Source: an uncultured Pelagibacteraceae bacterium
GTDB lineage: Bacteria; Pseudomonadota; Alphaproteobacteria; Pelagibacterales; Pelagibacteraceae
Length of the DNA stretch: 64,000 nucleotides
Reading direction: 5' to 3'
Assembly: GCA_902525355.1 (NCBI GenBank)
Contig: CABZGO010000005.1
Location: 1-64,000 of the forward strand
The notes beneath the pieces are model-generated. The model worked only from the letters and a program-made list of their open reading frames with translations. It was not told where the DNA came from and searched no databases. Positions 1-64,000 of this stretch are shown one piece after another. Position numbers and translations under genes: made by a program. Position 1 is the first letter of the stretch; every line of letters begins with the position of its first letter.

Positions 1-986
1 ATCCACGATTGTTTATCTAACTTATTTTTGTTTAAGTCTATTATTTCATATGAGGGTAAATTTGCATCTTTATATCTTTTAATTAAACGTGATACAAAGT
101 ATTTCTTTTTTTTAATATTTGCATATGTTTCGATTGAGGGTACAGCAGTAACAAGATTGATAGGTATATTTTCAAAATTAGCTCTAGCAATTGCCATGTC
201 TCTTGCATTATAAATTACTCCTTCGTCTTGTTTGAATGATTGATCGTGCTCTTCGTCTACAACTATAATTCCAAGATTTTTAAATGGTAAAAATAATGAG
301 GAACGAGCTCCAATAATTACATTAATTTTTCCTGATGATACTCCACTCCAGATTATTTTCTTTTTTTTAGGTGTTATTCCAGAATGCCATATAGCAGCAC
401 TGAAACCAAAAAATTCTTCAAATTTATTCTCAAATTCTGCAGTTAAACCAATCTCAGGTAGTAGAATCATTGCTTGATGCCCTTTTTCTAACAATTGTTT
501 AATATGCTTAAAATAAACAATTGTTTTTCCTGAACCTGTGGTCCCTTGTAAAAGATGTACCCTAAATTTATTATTTTTTTTTGATATTTCCTCAAATATT
601 TCTCTTTGATCTGAGGAAAGGGTAAACTTATTTACAAACTTTTGTTTATTATAGGGTAAATAATTTTCATCCTCATAATTAGTTATTGCTTCTCCACTTA
701 GCAAGTGAAGTTTTAAACACATTCCTTTCGGCACTAAATTGTATTCAGAAAACCAGTTCAAAAAGGTTATAAATTCTTTTTTAAGTGGTTCAATTTTTAT
801 TTTTTTTAAAATTTTTTTTATCTGAAAATTTTTGTTATTTTTTTTTTCAAATTCATTCCATACAACTCCTGTTATTTTTGATTTTCCAAAGGGAACATAA
901 ACGTAATCTCCAACTTTAAGATCTAAGTCACTTTCATATGTAAAAGGGAAGTTGAATATGTTAGGTATTAAGACAGGATATTTCAT
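1..986 (-). CDS. priA: PriA primosomal helicase, N-terminal part (truncated by window edge)
   Basis: Replication-restart DNA helicase that loads the replisome at stalled forks. I translated the minus strand from the ATG at 986; the frame stays open to base 1, giving about 328 residues. The N-terminal DNA-binding region begins MKYPVLIPNIFNFPF. The helicase domain follows, with Walker A GTTGSGKT and Walker B DEEHD, both typical of PriA. The zinc-binding region and the C-terminal helicase motifs lie outside the window. The gene follows lpd after about 20 bases on the same strand, so it probably sits at the tail of the TCA operon. The truncation is only the window boundary, not a broken gene. Confidence 0.93.
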   Translation of the reverse strand, partial: MKYPVLIPNIFNFPFTYESDLDLKVGDYVYVPFGKSKITGVVWNEFEKKNNKNFQIKKILKKIKIEPLKKEFITFLNWFSEYNLVPKGMCLKLHLLSGEAITNYEDENYLPYNKQKFVNKFTLSSDQREIFEEISKKNNKFRVHLLQGTTGSGKTIVYFKHIKQLLEKGHQAMILLPEIGLTAEFENKFEEFFGFSAAIWHSGITPKKKKIIWSGVSSGKINVIIGARSSLFLPFKNLGIIVVDEEHDQSFKQDEGVIYNARDMAIARANFENIPINLVTAVPSIETYANIKKKKYFVSRLIKRYKDANLPSYEIIDLNKNKLDKQSW

Positions 987-1005
987 AAATAAATTATGAA
1001 ATATA

Positions 1006-2400
1006 TTAAGAGTGAATTTGTCTTTTATCTACAGATAAAGCAGCTTCTTTTATAGCTTCAGAAAAAGTAGGATGAGCGTGACATGTTCTTGCAATATCCT
1101 CAGAACTAGCGCCAAATTCCATTGCTACAGACATTTCTGCAATCATTTCTCCAGCGTGAGGTCCAATGATATGAACACCTAGCACTCTATCCGTTGTGCT
1201 TTCAGCTAGTATTTTAACGAATCCCTCTGGCTCATTTATAGCTTTGGCTCTTGAGTTTGCCATAAATGGAAATTTACCTACTTTGTAGTTTATTTTTTTT
1301 TTTATTAATTCTTCCTCATTTTTTCCAACATAAGCTACCTCGGGTGAAGTATAAATTACTCCAGGTATAATATCGTAATTTACATGACCAGACTGTCCAG
1401 CAATTAATTCTGCCACAGCTATTCCTTCCTCTTCAGCTTTGTGCGCTAACATAGGTCCATCTATAACATCTCCGATTGCATAAATATTTTTTACATTGGT
1501 TTCAAAATTTTTATTAACTATTATTTTTCCTTTTTTATCAACATTGACACCTATTTTTTCTAAATTTAATTTGTCTGTATATGGTTTTCTTCCTACCGAA
1601 ATCAAAACTACATCAGCTTCAATTTTATTTTTTGAGTCTTTGCTTGAAGTTTCTATTAATACACCCTGATTATTTTTGGTAATTTTTTCAACTTTAGTAT
1701 TTAACTCAAATTTAATATTCTGCTTTTTAAGTATTTTCATAAATTCATTTGAAATTTCTTTATCAAGACCAGGCGTAATATGATCTAAATATTCTATAAC
1801 CTTTACTTCAGTACCCAGTCTTGACCAAACAGAACTCATCTCTAGTCCGATATAACCACCCCCTACAACAACCATTTTTTTTGGAAGTTTAGAAATATTA
1901 AGAGCTCCTGTAGATGAAAGAATTCTTTTTTCATCAAAATCTGCTCCTGGAAGCGACAAAGGTTCTGAACCTGTACTAATTATAATTTTATCAGATTTAA
2001 TTGTTAATTCTGATTTGTCATTTTTGACTGAAATTTCATTTTTTCCATTAAAAGATCCTACCCCTTTAATGTAAGTAACTTTGTTCTTTTTAAATAAAAA
2101 TTCCACTCCTTTTGTGAGTGTTGAAACTGAGCTATCTTTATTACTCATCATTTTTTCTAGATTTAGTTTTATTTCTCCTGTTTCAATGCCAATATCAGAA
2201 AAATTTTTGGCTCTATGAAAACTTTCTGACATGTTCAAAAGGCTTTTAGATGGAATGCACCCTATATTTAAACAAGTCCCACCTAAAGACCCTCTGGACT
2301 CTACACATGCAGTTTTCAATCCTAATTGTGATAATCTAATTGCGCAAACATATCCTGCAGGTCCACCTCCAATTACAGTAACATCAAATTTTTCAGCCAT
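1006..2400 (-). CDS. lpdA: Dihydrolipoamide dehydrogenase (E3)
   Basis: FAD/NAD flavoprotein that reoxidises dihydrolipoyl groups of the 2-oxoacid dehydrogenase complexes. The FAD-binding GGGPAG motif is at residues 11-16. The redox-active disulfide is Cys43/Cys48 in GGTCLNIGC. A second Rossmann motif, VVVGGGYIGLE, sits mid-protein for NAD. The C-terminal HAHPTFSEAIKE supplies the His-Glu pair of the dimer active site. At 464 residues it has normal family length. It directly follows sucB (the stop and start regions touch), so it is the E3 of the 2-oxoglutarate dehydrogenase complex here, though it could also serve pyruvate dehydrogenase and the glycine cleavage system. Confidence 0.96.
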   Translation of the reverse strand: MAEKFDVTVIGGGPAGYVCAIRLSQLGLKTACVESRGSLGGTCLNIGCIPSKSLLNMSESFHRAKNFSDIGIETGEIKLNLEKMMSNKDSSVSTLTKGVEFLFKKNKVTYIKGVGSFNGKNEISVKNDKSELTIKSDKIIISTGSEPLSLPGADFDEKRILSSTGALNISKLPKKMVVVGGGYIGLEMSSVWSRLGTEVKVIEYLDHITPGLDKEISNEFMKILKKQNIKFELNTKVEKITKNNQGVLIETSSKDSKNKIEADVVLISVGRKPYTDKLNLEKIGVNVDKKGKIIVNKNFETNVKNIYAIGDVIDGPMLAHKAEEEGIAVAELIAGQSGHVNYDIIPGVIYTSPEVAYVGKNEEELIKKKINYKVGKFPFMANSRAKAINEPEGFVKILAESTTDRVLGVHIIGPHAGEMIAEMSVAMEFGASSEDIARTCHAHPTFSEAIKEAALSVDKRQIHS

Positions 2401-3725
2401 TAAATATTTAAAAATAATCTTCTAGGGTCTTCTAAATTTTCTTTAACAGTTTTTAAAAAAGACACGGATTCCTTTCCATCAATAATTCTGTGATCATATG
2501 ACAAGGCCAAGTACATTATTGGTTTTATTTTTATCTCACCATTATCATTTACTGGTCTTTCAACAATATTATGCATGCCTAATACGCCTGATTGAGGAGG
2601 GTTTAATATCGGTGTTGAAAGCATAGAACCGTAGACGCCACCATTACTAATTGTAAATGTGCCTCCCTGTAAGTCCTCAATTGTTAAATTACCTTGATTT
2701 GCCTTTTCAGATAATTTTTTGATTTCTTTTTCAATTTCAGCAAATGACATCTCGTCTGCATTTCTTAGTACTGGAACTACTAATCCTTTTTCAGTTCCAA
2801 CAGCAAAACTTATATTATAATAGTTTTTATATATTATATCTTGATCTTCAATTTCAGCATTAATTGCTGGAAACAATTTAAGTCCAACTACACAAGCTTT
2901 TACAAAAAATGACATGAGACCTAACTTAATTCCATATCTACTTTTAAAATCATTTTGGTTTTCTTTTCTCATTTCCATAATTCTAGACATATCTACTTCG
3001 TTAAATGTAGTTAACATTGCAGCATTTTCTTGAGCTTGTTTCAATCTTTTCGCAATCGTTTGCCTTAATCGTGTCATTTTAATTCTTTCTTCTTCACCAT
3101 ATTTAATTCTTCTCTGATTAGGTTGAGGATTAACACCCATCATACTGATTAAATCACCTTTAAGAATTCTTCCTGCTTTGCCAGTTCCTTTAATATTATC
3201 TAAATTGATATTTTTTTCGGCAACCATTTTTCTTACTGCTGGAGAGAGAACAATTGGTTGTTGTGATATTTTATCAGTTTGAACTTCATCAGTCAAAAGA
3301 AGTGGTTCCTCCTCTAGTAATTCCATTGAATTATTTTCCATTAAAACTAATGGTTCCTCTATCTTACTTTGAGTTTTTTTTTCTATTTCTAAGTTAATTA
3401 CATTGCTTTGCTGATCTATTATTTGTTTCTCCTCAGAGTTCTTAGGTTGTTTTATTTTTTCATCTATCTTTTTTTCCTCTATATTTCCTTTAGAAATTGA
3501 TCCAAGAACAGCTCCAACTTCAACTGTATCTCCATCTTTGAAACTAATTTCTGATAATGTACCACTTATTGGGGATGGAACTTCTAAATTTACTTTGTCA
3601 GTTTCTAACTCAACTATTGCTTCATCAACTTCAACAGTTTCACCTTCTTTTTTTAACCATTTGGAAACAGTCGCCTCTGTTATACTCTCACCTAACATTG
3701 GGACTAAAATTTTTTCACTCATCAA
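2400..3725 (-). CDS. sucB: Dihydrolipoyllysine succinyltransferase (E2 of 2-oxoglutarate dehydrogenase)
   Basis: Core acyltransferase of the 2-oxoglutarate dehydrogenase complex. An N-terminal lipoyl domain has the lipoylated lysine in [13 protein letters not shown] (about Lys44). A long charged linker spans roughly residues 85-155. A peripheral-subunit-binding domain ([13 protein letters not shown]...GTGKAGRI) follows. The C-terminal catalytic domain contains [13 protein letters not shown] with the catalytic His. The protein starts with two consecutive Met codons, so either could be used. It overlaps the 3' end of sucA by four bases and is followed by lpd, giving the classic E1-E2-E3 order. 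Confidence 0.95.
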
Positions 3726-6610
3726 TTAAATACTTCGTTTATTATTTCTTGTTGTTCAAGCTGATGCCTTTTGGCATATCCAGTAGCGGGTGATGCATCA
3801 GGCCTCCTGCCAATGTAAAAAATATTATTGTTTTTAGCTTTAATGGTATCCAATGTCCATTGTATATAATCTCTCACTGAAAACCATGCACCCATGTTTT
3901 TTGGTTCTTCCTGACACCAATAAAAGCTAGCATTTTTAGCATACGGTTTGAGTTCTTTTACTAAGCTTTTAGCAGGAAAAGGATAGAGTTGTTCTATTCT
4001 AAACATTACCACATCATCTCTTTTTAACTTTTCTCTAGCATTCAAAAGATCAAAATATACTTTTCCTGAACACAATATAACTTTTTTAATTTCATTTGAT
4101 TTTTTCAATTTAATGAAATTTTTTGATTTATTATTTAAAGCATGATCCCAGATTATTCGGTGAAATGATGTTTGCTTACTAAAATCATCAATAGTTGATA
4201 CACAAAATTTATTTCTTAACAAAGATTTTGGTGTCATGATTATTAATGGTTTTCTAAAATCACGGTGTATTTGTCTACGTAAAGCATGAAAATAATTTGC
4301 AGGTGTAGTGCAATTCATAATTTGTAAATTATCATTTGCACATAGCTGTAAGAACCTCTCAAGTCTTGCAGAAGAATGTTCAGGTCCTTGACCTTCATAA
4401 CCATGAGGCAATAACATCACTAAGCCTGAAGCTCTTTGCCATTTTCTTTCACCAGATGATATAAATTGATCAATGATAACCTGAGCACCGTTTGCGAAAT
4501 CTCCAAATTGAGCTTCCCAAAGTGTAAGAGTGTTTGGTTCTACTAAACTATATCCATATTCGAATCCTAGAACAGCAAGTTCAGATAAAAAACTATCTAC
4601 TATTTCAAATTTTTTTTGCTTCTTTGATATGTTATTTAAAGGAATATACCTAGAATTATCCATCTGGTCTCTCAAAACTGAATGTCTCTGACTGAAAGTC
4701 CCTCTACCAGAGTCCTGTCCTACAAATCGAACTGGGAATCCCTCATCTAGCAGTGAACCAAATGCTAGGGACTCAGCAGTAGACCAATCAATATTTAAAC
4801 CATCATCAACTGATTTTTTTCTTGTTTGTAATATTTTGTTAATGGTTTTATGAATATTTACTCCAGTCGGAATTACGTTTATTTTGTCTGAAATATTTTT
4901 AAGTATTTCTTTATCTGCACCAGTAATGCCTCTTTTATCTTTTCCTTTTTTGGGTTTATAACTAGACCATGCTCCTTCAAACCATTCAATTTTAGGATTA
5001 TAATCTTTAGCGGTCTTAAATTGATCATCCAAAAGGTCTTTAAATTTTTTTATTTGACCATTTAAATCCTTATCAGATATCAGATTTTCATTAACAAGCT
5101 TAGATCCATATATCTTTGCTGTTGATTGATGTGATCTTATTTTTTTATACATTAATGGTTGGGTGAATGATGGTTCATCTCCCTCATTATGTCCAAATCG
5201 TCTGTAACAAACTAAGTCAATGACTACATCTCTATTGAATTTTAATCTAAACTCAGTTGCAATTCTTGAACCGTAAACAACTGCTTCTGGATCGTCTCCA
5301 TTAACATGAATGATTGGTGCATCAACCATTTTAGCAATATCTGATGGGTGAGGAGAAGATCTTGCAAACCTTGGACTTGTAGTAAATCCTATTTGATTAT
5401 TTACTATTATATGAATAGTGCCACCAGTATTGTGTCCTGGTAATCCCGACATTGCAAAACATTCAGCCACAATGCCCTGTCCAGCAAAAGCTGCATCACC
5501 ATGTATTAAAATCGGAATTACTTTATTTCTTTCAGTATCTTTATGGAAAAATTGTTTTGCTCTAGTCTGACCTAATACAACTGGATTAACTGCTTCCAAA
5601 TGTGATGGATTATCAGTTAAACTGACATGAACAGAATTTCCATCAAATTCTCTGTCAGATGAGGCACCCAAATGATATTTAACATCCCCAGCACTATCCT
5701 CATCTGTATTATTTATTTCACCAGCAAATTCATTAAATATTCTTTTGTATGATTTTTGAAGAACGTTAGCTAAAACATTTAGCCTTCCTCTGTGAGACAT
5801 TCCAATTTTAACTTCTTTAATTTGAGACTGACCTCCAATTTTTATAATTTGTTCCAAACCTGGAATTAAACTTTCACCACCATCTAAACCAAATCTTTTA
5901 GAACCTACATATTTAGTATGAAGAAATTTCTCAAATCCTTCAGCCTGTATCAATTTATTTAAAATTGCATTTTTACCATTTTCTGTAAATTTTAATGCAT
6001 TTTCATCTTTTTCCACCCTATCCCTAAACCATTTTCTCTCTGTTGGATTTGATATGTGCATGTATTCATAACCAATTGGCCCACAATAAGTTTTTCTAAG
6101 AATAGATAGAATTTCTCTAATGTTTGAATACTCTTTATTTAAAACACCATCTAAATATATTTGCTTGTCATAATCTTCTTTCTTAAAGCCATAATTTTCT
6201 GGGTGCAATTCATCTAAATATTCACTTTCTCTTATTTGAAGTGGATCTAGTTTAGAGAGTAAGTGACCTCTTTGTCTATAAGATCTAATAAGTGAAACAG
6301 CTCTTATTGAGTTACTATTACCAGCTACGACATCTACTTGATTAACATTAAGATTAGAGAGTTCTTTATTTAAATCTGTATTTTCTTCAATTTTTACTTT
6401 TTTTGGATTCCATGAAGGGCCTTTTATTTCTTTAACTACAGACTCTAAATCTTCACCAATATCAATAAAATATTCTTTCCAACCACTGGGTAGATTTGGA
6501 TCTTTATTTATAAACTTCACATACATTTGCTCAATAAAAGCATTATTTGACTTATTTAAAAATGAAGTTTTTTTATACTCAAGATTTTTGGAAGCTGACA
6601 TATTTATCAT
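3722..6610 (-). CDS. sucA: 2-oxoglutarate dehydrogenase E1 component
   Basis: Thiamine-diphosphate enzyme that decarboxylates 2-oxoglutarate and transfers the succinyl group to E2. Its 962 residues match the family length (about 930-1000). Recognisable stretches include [14 protein letters not shown] and [10 protein letters not shown] in the ThDP-binding half and [13 protein letters not shown]. The transketolase-like C-terminal half has [34 protein letters not shown] and the closing [16 protein letters not shown]. Met4 (MSASK) is an alternative start. It lies downstream of sucD by a short gap and is translationally coupled to sucB. Confidence 0.97.
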
Positions 6611-6636
6611 TTAAATATTATACAAACAAAATGTTA

Positions 6637-7512
6637 TCAATTAGACAATTTATTTAGTAGAGTTTTTCCAATATCAGAGGGAGAATTTGCAACAGTTATA
6701 CCACAATTTTGCATGATTCTTATCTTTTCTTCTGCATTTCCTTTGCCACCTGAAATAATTGCTCCAGCATGTCCCATCCTTCTTCCTGGTGGAGCAGTAA
6801 CTCCAGCTATGAAACCAACAATTGGTTTTTTTATTTTATGATTTTTGACAAATTCTGCAGCTTCCTCCTCAGCAGTTCCACCTATTTCTCCAATCATTAA
6901 TATAGATTCTGTTTGATCGTCATTTAGAAAAAGATCAAGACAATCAATGAAGTTAGTTCCATTAATTGGATCGCCTCCAATACCTATACATGTGGATTGA
7001 CCAAGGTTGTTTTCTGTTGTTTGAGCAACTGCTTCATAGGTTAGAGTTCCTGATCTTGATACAATTCCAACTGAACCTTTTTTATGAATATTGCCTGGCA
7101 TTATTCCAATTTTACATTCGTTAGGTGTAATGATTCCTGGACAATTTGGACCAATTAGTCTGGAGTTTGAGTTTTGTAGTTTTTTTTTGACTTTTAGCAT
7201 ATCTAGTATTGGTATCCCCTCACTTATACACACAATTAATTCAATAGATGCATCTATAGCTTCAATTATTGCTGAAGAAGCAAATTTTGCAGGTACATAT
7301 ATCATTGAAGCGTCTGCGCCTGTGGCCTCTTTTGCCTCTTTAACAGTATTAAATACCGGTCTTTCCAAATGAATTTGACCTCCTTTTTTAGGTGTTACGC
7401 CTCCAACTAGGTTTGTTCCATATTTAATAGATTGCTCAGAATGAAAAGTTCCATGAGCACCAGTGAAACCTTGACAAATTACTTTGGTGTCTTTGTTAAT
7501 TAAAACTGACAT
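6637..7512 (-). CDS. sucD: Succinyl-CoA synthetase alpha subunit
   Basis: Alpha subunit of the TCA enzyme converting succinyl-CoA, phosphate and NDP to succinate and NTP. The N-terminal CoA-binding fold has [27 protein letters not shown] is in the middle of the protein. The phosphorylated active-site histidine lies in RRMGHAGAI near the C terminus. The length of 291 residues is standard. Its start codon overlaps the sucC stop, so the two subunits are translationally coupled. Confidence 0.97.
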
Positions 7513-8678
7513 TATTTAAATTTTATTGCCTCAACTATTTTTTTTGCTGCATCAGATAAATCATTCGCAGAAATTATTTCTAAACCAGAATTCTCTAATA
7601 TTTTTTTTCCTTCTTCAAAGTTTGTTCCTGCTAGTCTAACTACTAATGGAACATTAATTTGAATTTCTTTTGCTGCATCTACAACACCTTGTGCAAGTAC
7701 ATCACATCTCATAATTCCACCAAAAATATTAATCAATATTCCTTTTACATTTTTGTCAGATAATATAATTTTAAAAGCAGCTGAAACTTTTTCTTTGGAT
7801 GCACCACCACCTACGTCTAAAAAATTTGCAGGCTCTTCACCATAAAGCTTTATGATATCCATTGTAGCCATTGCTAATCCTGCACCGTTTACCATACATC
7901 CTATACTTCCATCTAATTTTATATATGCCAAGTCATGTTTGCTTGCTTCAATTTCAGTGGCTTCTTCCTCATTATAGTCTCTTAATTCTTGAATCTCAGG
8001 ATGTTTAAATAATGCATTTTCATCAAATGTCATTTTTGCATCAAGACAAACTACTTTATTTTCTTTCGTTAAAATAAGTGGGTTAATTTCTACTAAATTT
8101 GCATCATTTTCTATGAACAATTTATAAATTGCTTTTATTAAGCTTATAGCTTCTGAACCAGAATTATCGTCTAATTCAAAAACCTTAATAATTTTCTTAC
8201 AATCAACCTCTGAAATTTCTTGGTTAAAATCGACTTTAGTTGTTAAAATTTTTTCAGGTGTATTTTGGGCAACTTCTTCAATGTTCATTCCTCCTTGATC
8301 ACTTGAAATAAACGCAATTTTTGAACTTGCTCTATCAACTAGGCAAGAAAGATAAAATTCTTTACTAATATTAGATACTTCTTCGACATATAGTCTTTTT
8401 ACTTCTCTACCTAAGGGTCCTGTTTGATGAGTAATTAGGTTTTTGCCAAGCAAAATATTTGCTTCTTTTTCTAAATTTTCTAAATTATCAACAATTTTTA
8501 CTCCACCAGCCTTACCTCTTCCACCAGCGTGAATTTGAGCTTTAAGAACATACTTATCAGTTTTCAATTCTTTAGTTTTTTGCAAAAGATCGGATACATT
8601 AAATGCAAATACTCCTTCGGGTACATTAGCTCCATACTTTTTTAGAATTTGTTTTGCTTGGTGCTCGTGAATATTCAT
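7512..8678 (-). CDS. sucC: Succinyl-CoA synthetase beta subunit
   Basis: Nucleotide-binding subunit of succinyl-CoA synthetase. The ATP-grasp domain begins [20 protein letters not shown] and contains [23 protein letters not shown] lies at the end of the grasp domain, and the C-terminal CoA-ligase domain has FLDVGGGAS and [10 protein letters not shown]. At 388 residues it is full length. It follows mdh with no intergenic bases and overlaps sucD by one base. Confidence 0.97.
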
Positions 8679-9647
<969 letters not shown>

Positions 9648-11141
9648 TTATTCCATAGTTGGCATAATAAATTCAGGATTTGACCTTATGCCTGAAGGCC
9701 ATCTAGAGGTAATAGTTTTCAATTTTGTATAAAATTTAATTCCTTCCATGCCATGCATTCCGCTATCTCCAAACAATGATCTTTTCCATCCACCAAAACT
9801 ATGAAATGCCATAGGAACTGGTATTGGAACATTTATTCCAACCATTCCAACTTGGATTTTACTTGCAAAAGTTCTTCCTGCATCACCATCTCTAGTATAA
9901 ATACTTACACCGTTTCCATACTCATGCTCATTTATCATTTTGGTTGCTTCTTCAAAAGTTTTTACTCTTACCACTGATAGAACAGGACCAAAAATCTCTT
10001 CTTTATAAATTCTCATATCAGTAGTTACATGATCAAACAAACATCCACCTATATAAAAACCATTTTCATACCCTTGAAGTTTTAGATCTCTACCATCAAG
10101 AGCTAATTTAGCTCCCTCTTTTACTCCTAAATCAACATATCCTTTTACTTTTTCTAAATGTTGTTTTGTAACAAGAGGACCCATCTCTGAGGATTTATCC
10201 ATACCAGGACCAATTTTTAATGCTTCAGCTTTTTTTACTAACCTAGATACTAACTCATCACCAATATCACCAACTGCTACAGCAACAGACTGAGCCATAC
10301 ATCTTTCACCTGCAGATCCATATGCAGCACCCATTAGACCATTTACAGCTCCTTCTAAATCGCAATCGGGCATTACCACTAAATGATTTTTAGCTCCGCC
10401 TAATGCTTGAACTCTTTTTTCATTTTTGGCAGCATTCTCATATATATATTTAGCTATAGGTGTTGATCCAACAAAGCTTACAGCTTTAATATCATTATTT
10501 GAAAGTATAGCGTCTACAACTTCTTTATCTCCATTGACGACATTAAAAACTCCAGCAGGAAGACCAGCTTCGTGAAGTAATTCTGCTAATCTCATCGGAC
10601 ATGAAGGATCTTTTTCTGATGGTTTAAGAATAAAGGTATTTCCACATGCTATAGCTAATGGGAACATCCACATCGGCACCATTGCAGGAAAATTAAAAGG
10701 TGTTATTCCAGCAGCTACACCTAAAGGCTGTCGCATGGAATAACTATCAACATTTGTCCCAACATTCTCAGAAAATTCACCTTTAAGCACATGAGGAATT
10801 CCACATGCAAACTCGACAACTTCCAATCCTCTTATTAATGATCCTTTTGCATCCTCATAAACTTTTCCATGTTCAGAAACAATTAACTTTGTTAATTCAT
10901 CAAAATTTTTTTCTATAAGTTCTTTAAACTTAAACATTATCCTGGCTCTTTGAAGTGCAGGCTTAAGAGACCATGTCTCAAAGGCTTTTTTAGCAATTTC
11001 AACTGTTTTATCTAAATCTGATTTAGTAGCTAAAATAACTTCCGATTCTTGCTCTCCAGTAGCAGGGTTGAAGACTTGTCCTTTTCTTTGTGAAGTACCA
11101 TCTATTACTTTTCCACCAACGAAATGTTTGATTATATTCAT
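9648..11141 (-). CDS. mmsA: (Methyl)malonate-semialdehyde dehydrogenase, CoA-acylating
   Basis: Aldehyde dehydrogenase family member that oxidatively decarboxylates methylmalonate semialdehyde to propionyl-CoA, or malonate semialdehyde to acetyl-CoA. Seen in the sequence: ITPFNFPAMVPMWMFPLA typical of MmsA, the cofactor loop VNGDKEVVD, SFVGSTPIAKYIY, and the catalytic Cys in AYGSAGERCMAQ. The length of 497 residues is normal. The Pro-Met-Trp-Met-Phe segment separates MmsA from other aldehyde dehydrogenases. Its placement between mdh and sdhB is unusual. It could drain three-carbon semialdehydes from valine, beta-alanine or DMSP breakdown into the TCA genes around it; that link is inference. 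Confidence 0.9.
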   Translation of the reverse strand: MNIIKHFVGGKVIDGTSQRKGQVFNPATGEQESEVILATKSDLDKTVEIAKKAFETWSLKPALQRARIMFKFKELIEKNFDELTKLIVSEHGKVYEDAKGSLIRGLEVVEFACGIPHVLKGEFSENVGTNVDSYSMRQPLGVAAGITPFNFPAMVPMWMFPLAIACGNTFILKPSEKDPSCPMRLAELLHEAGLPAGVFNVVNGDKEVVDAILSNNDIKAVSFVGSTPIAKYIYENAAKNEKRVQALGGAKNHLVVMPDCDLEGAVNGLMGAAYGSAGERCMAQSVAVAVGDIGDELVSRLVKKAEALKIGPGMDKSSEMGPLVTKQHLEKVKGYVDLGVKEGAKLALDGRDLKLQGYENGFYIGGCLFDHVTTDMRIYKEEIFGPVLSVVRVKTFEEATKMINEHEYGNGVSIYTRDGDAGRTFASKIQVGMVGINVPIPVPMAFHSFGGWKRSLFGDSGMHGMEGIKFYTKLKTITSRWPSGIRSNPEFIMPTME

Positions 11142-11165
11142 GAGTGAAATTATTTAATTAAGTAA

Positions 11166-11936
11166 TTAGGCCGTTGCAAGCATTTTCTTTATCTCTGCTA
11201 TAGCTTTTGCAGGATTCAAGCCCTTTGGGCAAGCATTTGTGCAATTCAAGATAGTATGGCAACGATATAGCTTTAGTTCATCAGCTACTTTCTTAAGTCT
11301 TTCTTTTCTATCTTCATCTCTACTATCAATTATCCATCTATAAGCCTGAAGTAAAACAGCTGGACCTAAATATTTTTCACCGTTCCACCAATAACTTGGA
11401 CAAGACGTTGAACAACATGCACACATTATACATTCATAAAATCCATCTAATTTTGCTCTATCGTCTTTAGATTGAATATTTTCTTTGGCATTTATTTTTG
11501 AAGTTTTTAACCAAGGTTCAACAGACTCATATTGTTTATATAATGTACTTAAATCACCGATTAAATCTTTTAAGACTTTGAGATGTGGTAAAGGATAAAT
11601 ATCAATATCTCCATCCAATTCAGAATGGGCTTTTGTACACGCTAAACCATTTTTTCCATTCATATTCATCGCACAAGATCCACAAACTCCATGAGCACAA
11701 GATCTTCTGTAAGCTACAGAAGGATCAATTTCGTTTTTAATTTTATTTAAAATATCAAGGACTTTTGATGAACAGTTGTCCATATCAACTTCATAGGTAT
11801 CAAGCCTTGGATTTTCGTTTTTAGATGGATCCCATCTATAAACATTTACTTTTCTAATATTTTTTGAACCTGTTTTATCTTTATAGTATTGACCTTTTTC
11901 TACCTTTGAATTTGCAGGTAAATTTAATTGAACCAT
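11166..11936 (-). CDS. sdhB: Succinate dehydrogenase iron-sulfur subunit
   Basis: Electron-transfer subunit of complex II. Three Cys clusters are visible: the plant-type [2Fe-2S] site in [15 protein letters not shown], and [12 protein letters not shown] plus [15 protein letters not shown], which hold the [4Fe-4S] and [3Fe-4S] clusters. The 256 residues match the family. Its start overlaps the sdhA stop by one base. A Trp-rich segment after the second cluster (CPSYWWNG) contributes to the quinone site in known homologues. Confidence 0.97.
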
Positions 11937-13711
11937 TAATATACTCGTTCCTGTGGAGGAAAATATTGTACATCATTTGTAAGTGTTGATCTATGAACAG
12001 GTCTGTAATTAATTTTAGTTTTTGAACCATTACACCAAGACAGAGTGTGTTGCATATAGTTCTCATCATCTCTCTTTGGAAAATCTTCTCTTGCATGAGC
12101 TCCTCTGCTTTCTTTTCTATGATACGCAGAGTCCATTGTAGTTATTGCTTGTCTTATTAAGTTGTCAAATTCTAGTGTTTCAACTAAATCTGTATTAAAG
12201 ATTAATGATTTATCTTTTACAGAAAGAGAGTCCATTCCATCATAAGGTTTTCGAATTTCGTTAACGCCTTCTTTTAAAGTTTTCTCTGATCTAAATACCG
12301 CACACTTTGATTGCATTGTCTTTTGCATTGAAAGTCTTAGTTCAGATGTTGGATTTGAACCTTCTGAGTTTCGCAATTTGTCAAATCTATCTAAACATCT
12401 ATCTGTCTCATTTTTATCAATTTCATCATGCTTCATTCCTGGTTTTACTAACTCAGCTGCTCTTTTTGCTGCAGCTCTTCCAAAAACTACTAGATCTATT
12501 AATGAGTTCGAACCTAACCTATTTGCGCCATGGACAGAAACACACGCTGCTTCTCCGATAGCCATTAAGCCAGGTACAGTTTTCTCCGATCCATTTACTG
12601 TAAGAACTTCTGCTTTGTAATTTGTTGGTATTCCACCCATATTATAATGAACTGTTGGTACCACTGGTATAGGTTCCTTAGTTACATCAACGTTTGCAAA
12701 TAATTTAGATGCTTCTGATATTCCTGGAAGCCTCTCATCTATTACTTTTGGATCCAAATGATCAATATGAAGATGAACGTGATCTTGTTCTTTTCCTATA
12801 CCTCTGCCTTCATTAATTTCTACAGCAATTGATCTGCTTACGACATCTCTAGATGCTAAATCTTTTGCTTTAGGAGCATAACGCTCCATAAATCTTTCTC
12901 CCTTTGAATTTACAAGATAACCACCTTCTCCTCTTACACCCTCTGAAATTAATGTTCCATGACCATATATTCCTGTTGGATGAAATTGTACAAATTCCAT
13001 GTCTTGTAATGGTAATCCAGCTCTTAAAGCCATAGCATTTCCATCTCCTGTACATGTATGAGCTGAAGTAGCTGAGTAATACACTTTTCCATAACCCCCT
13101 GTTGCTATAATTGTTGTGTGGGACTTAAATCTGTGAATTGTTCCATCATTTAGGTTCCAAGCTATTATTCCTTTGCATGCTCCGTCTTTCATAATTAAAT
13201 CTAATGCAAAGTACTCTATAAAAAATTCAGTGTTATGCTTTAAAGCTTGTCCATACAATGTGTGAAGTATTGCATGTCCAGTCCTATCTGCTGCTGCACA
13301 TGTTCTTTGAACTGTTTCATTACCGTAGTTTTTTGTCATACCCCCAAAAGGTCTTTGATAAATTTTTCCTTCCTCAGTTCGACTAAATGGAACACCATAC
13401 TTTTCTAATTCAAGAACAGCAGCTGGTGCTTCTTTGCATAAATATTCGATGGAATCCTGGTCACCTAACCAATCAGCGCCTTTGACTGTGTCATACATAT
13501 GCCATCTCCAGTCATCTTCTCCCATATTTCCAAGTGCTGCTGAAATACCACCTTGAGCAGCAGATGTGTGACTTCTTGTTGGAAATACTTTTGATACACA
13601 TGCAGTTTTTAGACCAGCCTCACTTAGGCCAACAGCTGCTCTCAGTCCAGATCCACCTGCACCTAAAACGACTACATCATATTCATGATCAATAATTTTG
13701 TATGCGCTCAT
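11936..13711 (-). CDS. sdhA: Succinate dehydrogenase flavoprotein subunit
   Basis: Catalytic subunit that oxidises succinate to fumarate using covalently bound FAD. The FAD motif [13 protein letters not shown] is near the N terminus. The flavinylated His is in [16 protein letters not shown]. The active-site region [13 protein letters not shown]...SEGVRGEGG and the C-terminal [11 protein letters not shown] are present. Its 591 residues are standard. It lies two bases after sdhD and overlaps sdhB. Confidence 0.97.
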
Positions 13712-13713
13712 AA

Positions 13714-14037
13714 CTATATATTAAATACTAAGATAATTATTATTAATGGAAATACTATAGCAAAGATATTTAATGATTTATTTGCGGCATTTTTGATTTT
13801 TTCATCTTCAATATAATCTTCAAAAACCTCACTAATGCTTAAAGCTGAGAAAAAATACGCAAAAATCAAAAAAAGACTAAATAAGAACTTAGATGGTTGA
13901 GATGTTATAAATAAAAGTAATTCATTATAGCCTTTGTCATAAATAGAAGCCAAATTTATTGAAAACCATAGCATTAATGGAAGCAAAATTGCTGAACTTA
14001 CTTTTAGAAAAAGCCATTTCTTAGTTACAGATCTCAT
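13714..14037 (-). CDS. sdhD: Succinate dehydrogenase membrane anchor, SdhD-like
   Basis: Second small membrane subunit of complex II. About 107 residues with three hydrophobic segments: [36 protein letters not shown] and the C-terminal [15 protein letters not shown]-like stretch. Sequence conservation in SdhD is low, so the call rests mainly on position, immediately between sdhC and sdhA with one-base and two-base spacing, plus size and topology. No clear heme-ligand histidine stands out in the second segment. That is worth noting but not conclusive in this divergent family. Confidence 0.85.
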
Positions 14038-14420
14038 TAAATTAAATGCCTTCCCATGACGAAAATTATAACAGTAAGAGGAAATGATCCAATCAGAACT
14101 ATTAATCCAGTTACTTTTGTAGTTTTTTGCTCAAATCCATATCCTAAATCCATGATCAAATGCCTTATTTCGCTGAGCATTTGAAATGTAAAAGACCAAA
14201 TAACTCCCAAACACACAAATTTACCAACAAAAGATGACAAGAAAGAATTAGTAAAAATATAATTTTCCTCTCCTAATAATAAAGATGCTATCCAAATACC
14301 TATCAAAGTTACTGTAAAAAAGTTTATTATACCAGTTATTCTGTGCGATATTGAGACCAATGAGGAGATGTGCCAATTATAAATTTGTATATGTGGCGAT
14401 ATTGGATTTTTATTTTCCAT
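14037..14420 (-). CDS. sdhC: Succinate dehydrogenase cytochrome b556 subunit
   Basis: Heme-binding membrane anchor of complex II. The N-terminal signature is NPISPHIQIYNWHISSLVSI followed by SHRITGI, the classic SdhC motif. Two further transmembrane segments follow, with a His in EIRHLIMDLGYGFE as likely heme ligand. It is 127 residues long. Its start overlaps the end of asd by 11 bases, so sdhCDAB is co-transcribed with asd. Confidence 0.94.
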   Translation of the reverse strand: MENKNPISPHIQIYNWHISSLVSISHRITGIINFFTVTLIGIWIASLLLGEENYIFTNSFLSSFVGKFVCLGVIWSFTFQMLSEIRHLIMDLGYGFEQKTTKVTGLIVLIGSFPLTVIIFVMGRHLI

Positions 14421-15420
14421 AAAAATCTTTTTCTAGTAAAGCCTCAGCAATTTCAACTGCATTAAGTGCAGCACCTTTTAATAAGTTATCAGAAACAACC
14501 CACAAATTAATTGAATTTGGTTGAGAAGAATCCTCACGAATTCTTGATATGAACGTTTCAAATTTGTCTTCAGCTTCAACAGGCGTAATATATCCTCCAT
14601 CTTTTTGCTGATCAACTACCTTACATCCTGGAGATGATGATAAGACATTTCTTATTTCTTCTAAGTCATGTTTTTTGTTAAATTCAACATTCACACTTAT
14701 GGAGTGAGAAACAAGAACAGGGATTCTTACACAAGTAGATGTTATATTAATTTTACTATCTAAAATTTTTTTAACCTCATCATGATTTTTTTGCTCTTCT
14801 TTTGTGTTTCCATTTTCAAGAAAACTATCAATATGTGGTATAGCATTAAAAGCAATTTGCTTAGTAAAATTTTTTGACTCAACATCTTTATTTTCTAATA
14901 CTTCTTTAGTTTGAGATATAAGTTCATCCATACCAGCTTTGCCTGCACCAGAAACTGATTGATAAGTTGATGCAACTATTCTTTTTACATTATACAAATC
15001 ATGTAATGGTTTGAGAGCTACAACTATTGGTATTACTGAACAATTAGCATTTGCTATAATATTCTTATTTTTAAATTTGGGTAATTCTTTAGAATTTACC
15101 TCTGGAACAATTAAAGGAATTTCTGGATCTTTTCTAAAGAATTTTGAATTATCAATTACAATTGTTTTTTCAGCTGCAATGGGTGCCCATTTTTCAGCAA
15201 TTGAAGAACCAGCAGCAAAAAAAGCAATTTTTACTTTTGAGAAATCAAATTGTTCTAAATTACTAACAGTATGCTCTTTTCCTAAAAAATTAATTTTTTT
15301 TCCTTCACTATTTGAGGAAGCAACTAAATAAGCCTCTGTTATTGGAAAGTTTTTTTTTTCCAAAACTTCCATTAATTTTCGACCTACGTTTCCTGTCGCT
15401 CCTACTATTCCTATATTCAT
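14410..15420 (-). CDS. asd: Aspartate-semialdehyde dehydrogenase
   Basis: NADPH-dependent reduction of aspartyl phosphate to aspartate semialdehyde, the branch point to lysine/DAP, threonine and methionine. The N-terminal VGATGNVGRKLMEVL binds NADP. The catalytic Cys is in NANCSVIPIV, followed by ASTYQSVSGAGKAGM and the substrate-binding segment CVRIPVLVSHS. Its 336 residues are normal. It lies 19 bases after the dmdA-like gene and runs into sdhC. Confidence 0.95.
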   Translation of the reverse strand: MNIGIVGATGNVGRKLMEVLEKKNFPITEAYLVASSNSEGKKINFLGKEHTVSNLEQFDFSKVKIAFFAAGSSIAEKWAPIAAEKTIVIDNSKFFRKDPEIPLIVPEVNSKELPKFKNKNIIANANCSVIPIVVALKPLHDLYNVKRIVASTYQSVSGAGKAGMDELISQTKEVLENKDVESKNFTKQIAFNAIPHIDSFLENGNTKEEQKNHDEVKKILDSKINITSTCVRIPVLVSHSISVNVEFNKKHDLEEIRNVLSSSPGCKVVDQQKDGGYITPVEAEDKFETFISRIREDSSQPNSINLWVVSDNLLKGAALNAVEIAEALLEKDFYGK

Positions 15421-15439
15421 GATATTTTAAAGTTTTATA

Positions 15440-16549
15440 CTAAATGAAAGGTAAATCACAAACTTTTCCATCAAAATCAGAACCATTTATACTGATTTTA
15501 AAGGATTTCGAAGTCTCAAAGTGTGGTTTGTTAATCATTGCAATCCCAATGACTTGCTCAAAGGTCGGATTGTAACAACCAGATCTTAATTCTCCGATTA
15601 TATTATTATCTTCATCTACTAGATCCATTGAGCCATTAACACTTATTTCCTTGGCATCAATTTTTACTCCCATAAGTTTTTTTTTAATTCCTTCAGCTTT
15701 AATTTTTTTCAGTTTTTCTTTACCTAAAAAATCAACATCACTTTCTATATTTACATACTTATCAAAACCACATTCATATGGATTATCTCCATTGTCCATA
15801 TCATTACCATGGGAAAGTAAACCACTCTCAATACGTTCGATAAGGTTTGGTCCACCTGGTCTAATATTGAATTCCTTACCAATTTCAAAAAGATGATCGT
15901 ATAGTTTTAAACCTGACTCGTTGTGTTCCATATAAATTTCATAGCCACCTTGTTTAGACCATCCAGACTTTGCAATAAGATGTTTATCTCCACCAAATTC
16001 AAAATAATCAAAACCAAAAAATTTTAAATCTACAATTTTTTTTCCAAAAACTTTTTCCATTAATTGAAATGATTTTGGTCCTTGCACTGCCATTATATCA
16101 ATATCAGGTTCAGAAATTTTTACATCAAATTTATTTCCAATCGCTAATCCTTTAGCAAATAGAATTACATCTGAGTCGGCTAAAGAGACCCACCACCTAT
16201 TTTCATTTAATCTTAGAACTACAGGATCATTAATTAAACCTGCATTATCATCAATGATTGGGCAATAATAACATCTTCCATCTTTGGATTTTGATAAATC
16301 TCTGCAAGTCATCAATTGAACTAATTTAGCTGAATCTTTACCAGAAATTTCAACTTGTCTTTCAGCAGCAACATCCCAAATCTGAACATGCTCTTTTAAG
16401 TGATGATAAGCATCTTCTACAGAACCAAATGCTGCTGGCAGCAACATATGATTATATATAGTATAAGCAGTTACACCTTGTTTTTCAATTCTAGACGTGT
16501 ACGGTGTACCTCTAAGCCTTCTTGATTTTGCTATTAAAAAAGTTTTCAT
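15440..16549 (-). CDS. dmdA: DMSP demethylase DmdA-like, GcvT-fold tetrahydrofolate methyltransferase
   Basis: Probable dimethylsulfoniopropionate demethylase, which moves a DMSP methyl group to tetrahydrofolate and leaves methylmercaptopropionate. The 369 residues have the GcvT/aminomethyltransferase two-domain plan. Segments resembling SAR11 DmdA include [65 protein letters not shown] and NDRWW-like [13 protein letters not shown]. The strongest support is context: the next two upstream genes match the DmdB and DmdC steps of the same pathway. Other GcvT-fold proteins exist in SAR11 (GcvT, dimethylglycine demethylase domains), so substrate specificity still needs a phylogenetic placement. Confidence 0.87.
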
Positions 16550-16599
16550 TTTTTTTGAGCATTACTGCCATCTTATTTGATTTTTGTAAAGAAACTATA

Positions 16600-18228
16600 T
16601 TAGTTTAATTCCTTAGCTTGTTTTCTCAGTTCAAACTTTTGAATCTTTCCAGTGGATGTCTTTGGTAGCGGAGTAAACACAACCTTCTTAGGAAGTTTAA
16701 ATCCAGCAAGAGTTTCTCGACAAAATTTAATAATTTCTTCCTCTGAGCTTGATTTTCCTTCGATTAATTCAACAAAAGCACAAGGTGTTTCACCCCATTT
16801 CTCATCTGGTTTTGCTACAACAGCTGCGAGTGATACAGCTGGATGTTTTGAAATCGTATTTTCTATCTCAATAGATGAAATATTTTCTCCTCCTGAAATT
16901 ATAATATCTTTTGATCGGTCTTGTATTTTTATGTAACCACTTGGATGCGTTACAGCTAAGTCCCCGGAATGAAACCATCCTCCATCCATTGATTTTTCTG
17001 TCGCTTCTTTGTCTTTAAAATACCCTTTCATTACAACATTTCCTCTAATCATTATCTCACCCATTGTTTTTCCGTCATGAGGAACAGGCTTCATGGTTTC
17101 AGGGTCCATAACAATTACGCCTTCTGTATTAGGATACCTTACACCTTGTCTTGCTCTAATTTCATTTTGATTATTTTGATCTAATTCATCCCATTCTTGA
17201 TTCCATGCACATTGCAAAATATGACCATAAGTTTCCGTTAGACCATATACATGCATTACTTCAAAGCCTAACTTTTGCATTTTTTCAAAAATTATACTAG
17301 GAGGAGGAGCGCCTGCTGTTAATACATAGACCTTTCTTTTTAACTCTTTTTGCTGATCCTCAGGTGCATTAGCTAACATGTTTAAAACTATTGGTGCTCC
17401 ACCAAAATGAGTAACTTCATATTTTTCAATTAATTCAAATATCTTTTTTACATCAATATTTCTCAGACAAATTACTCGACCGTGAATCATTGACATTGTC
17501 CAAGGATAGCACCAGCCATTACAATGAAACATTGGTACTGTGTATAAAAAATTTAATTGATTAGGCATGTTCCATGCTACCGCACTTCCAGTTGCCATTA
17601 AATATGATCCTCTGTGATGATAAACAACTCCTTTCGGATTACCGGTTGTACCTGAAGTATAACCCAAAGCTATAGCTTGCCATTCATCTTTTGGCATTTT
17701 CCATTTAAAATTTTCATCCCCAGAATTTAAAAATTCCTCATATTCCAAAGATCCAATATTTTTAGAGTCGGTTAAATTTGCGTCTTTATCATCAATGTCT
17801 ATTATTTTTATTTCTTGTTTAACATCTTCTAAAGCTTTTTTTACTACATCATGAAATTGTCTGTCTACAATTAGCACCTTTGCTTCACTGTGATTTAAAA
17901 TGTAACTAATTGTTTTTGAATCTAGTCTTGTATTAATTGCATTAATAACTGCTCCAACCATAGGTATTGAATAATGCGCTTCGAATATTTCAGGTGTATT
18001 AAAAGCCAAAACAGATACCGTATCACCTATTTTAATTCCTAATTTATCTAATGCACTGGCAAACTTAATACATCTTTTGTAAACTTCACTCCAAGTGTAT
18101 TTTCTGCTTTCATAAACTACTGCCTCGTAGTTTGGATAAATATCTTTTGCTCTTTCTAGAAATGATAAAGGAGTTAATGGAACATAATTGGCTTGGTTTT
18201 TGTCCAAATTTGTTTCATAAGGGTTCAT
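16600..18228 (-). CDS. dmdB: Acyl-CoA ligase, probable methylmercaptopropionate-CoA ligase DmdB
   Basis: ATP-dependent acyl-CoA synthetase of the ANL superfamily; in this context it should activate 3-methylmercaptopropionate from DMSP demethylation. The P-loop YTSGTTGNPKGVVYHH, the A5 motif VYGLTETYGH, the hinge GWFHSGDLAV and the C-terminal catalytic lysine in PKTSTGKIQKFELR are all present. It has 542 residues and no membrane segment. It is flanked by the dmdC-like gene one base upstream and the dmdA-like gene 50 bases downstream. Sequence alone cannot separate it from medium-chain fatty-acyl-CoA ligases. Confidence 0.83.
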   Translation of the reverse strand: MNPYETNLDKNQANYVPLTPLSFLERAKDIYPNYEAVVYESRKYTWSEVYKRCIKFASALDKLGIKIGDTVSVLAFNTPEIFEAHYSIPMVGAVINAINTRLDSKTISYILNHSEAKVLIVDRQFHDVVKKALEDVKQEIKIIDIDDKDANLTDSKNIGSLEYEEFLNSGDENFKWKMPKDEWQAIALGYTSGTTGNPKGVVYHHRGSYLMATGSAVAWNMPNQLNFLYTVPMFHCNGWCYPWTMSMIHGRVICLRNIDVKKIFELIEKYEVTHFGGAPIVLNMLANAPEDQQKELKRKVYVLTAGAPPPSIIFEKMQKLGFEVMHVYGLTETYGHILQCAWNQEWDELDQNNQNEIRARQGVRYPNTEGVIVMDPETMKPVPHDGKTMGEIMIRGNVVMKGYFKDKEATEKSMDGGWFHSGDLAVTHPSGYIKIQDRSKDIIISGGENISSIEIENTISKHPAVSLAAVVAKPDEKWGETPCAFVELIEGKSSSEEEIIKFCRETLAGFKLPKKVVFTPLPKTSTGKIQKFELRKQAKELN

Positions 18229-18229
18229 T

Positions 18230-19993
18230 CTAATTAAATTTGTAATTCATAATATAATTACTTCCAGTTGTTGCAGTAATATAACTACTTTCTATCCTAG
18301 GAAGCACTCTATTAAAGAAAAAGTTGGCTGTTTGGATTTTGTCCTCATAAAAATCTTTATTACTCTCATATTCTTTTAAGGAGACTTCTAGAACCTTTAA
18401 CCAAGCATGCCCAGTAGCAACTAAACCTAGAACTTTTAAATAGTCATTACAGGCTCCGCTTGCATCTTCTGGAGAATTTTTTATCTTTTCCTTCATCCAA
18501 TCAGTAAATTTTGATAAAATATCAATATGATAGTTAAGTTGTTTTACAAATGGTTCAGCTTTTTTGTCAGTAATTTTAATCTCGTCTTTAACTAAGTTTA
18601 GATAGTTTTCAATAATATCACCATTTTTGTTGATTAATTTTCTGAAAACTAAGTCAGCAGCTTGAACAGAATTTGTTCCCTCATAAATAGGTGTAATTCT
18701 ATTGTCTCTATAGAATTGTTCAATACCTTGATCTTTCGTAAATCCATATCCTCCATGAATTTGCATTGCTTCACTTGTTATCTCCATTGCATTATCTGTA
18801 AAAAGCGATTTAACAACTGGTGTCATTAATGAAACAAGATCTGAGGCTTCTTGTTTTATTTTTTCATCAGAATGATTTAAGCTAACTTCAATTTGTTGAG
18901 ACAGCCAAAAACTCAAGGCTCTTTGCCCCTCTATCATAGATTTCATACTCAATAGTGACCTTCTAATATCAACGTGATCAATAATAAAATCTGCACCATT
19001 ATTTGATTTTGAATTAAATGCCTTGCCTTGTTTTCTTTCTTTAGCGTAAGTAAGGGAATTTTGGTATGCAATTTCAGAAATGCCTAGACCTTGAATTCCA
19101 ACAATAATTCTCTCCAAATTCATCATTGTAAACATAGAGTTAAGGCCTTTGTTTTTAGGTCCAATCATATAACCAACAGCATCATCAAAATTTAACACAC
19201 ATGTTGCAGATCCTTTAATACCCATTTTGTTTTCTATTGAACCTGTTGAAACTCCGTTTCTTGGCCCAACTGATCCATCTTTATTTAAAACAAATTTTGG
19301 AACTAAAAATAAACTAATACCTTTTGTTCCTGCTGGTGAGTCTGTTGATCGAGCTAATACTAAATGAATGATATTTTCTGTTAAATCTTGATCACCAGAA
19401 GTAATAAAAATTTTTTGACCACTAATTTTGTAAGTTCCATCATTTTGATCTACTGCTTTTGTTTTTAGAAGACCTAAGTCTGTTCCACATACTGGTTCTG
19501 TTAAACACATTGTGCCGCTCCATTTACCCTCAACCATTTTAGGTAAATAAGTATTTTTTATCTCATCATCAGCATGCCTTAACAAACAGTTATATGCTCC
19601 AATAGTTAATTCACTGTAAAGTTTAAAAGATAAGCTTGCAGATGATAACATTTCGTCAAAGAAAGTACTTACTGTTTTCGGCATTCCCTGACCACCATAT
19701 TTTGGATCACAAGATAAAGAAATCCATCCATCCTCTATAAATTTTTGATACGCTTCCTTATATCCTGGAGGTGTTCTAACCACACCATTTTCTAAAACAG
19801 CTGGCGTTTCATCTCCACTTTTTGCAAGAGGTAATATTAAGTTTTGAGTAATTTTTGCTGCTTCATCTAAAATATCTTTGACTAATTCTGTATTAACTTC
19901 TTTATATTTCTCAATTTCATTATATTTTTTATTGTTCCTCAATTTATCAAAGAGAAACATCATATCATCTACAGGTGCATTATAAGTTGGCAT
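18230..19993 (-). CDS. dmdC: Acyl-CoA dehydrogenase, probable methylmercaptopropionyl-CoA dehydrogenase DmdC
   Basis: FAD enzyme expected to desaturate methylmercaptopropionyl-CoA to the methylthioacryloyl thioester. Its 587 residues match the long DmdC/FadE-like branch rather than the usual 380-residue acyl-CoA dehydrogenases. Seen: MCLTEPVCGTDLGLLKTKA, KIFITSGDQDL, the ERIIVGIQGLGISEIAYQ helix, and QIHGGYGFTKDQGIEQFYRD with GIEQFYRDNRITPIYEGTNS near the substrate and FAD sites. A C-terminal extension of about 130 residues follows. No DmdD homologue is adjacent, so the last step must be encoded elsewhere or performed by another hydratase. Confidence 0.83.
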   Translation of the reverse strand: MPTYNAPVDDMMFLFDKLRNNKKYNEIEKYKEVNTELVKDILDEAAKITQNLILPLAKSGDETPAVLENGVVRTPPGYKEAYQKFIEDGWISLSCDPKYGGQGMPKTVSTFFDEMLSSASLSFKLYSELTIGAYNCLLRHADDEIKNTYLPKMVEGKWSGTMCLTEPVCGTDLGLLKTKAVDQNDGTYKISGQKIFITSGDQDLTENIIHLVLARSTDSPAGTKGISLFLVPKFVLNKDGSVGPRNGVSTGSIENKMGIKGSATCVLNFDDAVGYMIGPKNKGLNSMFTMMNLERIIVGIQGLGISEIAYQNSLTYAKERKQGKAFNSKSNNGADFIIDHVDIRRSLLSMKSMIEGQRALSFWLSQQIEVSLNHSDEKIKQEASDLVSLMTPVVKSLFTDNAMEITSEAMQIHGGYGFTKDQGIEQFYRDNRITPIYEGTNSVQAADLVFRKLINKNGDIIENYLNLVKDEIKITDKKAEPFVKQLNYHIDILSKFTDWMKEKIKNSPEDASGACNDYLKVLGLVATGHAWLKVLEVSLKEYESNKDFYEDKIQTANFFFNRVLPRIESSYITATTGSNYIMNYKFN

Positions 19994-20019
19994 AAATATA
20001 CTTTAGAATAAATGTTTAA

Positions 20020-21126
20020 TTATTGCAATTTTGAAATTATCGCATCTCCCATTACTGATGTTGATACTTCTTTCATTCCTTTTGATATTATATCCTTAGT
20101 TCTTAGACCCTCATCAAGCACACCTTGAACAGCTTTTTCTAAACTATCTGCCTCTTTATCTAGGTCTAAAGAATATTTTAAAGCCATTGCAAAACTCAGT
20201 ATTGTTGCTATTGGATTAGCAATACCTTGACCTGCTATATCGGGTGCTGATCCATGAACTGGCTCATATAAAGATCTCATATTACCATTTTTATCTTTGG
20301 CTCCAAGAGACGCAGACGGCAAAAGCCCTAGAGAACCAGTCAACATTGCAGCTTCATCTGATAACATGTCTCCAAAAAGATTATCTGTTACTATCACATC
20401 AAATTGTTTGGGATTTCTAACTAACTGCATTGCACAGTTATCTGCTAGCATATGTTTTAATTCTACATCACTGTATTCTTTTTCATGAATTGCTTGCACT
20501 TCTTCTTTCCATAATTGACCTGCCTCCATGACATTTGACTTTTCACAGGAAGTAACTTTATTATTCCTTTTTCTGGCTAGATCAAATGCAACACGGGCTA
20601 CTCTCTCGATTTCACTAGTGGTATAGACATGAGTATTAATTCCTTTTCTTTCACCATTGTCAATTGGTTTTATCCCTCTAGGTTCACCAAAGTAAATCCC
20701 ACCTGTTAATTCTCTAACAAAAAGAATATCTAAATTAGAAACAAATTCAGGCTTTAAACTTGAGGCATCAACTAGTTGTTTAAAACAAATTGCAGGTCTC
20801 AAATTTGCAAATAATTTTAATTCTTTTCTTAATTTTAATAGAGCTCTCTCTGGTTTTTTTGAAAAATCAATATTATCCCATTTTGGTCCACCAACAGCAC
20901 CCAATATTACTGCAGCGCTTTCTTGTGCCTTGTAAAAAGCTTCATCAGTTATTGGAGTTCCATATTTATCATAAGCAGCCCCTCCAACTAAATCTTGGTC
21001 AATTTCAAAATCCAAGGATTTATTTGAGTTGAACCATTCAATTATTTTTTTGACTTCAGCAATTACCTCGGGTCCGATACCATCCCCTGGTAATAATAAA
21101 ATTTTTCTTTTTTTAATTTTAATCAT
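20020..21126 (-). CDS. leuB: 3-isopropylmalate dehydrogenase
   Basis: NAD-dependent oxidative decarboxylation of 3-isopropylmalate in leucine synthesis. The N-terminal [11 protein letters not shown], the [14 protein letters not shown] substrate segment, [16 protein letters not shown], and the cofactor region [20 protein letters not shown] are all diagnostic. Its 368 residues match the family. It overlaps leuD by eight bases and is followed by the dmd cluster after a 26-base gap. Confidence 0.97.
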
Positions 21127-21724
21127 TAAATATCCAAGGTTTTGCCTCTTTAACTTTATTTTCGTATGAAACTATTTTTTCAGATTTTTCTAGAGATAAC
21201 GCAATGTCATCTAATCCCTCTATTAGACATTTTTTCTTAAATTGATCTATTTCAAATTTTATTTCTTTATTACCAAAACTTATTGTTTGCTCAGGCAAAT
21301 TTACAGAAATTTCCTCTTTTCTATTCGAGTACTCTGAAATTTCTTTGATTTGATCCTCTGAAATTGTAATTGGGAGAATTCCATTCTTAAAACAGTTATT
21401 ATAAAATATATCTGCATAACTTGAACTAATTACACAAGTTATTCCAAAATCCATTAAAGCCCAAGGCGCATGTTCTCTAGAAGAGCCACATCCAAAATTC
21501 TTTCCTGCAATTAAAATTTTAGAATTATTATACGGACTATTATTTAAAACAAAGTCATCTATCTCTTTACCACTTTGGTCATATCTCATTTCAAAAAATA
21601 AATTTTTTCCTAGTCCAGTTCTTTTTATAGTTTTTAAAAACTGTTTAGGAATTATCATGTCTGTATCTATATTGACGATAGGTAGATAAGCTGGAACACT
21701 TTTTATTGAGATAAATTTATTCAT
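21119..21724 (-). CDS. leuD: 3-isopropylmalate dehydratase small subunit
   Basis: Swivelling-domain subunit of isopropylmalate isomerase. The sequence shows [21 protein letters not shown], the conserved [17 protein letters not shown], and [19 protein letters not shown]. Length is 201 residues, standard for LeuD. It is directly adjacent to leuC (one base apart) and overlaps leuB. The gene order leuC-leuD-leuB matches a leucine operon lacking leuA. Confidence 0.97.
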
Positions 21725-23128
21725 TTAATTTTGGTATTTTCTAACATCATCCAAGTTTCCAGAAATTGCAGCTGCTGCAGCCATTGCTGGACTAACTAAA
21801 TGTGTTCTACCACCTCTTCCCTGTCTACCCTCAAAATTTCTATTAGAGGTAGATGCACATCGTTCCTCAGGTTTAAGCTTATCCGCATTCATTGCTAGAC
21901 ACATTGAACAGCCTGGCTCTCTCCATTCAAAGCCTGATTCTAAAAATATTTTATCTAAACCCTCTTGCTCTGCTTGTTCTTTAACTAAACCAGAACCTGG
22001 AACAATCATTGCGTGTACATGAGATGCAACTTTTTTATCTTTTAATATTTTAGCTGCCTCTCTTATATCTTCTATTCTCCCGTTAGTGCAGCTTCCTATA
22101 AAAACTTTGTCAATCTTAATATCTTGAATATTCGTATTTGGTTTTAATCCCATATAATTTAATGATCTGTTAATTGAATTTTTTCTATCTGGGTCAGTTT
22201 CACTTTCAGGATTGGGAACTTTACCGTCTATTTCAACCACATCCTGGGGAGATGTTCCCCAAGTTACCATTGGTTTAATTTGAGATCCATCTAACGTTAA
22301 TTCTTTATCAAAGTTTGCGTCCTTATCAGATTTCAATGTATGCCAATATTCCAAAGCTTTTTCCCATTTTTCTCCTTTTGGTGACATTGGTTTACCTTTT
22401 AAATATTGAAATATCTTTTCATCTGGTTGAATTAGTCCTGCTCTTGCCCCGCCTTCAATCGTCATGTTGCAAATCGTCATTCTTTGTTCAACACTTAGAT
22501 TAGATATAAGGTTACCGGCATACTCAATCACATAACCAGTACCACCAGCCGTTCCTATTTTTCCAATTATCTGCAGGATGACATCCTTTGATGTTACGCC
22601 AATAGGTAATGAACCATTTACGCTAATTCTAAAGTTTTTTGATTTTTTTTGAACTAAAGTTTGTGTTGCTAAAACGTGTTCTACTTCTGAAGTTCCAATA
22701 CCAAAAGCTAAAGCTCCAAATGCTCCATGAGTTGCAGTATGACTATCACCACAAACAATAATATTTCCAGGCTGTGTAAAACCCTGTTCAGGTCCTATAA
22801 TATGGACAATGCCTTGTCTTTTATCATCCATTCCGAATATCTCTACTCCAAATTCCTTACAGTTTTTGTTCAAAGTTTCAACTTGAATTCTCGAGTCTTC
22901 ATCTGCGATACCTTTTGACCTGTCAGTTGTCGGAACATTATGATCTGCAACAGCAAGAGTTAGTTTAGGGTGTCTTACTTTTCTGTTTGAATTTCTTAAG
23001 CCTTCAAATGCTTGAGGGCTTGTAACTTCATGAATTAAATGTCTATCTACAAACAAAAGTGATGTACCATCAGGTTGTTCATCAACTAGATGATCGTTCC
23101 AAATTTTATCGTAAGTTGTAAAAGCCAT
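21725..23128 (-). CDS. leuC: 3-isopropylmalate dehydratase large subunit
   Basis: Iron-sulfur catalytic subunit of isopropylmalate isomerase. Cysteines for the [4Fe-4S] cluster lie in [13 protein letters not shown] and [33 protein letters not shown] and the C-terminal [20 protein letters not shown] are typical of LeuC rather than aconitase. It is 467 residues long. It starts 11 bases after the rplS stop, so the leucine genes appear to be read through from the ribosomal protein genes. Confidence 0.97.
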
Positions 23129-23139
23129 TTAGAAAAAAA

Positions 23140-23736
23140 TTATTTTTTCTGTTCTTGATTTTCTTTCGGTTCTTCTGTTTTTACAGGCTCTGCTTTAACC
23201 TCTTCTTTAGGAGCTTCTGCTTTAACCTCTTGTTTAGGAGCTTCTGCTTTAACTTCTTCTTTAGTAGCTTCTGCTTTAGCTTCTTCATTTGGAGCTTCTG
23301 TTTGAGGTTCAGTTGAAGTAATTACGTTTTCCTCGGTAACTTCATTAATTTTAGTTTCTAAATCAATACCAATCGTCTTCTTAATTTTTTCAGCTATTCT
23401 AGCAGATTTACCAGTTCTATCTCTTAGATAGTATAATTTTGCTCTTCTTACTTTTCCTGATCTTACAACTTTTATTGTATCTACAATTGGGCTGTATAAT
23501 GCAAAAGTTCTTTCTACTCCCTCACCAAAAGAAATTTTTCTAACAGTAAAAGATGAATTGATGTCTCTACTCTTTTTTGCGATACATACACCTTCAAAAT
23601 ATTGAATTCTGTCTCTTTTACCCTCTGTTATCCTAACCCCAACCTTAACGATGTCTCCAGGGAAAAAATCAGGATGTTTTCTCTCAGAAATAATCTTGTT
23701 TAAATTTGATCTGTTTATTTCTTCAATATTTTTCAT
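23140..23736 (-). CDS. rplS: Ribosomal protein L19 with repetitive acidic/lysine C-terminal tail
   Basis: Large-subunit ribosomal protein at the 30S-50S interface. Residues 1-125 are a full L19: [48 protein letters not shown] and [18 protein letters not shown]. Residues 130-198 form an extra low-complexity tail containing four consecutive nine-residue units of the type EEVKAEAPK at residues 151-186. L19 normally ends near residue 115-125. A similar repeat tail occurs on RpsP, two genes upstream. The gene follows trmD with one base between them. Confidence 0.95.
23179..23286 (-). repeat. Four 27-bp in-frame repeats in rplS tail
   Basis: Four tandem 27-base units encode [27 protein letters not shown] and EEVKAEPVK. 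The units differ by only a few bases each. They are related to the repeat in the rpsP tail. Confidence 0.9.
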
Positions 23737-23737
23737 T

Positions 23738-24421
23738 TTAATTTTTCTTATATTTTTGCCACAAGTCTGGTCTTCGGTCGCGTGTTATAGCCTCAGATTG
23801 AGATAAACGCCAGTCTTTAATTTTGGCGTGATCACCTGAAATTAGCACATTTGGGACCTTTTTTTCCTCCCAAACTTGAGGTTTTGTGAATTGCGGATAT
23901 TCAAGAAGGCCATTCTCAAAACTCTCGTCTTTTGAAGAATTAATATTACCTAGAATTCCTGGAATAAATCTTAAAATAGAGTCTGTTACAACAAATGCAG
24001 CAACTTCACCCCCCGACAGTATAAAGTCACCAATGCTAATCTCTTCAATATCTCTACTTTCTAGTATTCTCTCATCTACTCCTTCGAAGTGTCCACAAAT
24101 TAAATTGATTGTTTTTTCATTCGAAAACTCTCTAGCAATTTTGGAATTAAATACTTTTCCTCTTGGACTTAAATAGAGGGTTTTTTCTTTAGCCTTGATA
24201 TTTGCATCTAATGAATTTGCCAAAACATCTGCTTTCATAATCATTCCATTTCCTCCACCATAAGGAGTGTCGTCAACAGTTTTATGTTTATCTAAAGCAT
24301 AATCTCTTATGTTTACTGTTTCTAAATCCCATTCTTTTCCTTTTGACTTTCCAAAAAGGCCTTTACTTAAATAACCAGGAAAATATTCAGGATACAACGT
24401 AAATACTCTAGACAAAAACAT
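23738..24421 (-). CDS. trmD: tRNA (guanine-N1)-methyltransferase
   Basis: SAM-dependent SPOUT methyltransferase that makes m1G37 in tRNA. I chose the ATG at 24421 because the protein then begins [18 protein letters not shown], the normal TrmD N terminus. The frame stays open further upstream only because it runs through the repetitive rpsP tail in another frame. Diagnostic segments: [49 protein letters not shown] and [12 protein letters not shown] (the trefoil knot). About 227 residues. It starts four bases after rpsP with no rimM in between. Confidence 0.96.
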
Positions 24422-24425
24422 TATT

Positions 24426-24884
24426 CTATTTAGCTTCTTCCTTCGAAGCTTCCGTTTTAGCTTCTTCTTTTGGTGCCTCAGCTTTTGGAGCTTCTGTTTT
24501 AGCTTCTTCTTTTGGGGCCTCTGTTTTTGGCTCTTCTGTTTTAGTTGCATCTGCTTTAGCTTCGCCACCCTCATCAGTTTTTTTTCTATCTTTTTTCGGA
24601 ATTGCTTTTTGAGGATTATTACCTTTTGCTGGCATAGGCATAATCTCATTTTCTCCTAATAACCTTGCAACTCTAGTTGTTGGTTGTGCCCCTTGACCCA
24701 GCCAATACTTAACTCTCTCAACATCTAATCCCATTCTTTCTTTTTTTTCTCTTGGAATTAGAGGATTAAAAAAACCTAATTTTTCTATAAACCTTCCATC
24801 TCTTGGAAATCTACTATCAGCAACCACTATCTTATAAACTGGTCTCTTCTTAGTTCCTCCCATTGATAAACGCATTTTTAACAT
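24426..24884 (-). CDS. rpsP: Ribosomal protein S16 with repetitive acidic/lysine C-terminal tail
   Basis: Small-subunit ribosomal protein. Residues 1-100 are S16: [40 protein letters not shown] and [12 protein letters not shown]. Residues 108-152 are an added tail of EEAKTEAPK-like units. A good Shine-Dalgarno (AGGAGA, about six bases upstream of the ATG) supports the start. Order ffh-rpsP-trmD-rplS is the common bacterial arrangement without rimM. S16 in many alphaproteobacteria has a charged extension, but the clear nine-residue periodicity shared with RplS is distinctive. Confidence 0.95.
24429..24536 (-). repeat. 27-bp in-frame repeats in rpsP tail
   Basis: Units encode [18 protein letters not shown], a partial [14 protein letters not shown] and a final EEAK. 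They have the same nine-residue register as the rplS tail about 1.2 kb away, which suggests copying or recombination between the two genes or parallel expansion. Confidence 0.85.
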
Positions 24885-24896
24885 TTGTTCTCCTAT

Positions 24897-26255
24897 TTAT
24901 TTTAATTGATTAAAAAGTTCTGGTGGTATGCCTTTATCCATCATCCCTTTTGTATTTCCTTTAGACATTTTTTTCATCATTTCTGACATCATCTTAAATT
25001 GCTTAAGCAATTTATTGATAGTGGCTACGTCTGTTCCTGAGCCATTAGCAATTCTTTTTTTTCTAGAACCATCTATAATCTTAGGGTTTTCACGCTCTTT
25101 TTTAGTCATTGATAAAATTACGGCTTCGTTTTGAGTAATTATTTTTTCATCCACTCCTGCTTGGTCCATTTGAGATTTAACTTTTGAAACACCAGGCAAA
25201 AAAGACATTATACCTTCAATACCACCCATTTTTTTCATTTGTCTTAGCTGAGTAAGATAATCCTCTAACGAGAACTGACCTTTTTTTAATTTTTCCTCTG
25301 TTTTTTTTAATTTTTCTTCATCTAGATCTTCTGCAGCCTTTTCAACAAGGGAAACAATATCTCCCATACCTAAAATTCTATTGGCAATTCTGTCTGGGTG
25401 AAAAACTTCAAAATTTTCTATCTTTTCACCAACACCTAAAAATTTTATTGGAACACCCGCAACGTATTTCATACTTAAGGCCGCTCCACCTCTTCCATCA
25501 CCATCTGATCTTGTAAGAATAATACCTGTCAGATTTACTGTACTTTTAAATTCTTTAGCTACATTAGCTGCTACTTGACCAGTTAAAGAATCTGCAACAA
25601 GAATTGTTTCTGAAGGGTTTATAATACTTTCAATTTGTTTAATCTCACTCATCATCTGTAAATCAATCTGAGTTCTTCCGGCTGTATCAAATAAAATTAC
25701 ATCTGCTCCATTAAGATTAGCAGCACTAATCGCTCTTCTGCAAATATCTGCAGGAAGTTGATCTTTGATGACTGGAAGAGTTATTATATTATTTTGCTCA
25801 CCCAAAAGTCTTAGTTGCTCTTGTGCAGCAGGTCTGTAAACGTCAAGACTAGCCATCATAACTTTTTTCTTTTTGTTAGCCTCTAAAAATCTTGCTAATT
25901 TAGCTGTAGTTGTAGTTTTTCCAGAACCCTGTAACCCAACTAACATCACTGGAACAGGAGGAACTGCATTTAATTCAATATCAGAATTTTTATCACCTAA
26001 AAAAGAAATTAACTCATCGTTAACAACTTTAACTACCATCTGTCCGGGTGAAGTAGATCTGACGATCTCTTGACCAAGAGCTTTGGGTTTTACTCTATTT
26101 ATAAATTCTTTTACAACTTCTAAAGATACATCCGCTTCTAAAAGAGCAAGCCTAATCTCTCTTAAACCCTCATCTACTTGTTTTTCATCAAGCGAAGGTG
26201 CCTTTTTTAAAGAAGAAAATATTTCTTCAAATTTATTTGTTAAATTTTCAAACAT
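24897..26255 (-). CDS. ffh: Signal recognition particle GTPase Ffh
   Basis: Protein component of the SRP that delivers nascent membrane proteins to FtsY. I chose the ATG at 26255 (MFENLTNKFEEIFSSLKK), the normal Ffh N terminus; an in-frame ATG 24 bases upstream falls inside the leader hairpins. The NG domain has GLQGSGKTTTTAKLARF, the G3 motif DTAGRTQ and TRSDGDGRGGAALS. The C-terminal M domain is Met-rich and contains DGSRKKRIANGSGTDVATIN, which binds SRP RNA. About 452 residues. It is the first gene of the long minus-strand block and is divergent from dapF-ftsY. Confidence 0.97.
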   Translation of the reverse strand: MFENLTNKFEEIFSSLKKAPSLDEKQVDEGLREIRLALLEADVSLEVVKEFINRVKPKALGQEIVRSTSPGQMVVKVVNDELISFLGDKNSDIELNAVPPVPVMLVGLQGSGKTTTTAKLARFLEANKKKKVMMASLDVYRPAAQEQLRLLGEQNNIITLPVIKDQLPADICRRAISAANLNGADVILFDTAGRTQIDLQMMSEIKQIESIINPSETILVADSLTGQVAANVAKEFKSTVNLTGIILTRSDGDGRGGAALSMKYVAGVPIKFLGVGEKIENFEVFHPDRIANRILGMGDIVSLVEKAAEDLDEEKLKKTEEKLKKGQFSLEDYLTQLRQMKKMGGIEGIMSFLPGVSKVKSQMDQAGVDEKIITQNEAVILSMTKKERENPKIIDGSRKKRIANGSGTDVATINKLLKQFKMMSEMMKKMSKGNTKGMMDKGIPPELFNQLK

Positions 26256-26366
26256 AATCACATCCAGCAAGTATCGCACCAGTGGGCGAACTCTCGCTGA
26301 CTGGTGTCGATCTCTTTGTTACCAAAGACACCGCAAATTGCTGTATTTTGCGGAAACGGCGATAAA
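26256..26366 (-). promoter_or_regulatory. Structured 5' leader of ffh with three stacked hairpins
   Basis: Read on the minus strand, three hairpins follow one another directly. The first (26331-26353) has a perfect 7-bp stem CCGCAAA/TTTGCGG. The second (26304-26331) has a CTTTG-GTAA-CAAAG stem with a GNRA tetraloop, closed by GTGT/ACAC across a six-base one-sided bulge. The third (26279-26304) pairs CCAGT/ACTGG around an inner GCGA/TCGC stem. The start codon is 24 bases further on. The stretch is noticeably more GC-rich than its surroundings. It lacks the conserved SRP RNA core, so it is not 4.5S RNA. From memory, a candidate 'ffh' leader motif has been described; I cannot check identity here. 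Confidence 0.75.
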
Positions 26367-26367
26367 C

Positions 26368-26373
26368 TATAAT
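26368..26373 (+). promoter_or_regulatory. Candidate -10 element for dapF (TATAAT)
   Basis: A perfect TATAAT lies 43 bases before the dapF start in the divergent intergenic region. No convincing -35 hexamer is at the ideal spacing, so this is a weak call. On the opposite strand a TTGACA (26386-26391) could be the -35 of the ffh promoter. Confidence 0.4.
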
Positions 26374-26415
26374 AGAGGTTCAAAATGTCAATAAATAAGT
26401 TAAATACTGAAGTAT

Positions 26416-27240
26416 ATGGAATTTAAAGCTTTTAAAATGGATGGTCTTGGAAATGATTTTGTAATTATTGATAATAGGTCAAATAATGTGGAATTAAACA
26501 AGGATCAAATTATTAAAATTTGTGATCGAAACTTTATTGGTTGTGACCAACTAATCTATATTAACAACAGTGATAATGCTGATGCTGATCTAGAATTTTA
26601 TAACTCTGATGGTTCGGGATCTGACGCATGTGGAAACGGTACAAGATGTGTGGCATTCTTATTATCAAAAGAAAAAAATACAAAAAATATAAGCGTTGAA
26701 GTAGCATCAAAACAGTTGAATTCAAAATTACTTGATGATGGTCAAGTTGAAACAATAATTGGTGTTCCAAAAACTAATTGGAAAGAAATTCCTTTATCTA
26801 AAAAACTCGATACTAAAAATTTAGGAATAATTATAGAAGATAACAATAACCAAGAAGTGAATGGCGGTATAGCTATTAACGTAGGTAATCCTCATACTAT
26901 TTTTTTTGTTGATAATGTAGAAAATTTCAATTTAGAAAAAATTGGACCTGAGATCGAAAATCATGAATTGTTTCCAGAAAAATGTAATTTCACTCTTGCT
27001 CAAAAATTAAATAAAAATCATTATAAAATTAAAGTTTGGGAAAGAGGTGCAGGTTTGACCAAAGCATGTGGAACTGCTGCGTGTGCAACAGCAGTGGCTG
27101 CAAATTTAGAAAAATTAGAAAATTCTAGAACTGAAATTGAATTCAGTTTAGGAAAATTAATAATTTCTATTGATGAAAGTCAACAAATTCATATGAAAGG
27201 ACCTGTATCTAGTATCAAAGAAATAGATATAAATATCTAA
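26416..27240 (+). CDS. dapF: Diaminopimelate epimerase
   Basis: Cofactor-independent epimerase converting LL-DAP to meso-DAP for lysine and peptidoglycan. It begins MEFKAFKMDGLGNDFVIID, the typical DapF N terminus. The two catalytic cysteines are Cys72 in SDACGNGTRC and the one in AGLTKACGTAACATAVA near the C terminus. ERGAGLT is also conserved. 274 residues. It is translationally coupled to ftsY (TAATG overlap) and divergent from ffh, an arrangement seen in other alphaproteobacteria. Confidence 0.96.
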   Translation: MEFKAFKMDGLGNDFVIIDNRSNNVELNKDQIIKICDRNFIGCDQLIYINNSDNADADLEFYNSDGSGSDACGNGTRCVAFLLSKEKNTKNISVEVASKQLNSKLLDDGQVETIIGVPKTNWKEIPLSKKLDTKNLGIIIEDNNNQEVNGGIAINVGNPHTIFFVDNVENFNLEKIGPEIENHELFPEKCNFTLAQKLNKNHYKIKVWERGAGLTKACGTAACATAVAANLEKLENSRTEIEFSLGKLIISIDESQQIHMKGPVSSIKEIDINI

Positions 27241-28157
27241 TGGGTATTTTTGAAAAGTTTAAATTAGGTTTTAAAAAAAGTGCTGATAGTATTTCTTCAG
27301 GACTTAGAGAAATAATAGTAAAAAAGGAAATTGATGATGAAACATTAAACAGAATAGAGGAATTTTTGATTAGTTCAGATGTTGGCATTGACGCTTCAGC
27401 TGAAATAAAAAATATTATATCTCAAAAAAAAATTGACCCAAAGAAAAATGCGGTTGAGGAAATAAATTCTATTTTAAAAGAATATATTTTAGAGTTAATG
27501 GCACCCTTAGAAAGAAAAGATTTTTTTGAAAATAAAGAAAATTTAAACGTAACATTAATTTCTGGTGTAAATGGAGTAGGTAAGACAACAACTATTGGTA
27601 AAATTGGTAAAATATTTAAAGACAAAGGGTCAGAAGTAATATTTTCTGCTTGTGATACCTTTAGGGCAGCAGCAATAGAACAATTAGAGTCTTGGTCGAA
27701 TAGAATTGGAGCAACAATTATCAAATCAAATCCAGGATCAGATCCAGCCTCAGTTGCTTACAAAGCGATAGAACATGCAAAAAACAACAATATAAGACGG
27801 GTATTAATTGATACCGCTGGCAGATTGCAAAATAAGAAAAATTTAATGGATGAATTCAAAAAAATTGCAAATGTTATAAAAAAAACTGATGAAAGTGCTC
27901 CCCATGATGTTGTTTTAGTTCTAGACGCAACTTCCGGACAAAATATAATAAATCAACTTGAAGAATTTGATAAAATTATAAAAATTACTGGTTTAATTAT
28001 GACAAAACTTGATGGAACAGCAAAAGGTGGAATACTAATTGCAATTTCAAAAAAATACAAGGTTCCAATTTTAGGCCTTGGACTTGGAGAAAAAGAAGAC
28101 GATTTACAAATTTTCAATGCTGAACAATTTGCAGATGCATTTATTCAATTTAATTAA
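27240..28157 (+). CDS. ftsY: Signal recognition particle receptor FtsY
   Basis: GTPase receptor that docks SRP at the inner membrane. The short N-terminal part has an amphipathic start (MGIFEKFKLGFKKSADSI) and lacks the long acidic A domain of E. coli FtsY, which fits the 305-residue length. The NG domain contains SGVNGVGKTTTIGKIGK, CDTFRAAAIEQLESW, DTAGRLQNKKNLMDE, and TKLDGTAKGG. Its 3' end overlaps the 3' end of the convergent neighbour by eight bases. Confidence 0.97.
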   Translation: MGIFEKFKLGFKKSADSISSGLREIIVKKEIDDETLNRIEEFLISSDVGIDASAEIKNIISQKKIDPKKNAVEEINSILKEYILELMAPLERKDFFENKENLNVTLISGVNGVGKTTTIGKIGKIFKDKGSEVIFSACDTFRAAAIEQLESWSNRIGATIIKSNPGSDPASVAYKAIEHAKNNNIRRVLIDTAGRLQNKKNLMDEFKKIANVIKKTDESAPHDVVLVLDATSGQNIINQLEEFDKIIKITGLIMTKLDGTAKGGILIAISKKYKVPILGLGLGEKEDDLQIFNAEQFADAFIQFN

Positions 28158-28710
28158 TTAGATTTTTAGAAATTAAAGGTTTTTCAATAGAACATTCAAA
28201 ATTATTCTTATTTGTTTCATATCCACAAATTTTTGCATAACTTGAAATAATGAAATTTAGTTTACCGTCATTCTTGAAATTTTTTAATTTTTTAGACTGA
28301 ATATTATATTCTAGATTTTGATGAAAATTTTTTTTACCACTCACTAAAATTAGAGTATTATTATCTTTCATTAAATAGTATGCAAAGTCCTCAGGAAAAA
28401 CTGGATAAGTATAATTTTTAACAAGGTTTTTAACTTTTTTTGGAAACCATTCATATGTTAGTAATGGGAGATCCTCTTTTGAATTATGATTATAAATATA
28501 TAGATCTTGTGGATAATCATTAATATAGTTTGTATCTTCTCCTCTAGCCAAAATGGTTTTGTCTCTTGTTTTGAAATATAAGGTAAATTGACTATTATAC
28601 GATTTCATTTTACCAATATAAAAATATTTATTTCTAGTTTCGTAGCTAATTTCTGCATAAGAAATATTTGAAAGAAAAATTATAATTAATATAGATAAAA
28701 TTCTTATCAT
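28150..28710 (-). CDS. Secreted protein of unknown function
   Basis: I do not recognise this family. The 186-residue product has a clear Sec signal peptide (IRILSILIIIFLSNISYAE, cleavage after about residue 19). The mature part is rich in Tyr, Lys and Asn, without membrane segments. Two Cys in CGYETNKNNFECS near the C terminus could form a disulfide in the periplasm. It overlaps the ftsY 3' end and precedes nothing in operon on its own strand except, upstream, the hydrolase gene after 49 bases. Confidence 0.7.
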   Translation of the reverse strand: MIRILSILIIIFLSNISYAEISYETRNKYFYIGKMKSYNSQFTLYFKTRDKTILARGEDTNYINDYPQDLYIYNHNSKEDLPLLTYEWFPKKVKNLVKNYTYPVFPEDFAYYLMKDNNTLILVSGKKNFHQNLEYNIQSKKLKNFKNDGKLNFIISSYAKICGYETNKNNFECSIEKPLISKNLIN

Positions 28711-28759
28711 AGATAACTTAGAATATTTAAAGTTGCTAAATATTTGTTTGAATTGTGTC

Positions 28760-29569
28760 TTAATTTAATTCTGTAATAAATAACTCAATCGAGTTTAAGA
28801 GATTTTCGTTAAAATCCATCATGTGATCGTCATTTTCAACAAAAAAACTTGATTTTTTTCCATTAAATTTGTCATAAATTTCTTTTCCCATTTTAAATGG
28901 CACAATTTTATCTTTCATGCCATGCATTACAAGAATTGGAGCAGTATTTTTATTCAATTTACTAATCGAATTGTATTTATCTTTTAACAAATATTTGACT
29001 GGCAAATATGGATAATAACTTTTAGCTAGTGTTTCCATGGATGTGAACGGTGACTCTAATATCACACCACTAAAAGAATAATCTTGTGCTAGATTTAATG
29101 CAATTGCTGTACCCAACGACTCCCCATACAAGATTATATTTTTATCTTCAATTTTCTTCGAATTTAGCCATTTCTTTGCTGCCAAAGCATCTTCATAAAG
29201 GCCTATTTCTGATGGTTTTCCATCATTTCCACTAAATCCCCTATAGGCAAATATCAAATAATTAACATTCATTTTTGAGAATTCATTTAACTTATAAATA
29301 CGATTATCAAGTTTGCCAGCATTGCCATGAAAAAGTAATAAAGTCTTAAAATTTTGACTCTTTTGAAAGTGCCATCCGACCAAACTACTTTTAGAATTAA
29401 TATAAACCTTTTCAATTTTATGATTTAAAGGTCCTTCGTCTAAATAATTATTTTCTCCTGGATGGTACAGAAGATTTCTTTGATAAAAAAAAATAAAAAT
29501 ACAAATAAACGTATAAATTATTAATACTAATAACAATATATTTGTTAGTGTCATTATTTTATTAATCAT
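28760..29569 (-). CDS. Membrane-anchored alpha/beta hydrolase (Bem46/ABHD-like)
   Basis: Serine hydrolase of the alpha/beta fold, substrate unknown. One N-terminal membrane helix (about residues 8-28) ends in FFYQRNLLYHPG, a start common to the Bem46-like family. The nucleophile elbow is YGESLGTAIALNLA (GESLG). The Asp is in MHGMKDKIVPF and the His in NDDHMMDF. HGNAGKLDNR provides the oxyanion region. 269 residues. It overlaps the upstream MFS gene by eight bases, so the two are probably co-expressed. Confidence 0.85.
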   Translation of the reverse strand: MINKIMTLTNILLLVLIIYTFICIFIFFYQRNLLYHPGENNYLDEGPLNHKIEKVYINSKSSLVGWHFQKSQNFKTLLLFHGNAGKLDNRIYKLNEFSKMNVNYLIFAYRGFSGNDGKPSEIGLYEDALAAKKWLNSKKIEDKNIILYGESLGTAIALNLAQDYSFSGVILESPFTSMETLAKSYYPYLPVKYLLKDKYNSISKLNKNTAPILVMHGMKDKIVPFKMGKEIYDKFNGKKSSFFVENDDHMMDFNENLLNSIELFITELN

Positions 29570-30773
29570 TATTTCTGTTTAGATAAATGAAAAAAATATA
29601 ACTTAATATACAAAGTATTAAAAAAATTAAAAAAGAAATTCTGTAACTACTTACAATATCAAATCCTTTAGAATTAAATAAGTCTATAAATATTCCAATA
29701 CCCCATTGCATAAAGAATGTTCCTGAATGAATGAATACATTATATGAAGTAAGTGACTTACCTGCTAGATTTTGTGAAAAGTTTAAAGCTACCGCTGGTT
29801 GTGTTAAAGAAATGACAATTGAAGTCATTATGTATATTGCAAATAAGAATCCTCCAGCTTTAGTACCTGAAAGGATTATCAAAAAAAGAACAGAGTAACT
29901 TATTGGTAGACCAAATTTAATAAGCTTAATAGTATTAATACCAAAATCAGAAAGTTTAGGAAGAATATAGCCCCATAAAAGGTAAGATATTAACATTGTT
30001 ATATTGATCCAAAATAATCCTGTAGCACTTTGAAATGGAGAATACCCTGTAATATTTAGCATCCATGGGCCTGCCCAAAGTGTTTGAATTGCTTGGACAC
30101 CACCATAATTAATAAATCCTAATGGTATCATACTGATAAAAAACTTATTCTTCCAAATTTGAGATAAACCTTTTTTTTCTTGATTAATGGTGAAGTTTTC
30201 TTTCTGTTCCCAATTAGGAGTAAATAAGAAAATTAAAATAATACTTATTAAAATAAGTATGGCTATTAAAATGAAGATCCATCTCCATCCTATATACGGT
30301 AATAAAATTTGGACAGGTAAAGTAGATGATACAAAACCTATATTTGCTGCCATTAACATCCAGGAATTAACTCGCTGTTGATACTTTTCAGCAAACCAAA
30401 CTCTATAACCTGTTAGAGGTCCCATCATACATGCGCTAACACCTATACCTATAAATATTCTTGAAATAAGTAATCCAGAAAAACTTTTTGCTAATGCAAA
30501 TGATATAGTTCCAACTAATGCTATTATTAAAAAGTATCCAACAACTTTTTTTGGACCAAATTTATCTAAGAAAAGTCCTATAGGAATTTGCATAATTGAA
30601 AAGCCAATAAAATAGCCTCCTGCTAATAGTCCTAAATTGCCAGCTGTTAGGTCAAATTCATATGTAAGCACTGGTGTTAGAGTTGCTGTGATAGACCTGA
30701 TTAGATTTGATAATAAAAAACCAAAGGCAAAAATGCAAAATATGATAATGCTTTTATTTGGTTTATTAATCAT
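29562..30773 (-). CDS. Major facilitator superfamily transporter
   Basis: Inner-membrane secondary transporter with 403 residues and the pattern of about 12 hydrophobic helices. After helix 2 comes the MFS signature-like IGLFLDKFGPKKVVG. SRIFIGIGVSACMMGPLTGYRVWF in the N-terminal half resembles the CynX/nitrate-type or anion:cation branches, but I cannot assign a substrate. It is divergent from the gamma-glutamyltransferase gene with 29 bases between them, and overlaps the downstream alpha/beta hydrolase gene. Confidence 0.85.
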   Translation of the reverse strand: MINKPNKSIIIFCIFAFGFLLSNLIRSITATLTPVLTYEFDLTAGNLGLLAGGYFIGFSIMQIPIGLFLDKFGPKKVVGYFLIIALVGTISFALAKSFSGLLISRIFIGIGVSACMMGPLTGYRVWFAEKYQQRVNSWMLMAANIGFVSSTLPVQILLPYIGWRWIFILIAILILISIILIFLFTPNWEQKENFTINQEKKGLSQIWKNKFFISMIPLGFINYGGVQAIQTLWAGPWMLNITGYSPFQSATGLFWINITMLISYLLWGYILPKLSDFGINTIKLIKFGLPISYSVLFLIILSGTKAGGFLFAIYIMTSIVISLTQPAVALNFSQNLAGKSLTSYNVFIHSGTFFMQWGIGIFIDLFNSKGFDIVSSYRISFLIFLILCILSYIFFIYLNRNND

Positions 30774-30802
30774 TTATAAATTTTTTAGATTTAATCTGTA
30801 CT

Positions 30803-32386
30803 ATGAATAATCAATCAACAAAAGATAAAGATGCAAGATCGTCGAATGCAATGGCAGCGACTTCTCATCCATTGGCAACTGAAGAAGCTTTAAAAATACT
30901 TAAAATGGGTGGAAATGCAGTAGATGCTTCTATAGCAGCTTCAATTGTTTTATCTGTAGTTGAGCCTAATGCAACAAGTATTGGTGGAGACTGTTTTGCA
31001 ATTGTCAAAATGAACAATAAGAACGCGGTATCTTTTAATGGATCTGGTTTAACACCAGAGAAATTAAGTTATAATTTCTTAAAGGAAAAAAATATAGATA
31101 AAATTGGATTAACAAGCCCACACTCAGTCACAATTCCTGGTGCAGTTCATGCTTGGGAAACTATTCATAAAGAATTTGGTAAATTAGAATTTGAACAATT
31201 ATTTTCAGGCGCAATTGATATAGCAAAAAACGGTCACAAAATTTCTAAAGTAGTGTCAAATGCTTGGCATAATAGTTTTAATAAAATTAATAGAAATGAA
31301 AATTCAAAAAAAATTTTTTTGAAAGAAGGTCGTACTTATCAAGAAAATGAATTAATGAAAAATATCCCATTAGGAAAAACATTAGAAGCAATTAGTAAAA
31401 AAGGAAGTAAAGAATTTTATGAAGGTGAAACTGCAAAAGATATAATTGAAAGTTTAAATGAATTAGGGGGTGTTCATACTTATGAGGATTTTTCTAAACA
31501 GAACACAATAAAATCAGAAACAATAAAATCTAGTTATAGGGATGAATTTATTCATCAATGTCCTCCAAATGGACCTGGCGTAACTGTTTTGATTATGATG
31601 AAATTGTTAGAAAAACTAAATATTCAAAACTATAAATTCAACAGTACTGAAAGATTTCATCTTGAAGCAGAAGTTACAAAACAAGCTTATAAAGTTAAAG
31701 AAACAAGATTAGGCGATCCAAGTTTTGTAAATTTTGATTTAGATGAAATTTTAAGTGATAAGAATATTGATGATATTTTTAATAAAATTAATCTGGATTC
31801 ATGCAGTGACGTTGGTGACTTAAATATTCCAGCCCATCCAGAAACAATTTATCTAACAGTTGTAGATAAAGATTTAAACAGTGTATCCATAATAAATTCA
31901 GTTTGTTACGTGTTTGGATCAGGTATCACAACAAACAAAAGTGGAATACTTTTACATAATAGAGGCACAAATTTCAGAGTAGAGCATGGACATCCAAACT
32001 GTATTGAGGGCTTAAAAAGGCCATTGCACACTATAATTCCAGGTATGGTTATTGACAAAGATAACAACGCAACTTTGAGTTATGGAGTTATGGGAGGACA
32101 ATATCAACCAGTAGGACAGGTGCATGTTTTAAATAATATGATTGATTACAGCATGGGTCCTCAAGAGGCTTTAAGTTTTCCAAGAGCCTTTCATTTTAAT
32201 AATATTTTTAAGCTTGAAAAATCAGTTGATAATAAAATTTTTAACGAATTGAAAGAAATCGGTCATAATGTTGAGTATATTGATGGCACTCATGGTGGAG
32301 GTCAAGCTATTAAAATAAATCGAACAGAAGGGGATCTTTTAGGAGGATCTGATCCTAGAAAAGATGGTTACGCAAAAGGGTACTAA
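30803..32386 (+). CDS. Gamma-glutamyltransferase family Ntn hydrolase (YwrD-like)
   Basis: Self-processing Ntn hydrolase related to gamma-glutamyltranspeptidase. The N-terminal half has MAATSHPLATEEALKILKMG and GGNAVDASIAAS. The likely nucleophile Thr starts the small subunit at ETIYLTVVDKD, which aligns with the TTHYSVVD site of classical GGT. GILLHNRGTNF, KRPLHTIIPG and GVMGGQYQPVGQ are typical of the YwrD branch. There is no signal peptide, so it should be cytosolic, unlike E. coli Ggt. Substrate could be glutathione or another gamma-glutamyl compound. It is followed by an acyl-CoA ligase after three bases. Confidence 0.88.
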   Translation: MNNQSTKDKDARSSNAMAATSHPLATEEALKILKMGGNAVDASIAASIVLSVVEPNATSIGGDCFAIVKMNNKNAVSFNGSGLTPEKLSYNFLKEKNIDKIGLTSPHSVTIPGAVHAWETIHKEFGKLEFEQLFSGAIDIAKNGHKISKVVSNAWHNSFNKINRNENSKKIFLKEGRTYQENELMKNIPLGKTLEAISKKGSKEFYEGETAKDIIESLNELGGVHTYEDFSKQNTIKSETIKSSYRDEFIHQCPPNGPGVTVLIMMKLLEKLNIQNYKFNSTERFHLEAEVTKQAYKVKETRLGDPSFVNFDLDEILSDKNIDDIFNKINLDSCSDVGDLNIPAHPETIYLTVVDKDLNSVSIINSVCYVFGSGITTNKSGILLHNRGTNFRVEHGHPNCIEGLKRPLHTIIPGMVIDKDNNATLSYGVMGGQYQPVGQVHVLNNMIDYSMGPQEALSFPRAFHFNNIFKLEKSVDNKIFNELKEIGHNVEYIDGTHGGGQAIKINRTEGDLLGGSDPRKDGYAKGY

Positions 32387-32389
32387 ATA

Positions 32390-33898
32390 ATGTCAAAAAG
32401 AATTGTTAGAAACATTTTTGAAAATGTGAATGATGAAAATATTGCTCTAACCTCTGAAATCAGTACAAAACTAAGTTACAAAGATTTGAAATTATTTATA
32501 GATAAAATTTCTAAACAGCTTGCTGGAAATGGATTATCAAACAAAGATAGAGCAGCGATAGTTTTACCAAATGGACCATATATGGCTTCAAGTTTTTTGG
32601 CTATTTCAAGCTATATGTCTGCTGCACCTTTAAATCCATCATATAAATCTGAGGAATATGAATTTTATTTAAAAGATTTAAATCCAAAAATTGTTTTGGT
32701 TGAGAAAAATTCTGAAAATCCAGTTGTTGATGTAGCAAAAAAATTAAAAATAGAATTATGTGAGATTAATCCAGAAAAGGATGGACCTTCAGGAATATTT
32801 AATATTTATGAAAAAGAAAGTGAATATTCTTTACCTGATGAAAGTGATGAGGCATTAGTGCTACACACATCTGGTACTACATCAAAACCAAAGATTGTTC
32901 CTTTAACAAATAAAAATATTTTTTCTTCTGCAGAAAATATTTCTAAAAGTTTAAATCTTTCTGAAAATGACCATTGTCTTAATATTATGCCACTTTTTCA
33001 TATACATGGTCTTATAGCTATTTTAGCTTCATCAATGAAAGCTGGGGCATCTGTATGTGCATCAAATGGTTTTAATGCTATCAAGTTTTTAGATTTAGCT
33101 AAGTCAGAAAAAATAACTTGGTATTCTGGAGTACCTACAATGCATCAGGCTATATTATTAAGAGCAAGTAGAAATTTAGAAATTGCTAAGGTACTAAAAC
33201 TAAGATTAATTAGATCATCATCTGCATCTTTACCACCAGCGGTATTCAAAGATTTAAATGATGTTTTTAGTTGCCCAGTGATTGAGGCATACGGTATGAC
33301 AGAAGCTACTCACCAAATGACTTCTAATCCATTACCACCTAAGCAACAAAAAGCAGGATTTGTAGGCCTTCCAGCAGGTCCAAAGGTATGTATTATGAAT
33401 GAAAACGGGGAAGAGCTAAAACAAGGTGATGAAGGAGAAGTGTGTATAAAAGGTGAAAATGTAACTCTTGGATACGATAATAATGAAGAAGCAAACAAAA
33501 CAAGTTTTACCAATGGTTGGTTTAGAACTGGTGATCAAGGTTATTTCGACAATGAGGGTTATTTAAAGATTTCAGGAAGATTGAAAGAAATAATTAATAA
33601 AGGTGGAGAAAAAATATCTCCATTAGAAGTTGATAATGTATTAATGGACCATCCATTAATAGATCAAGCAGTTTGTTTTGGTTATGAAGATAAAATGCTT
33701 GGAGAAAATATTGCTAGTGCAATTATAATAAAAAGTGGTGAGGCATGTTCAGAAAATGATGTTTTAGAATATGCTCAAGAAAAACTTGCTAAGTTTAAAA
33801 TACCAAAAAAAATTTTTTTTGTTGAAGAAATTCCAAAAGGAGCAACAGGAAAACTACAAAGAAATGTTTTAGCAAAAAAATTTGGTTTAAATAATTAA
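32390..33898 (+). CDS. Acyl-CoA synthetase, oxalyl-CoA-ligase-like (AAE3/Pcs60 branch)
   Basis: ANL-superfamily adenylate-forming ligase with 502 residues. The P-loop is LHTSGTTSKPKIVPLTNKN, the A5 motif is EAYGMTEATHQM followed by TSNPLPP, the hinge is GWFRTGDQGYFD, and the catalytic Lys is in KGATGKLQRNVLA. The EAYGMTEATHQMTSNPLPP segment is characteristic of the oxalate-CoA ligase AAE3/Pcs60 group, so oxalate or another small acid is a plausible substrate. It is sandwiched between a GGT-like gene and a ketopantoate-reductase-like gene with overlaps of zero to three bases. Confidence 0.85.
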   Translation: MSKRIVRNIFENVNDENIALTSEISTKLSYKDLKLFIDKISKQLAGNGLSNKDRAAIVLPNGPYMASSFLAISSYMSAAPLNPSYKSEEYEFYLKDLNPKIVLVEKNSENPVVDVAKKLKIELCEINPEKDGPSGIFNIYEKESEYSLPDESDEALVLHTSGTTSKPKIVPLTNKNIFSSAENISKSLNLSENDHCLNIMPLFHIHGLIAILASSMKAGASVCASNGFNAIKFLDLAKSEKITWYSGVPTMHQAILLRASRNLEIAKVLKLRLIRSSSASLPPAVFKDLNDVFSCPVIEAYGMTEATHQMTSNPLPPKQQKAGFVGLPAGPKVCIMNENGEELKQGDEGEVCIKGENVTLGYDNNEEANKTSFTNGWFRTGDQGYFDNEGYLKISGRLKEIINKGGEKISPLEVDNVLMDHPLIDQAVCFGYEDKMLGENIASAIIIKSGEACSENDVLEYAQEKLAKFKIPKKIFFVEEIPKGATGKLQRNVLAKKFGLNN

Positions 33899-34914
33899 TG
33901 ACAAAAGTTTGTATATTTGGTGCAGGATCGATTGGGGGATATTTAGCTGCATGTTTGAGTAAAAATAATATTGATTTATCACTTATAGCCAGAGGTCCAC
34001 ACAAAAAAGCTATTGAGGAAAATGGTTTAACATTAATTAAAAAAGATAAAACAGAAAACTTTAAATTAAAAGTAACAGATGATCCCAAAGAACTTGGAAT
34101 TCAAGATTATATTTTTATTTCAGTTAAAGCTCATGCAATTTCTAATATAGTTGACTCTCTTCAAAGCTTAATTGGAAAAAATACAACTATAATATCTGCT
34201 GTGAATGGATTACCTTGGTGGTATTTTTATAAAGCTAACACGGGGACAAACTTAGATGAGAAACATATTGATAGTGTTGATCCTGATGGTAAAATTTGGA
34301 ATTCTTTGAAGCCTTCAAGAGCTCTTGGATGTGTGGTTTATCCAGCAGCTGAGATTACTGAACCTGGTGTTATTAAACATAATGGTGGTGAAAGATTCAC
34401 ATTAGGCGAACCAGATGGGTCAAAATCAGAAAGACTTAAAATTATTGCAGACTTATTAATTGCAGGAGGCTTAAAAGCTCCACAAAAAAGTAATCTAAGA
34501 GATGAAATATGGATAAAGCTCTGGGGTAATTGCTCATTTAATATAGTAAGCGCACTATATGATAAGACTTTGGATGAAATTGGTAATGACCCAGAATTAT
34601 TAAAAACCGTAAGAAAATTGATGGAAGAATGTCAGTTAGTAGGAGAGAAAATAGGTGTAAAATTCAACGTCTCAATCGATCAAAGAATTAAAGCTGCTAT
34701 CTCTATTATTGGTCACAAACCCTCGACAACGCAAGACTTACATGCAAGACGTCCTTTAGAAATAGATCCAATTATTGGATCAATAATTGAAATTGGAAAT
34801 AAAATTAATGTAAAAACCCTTACATTAAAAACTGAGTATAACAAATTAAAATACAAAGCAGAAAGACTTAGTTTATATCAAAGGACAAATATAATTGAAC
34901 AGATTACAAGTTAA
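33898..34914 (+). CDS. Ketopantoate reductase family oxidoreductase
   Basis: NADPH-dependent reductase of the ApbA/PanE fold, 338 residues. It begins MTKVCIFGAGSIGGYLAACL with the GxGxxG motif. VSAVNGLPWWYF-like and LWGNCSFNIVSAL correspond to the conserved Lys/Asn-containing segments of the family (EIWIKLWGNCSFN carries the Lys). The RPLEIDPIIGSIIEIG stretch is also typical. It may make pantoate, but it is a divergent member co-transcribed with an acyl-CoA ligase, so a different 2-oxoacid substrate is possible. Its stop is immediately adjacent to the stop of the convergent dctM. Confidence 0.82.
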   Translation: MTKVCIFGAGSIGGYLAACLSKNNIDLSLIARGPHKKAIEENGLTLIKKDKTENFKLKVTDDPKELGIQDYIFISVKAHAISNIVDSLQSLIGKNTTIISAVNGLPWWYFYKANTGTNLDEKHIDSVDPDGKIWNSLKPSRALGCVVYPAAEITEPGVIKHNGGERFTLGEPDGSKSERLKIIADLLIAGGLKAPQKSNLRDEIWIKLWGNCSFNIVSALYDKTLDEIGNDPELLKTVRKLMEECQLVGEKIGVKFNVSIDQRIKAAISIIGHKPSTTQDLHARRPLEIDPIIGSIIEIGNKINVKTLTLKTEYNKLKYKAERLSLYQRTNIIEQITS

Positions 34915-37566
34915 TCAAAAATTGAGAGAAATATCTCTGTGTACTGAATTACATTTTGAAACATAAATTGCTTGCTCTTTTGTAAGTTTTTGTTGCAACC
35001 TCAATCCGATAGTTTCACTTAATACAGTTAAGTGATTATTTATTCTATCCATATATTTTTTGTCAAATTCATTTCTCCAACTTACTTCTTGATCAAAATG
35101 CGCATAAGTGTCACTAGCTATTTTTTGAATTTGTTCTGGATCTTTTTCATCTTCATCCATTATAGTTATTAGATAATCTAATTTATCTGCAAATTCATCT
35201 GATCCAGAAATCTCTCCTACTTTATCAAACATATTATCAATATGATCAATGGCATCTAAATAACCTCTATTATCAATTTTAGATTTAAGAATTTTAATAT
35301 CTTCATTTAATTCTTCAAATTTTTCAGCATCTAAAATAAATAATTTTATCAACATTAAATCATCGTATGCATTGTCAGCAGTTTTACGATATTTTTTTAC
35401 TGCTAAGTTTTTTGCTTTATTAATCTTGTTAAATTCATCATTTCTTGATTTCCAATCTTTAGAAATTGAGTTTCCTACTTCGTCAATTTCAAGTTTTATG
35501 TTCTCAATTCTTTGTTCAATTTTATTTTTTTCAGAAACCTCATCATCATCTAAATTTCTAATTTCGGCTTTAAATTTATCTATTTTTTTATTGAGTTTAA
35601 AAATTTTCTTTTGTTTTTTTCTCGTTTTGAAATGTAAATCTCGATAATCAACAGCATAATCATTGTAAATAGCTTCGGCACTTTTTACATTATCAACTAA
35701 TTCAAATGTATAATTTGAATTATCAACATGACGTTGGAAATAACTTAACTTATCGGCTGGTAAATTTGCGAGTATTATTGAATCAAAATTGTCTATGCTA
35801 TTCTTTATTTCATCTGCGTTGTTTGTATATTTTGCAAATTTATATTCTTGCAAACAATATTGAAGTTTCGGGTTCATAGGAGGCGGAGCAACATTTGAAG
35901 TCAGATAAACTCTATTTGGAAGATAATTTACCAGACTTGGATAAGACCCTACAATTGCTAGGCCAATGAGTTGTAAAATTATAAATGGAACAACACCTTT
36001 CCAAATATCTAATGTTTGTACTACTTTTGGAGCAACACCTTTTAAATAAAATAAGGCAAAACCAAAGGGGGGAGTTAAAAAAGAAGTTTGTAAATTAACA
36101 CCAATCATAACACCTAACCAGACCGCTGTAACGTTTGCTCCTGTCTCAGCTAATAATATAGGTGCAATTATTGGAACAACCACAACAGCGATTTCAATAA
36201 AATCTAAAAAGAACCCAAGTAAGAATATTACAATCATGACAACTACAAACTGAGTCCAAAAGCCGCCGGGTAAATCTTGAAGGAAGTCTCTTACTAATTC
36301 TTCACCACCAAATGCTCTAAATCCTGATGTAAGCATTGCAGCACCTAATAGAATAATAAATACCATCGAAGTTGTAACGCACGTTTCAGTTACTACTTCT
36401 TTAAGAACATTTTCAGTTTTATATGTTCTCCAAAAACTCCATGCTATTCCATAAACCAAAGTGATTACAAAAATACCAGTTATATAAATTGCTCCTAAAT
36501 CTCTTTCTTCTATATTTTTTATGTTAAGTTCATAATTTGATGCAAAAAAAGTAATGGGTATTAATGATCCAATTATCATTATAAGTGGATAGAAGGCACT
36601 TTTCTTACCTTGAAATAGACGGTAACCCGCCATTAATGTTGCTCCAATTGCTCCTATAGAACCAGCTTGGTTCACAGTTGCAATACCCATAAGAATCGAT
36701 CCTAAAACAGCAAAAATTAATGCAAGTGGAGGAATAATTATAACAATAACTCTCATCCAAAATTTGAAATCAAACTTTCCTTTAAATGGAACAGGTGGGG
36801 CAACTCCTTTTTTTATTCTTGCATAGAAAAATACATAGATCATATATAAAGCTACAAGAACTAATCCTGGTAAAAGTGCTCCAAGGAACATGTCACCAGC
36901 ACTGGATGAACCTACTCTAAATTCACCTGGCATGTTAAATTCGCCTGTTAAAGCTTTATAGTCGTTCTGCCTCATATTATTGGCAACATCTGATGCGCTC
37001 GCTAATTGGTCCGCTATAATAATCAATACAATCGATGGCGGAATAATCTGTCCTAGAGTTCCAGAAGAGCAAACAATTCCACTTGCAAGTTTTCTGTCAT
37101 AATTGTTGTTTAACATTGTAGGTAATGAAATTAATCCCATTGCAATGACTGTTGCTCCGACAATACCTGTAGTTGCAGCTAATAATGCACCAACAAATAT
37201 TACCGAAATACCCAAACCACCGGGTATCGGGCCAAATAATTGACCCATAGTTATTAATAAATCCTCAGCAATTTTTGATTTTTGAAGCATTATTCCCATA
37301 AAAATAAATAAAGGAATTGCAATTAAAGTGTCGGTCTCGACGTCCCAGTAATTACTTCTAAAATTTGTGATACCAGCAACAAGCCATTCAGTTGGGCCAT
37401 CCACAGCAAAATAAGCATCAACATCCCCAGCAAATAGATAACCAAAAAAAGCAGCTAAACCTATTGATATTATTGCTGAACCTGGAAGAGCAAATGCAAC
37501 TGGATACCCTGAAGCTAGTGCTGCGATCATTATTAAAACTAGTATAGCTAAAAAAAATAATTCCAT
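34915..37566 (-). CDS. dctM: TRAP transporter large permease (DctM) with a large soluble C-terminal extension
   Basis: Membrane permease of a tripartite ATP-independent periplasmic transporter. Residues 1-550 are the DctM domain with many hydrophobic helices; diagnostic segments are IPLFIFMGIMLQKS, GALLAATTGIVGATVIAMG, SSGTLGQIIPPSIVLII and NLQTSFLTPPFGFALFYLKG. From about residue 565 to 883 there is a highly charged, helical, non-membrane region with Lys/Glu-rich stretches (about residues 660-760) that look like coiled coil. DctM proteins usually end soon after the last helix. It overlaps dctQ by one base and is the last gene of the locus. Confidence 0.92.
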   Translation of the reverse strand: MELFFLAILVLIMIAALASGYPVAFALPGSAIISIGLAAFFGYLFAGDVDAYFAVDGPTEWLVAGITNFRSNYWDVETDTLIAIPLFIFMGIMLQKSKIAEDLLITMGQLFGPIPGGLGISVIFVGALLAATTGIVGATVIAMGLISLPTMLNNNYDRKLASGIVCSSGTLGQIIPPSIVLIIIADQLASASDVANNMRQNDYKALTGEFNMPGEFRVGSSSAGDMFLGALLPGLVLVALYMIYVFFYARIKKGVAPPVPFKGKFDFKFWMRVIVIIIPPLALIFAVLGSILMGIATVNQAGSIGAIGATLMAGYRLFQGKKSAFYPLIMIIGSLIPITFFASNYELNIKNIEERDLGAIYITGIFVITLVYGIAWSFWRTYKTENVLKEVVTETCVTTSMVFIILLGAAMLTSGFRAFGGEELVRDFLQDLPGGFWTQFVVVMIVIFLLGFFLDFIEIAVVVVPIIAPILLAETGANVTAVWLGVMIGVNLQTSFLTPPFGFALFYLKGVAPKVVQTLDIWKGVVPFIILQLIGLAIVGSYPSLVNYLPNRVYLTSNVAPPPMNPKLQYCLQEYKFAKYTNNADEIKNSIDNFDSIILANLPADKLSYFQRHVDNSNYTFELVDNVKSAEAIYNDYAVDYRDLHFKTRKKQKKIFKLNKKIDKFKAEIRNLDDDEVSEKNKIEQRIENIKLEIDEVGNSISKDWKSRNDEFNKINKAKNLAVKKYRKTADNAYDDLMLIKLFILDAEKFEELNEDIKILKSKIDNRGYLDAIDHIDNMFDKVGEISGSDEFADKLDYLITIMDEDEKDPEQIQKIASDTYAHFDQEVSWRNEFDKKYMDRINNHLTVLSETIGLRLQQKLTKEQAIYVSKCNSVHRDISLNF

Positions 37567-38618
37567 TATTTGCTGCTCTCTATATTTTCAATACTTGCAT
37601 CATTTTCTTTATGGACATTAGAAATATTCATTTCTTCCTCGTCTTGAAGGAGTTTGTGACTACTACTCATAAAATAACTTGTGAATTGTAATAACATCGT
37701 AACTGCAAAAACTGCTAGATAAACTGCCATTAAGTAAAGTAGATACAGCCCATTAGAACCTTGTTGAGTTACTTCAAAAGCAACTACTGGTCCATTAATA
37801 ATGCTTGCCTTACCGTTTAAACCATAAAAAATAACTATTAAACAAAGTGGAACTCCAAGAATTGCAGAACCTATCGAATTAGTCCATGCTTTTTTTCTTT
37901 GACTAAAAGAAGAGTAAAGTACATCTACTCTTACATGACCTTCGTGTATTAGAGCATATGCACTCGCAAATAGATAAAGCGCTGCATACCAAAATCTCAC
38001 AAGGTCTCCTTGAAAAGCTTGCTCATAAGAAAATATAAATCTTGATAATACTATTACAAATTCACTTAGTACGACTAGAACTGCGAGCCAAATAAATCCA
38101 ACTGATTTTGTAAAATATCCAATTATGAAAGATCCTAAAATAATTGGAAAATGTATAAATGTAATCCTTTCAGGAGCTTTAACCATAAAAGCTTTAACCT
38201 CAGGACTAAAAATAGCTTCCCATAGTCTTTCCACAACCATGAATGAAATTATAAAATCAGCAACACCAACTAGAAATACAGCCCAAAAAGATGATCTAAC
38301 TAAATATGCAGAAAATTTTGATAATATTTCTGAATCATGTTCCAGTGTCTGAGAATACGTTTTAAAAACGTATAAAATAACTCCAGCAATACAAATCAAA
38401 TAAATTCCAATTTGCAAATAACCATAATTTAATTCTGATCCTTGAAGAGCTTTTTGTTTAAAACCAAATAATTCGTAATGAGAAAAAATTTTTTTTACTC
38501 CTGGCCAGTCGACCCAAACTGTAAGAACATTATTTATTAAAAATGCTAGAGTAAAAGCTAACACGGAGTAGCTTACAATTCTTAAATAACGTGCTGTAAT
38601 CTTACTTTCGGAATCCAT
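37566..38618 (-). CDS. dctQ: TRAP transporter small permease (DctQ), enlarged
   Basis: Small membrane subunit of the TRAP transporter. The DctQ signature HEGHVRVDVLYSSFS with the preceding RFWYAALYLFASAYAL is near residues 210-245, followed by two more helices. In ordinary DctQ (about 160-200 residues) this signature is near residue 50, so roughly 160 extra residues with several more hydrophobic segments precede it. The tail after the last helix is hydrophilic and acidic. It lies between dctP and dctM and is separated from dctP by a strong terminator-like hairpin. Confidence 0.88.
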   Translation of the reverse strand: MDSESKITARYLRIVSYSVLAFTLAFLINNVLTVWVDWPGVKKIFSHYELFGFKQKALQGSELNYGYLQIGIYLICIAGVILYVFKTYSQTLEHDSEILSKFSAYLVRSSFWAVFLVGVADFIISFMVVERLWEAIFSPEVKAFMVKAPERITFIHFPIILGSFIIGYFTKSVGFIWLAVLVVLSEFVIVLSRFIFSYEQAFQGDLVRFWYAALYLFASAYALIHEGHVRVDVLYSSFSQRKKAWTNSIGSAILGVPLCLIVIFYGLNGKASIINGPVVAFEVTQQGSNGLYLLYLMAVYLAVFAVTMLLQFTSYFMSSSHKLLQDEEEMNISNVHKENDASIENIESSK

Positions 38619-38660
38619 AAGTTTTTTTTAATACTAAAAATTTGCTTTTATTAAAACTAA

Positions 38661-38688
38661 AAAAAAGGGCCCAATTAAGGGCCCTTTT
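38661..38688 (-). terminator. Intrinsic terminator/attenuator between dctP and dctQ
   Basis: On the minus strand a perfect 10-bp stem AAAAGGGCCC/GGGCCCTTTT encloses a six-base loop and runs into a T tract. It sits 20 bases after the dctP stop and 40 bases before the dctQ start. It is the strongest terminator-like structure in the window. It probably lets dctP be made in excess over the membrane subunits. Confidence 0.9.
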
Positions 38689-38707
38689 AATTACATAAAA
38701 GACGTAA

Positions 38708-39841
38708 TTACATTCCTAGCACTCTGTTTCTTTGCTGAATGTAAGGTGAGTCTGATAGGTTTGTCCAAGCACCAATTTCTTTTCTAGCTTTTAAGAAACT
38801 TGTGTGGATTCTCTCAGCGAGACCACTACTTGCTCTAGTTTCCTCAAAAACTTCCTCTGCTGCTTTTCCAAAACCATCGTAAACTTTATCACTAAACTTC
38901 TCTAGTTTAACACCATGGTCGTTTATCAATCTAGCTAATGCTGCTCCGTTTTTAGCATTGTACTCTGACATCATAACGTCGTTTTCAGTAGATGCACAAG
39001 CTTCGATTAACAACTGATCTGATTTTGATAAACTTGTAAACCAAGATTTATTACATCCACAAGCTAACATTGAACCAGGTTCGTGCATTCCAGGATAGTA
39101 GTAGTATTTAGCTGCTTCTTGGAATTTCATTGCTTCATCATTCCATGGACCAACCCACTCTGTTGCATCAATTGCACCAGAAACTAAGTTTTCATAAATT
39201 TGTCCACCAGGAAGTGAAACTGGAGATCCTCCAAGTTTACCAATAACTTGACCACCTAATCCAGGCATACGCATTTTTAAACCTTTAAAGTCATTTGGAC
39301 TTCTGATTTTCTTATTAAACCATCCACCCATTTGAACTCCTGTATCACCACACATGAAATTTTTCAGACCAAATTTATCTGCTAATTCATCCCATAATTG
39401 TTGACCACCAGCAAATCTGATCCAAGCATTCATTTCTGTGTAAGTGAAACCGAAAGGCACTGCAGTGAAGTAACCCCAAGCAGGATCTTTTTTCACCCAG
39501 TAATAGTCTGCAGCATGATACATTTGAGAGTTACCTGAAGCAACTTCATCAAATGAGTCAAATGCCTTAACTCTTTCGTTAGCAGCGTAGTAAGTAACTT
39601 GAATTCTTCCATCACTTACGTCACCAATTCTTTGCGCAAATCTTTGTGCACCAGTACCTAGACCTGGGAAATCTCTTCCCCAAGTTGCTACCATTGAAAC
39701 TTCAATTCTGTCTTTGGCAACAGCTGGAGCGGACAAAGATGATGCAGCTACAGCAGCAACACCCGTTGCAGCGGCAGCTTTAAAGAACTTACGTCTTGAA
39801 GGCGTTTTTTTTACCTTCATTAGTTTTTTGTCTTTAATCAT
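38708..39841 (-). CDS. dctP: TRAP transporter substrate-binding protein (DctP family), Tat-exported
   Basis: Periplasmic solute receptor of the TRAP transporter, 377 residues. A twin-arginine signal is visible: PSRRKFFKAAAATGVAAV, hydrophobic to about residue 38, with cleavage near SAPAVA. Arg191 in LKMRMPG is the conserved carboxylate-binding arginine of the family. Glu228-Trp229 in ATEWVGPWND match the metal/ligand site of the 2-oxoacid/lactate-binding subgroup (TakP-like, often annotated mannitol/chloroaromatic). A 2-oxo or 2-hydroxy acid ligand is therefore likely, which fits the dehydrogenases encoded just upstream. A strong GAGGAG Shine-Dalgarno seven bases before the ATG supports this start and high expression. 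Confidence 0.92.
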   Translation of the reverse strand: MIKDKKLMKVKKTPSRRKFFKAAAATGVAAVAASSLSAPAVAKDRIEVSMVATWGRDFPGLGTGAQRFAQRIGDVSDGRIQVTYYAANERVKAFDSFDEVASGNSQMYHAADYYWVKKDPAWGYFTAVPFGFTYTEMNAWIRFAGGQQLWDELADKFGLKNFMCGDTGVQMGGWFNKKIRSPNDFKGLKMRMPGLGGQVIGKLGGSPVSLPGGQIYENLVSGAIDATEWVGPWNDEAMKFQEAAKYYYYPGMHEPGSMLACGCNKSWFTSLSKSDQLLIEACASTENDVMMSEYNAKNGAALARLINDHGVKLEKFSDKVYDGFGKAAEEVFEETRASSGLAERIHTSFLKARKEIGAWTNLSDSPYIQQRNRVLGM

Positions 39842-39853
39842 TTATTTCTCCTC
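39842..39853 (-). promoter_or_regulatory. Strong ribosome binding site of dctP
   Basis: The minus-strand sequence AGAGGAGAAATAA directly precedes the ATG at 39841. It is one of the few near-consensus Shine-Dalgarno sequences in the window and chooses this start over the in-frame Met at residue 8. Confidence 0.75.
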
Positions 39854-39854
39854 T

Positions 39855-39870
39855 TTAGTTAATTAACTAA
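39855..39870. promoter_or_regulatory. 16-bp perfect palindrome upstream of dctP (possible operator)
   Basis: TTAGTTAATTAACTAA is identical to its reverse complement and ends one to two bases from the dctP Shine-Dalgarno. It is AT-rich, so chance is possible in this genome, but its position fits a repressor site or a 5' UTR element. Confidence 0.35.
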
Positions 39871-39945
39871 TGATAATTAAACACAAATGTAACTTAGAGT
39901 CATTTTAAAAATTAGGACAAATAGGTTAAATACAACTTGAGATTG

Positions 39946-40899
39946 TTAATTGACTTTATTTTTGCAATTTCCCGTTTTAAAAAATTCATCAAGATTATCT
40001 ATGGCTAAATTAGCCATTGCTGTTCTAGTTTCCTTGGTTGCACTTCCTAAATGTGGAAGAATAAACGCACTTTTATGCCTATAGTAACCTTTATTTAAAT
40101 TTGGCTCATTTTTGTAAACATCTAATCCAACTGCATAAACTTTTCTTCTATCAAGAGCATCAATCATCGCTTCATCCTCTATTATATCACCTCTCGCAAC
40201 ATTAGTTACAATTGCTCCTTTTGGTAAATATTCGATTGTATCTTTGTTTATCATGTTAATTGTCTCTTTTGATGCTGGACAGCAAACAGATAATACATCT
40301 GAAACTGATAACAAATCTTTAAGGTTGTCATGATAAACTGCACCTTGCTCTTTATCTTCACTTAGCTTTGATCTATTATGATAATGAATGACCATACCTA
40401 AAGATTTAGCGACTTTTGCAATCTTTTGTCCAATTCTTCCCATTCCTAAAATTCCTAGTCTAGTCCCAGTTAATTGTTTTCCTATTAATAAATCTGCCGA
40501 CCAAATCCAACCTCCTTCTCTTGCTCTTTCTATTCCCTCAGAGGCTCTCCTACAAGCACCCAATATTAAAAGAACCCCTATTTCAGCTGTTGCATCTGTT
40601 AAAACATCTGGAGTATTAGTCACTGCAATTCCTCTATTTCTTGCTGCATCCAAATCAATATTTCCAAAACCAACTGCAAAATTTGATAATATTTTTACAG
40701 TATCGGGTAATTGATTTATTGTTTCAGCATCTAACTTATCAGTAAGAGCTGATAATATTCCGTCACAATTTTCGCTCATCTCAATAAGTTTTTTTTGAGA
40801 ATAGAGTTCATCGTTTAGATTTAAATTTGCATCAAAAATTTCTTTGGCCTTGTCTTCACAAGATCTTAGCAATCTTCTTGTGACCAAAATTTTTTTCAT
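39946..40899 (-). CDS. D-2-hydroxyacid dehydrogenase (glyoxylate/hydroxypyruvate reductase type)
   Basis: NAD(P)H-dependent interconversion of a 2-oxoacid and a D-2-hydroxyacid, 317 residues. The Rossmann motif is LGILGMGRIGQKIAKVAKSLG. The catalytic Arg is in NVARGDIIE, the Glu in GLDVYKNEPN and the His in LPHLGSATKETR. The closest familiar proteins are GhrB/GyaR glyoxylate reductases. It lies between the FAD oxidase gene (11 bases) and dctP, so it probably handles the acid brought in by the transporter. Confidence 0.88.
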   Translation of the reverse strand: MKKILVTRRLLRSCEDKAKEIFDANLNLNDELYSQKKLIEMSENCDGILSALTDKLDAETINQLPDTVKILSNFAVGFGNIDLDAARNRGIAVTNTPDVLTDATAEIGVLLILGACRRASEGIERAREGGWIWSADLLIGKQLTGTRLGILGMGRIGQKIAKVAKSLGMVIHYHNRSKLSEDKEQGAVYHDNLKDLLSVSDVLSVCCPASKETINMINKDTIEYLPKGAIVTNVARGDIIEDEAMIDALDRRKVYAVGLDVYKNEPNLNKGYYRHKSAFILPHLGSATKETRTAMANLAIDNLDEFFKTGNCKNKVN

Positions 40900-40910
40900 A
40901 GATTATGTGA

Positions 40911-42284
40911 TTAATTTAAATCGAAAATTTTACCTGGATTCATTATGTTATTAACATCTAAAGATCTTTTAATAGATTTCATAACAGGTACGTTATCTGG
41001 ATGTTCTCTAAGTAAGTAATGTTTCTTTTGTAGACCAATACCATGTTCTCCAGTAATGGTTCCTTCAAGTTCGAGTGCTTTATTTATTAAATCATCACTG
41101 TATTGTCGGATTCTTTTTTGTTTATCTTCATCATCTGGATCATAGAGGACTATAGAATGAAAATTTCCATCGCCAACATGACCAACCATCGGTGCAGTTA
41201 AACCTAGTTTTTTTACTTCTTTTTCCGCCCAAGAAATACACTCAACTAATCTAGAGATTGGCACACAAACATCAGTAGAATAAACTTTCATATCATTTCC
41301 TAATGCTTTAACAGAATAATAAACATCGTGTCTTGCTTTCCATAATTTTTTTTGTTCTTCGGGAGAAGATGCCCATTGAAAATCACTTCCACCATTACTT
41401 TTTGAAATTTCCTCTACAATACCAATATTTTCATTATTTGATGCTTCACTACCGTGAAATTCAAAAAAAAGTGTAGGTGATGCTTTTATATTATCTAATT
41501 TTGAATATTTAATACTAATTTCCATCTGATCTTTATTAAGCATTTCGATTCTCGCTATTGGAACGCCATACTGAATAACTTCTTGCGATGCTTTAACTGC
41601 AGAGTCTAAATCTGGGAAATAACATACTGCACTCATTATACTTTCAGGTATAGGGGACAATCTTAATTGAACTTCTGTAATGATACCTAAAGTTCCTTCT
41701 GATCCTATGAATAAATTTGTTAAATTGTATCCTGCTGATGTTTTTTTAGTTCTTGCTCCCGTTTTAATAATATCTCCATTAGGAAGAACAACTGTCAGAC
41801 CTGAAATTACAGTTCTCATTGTACCATATTTAACAGCCATTGTTCCTGAGGCTGAAGTTGCTGCCATTCCTCCAAGAGCTGCATCAGCACCTGGATCAAT
41901 TGGAAAGAATACTCCATCTTCTCTTAAATATTCATTTAATTGCTTTCTTGTTACATTTGCTTGTACTCTACAATCGAAATCCTCAGCGTTAACGCTTAAA
42001 ACCTTATTCATTTTTTCAAGAGAAATAGTTATACCATTTTGATTTCCAACAACGTGACCTTCCAAAGAAGTTCCAGTGCCAAATGGAACTACTGGAATTT
42101 TATGCTCGTTACACAACTTTAATAATTGAGAAACTTCTTCATTTGTCTCTGGAAATACTACAGCTTTTGAGAGAATTGGATCATAAGTATCTTCACCTCT
42201 AGCATAGTTTGCACGAGTGGACTCAGATGTCGAAAATCTGCCATTGAAGATTTTTTTTAATTCCGTTTGAGCAATTTCGTTCAT
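40911..42284 (-). CDS. FAD-linked 2-hydroxyacid oxidase (GlcD/D-lactate dehydrogenase family)
   Basis: Flavoprotein oxidising glycolate or a D-2-hydroxyacid such as D-lactate and passing electrons to the respiratory chain. The N-terminal FAD-binding (PCMH) domain has PVVPFGTGTSLEGHVVG and IDPGADAALGGMAATSASG. The C-terminal domain has GHVGDGNFHS with metal-binding histidines and ends TGEHGIGLQKKHYL...NPGKIFDLN. 457 residues, full length. No glcE or glcF follows, so a single-subunit D-lactate dehydrogenase-type enzyme is more likely than the three-subunit glycolate oxidase. Confidence 0.88.
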   Translation of the reverse strand: MNEIAQTELKKIFNGRFSTSESTRANYARGEDTYDPILSKAVVFPETNEEVSQLLKLCNEHKIPVVPFGTGTSLEGHVVGNQNGITISLEKMNKVLSVNAEDFDCRVQANVTRKQLNEYLREDGVFFPIDPGADAALGGMAATSASGTMAVKYGTMRTVISGLTVVLPNGDIIKTGARTKKTSAGYNLTNLFIGSEGTLGIITEVQLRLSPIPESIMSAVCYFPDLDSAVKASQEVIQYGVPIARIEMLNKDQMEISIKYSKLDNIKASPTLFFEFHGSEASNNENIGIVEEISKSNGGSDFQWASSPEEQKKLWKARHDVYYSVKALGNDMKVYSTDVCVPISRLVECISWAEKEVKKLGLTAPMVGHVGDGNFHSIVLYDPDDEDKQKRIRQYSDDLINKALELEGTITGEHGIGLQKKHYLLREHPDNVPVMKSIKRSLDVNNIMNPGKIFDLN

Positions 42285-42321
42285 AATTAAATAATATAGA
42301 AAATTCTCAAAAAAATACAGC

Positions 42322-43488
42322 CTATTTCGAAAGCATCTTGCCTATGTTTTCTAAGGCTTGCTGTATGTTATCTCTAGATGCGGCAAAACTAAATCTCACA
42401 TAATCCTGGCAAGTCTTACCAAAAGCGGTTCCTGGAACTATTGCAACCCCTGCCTCGTGCATTGCTTTTTTACAAAATTCGGCACCTGTCATTCCAGTGC
42501 CTTTCACATTTGGAAATGCATAAAAAGCTCCACCTGGTAGACTACATTCAATTCCTGGCAAATCATTTAAACCTTGGTGAATTAAATTTCTTCTCAAAGT
42601 AAACTTATCTAACATGTCTTTAATTGAATCATCTGGACCATCTAAAGCAGCTATACCAGCAAATTGTGCTGCAGCATTTACACAAGATACACTATTGATT
42701 AATAATTTATTCACATGCTCAACTAGTTCCTTTGGCCAAAAACTCCAACCTAATCTCCATCCAGTCATTGAATATGCTTTACTCCAACCTTCCAATACAA
42801 TTAATCTATCTCTTAAATTTTCATAGTGAAAAAACGACGGCATTTCTTTGTAGTCAAATATTTGTCTACTATAGATTTCATCACTTAAGATCGTAACATG
42901 TGGATGTTTTTCTAATTCTTTGGCAAAGTAATCTATGACTGGTTTTTCAACAAAACTTCCTGTTGGGTTATTTGGATTAATTAAAATTAATAATCTAGTT
43001 TTATCAGTTATAAGTGACAATATTTTATCTGGATCAAATTTAAGATCTTTATCCTCAGTTAAATCATATGGCACTGGAGTAGAACCAGTATAGTTAATCA
43101 TTGACTCATAAATTGGGAAAGCAGGTGTTGGATGAATTATCTCTGCTCCAGGTTCACCATAACACTGAATTGCATAACTCATTGTAGGTTTTCCACCTGG
43201 CATAATTAATATTCTCTCAAAATCTATGTCAGCATTGTAACGTTTTTTAATCCATCTAGTTACAGCTTGTCTACATTCTGGAATTCCATTTGACATGACA
43301 TATCCATGATGGCCATCGTCCAAGGCCTTTTTTGCAGCTTCAACTACATGTTTAGGAGTTTTAAAATCTGGTTGTCCCAAACCTAAGTGTATCATTGGGT
43401 GACCTTTGGCCTCTAATGCTTTAGCTTCAGCTAATACACTAAATGCGGACTCAGTTCCTAAATTTTCTAAATTTTTAGCAAGTCTCAT
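42322..43488 (-). CDS. PLP-dependent aminotransferase, class I/II
   Basis: Fold-type I transaminase of 388 residues. Recognisable segments are MIHLGLGQPDFKTPKHVVEA, NPNNPTGSFVEK, the aldehyde-binding SDEIYSRQIFD, and the PLP lysine in EGWSKAYSMTGWRLGW. The C-terminal arginine in YVRFSFAASRDNI binds the substrate carboxylate. This resembles aspartate/alanine-type aminotransferases. Placed among hydroxyacid dehydrogenases, it may convert the resulting 2-oxoacid to an amino acid (for example pyruvate to alanine or glyoxylate to glycine); the specific pair is inference. Confidence 0.87.
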   Translation of the reverse strand: MRLAKNLENLGTESAFSVLAEAKALEAKGHPMIHLGLGQPDFKTPKHVVEAAKKALDDGHHGYVMSNGIPECRQAVTRWIKKRYNADIDFERILIMPGGKPTMSYAIQCYGEPGAEIIHPTPAFPIYESMINYTGSTPVPYDLTEDKDLKFDPDKILSLITDKTRLLILINPNNPTGSFVEKPVIDYFAKELEKHPHVTILSDEIYSRQIFDYKEMPSFFHYENLRDRLIVLEGWSKAYSMTGWRLGWSFWPKELVEHVNKLLINSVSCVNAAAQFAGIAALDGPDDSIKDMLDKFTLRRNLIHQGLNDLPGIECSLPGGAFYAFPNVKGTGMTGAEFCKKAMHEAGVAIVPGTAFGKTCQDYVRFSFAASRDNIQQALENIGKMLSK

Positions 43489-43551
43489 AAAATTATTTTT
43501 GAACGTGGAAACTAACTGAAAAGATTAACTATGTCTATTAATTAAAATTTT

Positions 43552-44703
43552 TTATCTTCGATATATAATTTTTGACTCGTCCAGATCATTTATACTTTTA
43601 CATCCCATCAAAATCATATTTCTTCTTATTTCATCATGCATATTTTGTAATAATCGCTCAACCCCTTTTTGTCCGCCAGCTCCTAAACTAAACAAAAATG
43701 CTTTTCCAAAACTACAAGCTGTCGCACCTGCAGCTAATGCTTTCAGAACATGCGTTCCTCTTCTAACTCCGCCATCTAAAATGACCTCTAATTTATCTCC
43801 TACAGCATCTTTTATAGCCTTTACTTGGTCAAATGGAGATCTAGACCCATCAAGTTGTCTTCCACCATGATTTGATATCATTATAGCAGTGCATCCAATA
43901 TCTATTGCTCTTTTAGCATCTTCAACTGACATAACACCTTTAAGTGCAATTGGACCATTCCATTTTTTTATACAATACTCTGCATCTTTCCAATTCATAG
44001 CAGGATCGTATTGTTCATTTATATACCCCATTACAGATTGAGCAATATTAGTACCTTTCTCAACTTTATCCTTGAGATTAGCTAGCTCAAATTTTTTATG
44101 CGTGAAATAATTAAACACCCACTGAGGTCTCATCGCAAAACTCATCAGACTATCCAAGGTAAATTTTGGTGGCGTTGTAAAACCTGTTCTATGATCTCTT
44201 TCTCTATTTCCAGCAACAATTGTATCAACTGTAATACACATTCCATTAAAGTTTGCTCTCTTACATCTATCAATTAAGTCATTAGTTATTGATTGATCCT
44301 TGTGAATATATAATTGAAAAATTTTTGGTCCACTTGAGAGATTTGCAATTTCTTCTATCGAAAAAGATGCCATGGTAGACATACTATAAATTGTTCCAAA
44401 TTTTTCAGCGGCTCGAGCAGATGCTTTATCCCCATCTGGGTGATATAAACTTTGCATAGCAGTAGGGGATAAAAAAATTGGCATATCCATCTTTGTTCCG
44501 AAAACCTCTGTTTTTAAATCAGGTTCACCAACACTATTTAGTATATTTGGAATTAAATCACAGTCATTAAATGAATCTGTGTTTCTATTCATTGTAACTT
44601 CATCATCAGCTCCTCCATCTATGTAATGGAATATCGGTGCTGGAAGTTTTTTCTTTGCTAACTTTCTAAAGTCTTCAAAGTTATAGCAATTTTTTAAACT
44701 CAT
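43552..44703 (-). CDS. FMN-dependent L-2-hydroxyacid dehydrogenase, copy 1 (LldD-like)
   Basis: TIM-barrel flavoenzyme oxidising L-lactate or a related L-2-hydroxyacid to the 2-oxoacid. N-terminal PAPIFHYIDGGADDE, LSPTAMQSLYHPDGD, and the active-site His/Arg segment ISNHGGRQLDGSRSPFD, then LDGGVRRGTHVLKALAAGA for FMN phosphate binding. 383 residues. Start overlaps the stop of the paralogous copy by four bases. Lacks the membrane loop hydrophobicity of some LldD, so cell location is uncertain. Substrate not settled: glycolate, lactate and mandelate enzymes share these motifs. Confidence 0.88.
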   Translation of the reverse strand: MSLKNCYNFEDFRKLAKKKLPAPIFHYIDGGADDEVTMNRNTDSFNDCDLIPNILNSVGEPDLKTEVFGTKMDMPIFLSPTAMQSLYHPDGDKASARAAEKFGTIYSMSTMASFSIEEIANLSSGPKIFQLYIHKDQSITNDLIDRCKRANFNGMCITVDTIVAGNRERDHRTGFTTPPKFTLDSLMSFAMRPQWVFNYFTHKKFELANLKDKVEKGTNIAQSVMGYINEQYDPAMNWKDAEYCIKKWNGPIALKGVMSVEDAKRAIDIGCTAIMISNHGGRQLDGSRSPFDQVKAIKDAVGDKLEVILDGGVRRGTHVLKALAAGATACSFGKAFLFSLGAGGQKGVERLLQNMHDEIRRNMILMGCKSINDLDESKIIYRR

Positions 44704-45854
44704 TGTCTTCTAAATCTTAAATTACTTCTAGTTAGATCACTAATTTTTGTACAGCCCATTAATTTCATGTCACGCTGTAATTCAGTTTTGTATTGATTCA
44801 ATGCTCTTTCAACTCCTGCTTGACCTGCAGCTGCCAGTGCGTATAAATAAAGTCTACCACCTGAACATGCTTTAGCACCTAGAGACAGTGCTTTAAGCAT
44901 ATGAGTTCCTCTATGAATTCCTCCTTCACATATCACGTCAAGTTTATCTCCAACAGCATCAACTATTTCTGCCAATTGATCAAATGGAGATCTAGAACCA
45001 TCGAGTTGTCTTCCACCATGATTAGAGACCATTATACCTGTACATCCAATATCTACTGCTCTTTTAGCATCCTCAACACTCATAATGCCTTTCAGTGCAA
45101 AATGACCTCCCCATTTAGAACAAAGATTTTCAGCATCTTTCCAATTCATAGATTGATCTAACATGGTAGAAAAATACTTTCCAATCGAGGAGTTAGTACT
45201 TGTACCTTCTTTCACAAAATCTTGAAGATGAGGTAATTCAAATTTACCCTTTGTTAGATAGTTTATTCCCCACATTGGTTTAGTAGCAAAACTGAACAAA
45301 CTTGATAAAGTTAGTTTTGGTGGAGATGTAAAACCAGTTCTTAAATCTCTCTCTCGGTTTCCACCCGTAATAGTATCTACTGTTAAAGCCATTACATCAA
45401 ATTTTGCCGCTTTAGCCCTCTCTAAGCAGGAGTCGTTTAAGCCTCTATCTTTGTGGAAATAAAATTGAAACATCTTAGGAGTATCAATCATTGAAGAAAT
45501 TTCTTCTACACTAACAGTGGCTAAAGCTGAAACACCAAACATTGTATTAAATTTTTTTGCTGCTTTACCAACTGCTCTTTCTCCATCATAATGAAAAAGT
45601 CTTTGTAGGGCTGTAGGTGCTAGGTAAAATGGTAAGTCTAATTTTTTTCCAAATATGGTTGTTGAAAGATCTACATTTTCAACACCCCTCAAAACATTTG
45701 GAACTAAATCAACATCGTCAAAAGCGCTTGTATTTCTGGCGTACGTAATCTCGTCATCTGCAGCACCATCAATGTAATGAAAAATAGGGGAGGGTAACTT
45801 TTTTTCTGCTAATTTTCTAAAATCACTAAAATTGTGACAATCTTTTAAATTCAT
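44700..45854 (-). CDS. FMN-dependent L-2-hydroxyacid dehydrogenase, copy 2 (LldD-like)
   Basis: Paralogue of the adjacent downstream gene, 384 residues. Conserved features are PSPIFHYIDGAADDE, LAPTALQRLFHYDGE, VSNHGGRQLDGSRSPFD with the catalytic His and Arg, and CEGGIHRGTHMLKALSLGA. The two copies are similar throughout and clearly arose by tandem duplication, yet they differ at many positions in the middle region, suggesting divergence in substrate rather than a recent copy. It is the first of the dehydrogenase genes transcribed after pagL. Confidence 0.88.
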   Translation of the reverse strand: MNLKDCHNFSDFRKLAEKKLPSPIFHYIDGAADDEITYARNTSAFDDVDLVPNVLRGVENVDLSTTIFGKKLDLPFYLAPTALQRLFHYDGERAVGKAAKKFNTMFGVSALATVSVEEISSMIDTPKMFQFYFHKDRGLNDSCLERAKAAKFDVMALTVDTITGGNRERDLRTGFTSPPKLTLSSLFSFATKPMWGINYLTKGKFELPHLQDFVKEGTSTNSSIGKYFSTMLDQSMNWKDAENLCSKWGGHFALKGIMSVEDAKRAVDIGCTGIMVSNHGGRQLDGSRSPFDQLAEIVDAVGDKLDVICEGGIHRGTHMLKALSLGAKACSGGRLYLYALAAAGQAGVERALNQYKTELQRDMKLMGCTKISDLTRSNLRFRRQ

Positions 45855-45863
45855 TCTTAAAGA

Positions 45864-46373
45864 TTAAAATTTTTTTATAAAGTTTAACATATAACTATTT
45901 GCCCCAGGATTATTATTTCCAAGATTAGCGTTGGAAATATGATTATATGAAAATGCAATCTCATTTTCTTTGCTTATGTTATATGATAATTGAATTTCAG
46001 TTTTAAATTCAACTACATGTTTTAGATCTTTTCCATTCCCTTTATCGTACAATCCTGGTGTAAAACTCGGAGTAAAGTTTAATGAACCTCTGGAAAATGT
46101 AGTTTGTAGACCTGTATATATATATTTTGCATTATCTACTGTTATAAAAAAACCTGAGATTGGATTAAGTTTACCTAAAAAACTATCATAACTAGTATTT
46201 AAATTTATGTACTGAATACCGTATAACGTTGATTTTGCTCCTTCATCGCTAAAGTCAAAGGTACCTGAGTAGAAACTTAATTTGTTGCTAAATTTATCAA
46301 TGTCAGCTTTTGCAGGAACAAGTAATAAAAAAAATATTGATAAGATTTTTATAAAAGTATTTATAATTGACAT
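45864..46373 (-). CDS. PagL-like outer-membrane protein (lipid A 3-O-deacylase family)
   Basis: Small outer-membrane beta-barrel of 169 residues with a signal peptide (SIINTFIKILSIFFLLLVPA, cleavage near AKA). Alternating polar/aromatic strands follow. The C-terminal segment YNHISNANLGNNNPGANSY aligns without gaps, as I remember it, to the PagL active-site strand HYSNAGLKQPNDGIESY. The His and Ser of the triad are present but the Glu position is Asn. It ends in Phe as outer-membrane proteins do. Members of this family annotated as acyloxyacyl hydrolase are often divergent, so deacylase activity is uncertain. Confidence 0.7.
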   Translation of the reverse strand: MSIINTFIKILSIFFLLLVPAKADIDKFSNKLSFYSGTFDFSDEGAKSTLYGIQYINLNTSYDSFLGKLNPISGFFITVDNAKYIYTGLQTTFSRGSLNFTPSFTPGLYDKGNGKDLKHVVEFKTEIQLSYNISKENEIAFSYNHISNANLGNNNPGANSYMLNFIKKF

Positions 46374-46379
46374 AAATTT

Positions 46380-46742
46380 TTACTTTATAGATACTTTTTT
46401 AATAATTAAAATAGCTCCAAAAACAAACAAAATCAAAGGTAATACCCAAAGCAAAACTGTGTTTTTGTTAATTTCTGGATCATACACTATCCACTCTCCA
46501 TATTTACTCTTAAGAAAATCATAAATCTGCTCATCATTTTTACCTTCATTAATTTTATTTTGTATTAAAATTTTCATACTTAAAGCAAAATCCGATTGGG
46601 AGTCGTAAACTGATTGACCTTGACAAATTAGACATCTCAAATTTTTGGAAATTTGATCGACTTTTTCAGAATTATCTGCAAAAGAAAAATTAAAGAAGCT
46701 AACTAACCAAATTATTATAAATATCAAAATTTTAATTTTCAT
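46380..46742 (-). CDS. ccmH: Cytochrome c maturation protein CcmH (short form)
   Basis: Thiol-reducing subunit of the heme-ligation step of system I cytochrome c maturation. A signal peptide is followed by the active-site motif LRCLICQGQSVYDS and by KYGEWIVYDP, then one C-terminal membrane helix (VLLWVLPLILFVFGAILII). 120 residues, matching the short CcmH that lacks the TPR part. No CcmI gene follows; the next gene is pagL-like. Its start overlaps the ccmG end by eleven bases. Confidence 0.93.
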   Translation of the reverse strand: MKIKILIFIIIWLVSFFNFSFADNSEKVDQISKNLRCLICQGQSVYDSQSDFALSMKILIQNKINEGKNDEQIYDFLKSKYGEWIVYDPEINKNTVLLWVLPLILFVFGAILIIKKVSIK

Positions 46743-47265
46743 TTTTAATTATCAATTTAAGTTCAGCAAATTTCTCATCATCTAGTGGACCTATATATTT
46801 TTTTAAAATAGTTTTAGAATTGTTATTTATAAGAATTGTTTCGGGTACACCATATGCTCCAAGCTCAATTGAATTAACTCCAGAAGGGTCAACTACAATT
46901 TTAGAATAAGGGTTACCCAGTTCTTTAATAAATTTTTTTGCACTAATCTCATTATCTTTATAATTAATTCCTATTATATTTAATTTATCCAATGATTTGA
47001 GGTTTAATAGAAAAGAATGCTCGTCCCTACAAGGTAGACACCATGAAGCCCAAATATTAATTATTGAAAAATCTTTATCATTTATCAATTCATATAATGT
47101 TGTTTCTTCATCGGAGTAAAGAAACTTTGCCTTAAAGTTAAAATCAATTTTACTTGAGTTTAAATTAGGGGAATAGTTATTTGTTTTATTCAAGCCTTTA
47201 AGAAGAATAAAAAAACTTACAATAACTAAAAGAACTACTGAGATTAGCTTAATATTTTTAACCAT
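46732..47265 (-). CDS. ccmG: Thiol:disulfide interchange protein CcmG/DsbE
   Basis: Membrane-anchored periplasmic thioredoxin that reduces apocytochrome c. One N-terminal helix (ISVVLLVIVSFFILLKGL) precedes a thioredoxin domain with the active site WASWCLPCRDEHSF. The cis-Pro region GAYGVPETILI is also present. 177 residues. It overlaps the ccmF end by eight bases. Confidence 0.93.
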   Translation of the reverse strand: MVKNIKLISVVLLVIVSFFILLKGLNKTNNYSPNLNSSKIDFNFKAKFLYSDEETTLYELINDKDFSIINIWASWCLPCRDEHSFLLNLKSLDKLNIIGINYKDNEISAKKFIKELGNPYSKIVVDPSGVNSIELGAYGVPETILINNNSKTILKKYIGPLDDEKFAELKLIIKNEN

Positions 47266-49129
47266 TTTTTTTTACAATGCTTAATATCCCTCCAAAGGAA
47301 ATTAATATTATTGATATCCAAATCCATATCATAAATGGTTTTATTTGATATCTTACATTATAAAATCCATCATTTTTTAATATATTAAACACTAAAAAAT
47401 TGTCTGAATATAGTGTTGATTTAATATCAGCTTCACTGGTTATTGTCTGTGGCTGATCATAAACTCTAACTTCTGGTTTTAAATTAATCGAATTATTTTT
47501 ATCTGTAATTTTAAAGTTTGCTTCTAAAGATTGATAATTTTTATTTTCATTAATTTTTAGACTTTCAAATTTGATTGTTTTATTTAAAAATTTTCTTTCA
47601 TCGCCAACTTTCATATTAGATGAATATTCTTTAGCAAGAACACCATTAATTAAAACACTTAAAATAAATAAACTAAAACCAAAATGAGAAATTTTTTGTG
47701 ATAAATTTGTTTTTTTTACTGAAAAATCTTTAATAGTAATAAAGAAAAGAAAAAAGCTTGCGATAAAAAGTGGGAGTGAAAGTAAATAGGAAATTCCAAC
47801 TCTTTTTAAAAAAATAAAAGAAACAATTATTGATAAAATGAAAAATAAAAGTTGCTGTAGATTAATTTTATTTATTTTATCTTTTATCCAATTAAGATTT
47901 GGTCCAATTGCCATAAAAATTAAAAAAGGGATCATAAAAGGTACAATTAATTTATGATAAAAAGGGGGACCAATTGAAATTTTATCATTATTTAATACTT
48001 CTAGAAATATTGGATAAACTGTACCAATTAAGACAACTGATAAAAAAAACATCATGAACAAGTTATTGACAAGAACTGCTGCTTCTTTACTAACAATATA
48101 AGTTTTTGAGAAATTGTTTTTAATTTTGTTTTGATAAAAAAAATAAATAAAAACAGATAAAGTAATTAATATAAATAAAAAACAAAGAATAAAAACTCCT
48201 CTTGATGGGTCATTTGCAAAAGTATGTATTGAATTTAAAATACCAGATCTAACAAGAAATGTTCCACTCATACTTAATGAAAAAGTTGTAATTGATAAAA
48301 TTACTGCCCAAGACTGAAACATTTCTCTTTTTTCTAAAATTAAAACAGTATGAAATAAAGCTGTTAAACAAAACCATGGCATAAGGGATACATTTTCAAC
48401 TGGATCCCAAAACCAAAAACCTCCCCATCCTAACTCATAATAAGCCCAAATAGATCCTAATAAAATTCCAATAGATAAAAAAATCCATGAGACTAGTACC
48501 CAATTCTTTATATGCTTAGCCCAAGTTTTATTTACAGAACCTGATATTAAGGCTGCAAGAGAAGAAGAGAAAATAATAGATGCTCCAACATATCCTAAGT
48601 ATAATATTGGTGGGTGAATTGCTAGTGCAGGGTCTTGAAGTATTGGATTTAAACCGGTTCCCTCGTTTGGAATTGGAAATAAACTCATAAAGGGATTTGA
48701 AGTAAAAAGAATAAATAACAAAAACCCTAAAATTATAATTTGCTGAAAAAATAAAGTTAAAATTCTATATTTGTTTGAAAGATTTTTCGAAGTAATTGTA
48801 AAAATTAATAAAAAAATTGATAATACTAATAACCAAAGAAGTAAACTTCCCTCATGGTTTCCCCATGTTCCTGAAATTTTATAGAACAAGGGTTTAGAAG
48901 TATGAGAGTTATTATAGACTGTCTCATTACTAAAATCTGAGACTATAAAAGCTATTATAAGAGCAATGAAACTTATTATAATCATTAATGATTGAATAGA
49001 GATTAGTGAAAAAATTCTTCCACTAACATTTATATTATTTCGATTTAATAATATTGGAGACTGAATGATTATCAAAATAGACGAGATTAATGCAATATAA
49101 AGTGAGTAATTTCCAATTTGATTTAGCAT
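47258..49129 (-). CDS. ccmF: Heme lyase subunit CcmF
   Basis: Large multi-spanning membrane protein that attaches heme to apocytochrome c. The WWD-type heme-handling motif is WGGFWFWDPVENVSLMPW. Conserved neighbours are KISGTWGNHEGSLLLW and ALAIHPPILYLGYVG, both with conserved His. 623 residues with more than ten hydrophobic helices, close to the normal 640-660. It is directly adjacent to ccmE, overlapping by one base. Confidence 0.95.
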   Translation of the reverse strand: MLNQIGNYSLYIALISSILIIIQSPILLNRNNINVSGRIFSLISIQSLMIIISFIALIIAFIVSDFSNETVYNNSHTSKPLFYKISGTWGNHEGSLLLWLLVLSIFLLIFTITSKNLSNKYRILTLFFQQIIILGFLLFILFTSNPFMSLFPIPNEGTGLNPILQDPALAIHPPILYLGYVGASIIFSSSLAALISGSVNKTWAKHIKNWVLVSWIFLSIGILLGSIWAYYELGWGGFWFWDPVENVSLMPWFCLTALFHTVLILEKREMFQSWAVILSITTFSLSMSGTFLVRSGILNSIHTFANDPSRGVFILCFLFILITLSVFIYFFYQNKIKNNFSKTYIVSKEAAVLVNNLFMMFFLSVVLIGTVYPIFLEVLNNDKISIGPPFYHKLIVPFMIPFLIFMAIGPNLNWIKDKINKINLQQLLFFILSIIVSFIFLKRVGISYLLSLPLFIASFFLFFITIKDFSVKKTNLSQKISHFGFSLFILSVLINGVLAKEYSSNMKVGDERKFLNKTIKFESLKINENKNYQSLEANFKITDKNNSINLKPEVRVYDQPQTITSEADIKSTLYSDNFLVFNILKNDGFYNVRYQIKPFMIWIWISIILISFGGILSIVKKNG

Positions 49130-49551
49130 TAATTACTCTCTTTTAATGCCTCTTCCACCTCGGGTGGCATATAATTTTCATCATGTTTTGCTAATATTTT
49201 AACCGCAGTTAAGAAATTACGATCTTTTAAAAAACCTTCAGCTACCACACCTTTTCCTTCTTCAAATAAATTCGGAACCGAGCCATTGTAATTTACGATT
49301 AGTTCATTTTTAAAGTCAGTTATTACAAAGTTAACCTCTGACTGATTAACATTAATTGATTTTTCTTTTACCATACCGCCAACCCTTATTTTTTTTGATG
49401 TCAACTCTGTTAAATTTTTTATTTCTGTGGGTGATTTAAAATAAACAACATTTTCCTCAAGGGATTTAAAAACTAAAAAGATTATTAAAATTAATGAAAA
49501 AAATATAGATAATATAAAGATGGCTCTTAGTTTAACTTTTTTACCATACAT
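49129..49551 (-). CDS. ccmE: Heme chaperone CcmE
   Basis: Periplasmic heme chaperone anchored by one N-terminal helix ([19 protein letters not shown]). The OB-fold domain has [12 protein letters not shown] and [22 protein letters not shown]. The covalent heme His and the Tyr that follows are in [13 protein letters not shown]. 140 residues. It lies between ccmD and ccmF. Confidence 0.95.
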
Positions 49552-49562
49552 GAAAATAAAAG

Positions 49563-49796
49563 TTAAATTTTAGATACGGATGAAGTAACTAGTATTTCTT
49601 TATATGTATCTTGTTTTTTTGCTATTTCAATTTTGTCAGTTTCTAAACTCTCAAAACGTGCTCTAAATTTCTTTTGCTCTTTAACTAATTGCAGTTTGAT
49701 CACTAAATATAAAATACTGAAGCAAGAAAGAGTAAATACAAAAGAAGACCATACATAGAGACCATAGCCATTCATGTATAAAACTTCATTAATCAT
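49563..49796 (-). CDS. ccmD: CcmD-like small membrane protein
   Basis: Small subunit that releases holo-CcmE from the CcmABC complex. The core [20 protein letters not shown] matches the typical CcmD start, and a single helix is followed by a charged segment ([16 protein letters not shown]). The ATG used here overlaps the ccmC stop as ATGA, suggesting coupling; the Met at residue 8 (49775) would give the canonical N terminus. The tail is longer than usual for CcmD, giving 70-77 residues. Confidence 0.85.
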
Positions 49797-50500
49797 AATC
49801 TATCCAATCCTTTATTCTTAATTTTTATCAGTTCTGTATTATATTTCATCAAAAATATCAAAAGCGAAAAAAGTGCAAATGCCGCAGTCATTATACCTAA
49901 AGGCAACAACATTGATACATGGATAGAAGTTTCTGTAAAAATATTCACAGAAGAAGGCTGGTGTAATGTTGACCACCATTCAACAGAAAATTTGATTATT
50001 GGAACATTTATTAAACCAATTATTGCTATATAAGAACTAATCTTCATAGCTTTTTCTTCTTTATCAGTTATTCTCCAGCTTAAAAGAAACATCAGATAAA
50101 AAAATGCGAGTAGCAGCATGGATGTTATCCTAGCATCCCATGCCCACCATGTGCCCCATGTCGGTTTACCCCATATAGACCCTGTAACCAAAGCAATGAT
50201 GTTAAAAACAAAACCAGATGGTGCTAAACTTTTTGTTATTAATGAAAGATTTTTATTCTTAAATACTAAAATCCCAAATGATAAAATTGCAATTAAGGAA
50301 AAGATCCCAAGAGAGATCCAAGCGGCTGGAACATGCACATACATAATTCTAACAGAATCACTTTGTTTGTAGTCTTCAGGAGAGAGAATTAATGCCTCAA
50401 CAAGACCGATAGTAATTATTACTAAAAAAATAATAAAAACATATTTTTGTGTCTTATTTATAATTTTTAGTAAATTATTTGGTTTTAAATAGTGAAGCAT
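49793..50500 (-). CDS. ccmC: Heme handling protein CcmC
   Basis: Membrane protein that presents heme to CcmE. The tryptophan-rich motif is WGTWWAWDARITSML, flanked by conserved histidines in YVHVPAAWISLG and EWWSTLHQPSS. 235 residues with six hydrophobic helices. It is the first ccm gene here; ccmA and ccmB are not adjacent and must be encoded elsewhere. Upstream lies a 183-base gap containing a strong hairpin. Confidence 0.95.
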   Translation of the reverse strand: MLHYLKPNNLLKIINKTQKYVFIIFLVIITIGLVEALILSPEDYKQSDSVRIMYVHVPAAWISLGIFSLIAILSFGILVFKNKNLSLITKSLAPSGFVFNIIALVTGSIWGKPTWGTWWAWDARITSMLLLAFFYLMFLLSWRITDKEEKAMKISSYIAIIGLINVPIIKFSVEWWSTLHQPSSVNIFTETSIHVSMLLPLGIMTAAFALFSLLIFLMKYNTELIKIKNKGLDRL

Positions 50501-50552
50501 TTCCTGTTATCTATAACACAAATTTTATTTATAAAAATTTTTCTGATGAGTT

Positions 50553-50615
50553 ATTCTGACCAAGAACGCAGAGGGAGATAAAATAATTGGGGATTATAGC
50601 ATCCTTGATCAGAAT
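50553..50615 (-). ncRNA. Candidate structured RNA between hspQ and ccmC
   Basis: Read on the minus strand, ATTCTGATCAAGGATGC pairs along its whole length with GCGTTCTTGGTCAGAAT, a 17-bp helix including three G-U wobbles. The same positions on the plus strand would be A-C mismatches, so the RNA must come from the minus strand. The 29-base loop holds a small ATAAT/ATTAT hairpin and the pyrimidine run TCTCCCTCT, which is complementary to a Shine-Dalgarno sequence. It could be a leader of ccmC or a small RNA. No family is recognised; the fold does not show the two-ended architecture of a whole 6S RNA. Confidence 0.6.
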
Positions 50616-50683
50616 ATAATCTACTTTAGACATAATCTATGACGAAGGTTTGCATGAAATGTGTTTAAATAATGTAAATAACC

Positions 50684-51004
50684 CTAGTTAGATGGTTTGA
50701 AGTAACCAGAGCCTTTTTTTCCTGAGAATATCTCGTTGATCAGGGGGTGTTTAATTGGTTCATCAGAGTCATCAACTAATAAGTTTTGTTCAGATACGTA
50801 TGCTTCGTAAGTGATTTCGTCATTTTCAGCTAACAAATGATAGAATGGTTGGTCTTTTCTGGGTCTAACGTTTTTTGGTATAGATTGATACCATTCCTCA
50901 GAGTTATTAAACTCAAAATCAACATCATAAATCACACCTCTGAAATCGAAGTGCTTATGTTTTACAACATCTCCTATTGAAAATTTACCTTTTTGTATGG
51001 TCAC
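50684..51004 (-). CDS. hspQ: Heat shock protein HspQ / hemimethylated-DNA-binding YccV domain
   Basis: Small beta-barrel protein that in enterobacteria is an adaptor for Lon and binds hemimethylated DNA. 106 residues: KFSIGDVVKHKHFDFRGVIY, then VRPRKDQPFYHLLAEND, then TYEAYVSEQNL and HPLINEIF. These are the defining HspQ segments. It is divergent from the septation protein gene. A 183-base gap separates it from the downstream ccmC. Confidence 0.93.
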   Translation of the reverse strand: MTIQKGKFSIGDVVKHKHFDFRGVIYDVDFEFNNSEEWYQSIPKNVRPRKDQPFYHLLAENDEITYEAYVSEQNLLVDDSDEPIKHPLINEIFSGKKGSGYFKPSN

Positions 51005-51081
51005 ACAATAAATATGGATATTTAAAAATAAAAATCAATAAAAAAAATGTGAATGTTTTATTATTCTGCTATTATGTAGCA

Positions 51082-51633
51082 GTGAATAAATCTGTTTTAA
51101 AATTTGTTACTGATTTGGGGCCTTTGGTAATATTTTTTTATTTTTATTATAATAATGATAAAAACTTAATTGTTGCGATACCTCCACTTATAGTTGCAAC
51201 AATAATAGCAGTATTAATTATGTGGATTGTTGAAAAGACAATTCCAAAAGTACCATTAATAAGTGGAATATTAATTACATTATTTGGTGGTTTAACAATT
51301 TATTTTGATGATCCTATATTTATTTACATGAAGCCAACCATTATAAATATTTTGTTTGGTCTTGCATTAATGTTTGGCAAATACTTTACTAATGAACCAG
51401 TTTTAAAAAAATTACTAGGAAAATCTATGCCTCTAAGTGATGAAGGATGGGAGATTTTAAATAAAAGATGGACATATTTCTTTTTTGGACTAGCTATTTT
51501 AAATGAAATAATTTGGAGAACTCAATCAGAAGAATTTTGGGTTAATTTTAAGGTTTGGGGAATGTTGCCTATAACCTTTATATTTACTGCATTTCAGATT
51601 GGTTTAATAAACAAATACAAATTAAATGAATAA
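51082..51633 (+). CDS. yciB: Intracellular septation protein A family (YciB/IspZ)
   Basis: Multi-spanning inner-membrane protein linked to cell-envelope morphology and septation. I chose the GTG start at 51082, giving (M)NKSVLKFVTDLGPLVIFF, the family's usual N terminus; a longer frame from an ATG at 50977 would add a non-conserved Lys/Asn-rich stretch and overlap the hspQ start region. Further motifs: PLISGILITLFGGLTIYFDD, KPTIINILFGLALMFG, and RWTYFFFGLAILNEIIWR. About 183 residues with five helices. It overlaps the next gene by eight bases. Confidence 0.9.
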   Translation: MNKSVLKFVTDLGPLVIFFYFYYNNDKNLIVAIPPLIVATIIAVLIMWIVEKTIPKVPLISGILITLFGGLTIYFDDPIFIYMKPTIINILFGLALMFGKYFTNEPVLKKLLGKSMPLSDEGWEILNKRWTYFFFGLAILNEIIWRTQSEEFWVNFKVWGMLPITFIFTAFQIGLINKYKLNE

Positions 51634-51964
51634 AAACTTAAAATTAGTAATAAATAATGTTGATAAAGATGAAAACAAAAAACTTTTTTTTGAAAGAAGT
51701 GAGTTAAAAATTATATTAGATCTTTACGCAAAAATGGTTTCTTCAGGAAATTGGAAAGACTACGGTCTTTCTATTTCAGGAAAGCAAGTAAGTTTTAGCG
51801 TTTTTAAAAATGCAGCTGAGAAAGCAATTTATAAAATTTGTAAAAACTTTAAACCTTCAAACAAAAATCTAAAGTATTTAATTACAGACACCAACGGTAA
51901 AATATTAAAAAATTCTTACGACTTGAGAATACTATTAAACAAAGTTGATTGGAAAAAAGTTTAA
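51626..51964 (+). CDS. DUF2794 family protein
   Basis: Soluble 112-residue protein of a family found in alphaproteobacteria with no known function. The segment FFERSELKIILDLYAKMVSSG followed by WKDYGLSI and the C-terminal LITDTNGKILKN match this family as I know it. No signal peptide, membrane segment or catalytic motif is visible. It overlaps the yciB stop, suggesting co-translation, and is convergent with the BI-1 gene with three bases between stops. Confidence 0.75.
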   Translation: MNKNLKLVINNVDKDENKKLFFERSELKIILDLYAKMVSSGNWKDYGLSISGKQVSFSVFKNAAEKAIYKICKNFKPSNKNLKYLITDTNGKILKNSYDLRILLNKVDWKKV

Positions 51965-51967
51965 TAC

Positions 51968-52726
51968 TTATCTTCTTTGACCAAATAATCTTAAAAGCAT
52001 TATAAATAGATTTATAAAGTCTAAATATAAAGTTAGAGCACCCATTACTGCTTTTTTACCCATTAACTCACCGCTGTCAGATGCTGCATACATATTTTTG
52101 ATCTTTTGCGTATCATATGCAGTCAAGCCAACAAATACTAGAACACCAATTATTGATATTGCAAAATACATCATTGAGGATTTCAAGAATATATTAACTA
52201 TTGATGCAATTATGATCCCTATTAAACCCATCATTAAAAAAGATCCCATTTTGGTTAAGTCTCTTTTCGTTGTGTAACCATAAATACTCATAGCTCCAAA
52301 AGTTGCTGAAGAAATAAAAAATACTCTGGTTACACTTAAACCAGTGTAAATTAATAAAATTGATGAAAGTGATAATCCCATTAAAGCTGCAAATACCCAA
52401 AAAGTAGTTTGAGCTCTTGATGCACTCATTTTATTTATGCCAAAGCTCATGTAGAATACAATTCCTAGAGGAGCCAGCATTACAATCCATTTCAATCCAG
52501 ATAAATAAATTGCACTTCCAAACTCAGTTAGTCCAACAATTGCACCGTTTGGGTCTGTCACAACTGACATTTTAAACGACAAAAGTGCAATTATACCAGT
52601 TAGCAAAACGCCAGTTGCCATATAATTATAGACTTTTAACATGTAGGCTCTTAAGCCTTCATCCATAACAACTGTTTGTTTAGCTGTAGTTGCTTTTCTT
52701 AGAATATTTTCTTTATTGAATTCCAT
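51968..52726 (-). CDS. Bax inhibitor-1 / YccA family membrane protein
   Basis: Seven-helix membrane protein of the TMBIM family, thought to act in ion (Ca2+) leak or protease regulation. 252 residues. Diagnostic segments: MLKVYNYMATGVLLTGIIAL, FWVFAALMGLSLSS, GAMSIYGYTTKRDLTKMGSF, VFVGLTAYDTQKIKNMY, and the C-terminal GALTLYLDFINLFIMLLRLF. It lies alone, divergent from an aldo/keto reductase gene. Confidence 0.93.
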   Translation of the reverse strand: MEFNKENILRKATTAKQTVVMDEGLRAYMLKVYNYMATGVLLTGIIALLSFKMSVVTDPNGAIVGLTEFGSAIYLSGLKWIVMLAPLGIVFYMSFGINKMSASRAQTTFWVFAALMGLSLSSILLIYTGLSVTRVFFISSATFGAMSIYGYTTKRDLTKMGSFLMMGLIGIIIASIVNIFLKSSMMYFAISIIGVLVFVGLTAYDTQKIKNMYAASDSGELMGKKAVMGALTLYLDFINLFIMLLRLFGQRR

Positions 52727-52804
52727 TATATTTATATAAGTTTTTTTTTTGAGATTTTCAAGTCGTCAAAATGAATGTAACAAACATTATATATAATATT
52801 GAGT

Positions 52805-53839
52805 ATGAATTATAAAAAACTAGGAAATACTGACATAAATGTCAGCACAATCTGTCTTGGGACAATGACTTGGGGTGAACAAAATACCCAAAGTGAAGCT
52901 TTTGAACAAATGAATTACTCGTTAGAAAATGGAGTTAATTTTTGGGATACGGCTGAACTTTATGCAGTTCCACCAAAAGCTGAAACATATGGTCATACAG
53001 AAGCTATTATTGGAAACTGGTTTGAGAAAACTAAAAAAAGAAAAGATGTAATATTAGCATCAAAAGTGGGTGGCCCTAGCAGAAAATATATGAGAAATGG
53101 AGAGAATAGTTTTACAGGAAAGAACTTAGAAGACGCTCTCCATGGAAGCCTAAAAAGATTAAAAACTGATTATATTGATCTTTACCAATTGCATTGGCCT
53201 GAAAGAAATGTGAATAACTTTGGAAGACTGGGTTACGAACATAAAGAGAATGACTGGAATAAATTTGAAGATGTTCTTGAAAACTTAAAAAAATTTATTG
53301 GACAGGGCAAAATTAGATGCGTTGGTTTATCAAATGAAACCCCATGGGGAGTAATGAATTATCTTCAACTTGCAAAAGATAAAGGTCTTCCAAGAATGAT
53401 GACAATTCAAAATCCATACAGTTTATTGAATAGGTCTTACGAGGTGGGGTTGGCTGAAGTATCAATAAGAGAGAACATTGGATGCTTAGCTTATTCACCA
53501 CTTGCAAGTGGTTACCTCAGTGGAAAATATAGGAATAAAAAGTTTCCCAAAGGATCCAGAATGGAGAGAGATTTTGATTTTTGGACAAGATATAGAAAGC
53601 CAAATATGGAAAATGCAGTTGAAGATTATTTTAAAATTAGTCAAAAATTTGAACTAAATATGTGTCAAATGTCTATAAAATTTTGTGAAGTGCAAGACTT
53701 TATGACAAGTGTGATAATTGGAGCAACATCTATGGAGCAGTTGAAAACTAACGTAGAAAGTGTAAAAGTGAACCTTGATAGTGAAGTAATTAAAGAAATA
53801 AATAATGTACAAAAAAAATATCCTAATCCATGTCCATGA
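52805..53839 (+). CDS. Aldo/keto reductase (Tas-like)
   Basis: NADPH-dependent TIM-barrel oxidoreductase of about 344 residues. I chose the ATG at 52805 (MNYKKLGNTDINVSTICLGT) over a TTG two codons earlier. The catalytic tetrad is visible as Asp and Tyr in FWDTAELYAV, Lys in LASKVGG and His in LYQLHWPE. The C-terminal IGATSMEQLKTN binds NADP. This matches the Tas/YajO type rather than the smaller AKRs. Substrate unknown. It overlaps the following gene by a few bases. Confidence 0.9.
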   Translation: MNYKKLGNTDINVSTICLGTMTWGEQNTQSEAFEQMNYSLENGVNFWDTAELYAVPPKAETYGHTEAIIGNWFEKTKKRKDVILASKVGGPSRKYMRNGENSFTGKNLEDALHGSLKRLKTDYIDLYQLHWPERNVNNFGRLGYEHKENDWNKFEDVLENLKKFIGQGKIRCVGLSNETPWGVMNYLQLAKDKGLPRMMTIQNPYSLLNRSYEVGLAEVSIRENIGCLAYSPLASGYLSGKYRNKKFPKGSRMERDFDFWTRYRKPNMENAVEDYFKISQKFELNMCQMSIKFCEVQDFMTSVIIGATSMEQLKTNVESVKVNLDSEVIKEINNVQKKYPNPCP

Positions 53840-54342
53840 TTAAAAAATTATTTTTTAAAACCCTTATTTTCACTGTATTTGTAATAACATATGTCCAGTC
53901 AGAAGACTTAACAAAGTTAGGAACTTTTAAAAATTGGAACGCTGTTGCAGTTTTTAATGAAACTGGGAAAATCTGTTTTGCTTATTCTATACCAGTGAGC
54001 CAGTCTCCTAAGGCAAGCAACAGAGAAGCAAGATTGTTTGTATCATTTAGACCTGAAGATAAAATTTCTGATGAGGTGAGCATAACTTCTGGCTATGACT
54101 TTAATTTACAAAATGCGATATTAGCTACATCTGGAAAATCAAAATTTGAGTTTGACTTACCACAAAATAAATTTGCATGGATTTCAAGTGGAAAAACAGA
54201 GCAAAAAATTATTAAAAGAATGAAAAAGGCCTCAAGGCTTATGGTTACAGCCTATAAAGAAAGTGGCATAAGAACTACAGATGACTATTCATTAATGGGT
54301 TTTACTAAAGCTTATAACGCTGCAAAAAAAAGCTGCACTTAA
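53836..54342 (+). CDS. Invasion-associated locus B (IalB)-like periplasmic protein
   Basis: Exported protein with an N-terminal hydrophobic signal (LFFKTLIFTVFVITYVQS). The body has LGTFKNWNAVAVFNETGKIC (one Cys), then AYSIPVSQSPKASNREARLFV and a C-terminal LMGFTKAYNAAKKSCT with the second Cys; these match the IalB fold, common in alphaproteobacteria. 168-170 residues, depending on which of two nearby Met codons is used. Function in free-living bacteria is unknown. It overlaps the aldo/keto reductase gene and is directly followed by argG. Confidence 0.78.
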   Translation: MIKKLFFKTLIFTVFVITYVQSEDLTKLGTFKNWNAVAVFNETGKICFAYSIPVSQSPKASNREARLFVSFRPEDKISDEVSITSGYDFNLQNAILATSGKSKFEFDLPQNKFAWISSGKTEQKIIKRMKKASRLMVTAYKESGIRTTDDYSLMGFTKAYNAAKKSCT

Positions 54343-55527
54343 ATGAAAAAACAAAGGAAGATTGTACTCGCCTATTCAGGGGGTTTGGATACATCTATCA
54401 TTCTTAAATGGCTTCAGGAAAATTATGATGCTGAGGTAATTGCTTACACAGCGGATGTAGGGCAGGAAATGGATAGAAAAAAAATTACAAAGAATGCAAA
54501 AAAGCTAGGTGTAAAAAAAATAATAATACAAGATTTAAAAAATATTTTTGTTAAAGATTATGTGTATCCATTGATAAGGGGCCATGCTCTTTATGAAGGT
54601 GTTTATTTATTAGGGACATCAATTGCAAGACCACTTATTGCAAAAGATCAAATTAGAATTGCAAAAAAATTTAAAGCTTATGCTGTCTCACATGGTTCAA
54701 CAGGAAAAGGGAATGATCAAGTGAGGTTCGAACTTGGATATCATTACTTTGGTCCTAAAATTAAAATAATTGCTCCATGGAGAATATGGAAATTAAAATC
54801 AAGAACAGATCTCATTAATTATGCAAAAAAACATGGAATACCAATTCCAAAAGACAAAAGAGGTGCACCTCCTTTTTCAGTAGATGATAATTTGTTTCAT
54901 ACTTCAACAGAGGGAAAAGTTTTAGAAAATCCAAAAAATTCAGCACCCGAATTTATTTTTCAAAGAACAACTTCCCCAGAAAAGGCTCCAAATAAACCAA
55001 GCTTTATTACTATTAATTTCAAAAATGGTGACCCTATTGGTTTAAATGGAAAAAAATTATCTCCTGCAAAAGTCTTGGATAAACTTAATCAATTAGCCGG
55101 CAGAAATGGAATAGGGAGAGTAGATTTAGTTGAAAATAGATTCATTGGAATAAAATCAAGAGGAGTTTACGAAACTCCAGGAGGAACATTATTAATTGTG
55201 GCACACAGAGCAATAGAATCTGTTACTCTAGATAAAGATACAATGCATAAAAAAGATGAAATTATGTCAAGGTATGCAGAGCTTGTTTACAATGGTTATT
55301 GGTATTCTAAAGAAAGATTTGAACTACAAAAGATAGTCGATCTAAAAAGAAATAAAGTAAATGGATCAGTTAAACTAAAACTATATAAAGGTAATATTAC
55401 AATTCAATCGAGACAAACTTTAAGTAATGCTTACTCAATAAAAAAAGTCTCTTTCGAGGAAAATAAAACTTTCAATAAATTAAACGTTGAAAGATTTATC
55501 AACTTCCATAAGAAAAAATTAAGATAA
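54343..55527 (+). CDS. argG: Argininosuccinate synthase
   Basis: ATP-dependent condensation of citrulline and aspartate in arginine synthesis. The ATP-binding PP-motif is VLAYSGGLDTSIILKWL. LLGTSIARPLIAKDQI, VSHGSTGKGNDQVRFE and APWRIWKLKSRTDLINYA follow. Near the C terminus are NRFIGIKSRGVYETPGG and SRYAELVYNGYWY. 394 residues, standard length. It is on the plus strand directly after the IalB-like gene; no other arg gene is adjacent. Confidence 0.97.
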   Translation: MKKQRKIVLAYSGGLDTSIILKWLQENYDAEVIAYTADVGQEMDRKKITKNAKKLGVKKIIIQDLKNIFVKDYVYPLIRGHALYEGVYLLGTSIARPLIAKDQIRIAKKFKAYAVSHGSTGKGNDQVRFELGYHYFGPKIKIIAPWRIWKLKSRTDLINYAKKHGIPIPKDKRGAPPFSVDDNLFHTSTEGKVLENPKNSAPEFIFQRTTSPEKAPNKPSFITINFKNGDPIGLNGKKLSPAKVLDKLNQLAGRNGIGRVDLVENRFIGIKSRGVYETPGGTLLIVAHRAIESVTLDKDTMHKKDEIMSRYAELVYNGYWYSKERFELQKIVDLKRNKVNGSVKLKLYKGNITIQSRQTLSNAYSIKKVSFEENKTFNKLNVERFINFHKKKLR

Positions 55528-55627
55528 AATAAAGAAATTATTTTCCAACAATAAAAATCTAAAGTTAGGTTTTTTTGAACTCTTTACATTTTTCAAATTT
55601 AAATTATTAAAAATAAAATTTAAAATT

Positions 55628-56767
55628 ATGAATTTAAAACCAACAAGACAAACTGCTATTGAAAATCTCAATATCTTTATTGAGAAAAATTTAGAGGAAT
55701 ACTCAAGATTAAGAAACTTTGATTTTGGACCCGATAAAAGATCTAACACATCTTGCTTATCACCATACATAACGCATGGGGTGATTAACGAAAAAGAAAT
55801 AATTGTTAAATCGCTAGATAAATTCTCCTTCTCTAAAAATGAAAAGTTTATTCAAGAAGTTCTATGGAGAACTTATTGGAAAGGGTGGATGGAACTTCGA
55901 TCTGGGGTGTGGAATGATTATTTAATAGATTTGAAAAGAATCAAAGAAGAATTTAAAAATAAAAAGAGTTACCTAAACGCCATTGAGGGTAATACTGAAA
56001 TTGAATGCTTTAATGAATGGGTAAATGAACTTAAGACCTATAATTATTTGCATAATCATACTAGAATGTGGTTTGCAAGCATTTGGATATTTACACTAGA
56101 ATTACCTTGGCAACTTGGTGCTGAATTTTTTATGCAACACTTATACGATGGTGATACTGCATCAAATACTTTAGGTTGGCGTTGGGTTGCTGGTATTCAA
56201 ACTCAAGGGAAACATTATCTTGCAAGTGAATGGAATATTAAAAAATTTACAAATAGTAGATTTGAAAATATAAAACTTAACGAAAACGCACCCCCAATAA
56301 TAAGTGATAAAAATTATACTATTCTTTATAAAACTTTTGAAAATCCGATAAATATTGAAGAGAAAAACTTACTAGTTTTTGAAAATAACTTAGCATTTGA
56401 AATCACTGACTTTGCAATTCAAAAATTCAAAAAAATTCTTCTTATTGAAAATAAAAATGAAAATAGAAATATTAAACTCAGTGAAAATGTATTGAATTTT
56501 AAAGCTAGTTTAATTGAGAACCAGAGACAAAGATTAGAAGAAAAATCAATTAATTGTGAGATTATTGATATAAACAAAATTAAAAATTTGGAAGGTTGTT
56601 ATTGCCTTTATCCAACTGTTGGAGAAAATTTAGATTACATAAATCAAAACTCACTTAAAAATATTGAGTTTCTTTATAGAAAATTAGATCAAAATTCGTG
56701 GAAGTTTTGTAACAAAGGTTTTTTTAACTTTAAAAAATATATTCCTAAAATAGTTGAAAACCTTTAA
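55628..56767 (+). CDS. Photolyase/cryptochrome-like FAD protein with an apparently permuted domain order
   Basis: FAD-binding member of the photolyase superfamily, 379 residues. Residues 1-215 correspond to the helical FAD domain: SCLSPYITHGV, QEVLWRTYWKGWME, NHTRMWFASIWIF and YDGDTASNTLGWRWVAG. The alpha/beta antenna domain normally at the N terminus is missing. Instead residues about 247-379 form a second domain that opens LLVFENNLAFEITDFA and later has FKASLIENQRQRLEEK, resembling the start and a middle helix of the antenna domain. DNA repair of UV lesions is plausible; cryptochrome-type signalling is the alternative. Confidence 0.8.
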   Translation: MNLKPTRQTAIENLNIFIEKNLEEYSRLRNFDFGPDKRSNTSCLSPYITHGVINEKEIIVKSLDKFSFSKNEKFIQEVLWRTYWKGWMELRSGVWNDYLIDLKRIKEEFKNKKSYLNAIEGNTEIECFNEWVNELKTYNYLHNHTRMWFASIWIFTLELPWQLGAEFFMQHLYDGDTASNTLGWRWVAGIQTQGKHYLASEWNIKKFTNSRFENIKLNENAPPIISDKNYTILYKTFENPINIEEKNLLVFENNLAFEITDFAIQKFKKILLIENKNENRNIKLSENVLNFKASLIENQRQRLEEKSINCEIIDINKIKNLEGCYCLYPTVGENLDYINQNSLKNIEFLYRKLDQNSWKFCNKGFFNFKKYIPKIVENL

Positions 56768-56811
56768 TAAATTGTAATTGAAATTTTTTTAATTTATGAG
56801 ATAAAAATAAT

Positions 56812-57048
56812 ATGCAAGACCCACAAATACTAGAAATAATTAATAATTTAAAAGGTAAAAAAAATTACGAAGAAAAAAAAGCCTTTAAGCTAGGGTTTAA
56901 ATCTCTTTATGCATATTTTGAAAACAAACTTTTACAAGAAAAAATTACCCTAGAAGAAAGTGCAAAAGAGTTAGAAATAGCAAAGGCTGAAGCAGAGTTA
57001 TTAAATGAAGAAAAAAGCAAGCCAAAAAAAACTTGCGGCTGCTGTTAA
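56812..57048 (+). CDS. Small helical protein ending in CGCC
   Basis: Unrecognised 78-residue protein. The N-terminal half is charged (DPQILEIINNLKGKKNYEEK), the middle is predicted helical and acidic (ITLEESAKELEIAKAEAELL), and it ends in KKTCGCC. The terminal Cys-Gly-Cys-Cys could bind a metal or act in redox chemistry. It has no signal peptide. It stands alone between the photolyase-like gene and the convergent MBL-fold hydrolase gene, with which it overlaps by four bases. Confidence 0.7.
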   Translation: MQDPQILEIINNLKGKKNYEEKKAFKLGFKSLYAYFENKLLQEKITLEESAKELEIAKAEAELLNEEKSKPKKTCGCC

Positions 57049-58103
57049 ATTCCTAAACTTTTTAAAGACTGAAATTCACCAATTTTGAAAATAATTGCAT
57101 CTTCTTTTTTAAAACCATATTTTCCTGCATTATCTTTAAATCTTATTGGAGGTTCCATAATTGGCTCTAAAGATAAAACGAAAGTTCCCCAATGCATTCC
57201 TAATACTTTTTTGCTTTTTAGATCTCTGGCGATGCTTAGAGCCTCTTCAGGATTAGTATGATAAGAAGATTTATCTTTATTTGGAGATAATGGATAAAAA
57301 TTATAAGCACCAATATTAATAAAAGTTAAATCAATAGGCCCATATTTTTCACCTAATTCTTTATAAATATTTCCTACACCAGTATCACATGCAAAAAGTA
57401 TTTTTTTATTTTTATATTCGATTAAAAAATTTCCCCACAATGTTTTGTTAGTATCTGTCAAACTTCTTTTTGACCAATGCACTGCAGGAACTAATGTTAC
57501 TTTTAAATCCTCATTAACCTTAATTTCATCATACCAATCCATTTCGTTCACATCTTTATATTTATTTCTTGTAAAATATTTTCCAAGTCTTAAAGGAAGT
57601 AGAACCTTTGCATCTTTAAAAGGAAATTTTCTTATTGTTCTCATATCTTGGTGATCATAATGATTATGTGTTAGAAGAAATAAATCAGTTTTTGGAAGTT
57701 CATTTAAGTTTAAGGCTGTTTTGGTATATCTTTTTGGACCAAAAATTAAAGGTCCTGCATTTTTTGAAAATACTGGATCTGTTATTATTGTTGTATTTCC
57801 AAGCTTAATTAAGAAGGTTGCATGTCCTATCCAGCCAACATAATCGTCATTTTTCAGATTTTCTAAGTTTGAAAGTACTTTTTGTTTTTCAATAGCGTGA
57901 TCTCTAGGAATAGACATATCAAGTTTTTTCTTTTCCTTATTAAATATTTTAAATGACCACTTAAAATTTGAGTTTCGTTCTGGAGATCCTTCAGGATTTC
58001 TAAAACTGCCGTCTGGTAAATGATGATAAGGTGTTTTTTCCATGGCTAATGTAAAAGAATTATAGATAAAAAATATAACAATTAAAATTGTTAACTTTGG
58101 CAA
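57045..58103 (-). CDS. MBL-fold metallo-hydrolase (UlaG/NAPE-PLD-like), exported
   Basis: Metallo-beta-lactamase-fold hydrolase of 352 residues. A hydrophobic N terminus (LTILIVIFFIYNSFTLA) suggests a periplasmic or membrane-anchored protein. The metal-binding motif is LTHNHYDHQD; further ligands are in VPAVHWSKR, FACDTGVG and LGMHWGTF. The order resembles the NAPE-phospholipase D/UlaG branch, so a lipid or phosphodiester substrate is possible. It is the last gene of the hemC-hemD-mscS-yggT-folD run. Confidence 0.85.
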   Translation of the reverse strand: MPKLTILIVIFFIYNSFTLAMEKTPYHHLPDGSFRNPEGSPERNSNFKWSFKIFNKEKKKLDMSIPRDHAIEKQKVLSNLENLKNDDYVGWIGHATFLIKLGNTTIITDPVFSKNAGPLIFGPKRYTKTALNLNELPKTDLFLLTHNHYDHQDMRTIRKFPFKDAKVLLPLRLGKYFTRNKYKDVNEMDWYDEIKVNEDLKVTLVPAVHWSKRSLTDTNKTLWGNFLIEYKNKKILFACDTGVGNIYKELGEKYGPIDLTFINIGAYNFYPLSPNKDKSSYHTNPEEALSIARDLKSKKVLGMHWGTFVLSLEPIMEPPIRFKDNAGKYGFKKEDAIIFKIGEFQSLKSLGI

Positions 58104-58109
58104 AAATCT

Positions 58110-58958
58110 TTAGTTGTTTAAGGTTCTTTTGAAACACTCAATTGTATTTTTTAACAAACAAGCAATTGTCATTGGTCCAACTCCTCCTGGGACTGGAGTT
58201 AAAGCTTTTGCAACTTTTGAAACCTCCTCAAAATCAACATCGCCAACCAGACCATTTTCTGTTTTGTTTATTCCAACATCAATAACAATTGCATCTTTTT
58301 TCACCCAATTACCTTTTATAAGTTCAGGAATCCCAACCGCAGCCACGATAACATCTGCCTCTAAACATTCATGCTGAAGGTCTTTAGTTTTTGAGTGAGT
58401 AATTGTAACTGTACAATCTTCTTGAAGTAATAGCTGTGCCATCGCTTTACCATTCAAGTTTGACCGCCCAATCATTACAGCTTTTTTCCCTGTTAAGTTA
58501 GGTTCTATTTTTTTTAATAAATAGTAACACCCAAGCGGTGTACAAGGGATTGAACCTTGGTATCCAGATGAAAGGTTACCAACATTCATAGGATGTAAAC
58601 CATCAACATCTTTATGTGGTGAAATAGTTTCTATAACGTTTTGCTTGTTAATATGTTTTGGGAGTGGCAATTGAACTAAAATCCCTGAAACAGTTTCATC
58701 TTTATTAAGTTCTTCAATTTTATCTAAGACTGTTTTTTCATCTACAGTGTCTGGGTATTTAATAACTTCAGATTTTAAACCAACTTGTGTTGCTGATTTT
58801 TCTTTATTTCTTACATAAATCTGGCTTGGAGCCAAATCTCCAATTAATATCACTGTAAGACCAGGAACTTTGTTGTATTTTTCTCTCAGGCCATCTACTT
58901 CTGTTTTTAATTCATCTCTAAGTTCAGCCGATTGTTTTTTTCCGTCTATTAAAATCAT
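58110..58958 (-). CDS. folD: Methylenetetrahydrofolate dehydrogenase/cyclohydrolase
   Basis: Bifunctional enzyme that converts 5,10-methylene-THF to 10-formyl-THF. I chose the ATG at 58958 (MILIDGKKQSAELRDELKT), the standard FolD start, over an in-frame ATG 42 bases upstream that would overlap yggT. Active-site segments: YVRNKEKSATQVG with the catalytic Lys, VQLPLPKHI, DGLHPMNVG, the NADP motif VMIGRSNLNGKAMAQLL, and PVPGGVGPMTIACLL. About 282 residues. Supplies one-carbon units, including the folate acceptor used by DmdA. Confidence 0.96.
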   Translation of the reverse strand: MILIDGKKQSAELRDELKTEVDGLREKYNKVPGLTVILIGDLAPSQIYVRNKEKSATQVGLKSEVIKYPDTVDEKTVLDKIEELNKDETVSGILVQLPLPKHINKQNVIETISPHKDVDGLHPMNVGNLSSGYQGSIPCTPLGCYYLLKKIEPNLTGKKAVMIGRSNLNGKAMAQLLLQEDCTVTITHSKTKDLQHECLEADVIVAAVGIPELIKGNWVKKDAIVIDVGINKTENGLVGDVDFEEVSKVAKALTPVPGGVGPMTIACLLKNTIECFKRTLNN

Positions 58959-58963
58959 GATTA

Positions 58964-59254
58964 TTAAAAAATAAGTGGTGCTATGTAGAGTTTCATACAC
59001 ATTTCTACAAACCAGATCAACAAAAGAAGAATGATGGGTGATATATCAAAAGCACCAAGACTTGGCAAAAAACCCCTTATTTTATTAAGTATTGGATCAG
59101 TGAGCTTATAGGTAAACTCTAATATTGAATAAACAAATCTATTTGAAGTATTTAAGACATTAAAAGCTATTAACCAACTTATGACAACGTTAGCGATTAC
59201 TACATAAGAATACAATTTTAATAATTGTAAAGCTAAGTAAAAAATAGCTATCAT
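58964..59254 (-). CDS. yggT: YggT family membrane protein
   Basis: Small membrane protein with two hydrophobic segments and the connecting FVYSILEFTYKLTDPILNKI, then RGFLPSLGAFDISPIILLL, the typical YggT motif. 96 residues. Its start overlaps the mscS stop by four bases. Function is poorly known; homologues are linked to osmotic or cell-division phenotypes, which fits the mechanosensitive-channel neighbour. Confidence 0.9.
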   Translation of the reverse strand: MIAIFYLALQLLKLYSYVVIANVVISWLIAFNVLNTSNRFVYSILEFTYKLTDPILNKIRGFLPSLGAFDISPIILLLLIWFVEMCMKLYIAPLIF

Positions 59255-60336
59255 TTCTTTTCTACATATACTGAAGTACTTGGGAAAGCAAAAGATGCTT
59301 TATTACCCTCAACAATTTCTTTAATTTTAATTGCCAGTCTTTCTTTAACCAACAACATCTCACTCCAACTATTTGTTTTTGTATAACATCTTATATACAT
59401 ATCTATTGAGCTGTCAGCAAATTTATCAACCCTAACAGAAACACCAACTTTAGTATCATAATCTTCTGAACTATTGATGTAATTTTCTATCTCATTTCGT
59501 ATGGTTTTTAATTGTTCAACAGTAGAGTCATACTGAAGTGTTATCGTCCAACTAATTCTCCAATTTGTAATTTGACTTTTATTAATTACAGCATTCTCTG
59601 CAAACTGGAAATTTGGAATAATTGCTAAAGACTTGTCAAATTTTCTTATAACAGTTGATCTAAAACCTATTTTTTCAACTACACCTTCGATTATTCCTTC
59701 AACTTCAATCCAATCACCCATTTTAAATCTTTTTTCAACAAGTACTAAAATTCCTGATATTAAATTTTTGAATAAATCTTGTGCTCCTAAAGCAACTGCA
59801 ACACCGAATAAACCAAGTCCTGCAATAATTGGACCAATTTTTATTCCCCATAATTCTAAAACAGCTGCAGCACCTAAGATTAAAATTAAAATTTTTAATG
59901 ATTTGATAATCCAGCCAATTAATTCTCTAGTTAAAATCTTATCAAATCCACTTAGTATGTAGGAAATTGGTTCAATAATTTGGTGAATAATCCAAAAAAG
60001 TAAAATTGTAATTAACGTTCTATTTACGTTGTCTAAAAATAACCTCGTATCTTCTGCAAAAGACATGTAGTAACTTGCAAAAAATACTCCAAGAACAATT
60101 GGAAGAAATCTAGCTGGTCCCTCCATTGCCTTAACGAAAGTATCATCAAGTTTATTTGTTGTTCTTTTAGTAATAAGTTCTAATTTTTTAATGATTAATT
60201 TGCTAATTAACCCTCTAAAAACTAAGAATATAAAGAATATTCCAAGACCTATTAAGATCTCAACAAAGTTTACACCTAAAATTCCCTTTTTCCATACAGA
60301 CAAAAAAAGTCCAGAAAAATTCTCAAAAACACCCAT
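59251..60336 (-). CDS. Small-conductance mechanosensitive channel (MscS family)
   Basis: Tension-gated channel that releases solutes on hypo-osmotic shock. 361 residues with four to five N-terminal helices. The pore-lining helix carries the Ala/Gly-rich GPIIAGLGLFGVAVALGAQD and is followed by LFKNLISGILVLVEKRFKMGDWIEVEG-type beta-domain sequence and ERLAIKIKEIVEGN near the C terminus. It belongs to the mid-size MscS/YnaI group. It sits between hemD and yggT with two- to four-base spacing. Confidence 0.93.
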   Translation of the reverse strand: MGVFENFSGLFLSVWKKGILGVNFVEILIGLGIFFIFLVFRGLISKLIIKKLELITKRTTNKLDDTFVKAMEGPARFLPIVLGVFFASYYMSFAEDTRLFLDNVNRTLITILLFWIIHQIIEPISYILSGFDKILTRELIGWIIKSLKILILILGAAAVLELWGIKIGPIIAGLGLFGVAVALGAQDLFKNLISGILVLVEKRFKMGDWIEVEGIIEGVVEKIGFRSTVIRKFDKSLAIIPNFQFAENAVINKSQITNWRISWTITLQYDSTVEQLKTIRNEIENYINSSEDYDTKVGVSVRVDKFADSSIDMYIRCYTKTNSWSEMLLVKERLAIKIKEIVEGNKASFAFPSTSVYVEKK

Positions 60337-60338
60337 GG

Positions 60339-61037
60339 CTAAATTTTATATAGCAAAAACTCTTCTTCACCAGAGTTAAATAGAAAAATTTTTTTCCACT
60401 TGATCTCATTTAAAATTGCTGATGCTTTTTCACCCATACACATCAAGTTGGTATCCATCCAACTGTCTAAAAGATCATATTTTTTAAGTAAATTTAATAA
60501 ACTCTTAGCGCTGTTTTCTGAGTAAACATAAATTATATCAGGGATTGCGGTTCTTAATTGTGCTCTAAATTCCTCTTTTATTTCTTGAGTTGATAAAACC
60601 GTATAGTTAATCAATCTCTTTAGAGAATAACCTTCAGAAATTAGATCTTTATCTAACCTACTAGAAACTATCTCACCACTTACATAAAGAAGTGATCCAC
60701 TCTTTGAGTCGAAGTTTTGTAATATTAATTCTTTTAAATTATTAACGTTTCCTTCTGCAGAGATAATATTTTGGAAACCGTTTAGCTTTGCAACTTTTTC
60801 TGTTGCAGAGCCAACACAATAACATTCAATTTTTTTATCAACTCTATTTAAATCTAAATTCTTAATCGCATTTGAACTTGTAAATATTATTCCCTTAAAT
60901 TGGCTATAGTCAGGTTCATCATACTTAATTGGTTCAACTTTTATCACAGGTAAATGCGAAACTTTATGTCCCAAAGAACTAAATTTTAATATTAATTCTT
61001 TACTATCCTCTAATGGTCTAGTTAATAAAATATGCAT
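60339..61037 (-). CDS. hemD: Uroporphyrinogen-III synthase
   Basis: Cyclises hydroxymethylbilane to uroporphyrinogen III in heme synthesis. HemD is poorly conserved; support comes from LLTRPLEDSKELILKFSSLG at the N terminus, GIIFTSSNAIKNLD, CYCVGSATEKVA and the C-terminal IIYVYSENSAKSLLNLL and CMGEKASAIL, plus position one base after hemC. 232 residues, standard length. Confidence 0.9.
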   Translation of the reverse strand: MHILLTRPLEDSKELILKFSSLGHKVSHLPVIKVEPIKYDEPDYSQFKGIIFTSSNAIKNLDLNRVDKKIECYCVGSATEKVAKLNGFQNIISAEGNVNNLKELILQNFDSKSGSLLYVSGEIVSSRLDKDLISEGYSLKRLINYTVLSTQEIKEEFRAQLRTAIPDIIYVYSENSAKSLLNLLKKYDLLDSWMDTNLMCMGEKASAILNEIKWKKIFLFNSGEEEFLLYKI

Positions 61038-61038
61038 T

Positions 61039-61950
61039 TTACCTTTTATAAGATCCCTTTGATTCTGATTTTAATTTTTTCCCAATCTTAATACTTAAAT
61101 CTTTAACCATTGTTTTATTTTCACTTTCTTCAACAAAAAATCTTTGTTTGCCATCTATTGAAAAAAGTTCAGCTTTTATATTTACAATATCTTTATCAAT
61201 TTTTGCATACACACCAACAGCTGTATCGCAGTCACCCTCTAGTATTTTTAAGATTTTTCTTTCAGCATTTGCAATTATTCTCGACTGATCATCATTAATT
61301 TTTTCCAAGATATTGATTATTTCTTGATCGTTTTCTCTGCATTGTATAGCAATAATACCTTGTCCAGCACACGGTATTAATTCTTCAGTTTTAAATTCAT
61401 GTGTAATTTTATTTGTTAAACCTAATGCTTCAATGCCAGCTTTAGAAAGTAAAATTGCATCATAATCTCCATTCTCTAATTTCTTGATCCTAGTATCCAC
61501 ATTTCCTCTTATTAATTTATAATCCAAATCTGACCTGATATTTTTTAATTGGTATTCCCTTCTGTAAGAAGAAGTGCCTATTATCGAATTAGGTTTAAGG
61601 TCTAGAAAATTTATATTGTCGTTGCTAATAAAAATTTCATTGGGCGAATTTCTTTTTAAATAAAAATTTGTAATTAGCCCCTCTGTTTCAATCGATGGCA
61701 TATCTTTTAAAGCATGAACAGCTATATCAATATTATGATTAATTAATTCTATTTCAATTTTTTTTGAAAATAATCCTTTTCCTCCAATGTTTGACAACCT
61801 ATCCTTTTGATTTTCATCTCCACTTGTGACTATTTTTTTTGTTTCTATGTGGGTCGATGAAACTTTTTTAAGATGGTTTATCACTTTTTCAGTATAAATT
61901 TGAGCTAACTGACTTCCTCGAGTACCAATAATAAATTTATCCCTTTTCAT
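61039..61950 (-). CDS. hemC: Porphobilinogen deaminase (hydroxymethylbilane synthase)
   Basis: Polymerises four porphobilinogens to hydroxymethylbilane. The N-terminal FIIGTRGSQLAQIYTEKV, DRLSNIGGKGLFSKKIE, the Arg-rich SSYRREYQLKN...LIRGNVDTRIKK, and the cofactor-binding Cys in LEGDCDTAVGVYA are all present. 303 residues. It is divergent from tsaD with 54 bases in between, the arrangement common in alphaproteobacteria. Confidence 0.96.
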   Translation of the reverse strand: MKRDKFIIGTRGSQLAQIYTEKVINHLKKVSSTHIETKKIVTSGDENQKDRLSNIGGKGLFSKKIEIELINHNIDIAVHALKDMPSIETEGLITNFYLKRNSPNEIFISNDNINFLDLKPNSIIGTSSYRREYQLKNIRSDLDYKLIRGNVDTRIKKLENGDYDAILLSKAGIEALGLTNKITHEFKTEELIPCAGQGIIAIQCRENDQEIINILEKINDDQSRIIANAERKILKILEGDCDTAVGVYAKIDKDIVNIKAELFSIDGKQRFFVEESENKTMVKDLSIKIGKKLKSESKGSYKR

Positions 61951-62004
61951 AATTCTTATTTTTATTACATTCTTATAGTTTAATTGTATTAATTATAAAT
62001 ATTT

Positions 62005-63078
62005 ATGAATGAAAAAAAAATAATCCTTGGAATTGAGACAAGTTGCGATGAAACAGCAGTATCAATCATAGAAGAAGATAAAAACAGTAAGATAAAAATA
62101 TTATCTAATATAGTTTCAAGTCAATTTGATATTCATAAAGAATTTGGAGGAGTGGTTCCTGAGCTTGCTGCACGATCTCATGTTGAAAAAATTGATTTAA
62201 TTGCAAAAAAAGCAATTAATGAAAGTGGTGTGAATTTAAATGATGTTTCTGCAATTGCTTCAACATCTGGTCCAGGCTTAATTGTTTGCCTTACTGTTGG
62301 TTTAAATTTTGGCAAAGCATTATCTGCAAGCCTAAATATACCTTTTATTGGTGTAAACCATCTTGAAGGGCATGCATTAAGTCCAAAACTTAGTACAAGC
62401 TTAGATTTTCCATATTTGTTATTATTAATTTCAGGAGGACATACGCAATATCTTAGTGTGAATGGACTTGGAAAATATAAAAGATTAGGAACAACAATTG
62501 ATGACGCTTTAGGAGAAGCATTTGATAAAACTGCAAAACTCTTAGGTATTGAATTTCCAGGGGGACCTCAGTTAGAAGGTTTTGCAAAGCAGGGAGATGC
62601 AAATAAATTTAAACTTCCTAAACCAATTATAAATAAAGGAGGGTGTAATTTATCATTTGCAGGTCTTAAAACTGCAATTTTAAGAATATCAAGCACTATA
62701 AAATCTAAACAAGAAAAATATGATCTTGCAGCATCTTTTCAAAAAACAATTGAAGAAATTTTAGAAGTAAAAACACAAATAGCATTTGATGAGTTCAAAA
62801 AGACTAGCAAAAAGAAAAATAATACTTTTGTAATCGCCGGAGGTGTTGCTGCCAATAAAGGTATTAGAAAAAAATTGATAAAAGTTTGCAAGAAGAATGA
62901 TTTTAAACCAATTTTCCCTGAACCAAAATTATGTGGAGATAATGCAGCCATGATTGCACTCGTTGGTCTCGAAAAGTATAAAATCAATAAATTTGATAAT
63001 TTGGATCTTCCCGCAAGTCCAAGACTACCACTTGACGAAAAAGCAAAGTTTTTAAAAGGAGCAGGAGTAAGGTTATAA
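62005..63078 (+). CDS. tsaD: tRNA threonylcarbamoyladenosine synthase subunit TsaD
   Basis: ASKHA-fold protein that installs the t6A37 modification on ANN-decoding tRNAs together with TsaB/E/C. ILGIETSCDETAVSIIE at the N terminus, GVVPELAARSHVEKI, the metal-binding NHLEGHALSP, ISGGHTQYL, and AGGVAANKGIR are characteristic. 357 residues. It begins a plus-strand run: a 38-residue ORF, the EVE protein gene and acs. The gpsA gene that often follows tsaD in alphaproteobacteria is not present here. Confidence 0.96.
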   Translation: MNEKKIILGIETSCDETAVSIIEEDKNSKIKILSNIVSSQFDIHKEFGGVVPELAARSHVEKIDLIAKKAINESGVNLNDVSAIASTSGPGLIVCLTVGLNFGKALSASLNIPFIGVNHLEGHALSPKLSTSLDFPYLLLLISGGHTQYLSVNGLGKYKRLGTTIDDALGEAFDKTAKLLGIEFPGGPQLEGFAKQGDANKFKLPKPIINKGGCNLSFAGLKTAILRISSTIKSKQEKYDLAASFQKTIEEILEVKTQIAFDEFKKTSKKKNNTFVIAGGVAANKGIRKKLIKVCKKNDFKPIFPEPKLCGDNAAMIALVGLEKYKINKFDNLDLPASPRLPLDEKAKFLKGAGVRL

Positions 63079-63195
63079 ATGTCAAAAAGATATAGTGGTA
63101 AATCATTTAAAGATGCTAGCATGATGAAACAAGCTAAACTTTCTTTAAAGGAAAAAAGAAAACTTAAAAAAGAAAAGAAAAAGAAAAAAAATTAA
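63079..63195 (+). CDS. 38-residue lysine-rich small protein
   Basis: A short frame fills the space between tsaD and the EVE gene exactly: the ATG begins one base after the tsaD stop and its stop abuts the next ATG. The product starts MSKRYSGKSFKDASMMKQAK, continues LSLKEKRKLKKEKKKKKN, and is about 40 percent Lys. This looks like a nucleic-acid-binding or ribosome-associated small protein. The exact fit between neighbours argues it is real, but AT-rich coding could produce such a frame by chance. Confidence 0.6.
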   Translation: MSKRYSGKSFKDASMMKQAKLSLKEKRKLKKEKKKKKN

Positions 63196-63612
63196 ATGCA
63201 GTATTGGTTAATGAAATCAGAACCAGATGTATGGTCAATTGATCAACAAATTAAAGCTGGAGAAAAAGGAGCAGACTGGGATGGTGTAAGAAATTATCAA
63301 GCAGCAAATAACTTAAAAAAAATGGAAAAAGGAGATCTTTGTTTTTTTTATCATTCCAATATTGGAAAGGAGATAGTTGGTATTGTCGAAGTTATTAAAA
63401 CAGCATTCATTGATCCAACGGATAAGAAAAAAAGGTTTGTTGCAGTTAAAGTTAGATTTAAAAGTAAACTACAAAATCCTGTAACACTTGAAAACATCAA
63501 AAAAACTAAGGCTTTAGAGAACTTATCTCTAATTAGACAAAGTAGACTGTCTGTAATGCCTATTGATACTAAAAGCTGGAAAATAATTTTGAAGATGGGT
63601 AGAATTAATTAA
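63196..63612 (+). CDS. EVE domain protein (YTH-like, putative modified-base reader)
   Basis: Single-domain protein of 138 residues. The N terminus YWLMKSEPDVWSIDQQIKAG and WDGVRNYQAANNLKKM are the hallmark of the EVE family, followed by KGDLCFFYHSN and VGIVEVIKTAFIDPTD. EVE domains are related to PUA/YTH folds and are thought to bind modified bases in nucleic acid. In alphaproteobacteria the gene is commonly found near tsaD and acs, as here. Confidence 0.92.
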   Translation: MQYWLMKSEPDVWSIDQQIKAGEKGADWDGVRNYQAANNLKKMEKGDLCFFYHSNIGKEIVGIVEVIKTAFIDPTDKKKRFVAVKVRFKSKLQNPVTLENIKKTKALENLSLIRQSRLSVMPIDTKSWKIILKMGRIN

Positions 63613-63622
63613 AAAAAAATTC

Positions 63623-64000
63623 ATGCCTAAGAAAAAAAAAGTAAAAAAAAAGGTAATCTCAAAAAAACCTAAAGAAACAATTTATAAAATTAAGAAAGAA
63701 TGGATAAGTAGAGCTACCGTTAATAAATCTCAATATATAAAGAAATATAACGAGTCGATTAAAGACAACGATGGATTTTGGAAAAAAGAAGGAAAAAGAA
63801 TAGATTGGATTAAGCCTTATAAAAAAATTAAAGACGTTAAATATAGTAAAGATGATGTTCATATCAAATGGTTCTATGATGGTACTTTAAATGCCTCAGC
63901 GAATTGTATTGATAGACATCTTAAAAAAAATGCTAACAAAACTGCAATTATATGGGTAGGAGACGATCCAAAAGTTCAAAAAAAAATTACATATAGAGAA
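63623..64000 (+). CDS. acs: Acetyl-CoA synthetase, N-terminal part (truncated by window edge)
   Basis: AMP-forming ligase of acetate and CoA. The visible 126 residues start MPKKKKVKKKVISKK, an unusual Lys-rich head, followed by the Acs N-terminal domain (DGFWKKEGKRIDWIKPYKKI) and WFYDGTLNASANCIDRHL, which is diagnostic. The frame is open to the window end; the ATP-binding and C-terminal domains lie beyond. It begins ten bases after the EVE gene stop. Propionyl-CoA synthetase is the less likely alternative. Confidence 0.88.
   Translation, partial: MPKKKKVKKKVISKKPKETIYKIKKEWISRATVNKSQYIKKYNESIKDNDGFWKKEGKRIDWIKPYKKIKDVKYSKDDVHIKWFYDGTLNASANCIDRHLKKNANKTAIIWVGDDPKVQKKITYRE

Follow-up and report, generated by a model that had tools for sequence, protein, structure and literature searches.

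A conserved hairpin with a C-rich loop between hspQ and ccmC, a candidate Hfq-independent regulatory RNA of SAR11 bacteria

An anti-Shine-Dalgarno loop is found in alphaproteobacterial RNAs such as the AbcR / alpha-r small RNAs of Rhizobiales, families which are generally associated with Hfq. Other described systems dispense with this protein. LhrC of Listeria is induced via the two-component system LisRK and pairs with its target mRNAs through UCCC loop motifs, Hfq being dispensable (PMC4132741). The structured RNA sX13 of Xanthomonas carries apical C-rich loops that act without Hfq on G-rich motifs near start codons (PMC3771888). ChvR of Caulobacter is an Hfq-independent intergenic small RNA, controlled by the OmpR-family regulator ChvI, which pairs near a start codon (PMC6237742). 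Finally, Meyer et al. (2009) described candidate RNAs of SAR11 bacteria (PMC2704228), which are structured, intergenic and derived from comparative analysis, as is the element presented here.

This element was analyzed in a window of 64,000 nucleotides (the whole stretch of DNA considered) from an uncultured Pelagibacteraceae bacterium. By comparison with the systems above, it has the anatomy of a Hfq-independent C-rich-loop RNA. With LhrC it would share a UCCC-type loop, two-component control (predicted for the SAR11 element) and no need for Hfq; however LhrC exists in several copies with two stem-loops and a terminator, whereas the SAR11 element is a single-copy hairpin of unrelated sequence, with a loop of 17 to 41 nt across its relatives and no intrinsic terminator. 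sX13 is a 115-nt RNA with three stem-loops and has no sequence or synteny in common with it. ChvR is likewise an alphaproteobacterial intergenic RNA under OmpR-family control (again predicted for our element), but it measures 84 nt, forms three stem-loops and has other neighbours. The AbcR / alpha-r families differ in that the SAR11 element has no Rfam match to them and in that Hfq was not found in SAR11 genomes. The locus is organized as follows, the two flanking genes named by a first-pass annotation of the window having been confirmed:

50684-51004, minus strand: hspQ, upstream neighbour (TIGR02097)
50638-50676, minus strand: conserved putative promoter box of response-regulator type, four half-sites with an 11-bp period (C at 50674, 50663, 50652 and 50641)
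50623-50628, minus strand: predicted -10 element TAAAGT
50552-50616, minus strand: hairpin of 18 consecutive base pairs (50616-50599 with 50569-50552) and a 29-nt loop
50571-50581, minus strand: conserved loop segment UUAUCUCCCUC, candidate antisense seed
49793-50500, minus strand: ccmC, downstream neighbour (TIGR01191)

The minus strand from 50616 to 50552 folds at -24.2 kcal/mol, and none of 200 dinucleotide shuffles was equally stable (z = -5.0). The first-pass annotation had described a continuous helix of 17 bp: its continuity stands, and folding lengthens it by one pair. The three G-U pairs claimed were counted in this fold. Nothing unusual was observed on the plus strand at the same site (z = +0.6), which indicates, as had been proposed, that the helix belongs to a minus-strand transcript. 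A scan of both strands for helices with 15 or more uninterrupted pairs, six or more of them G-C, and a loop of 45 nt or less retrieved this helix and no other in the window, and none in six shuffled windows. A covariance model, R1, locates the hairpin at 50552-50615. The C-rich loop, previously noted as resembling an anti-Shine-Dalgarno sequence, indeed contains UUAUCUCCCUC and is conserved across SAR11, with a nearly invariant core, UCUCCCU.

Three queries, namely the intergenic sequence, the motif of the loop and R1, were run against relatives. These searches found the element in 138 of 297 genomes of the family, at one copy per genome; some of the stems are palindromic and give a weak score on the opposite strand as well. 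Homologues occur in all 14 genera of Pelagibacteraceae (SAR11) examined. Loop counts made on elements that had been picked by TCCCT are partly circular; an unbiased version was obtained from loci chosen by an hspQ protein profile alone, without any sequence criterion for the element. This profile gave 80 loci, every one carrying the label Pelagibacteraceae or Pelagibacterales (SAR11). At each of them R1 matches the element, scoring 56 to 81 bits on the coding strand and no more than 33 bits on the opposite one, and the best hairpin within 160 nt 3' of hspQ has 14 to 19 pairs and CTCCC in its loop (80/80, against a chance of about 1% per loop). Most genera are recognized by R1; g8, g10, g12 and g15, in which the loop is shorter, were recognized by position after hspQ. 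The single R1 match in g8 (L093) is a false positive, the element being present in this genus by position. Three of these short-loop genera (g8, g12 and g15) also escape a second model, R2, and owe their recognition to the same positional rule. In the sister family f2 the element was not seen 3' of hspQ, where another ORF directly follows, and no f2 genome is among the matches listed for R2 in an order-wide search. The only viral match, in a GC-rich phage, was attributed to chance. In one locus (L075, about 1550-1690) a tandem repeat lies beside the element and comprises its loop, its 3' arm and some 25 nt beyond, the result of a duplication or of an assembly error.

The stem is maintained by compensatory changes. 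Within the genus of the window, to which one sequence from another genus was added, 96.4% of the cells of the alignment are paired and two-sided changes affect 13 of 18 pairs; across genera, 95.0% of the cells are paired and 13 of 16 pairs covary. In neither set did any of 500 shuffles reach the covariation score. Between genera the arms are rewritten, from UCUGAUCAAGA/UCUUGAUCAGA to AGCCUAAUUGAG/CUCAAUUAGGCU, with pairing kept; in this second set, moving the partner one base along makes pairing fall below 50%. Compensatory changes beyond those of shuffles, on one strand, are what is expected of a conserved structured RNA. The covarying stems that the first-pass annotation had suggested looking for in other SAR11 genomes thus exist, and a lack of conservation of the stem, which it had named as the adverse outcome, is clearly not what these genera and loci display.

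The region upstream of the hairpin is also conserved, and contains a putative promoter that the first-pass annotation had overlooked. In an alignment of the upstream sequences of 101 distinct elements, C is found in 100 of the 101 at each of columns 9, 20, 31 and 42; columns 20, 31 and 42 were included in the pattern that anchored the alignment, column 9 and the -10 element being independent of it. Self-similarity of the upstream sequences, measured by autocorrelation, peaks at lags of 11 and 22. The motif TANNNT occurs at one fixed offset in 67 of the 101 elements (15 at the next best offset), and the base of the stem lies at a median distance of 7-8 nt past it. This spacing predicts a transcription start at the very base of the stem (about 50616-50615). 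The complete box, allowing up to three mismatches, occurs once in the genome of the window. Tandem half-sites of 11 bp, four in number, ending just upstream of a -10 element constitute the activation layout of the OmpR/PhoB family, and in this respect the box resembles a promoter controlled by a response regulator of that family. CenR is known to bind direct repeats (PMC9275681). OmpR-family regulators are present in every genome tested, and that of the window encodes PhoB, a ChvI-like regulator (a name that denotes resemblance only) and an OmpR/CenR-like one. PhoB was considered and is not favoured, since the promoters of pstS in the same genomes are unlike the box: 16 pstS promoters received negative scores with the box model, which reached top rank in only two of them. 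One genome (G114) has the element and no match to the PstS family. The pstS upstream regions (L371-L386) carry their own tandem 11-bp boxes, of type TTGTAACAAAACTTTAAC, which probably represent the SAR11 Pho box.

The genes surrounding the element were then compared. hspQ is nearly always directly upstream on the same strand. In 11 of the 14 genera ccmC lies downstream; in the three others (g6, g9 and g11) its place is taken by a gene for a PagL-like lipid A deacylase. In one locus (L081) a methyltransferase gene is inserted between hspQ and the element, and the box and the hairpin stay joined. This cohesion, together with the variable downstream gene, argues that box and hairpin form a unit of their own. 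No complement of the loop was found at the start of the downstream gene (-1.98 kcal/mol against -2.2 for shuffled sequences, with a G-rich match in 1 of 98 cases), a result that speaks against a simple switch in cis. These two observations, a PagL-like gene downstream in three genera and a loop unmatched at the gene start, do not support a regulatory leader specific to ccm, sensing heme or redox state, as had first been envisaged. The other suggestion, a separate small RNA, is favoured by them, and by the promoter-like box and the L081 insertion.

What survives of the leader idea is a more general form, which we regard as possible yet clearly the less probable account. The element would be the 5' leader of whichever gene follows, ccmC or, in three genera, pagL, and would read through into it from the response-regulator promoter; its 5'-terminal hairpin would stabilize the mRNA, or bind a protein or another RNA via the conserved loop. 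The box and predicted start immediately upstream suit such a leader, as does the downstream gene, which is on the same strand in all 98 of the 101 elements where one could be called, at a median distance of 50 nt. Against it, the loop stays the same in front of genes with unrelated functions and finds no partner at their start region, and the sequence linking the stem to the gene shows little conservation. The 3' end of the hairpin speaks for the leader: a run of at least five T within 15 nt after the stem is present in only 20 of the 101 elements, and no intrinsic terminator was recognized between hairpin and gene, the copy of the window included, so that a discrete small RNA would need Rho or processing. 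Across the 101 elements, the 40 nt that follow the stem contain strikingly little G (a few per cent) and more C. A bias of C over G of this kind is seen at Rho-dependent termination sites.

The element is new and ancient, and is missing from Rfam and from the 2009 survey of SAR11 RNAs. The 6S and alphaproteobacterial small RNA families, to which the first-pass annotation had pointed, gave nothing: with Rfam 15, at gathering and at relaxed thresholds, no match was found at the element, in the window or in seven relatives. The survey (PMC2704228) has no listed motif or table entry between hspQ and ccmC. The only Rfam match in the window is the ffh RNA motif, a known alphaproteobacterial element (RF01793, 26269-26321, minus strand, 58.7 bits).

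Reading the element as a separate regulatory RNA implies that it is independent of Hfq, because a search that detected Hfq in Caulobacter and E. coli gave no match to it in 16 of 16 genomes of the two families (SAR11 and sister), most of them near complete. The lack of Hfq and a UCCC-type motif in an exposed loop, both seen here, are two of the features by which Hfq-independent C-rich-loop small RNAs may be recognized. Candidate targets were sought at gene starts. GAGGGAGAT before ATG shows an approximately twofold excess over the reversed pattern, with no target conserved across genera, and GGGAGA before ATG shows little excess over the control in 11 genomes. The best candidate was the start site of sfuC, encoding the iron-binding protein SfuC, where ACGAGGGAGATAAATG is complementary to the loop segment UUAUCUCCCUC over 11 nt without a mismatch. 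This match is confined to three genomes of genus g7 (L041, L042 and L043) and absent from the sfuC starts of other genera, and sfuC was not retained; the search thus yielded no conserved target. This result would also suit a protein-binding or decoy RNA, in which a translational regulator or cold-shock protein, and not an mRNA, contacts the single-stranded C/U-rich loop, and the near-invariant loop core is wider than a minimal seed. We consider this improbable: no known binding motif was recognized, and RNAs that act without Hfq commonly use UCCC loops for antisense pairing (PMC4132741, PMC3771888). Slightly less probable still is a small RNA derived from the 3'-UTR of hspQ, or a 3' stabilizer of its mRNA, as could be suggested by the position of the element behind that gene and by four near-complete genomes lacking both an R1 and an hspQ match, since a conserved box with its -10 lies between hspQ and the hairpin, the methyltransferase gene of L081 parts the two, and missing contigs explain the joint absence equally well.

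The reading that we prefer, with a probability of about 55%, is a separately initiated, Hfq-independent regulatory RNA with a C-rich loop, encoded by a small RNA gene found throughout the SAR11 family. In this scheme an OmpR/PhoB-family response regulator would bind the four tandem half-sites and recruit RNA polymerase to the -10 just downstream. The transcript would start at the base of the hairpin, so that the RNA begins with a stem of 16-18 bp presenting the large loop and its UCUCCCU core. The loop may then pair with G-rich, GGGAGA-like ribosome-binding sites of other mRNAs and lower their translation without Hfq. What the analysis itself shows is the structure and its conservation, the layout of the promoter, a lack of dependence on any single downstream gene and the lack of a match to Hfq; transcription, control by a response regulator, action in trans and the sign of the regulation are inferred.

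SAR11 bacteria are very abundant, with tiny genomes, few known regulators and almost no known RNA regulators, and in a study of this group changes in the proteome reportedly did not follow those of the transcriptome. With its single copy, its retention in every genus examined, a promoter of its own that looks regulated and a C-rich loop that is fixed, this RNA offers a concrete candidate for control at the post-transcriptional level without Hfq. A wider proposal, which we advance tentatively and hold to be less probable than the small RNA gene itself, is that it has been a core SAR11 RNA since the origin of Pelagibacteraceae, driven by a two-component system and repressing many mRNAs by pairing of its 5'-terminal loop with ribosome-binding sites, again without Hfq. 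If this were true, the element would be a general translational regulator in a bacterial group that ranks among the most abundant on Earth.
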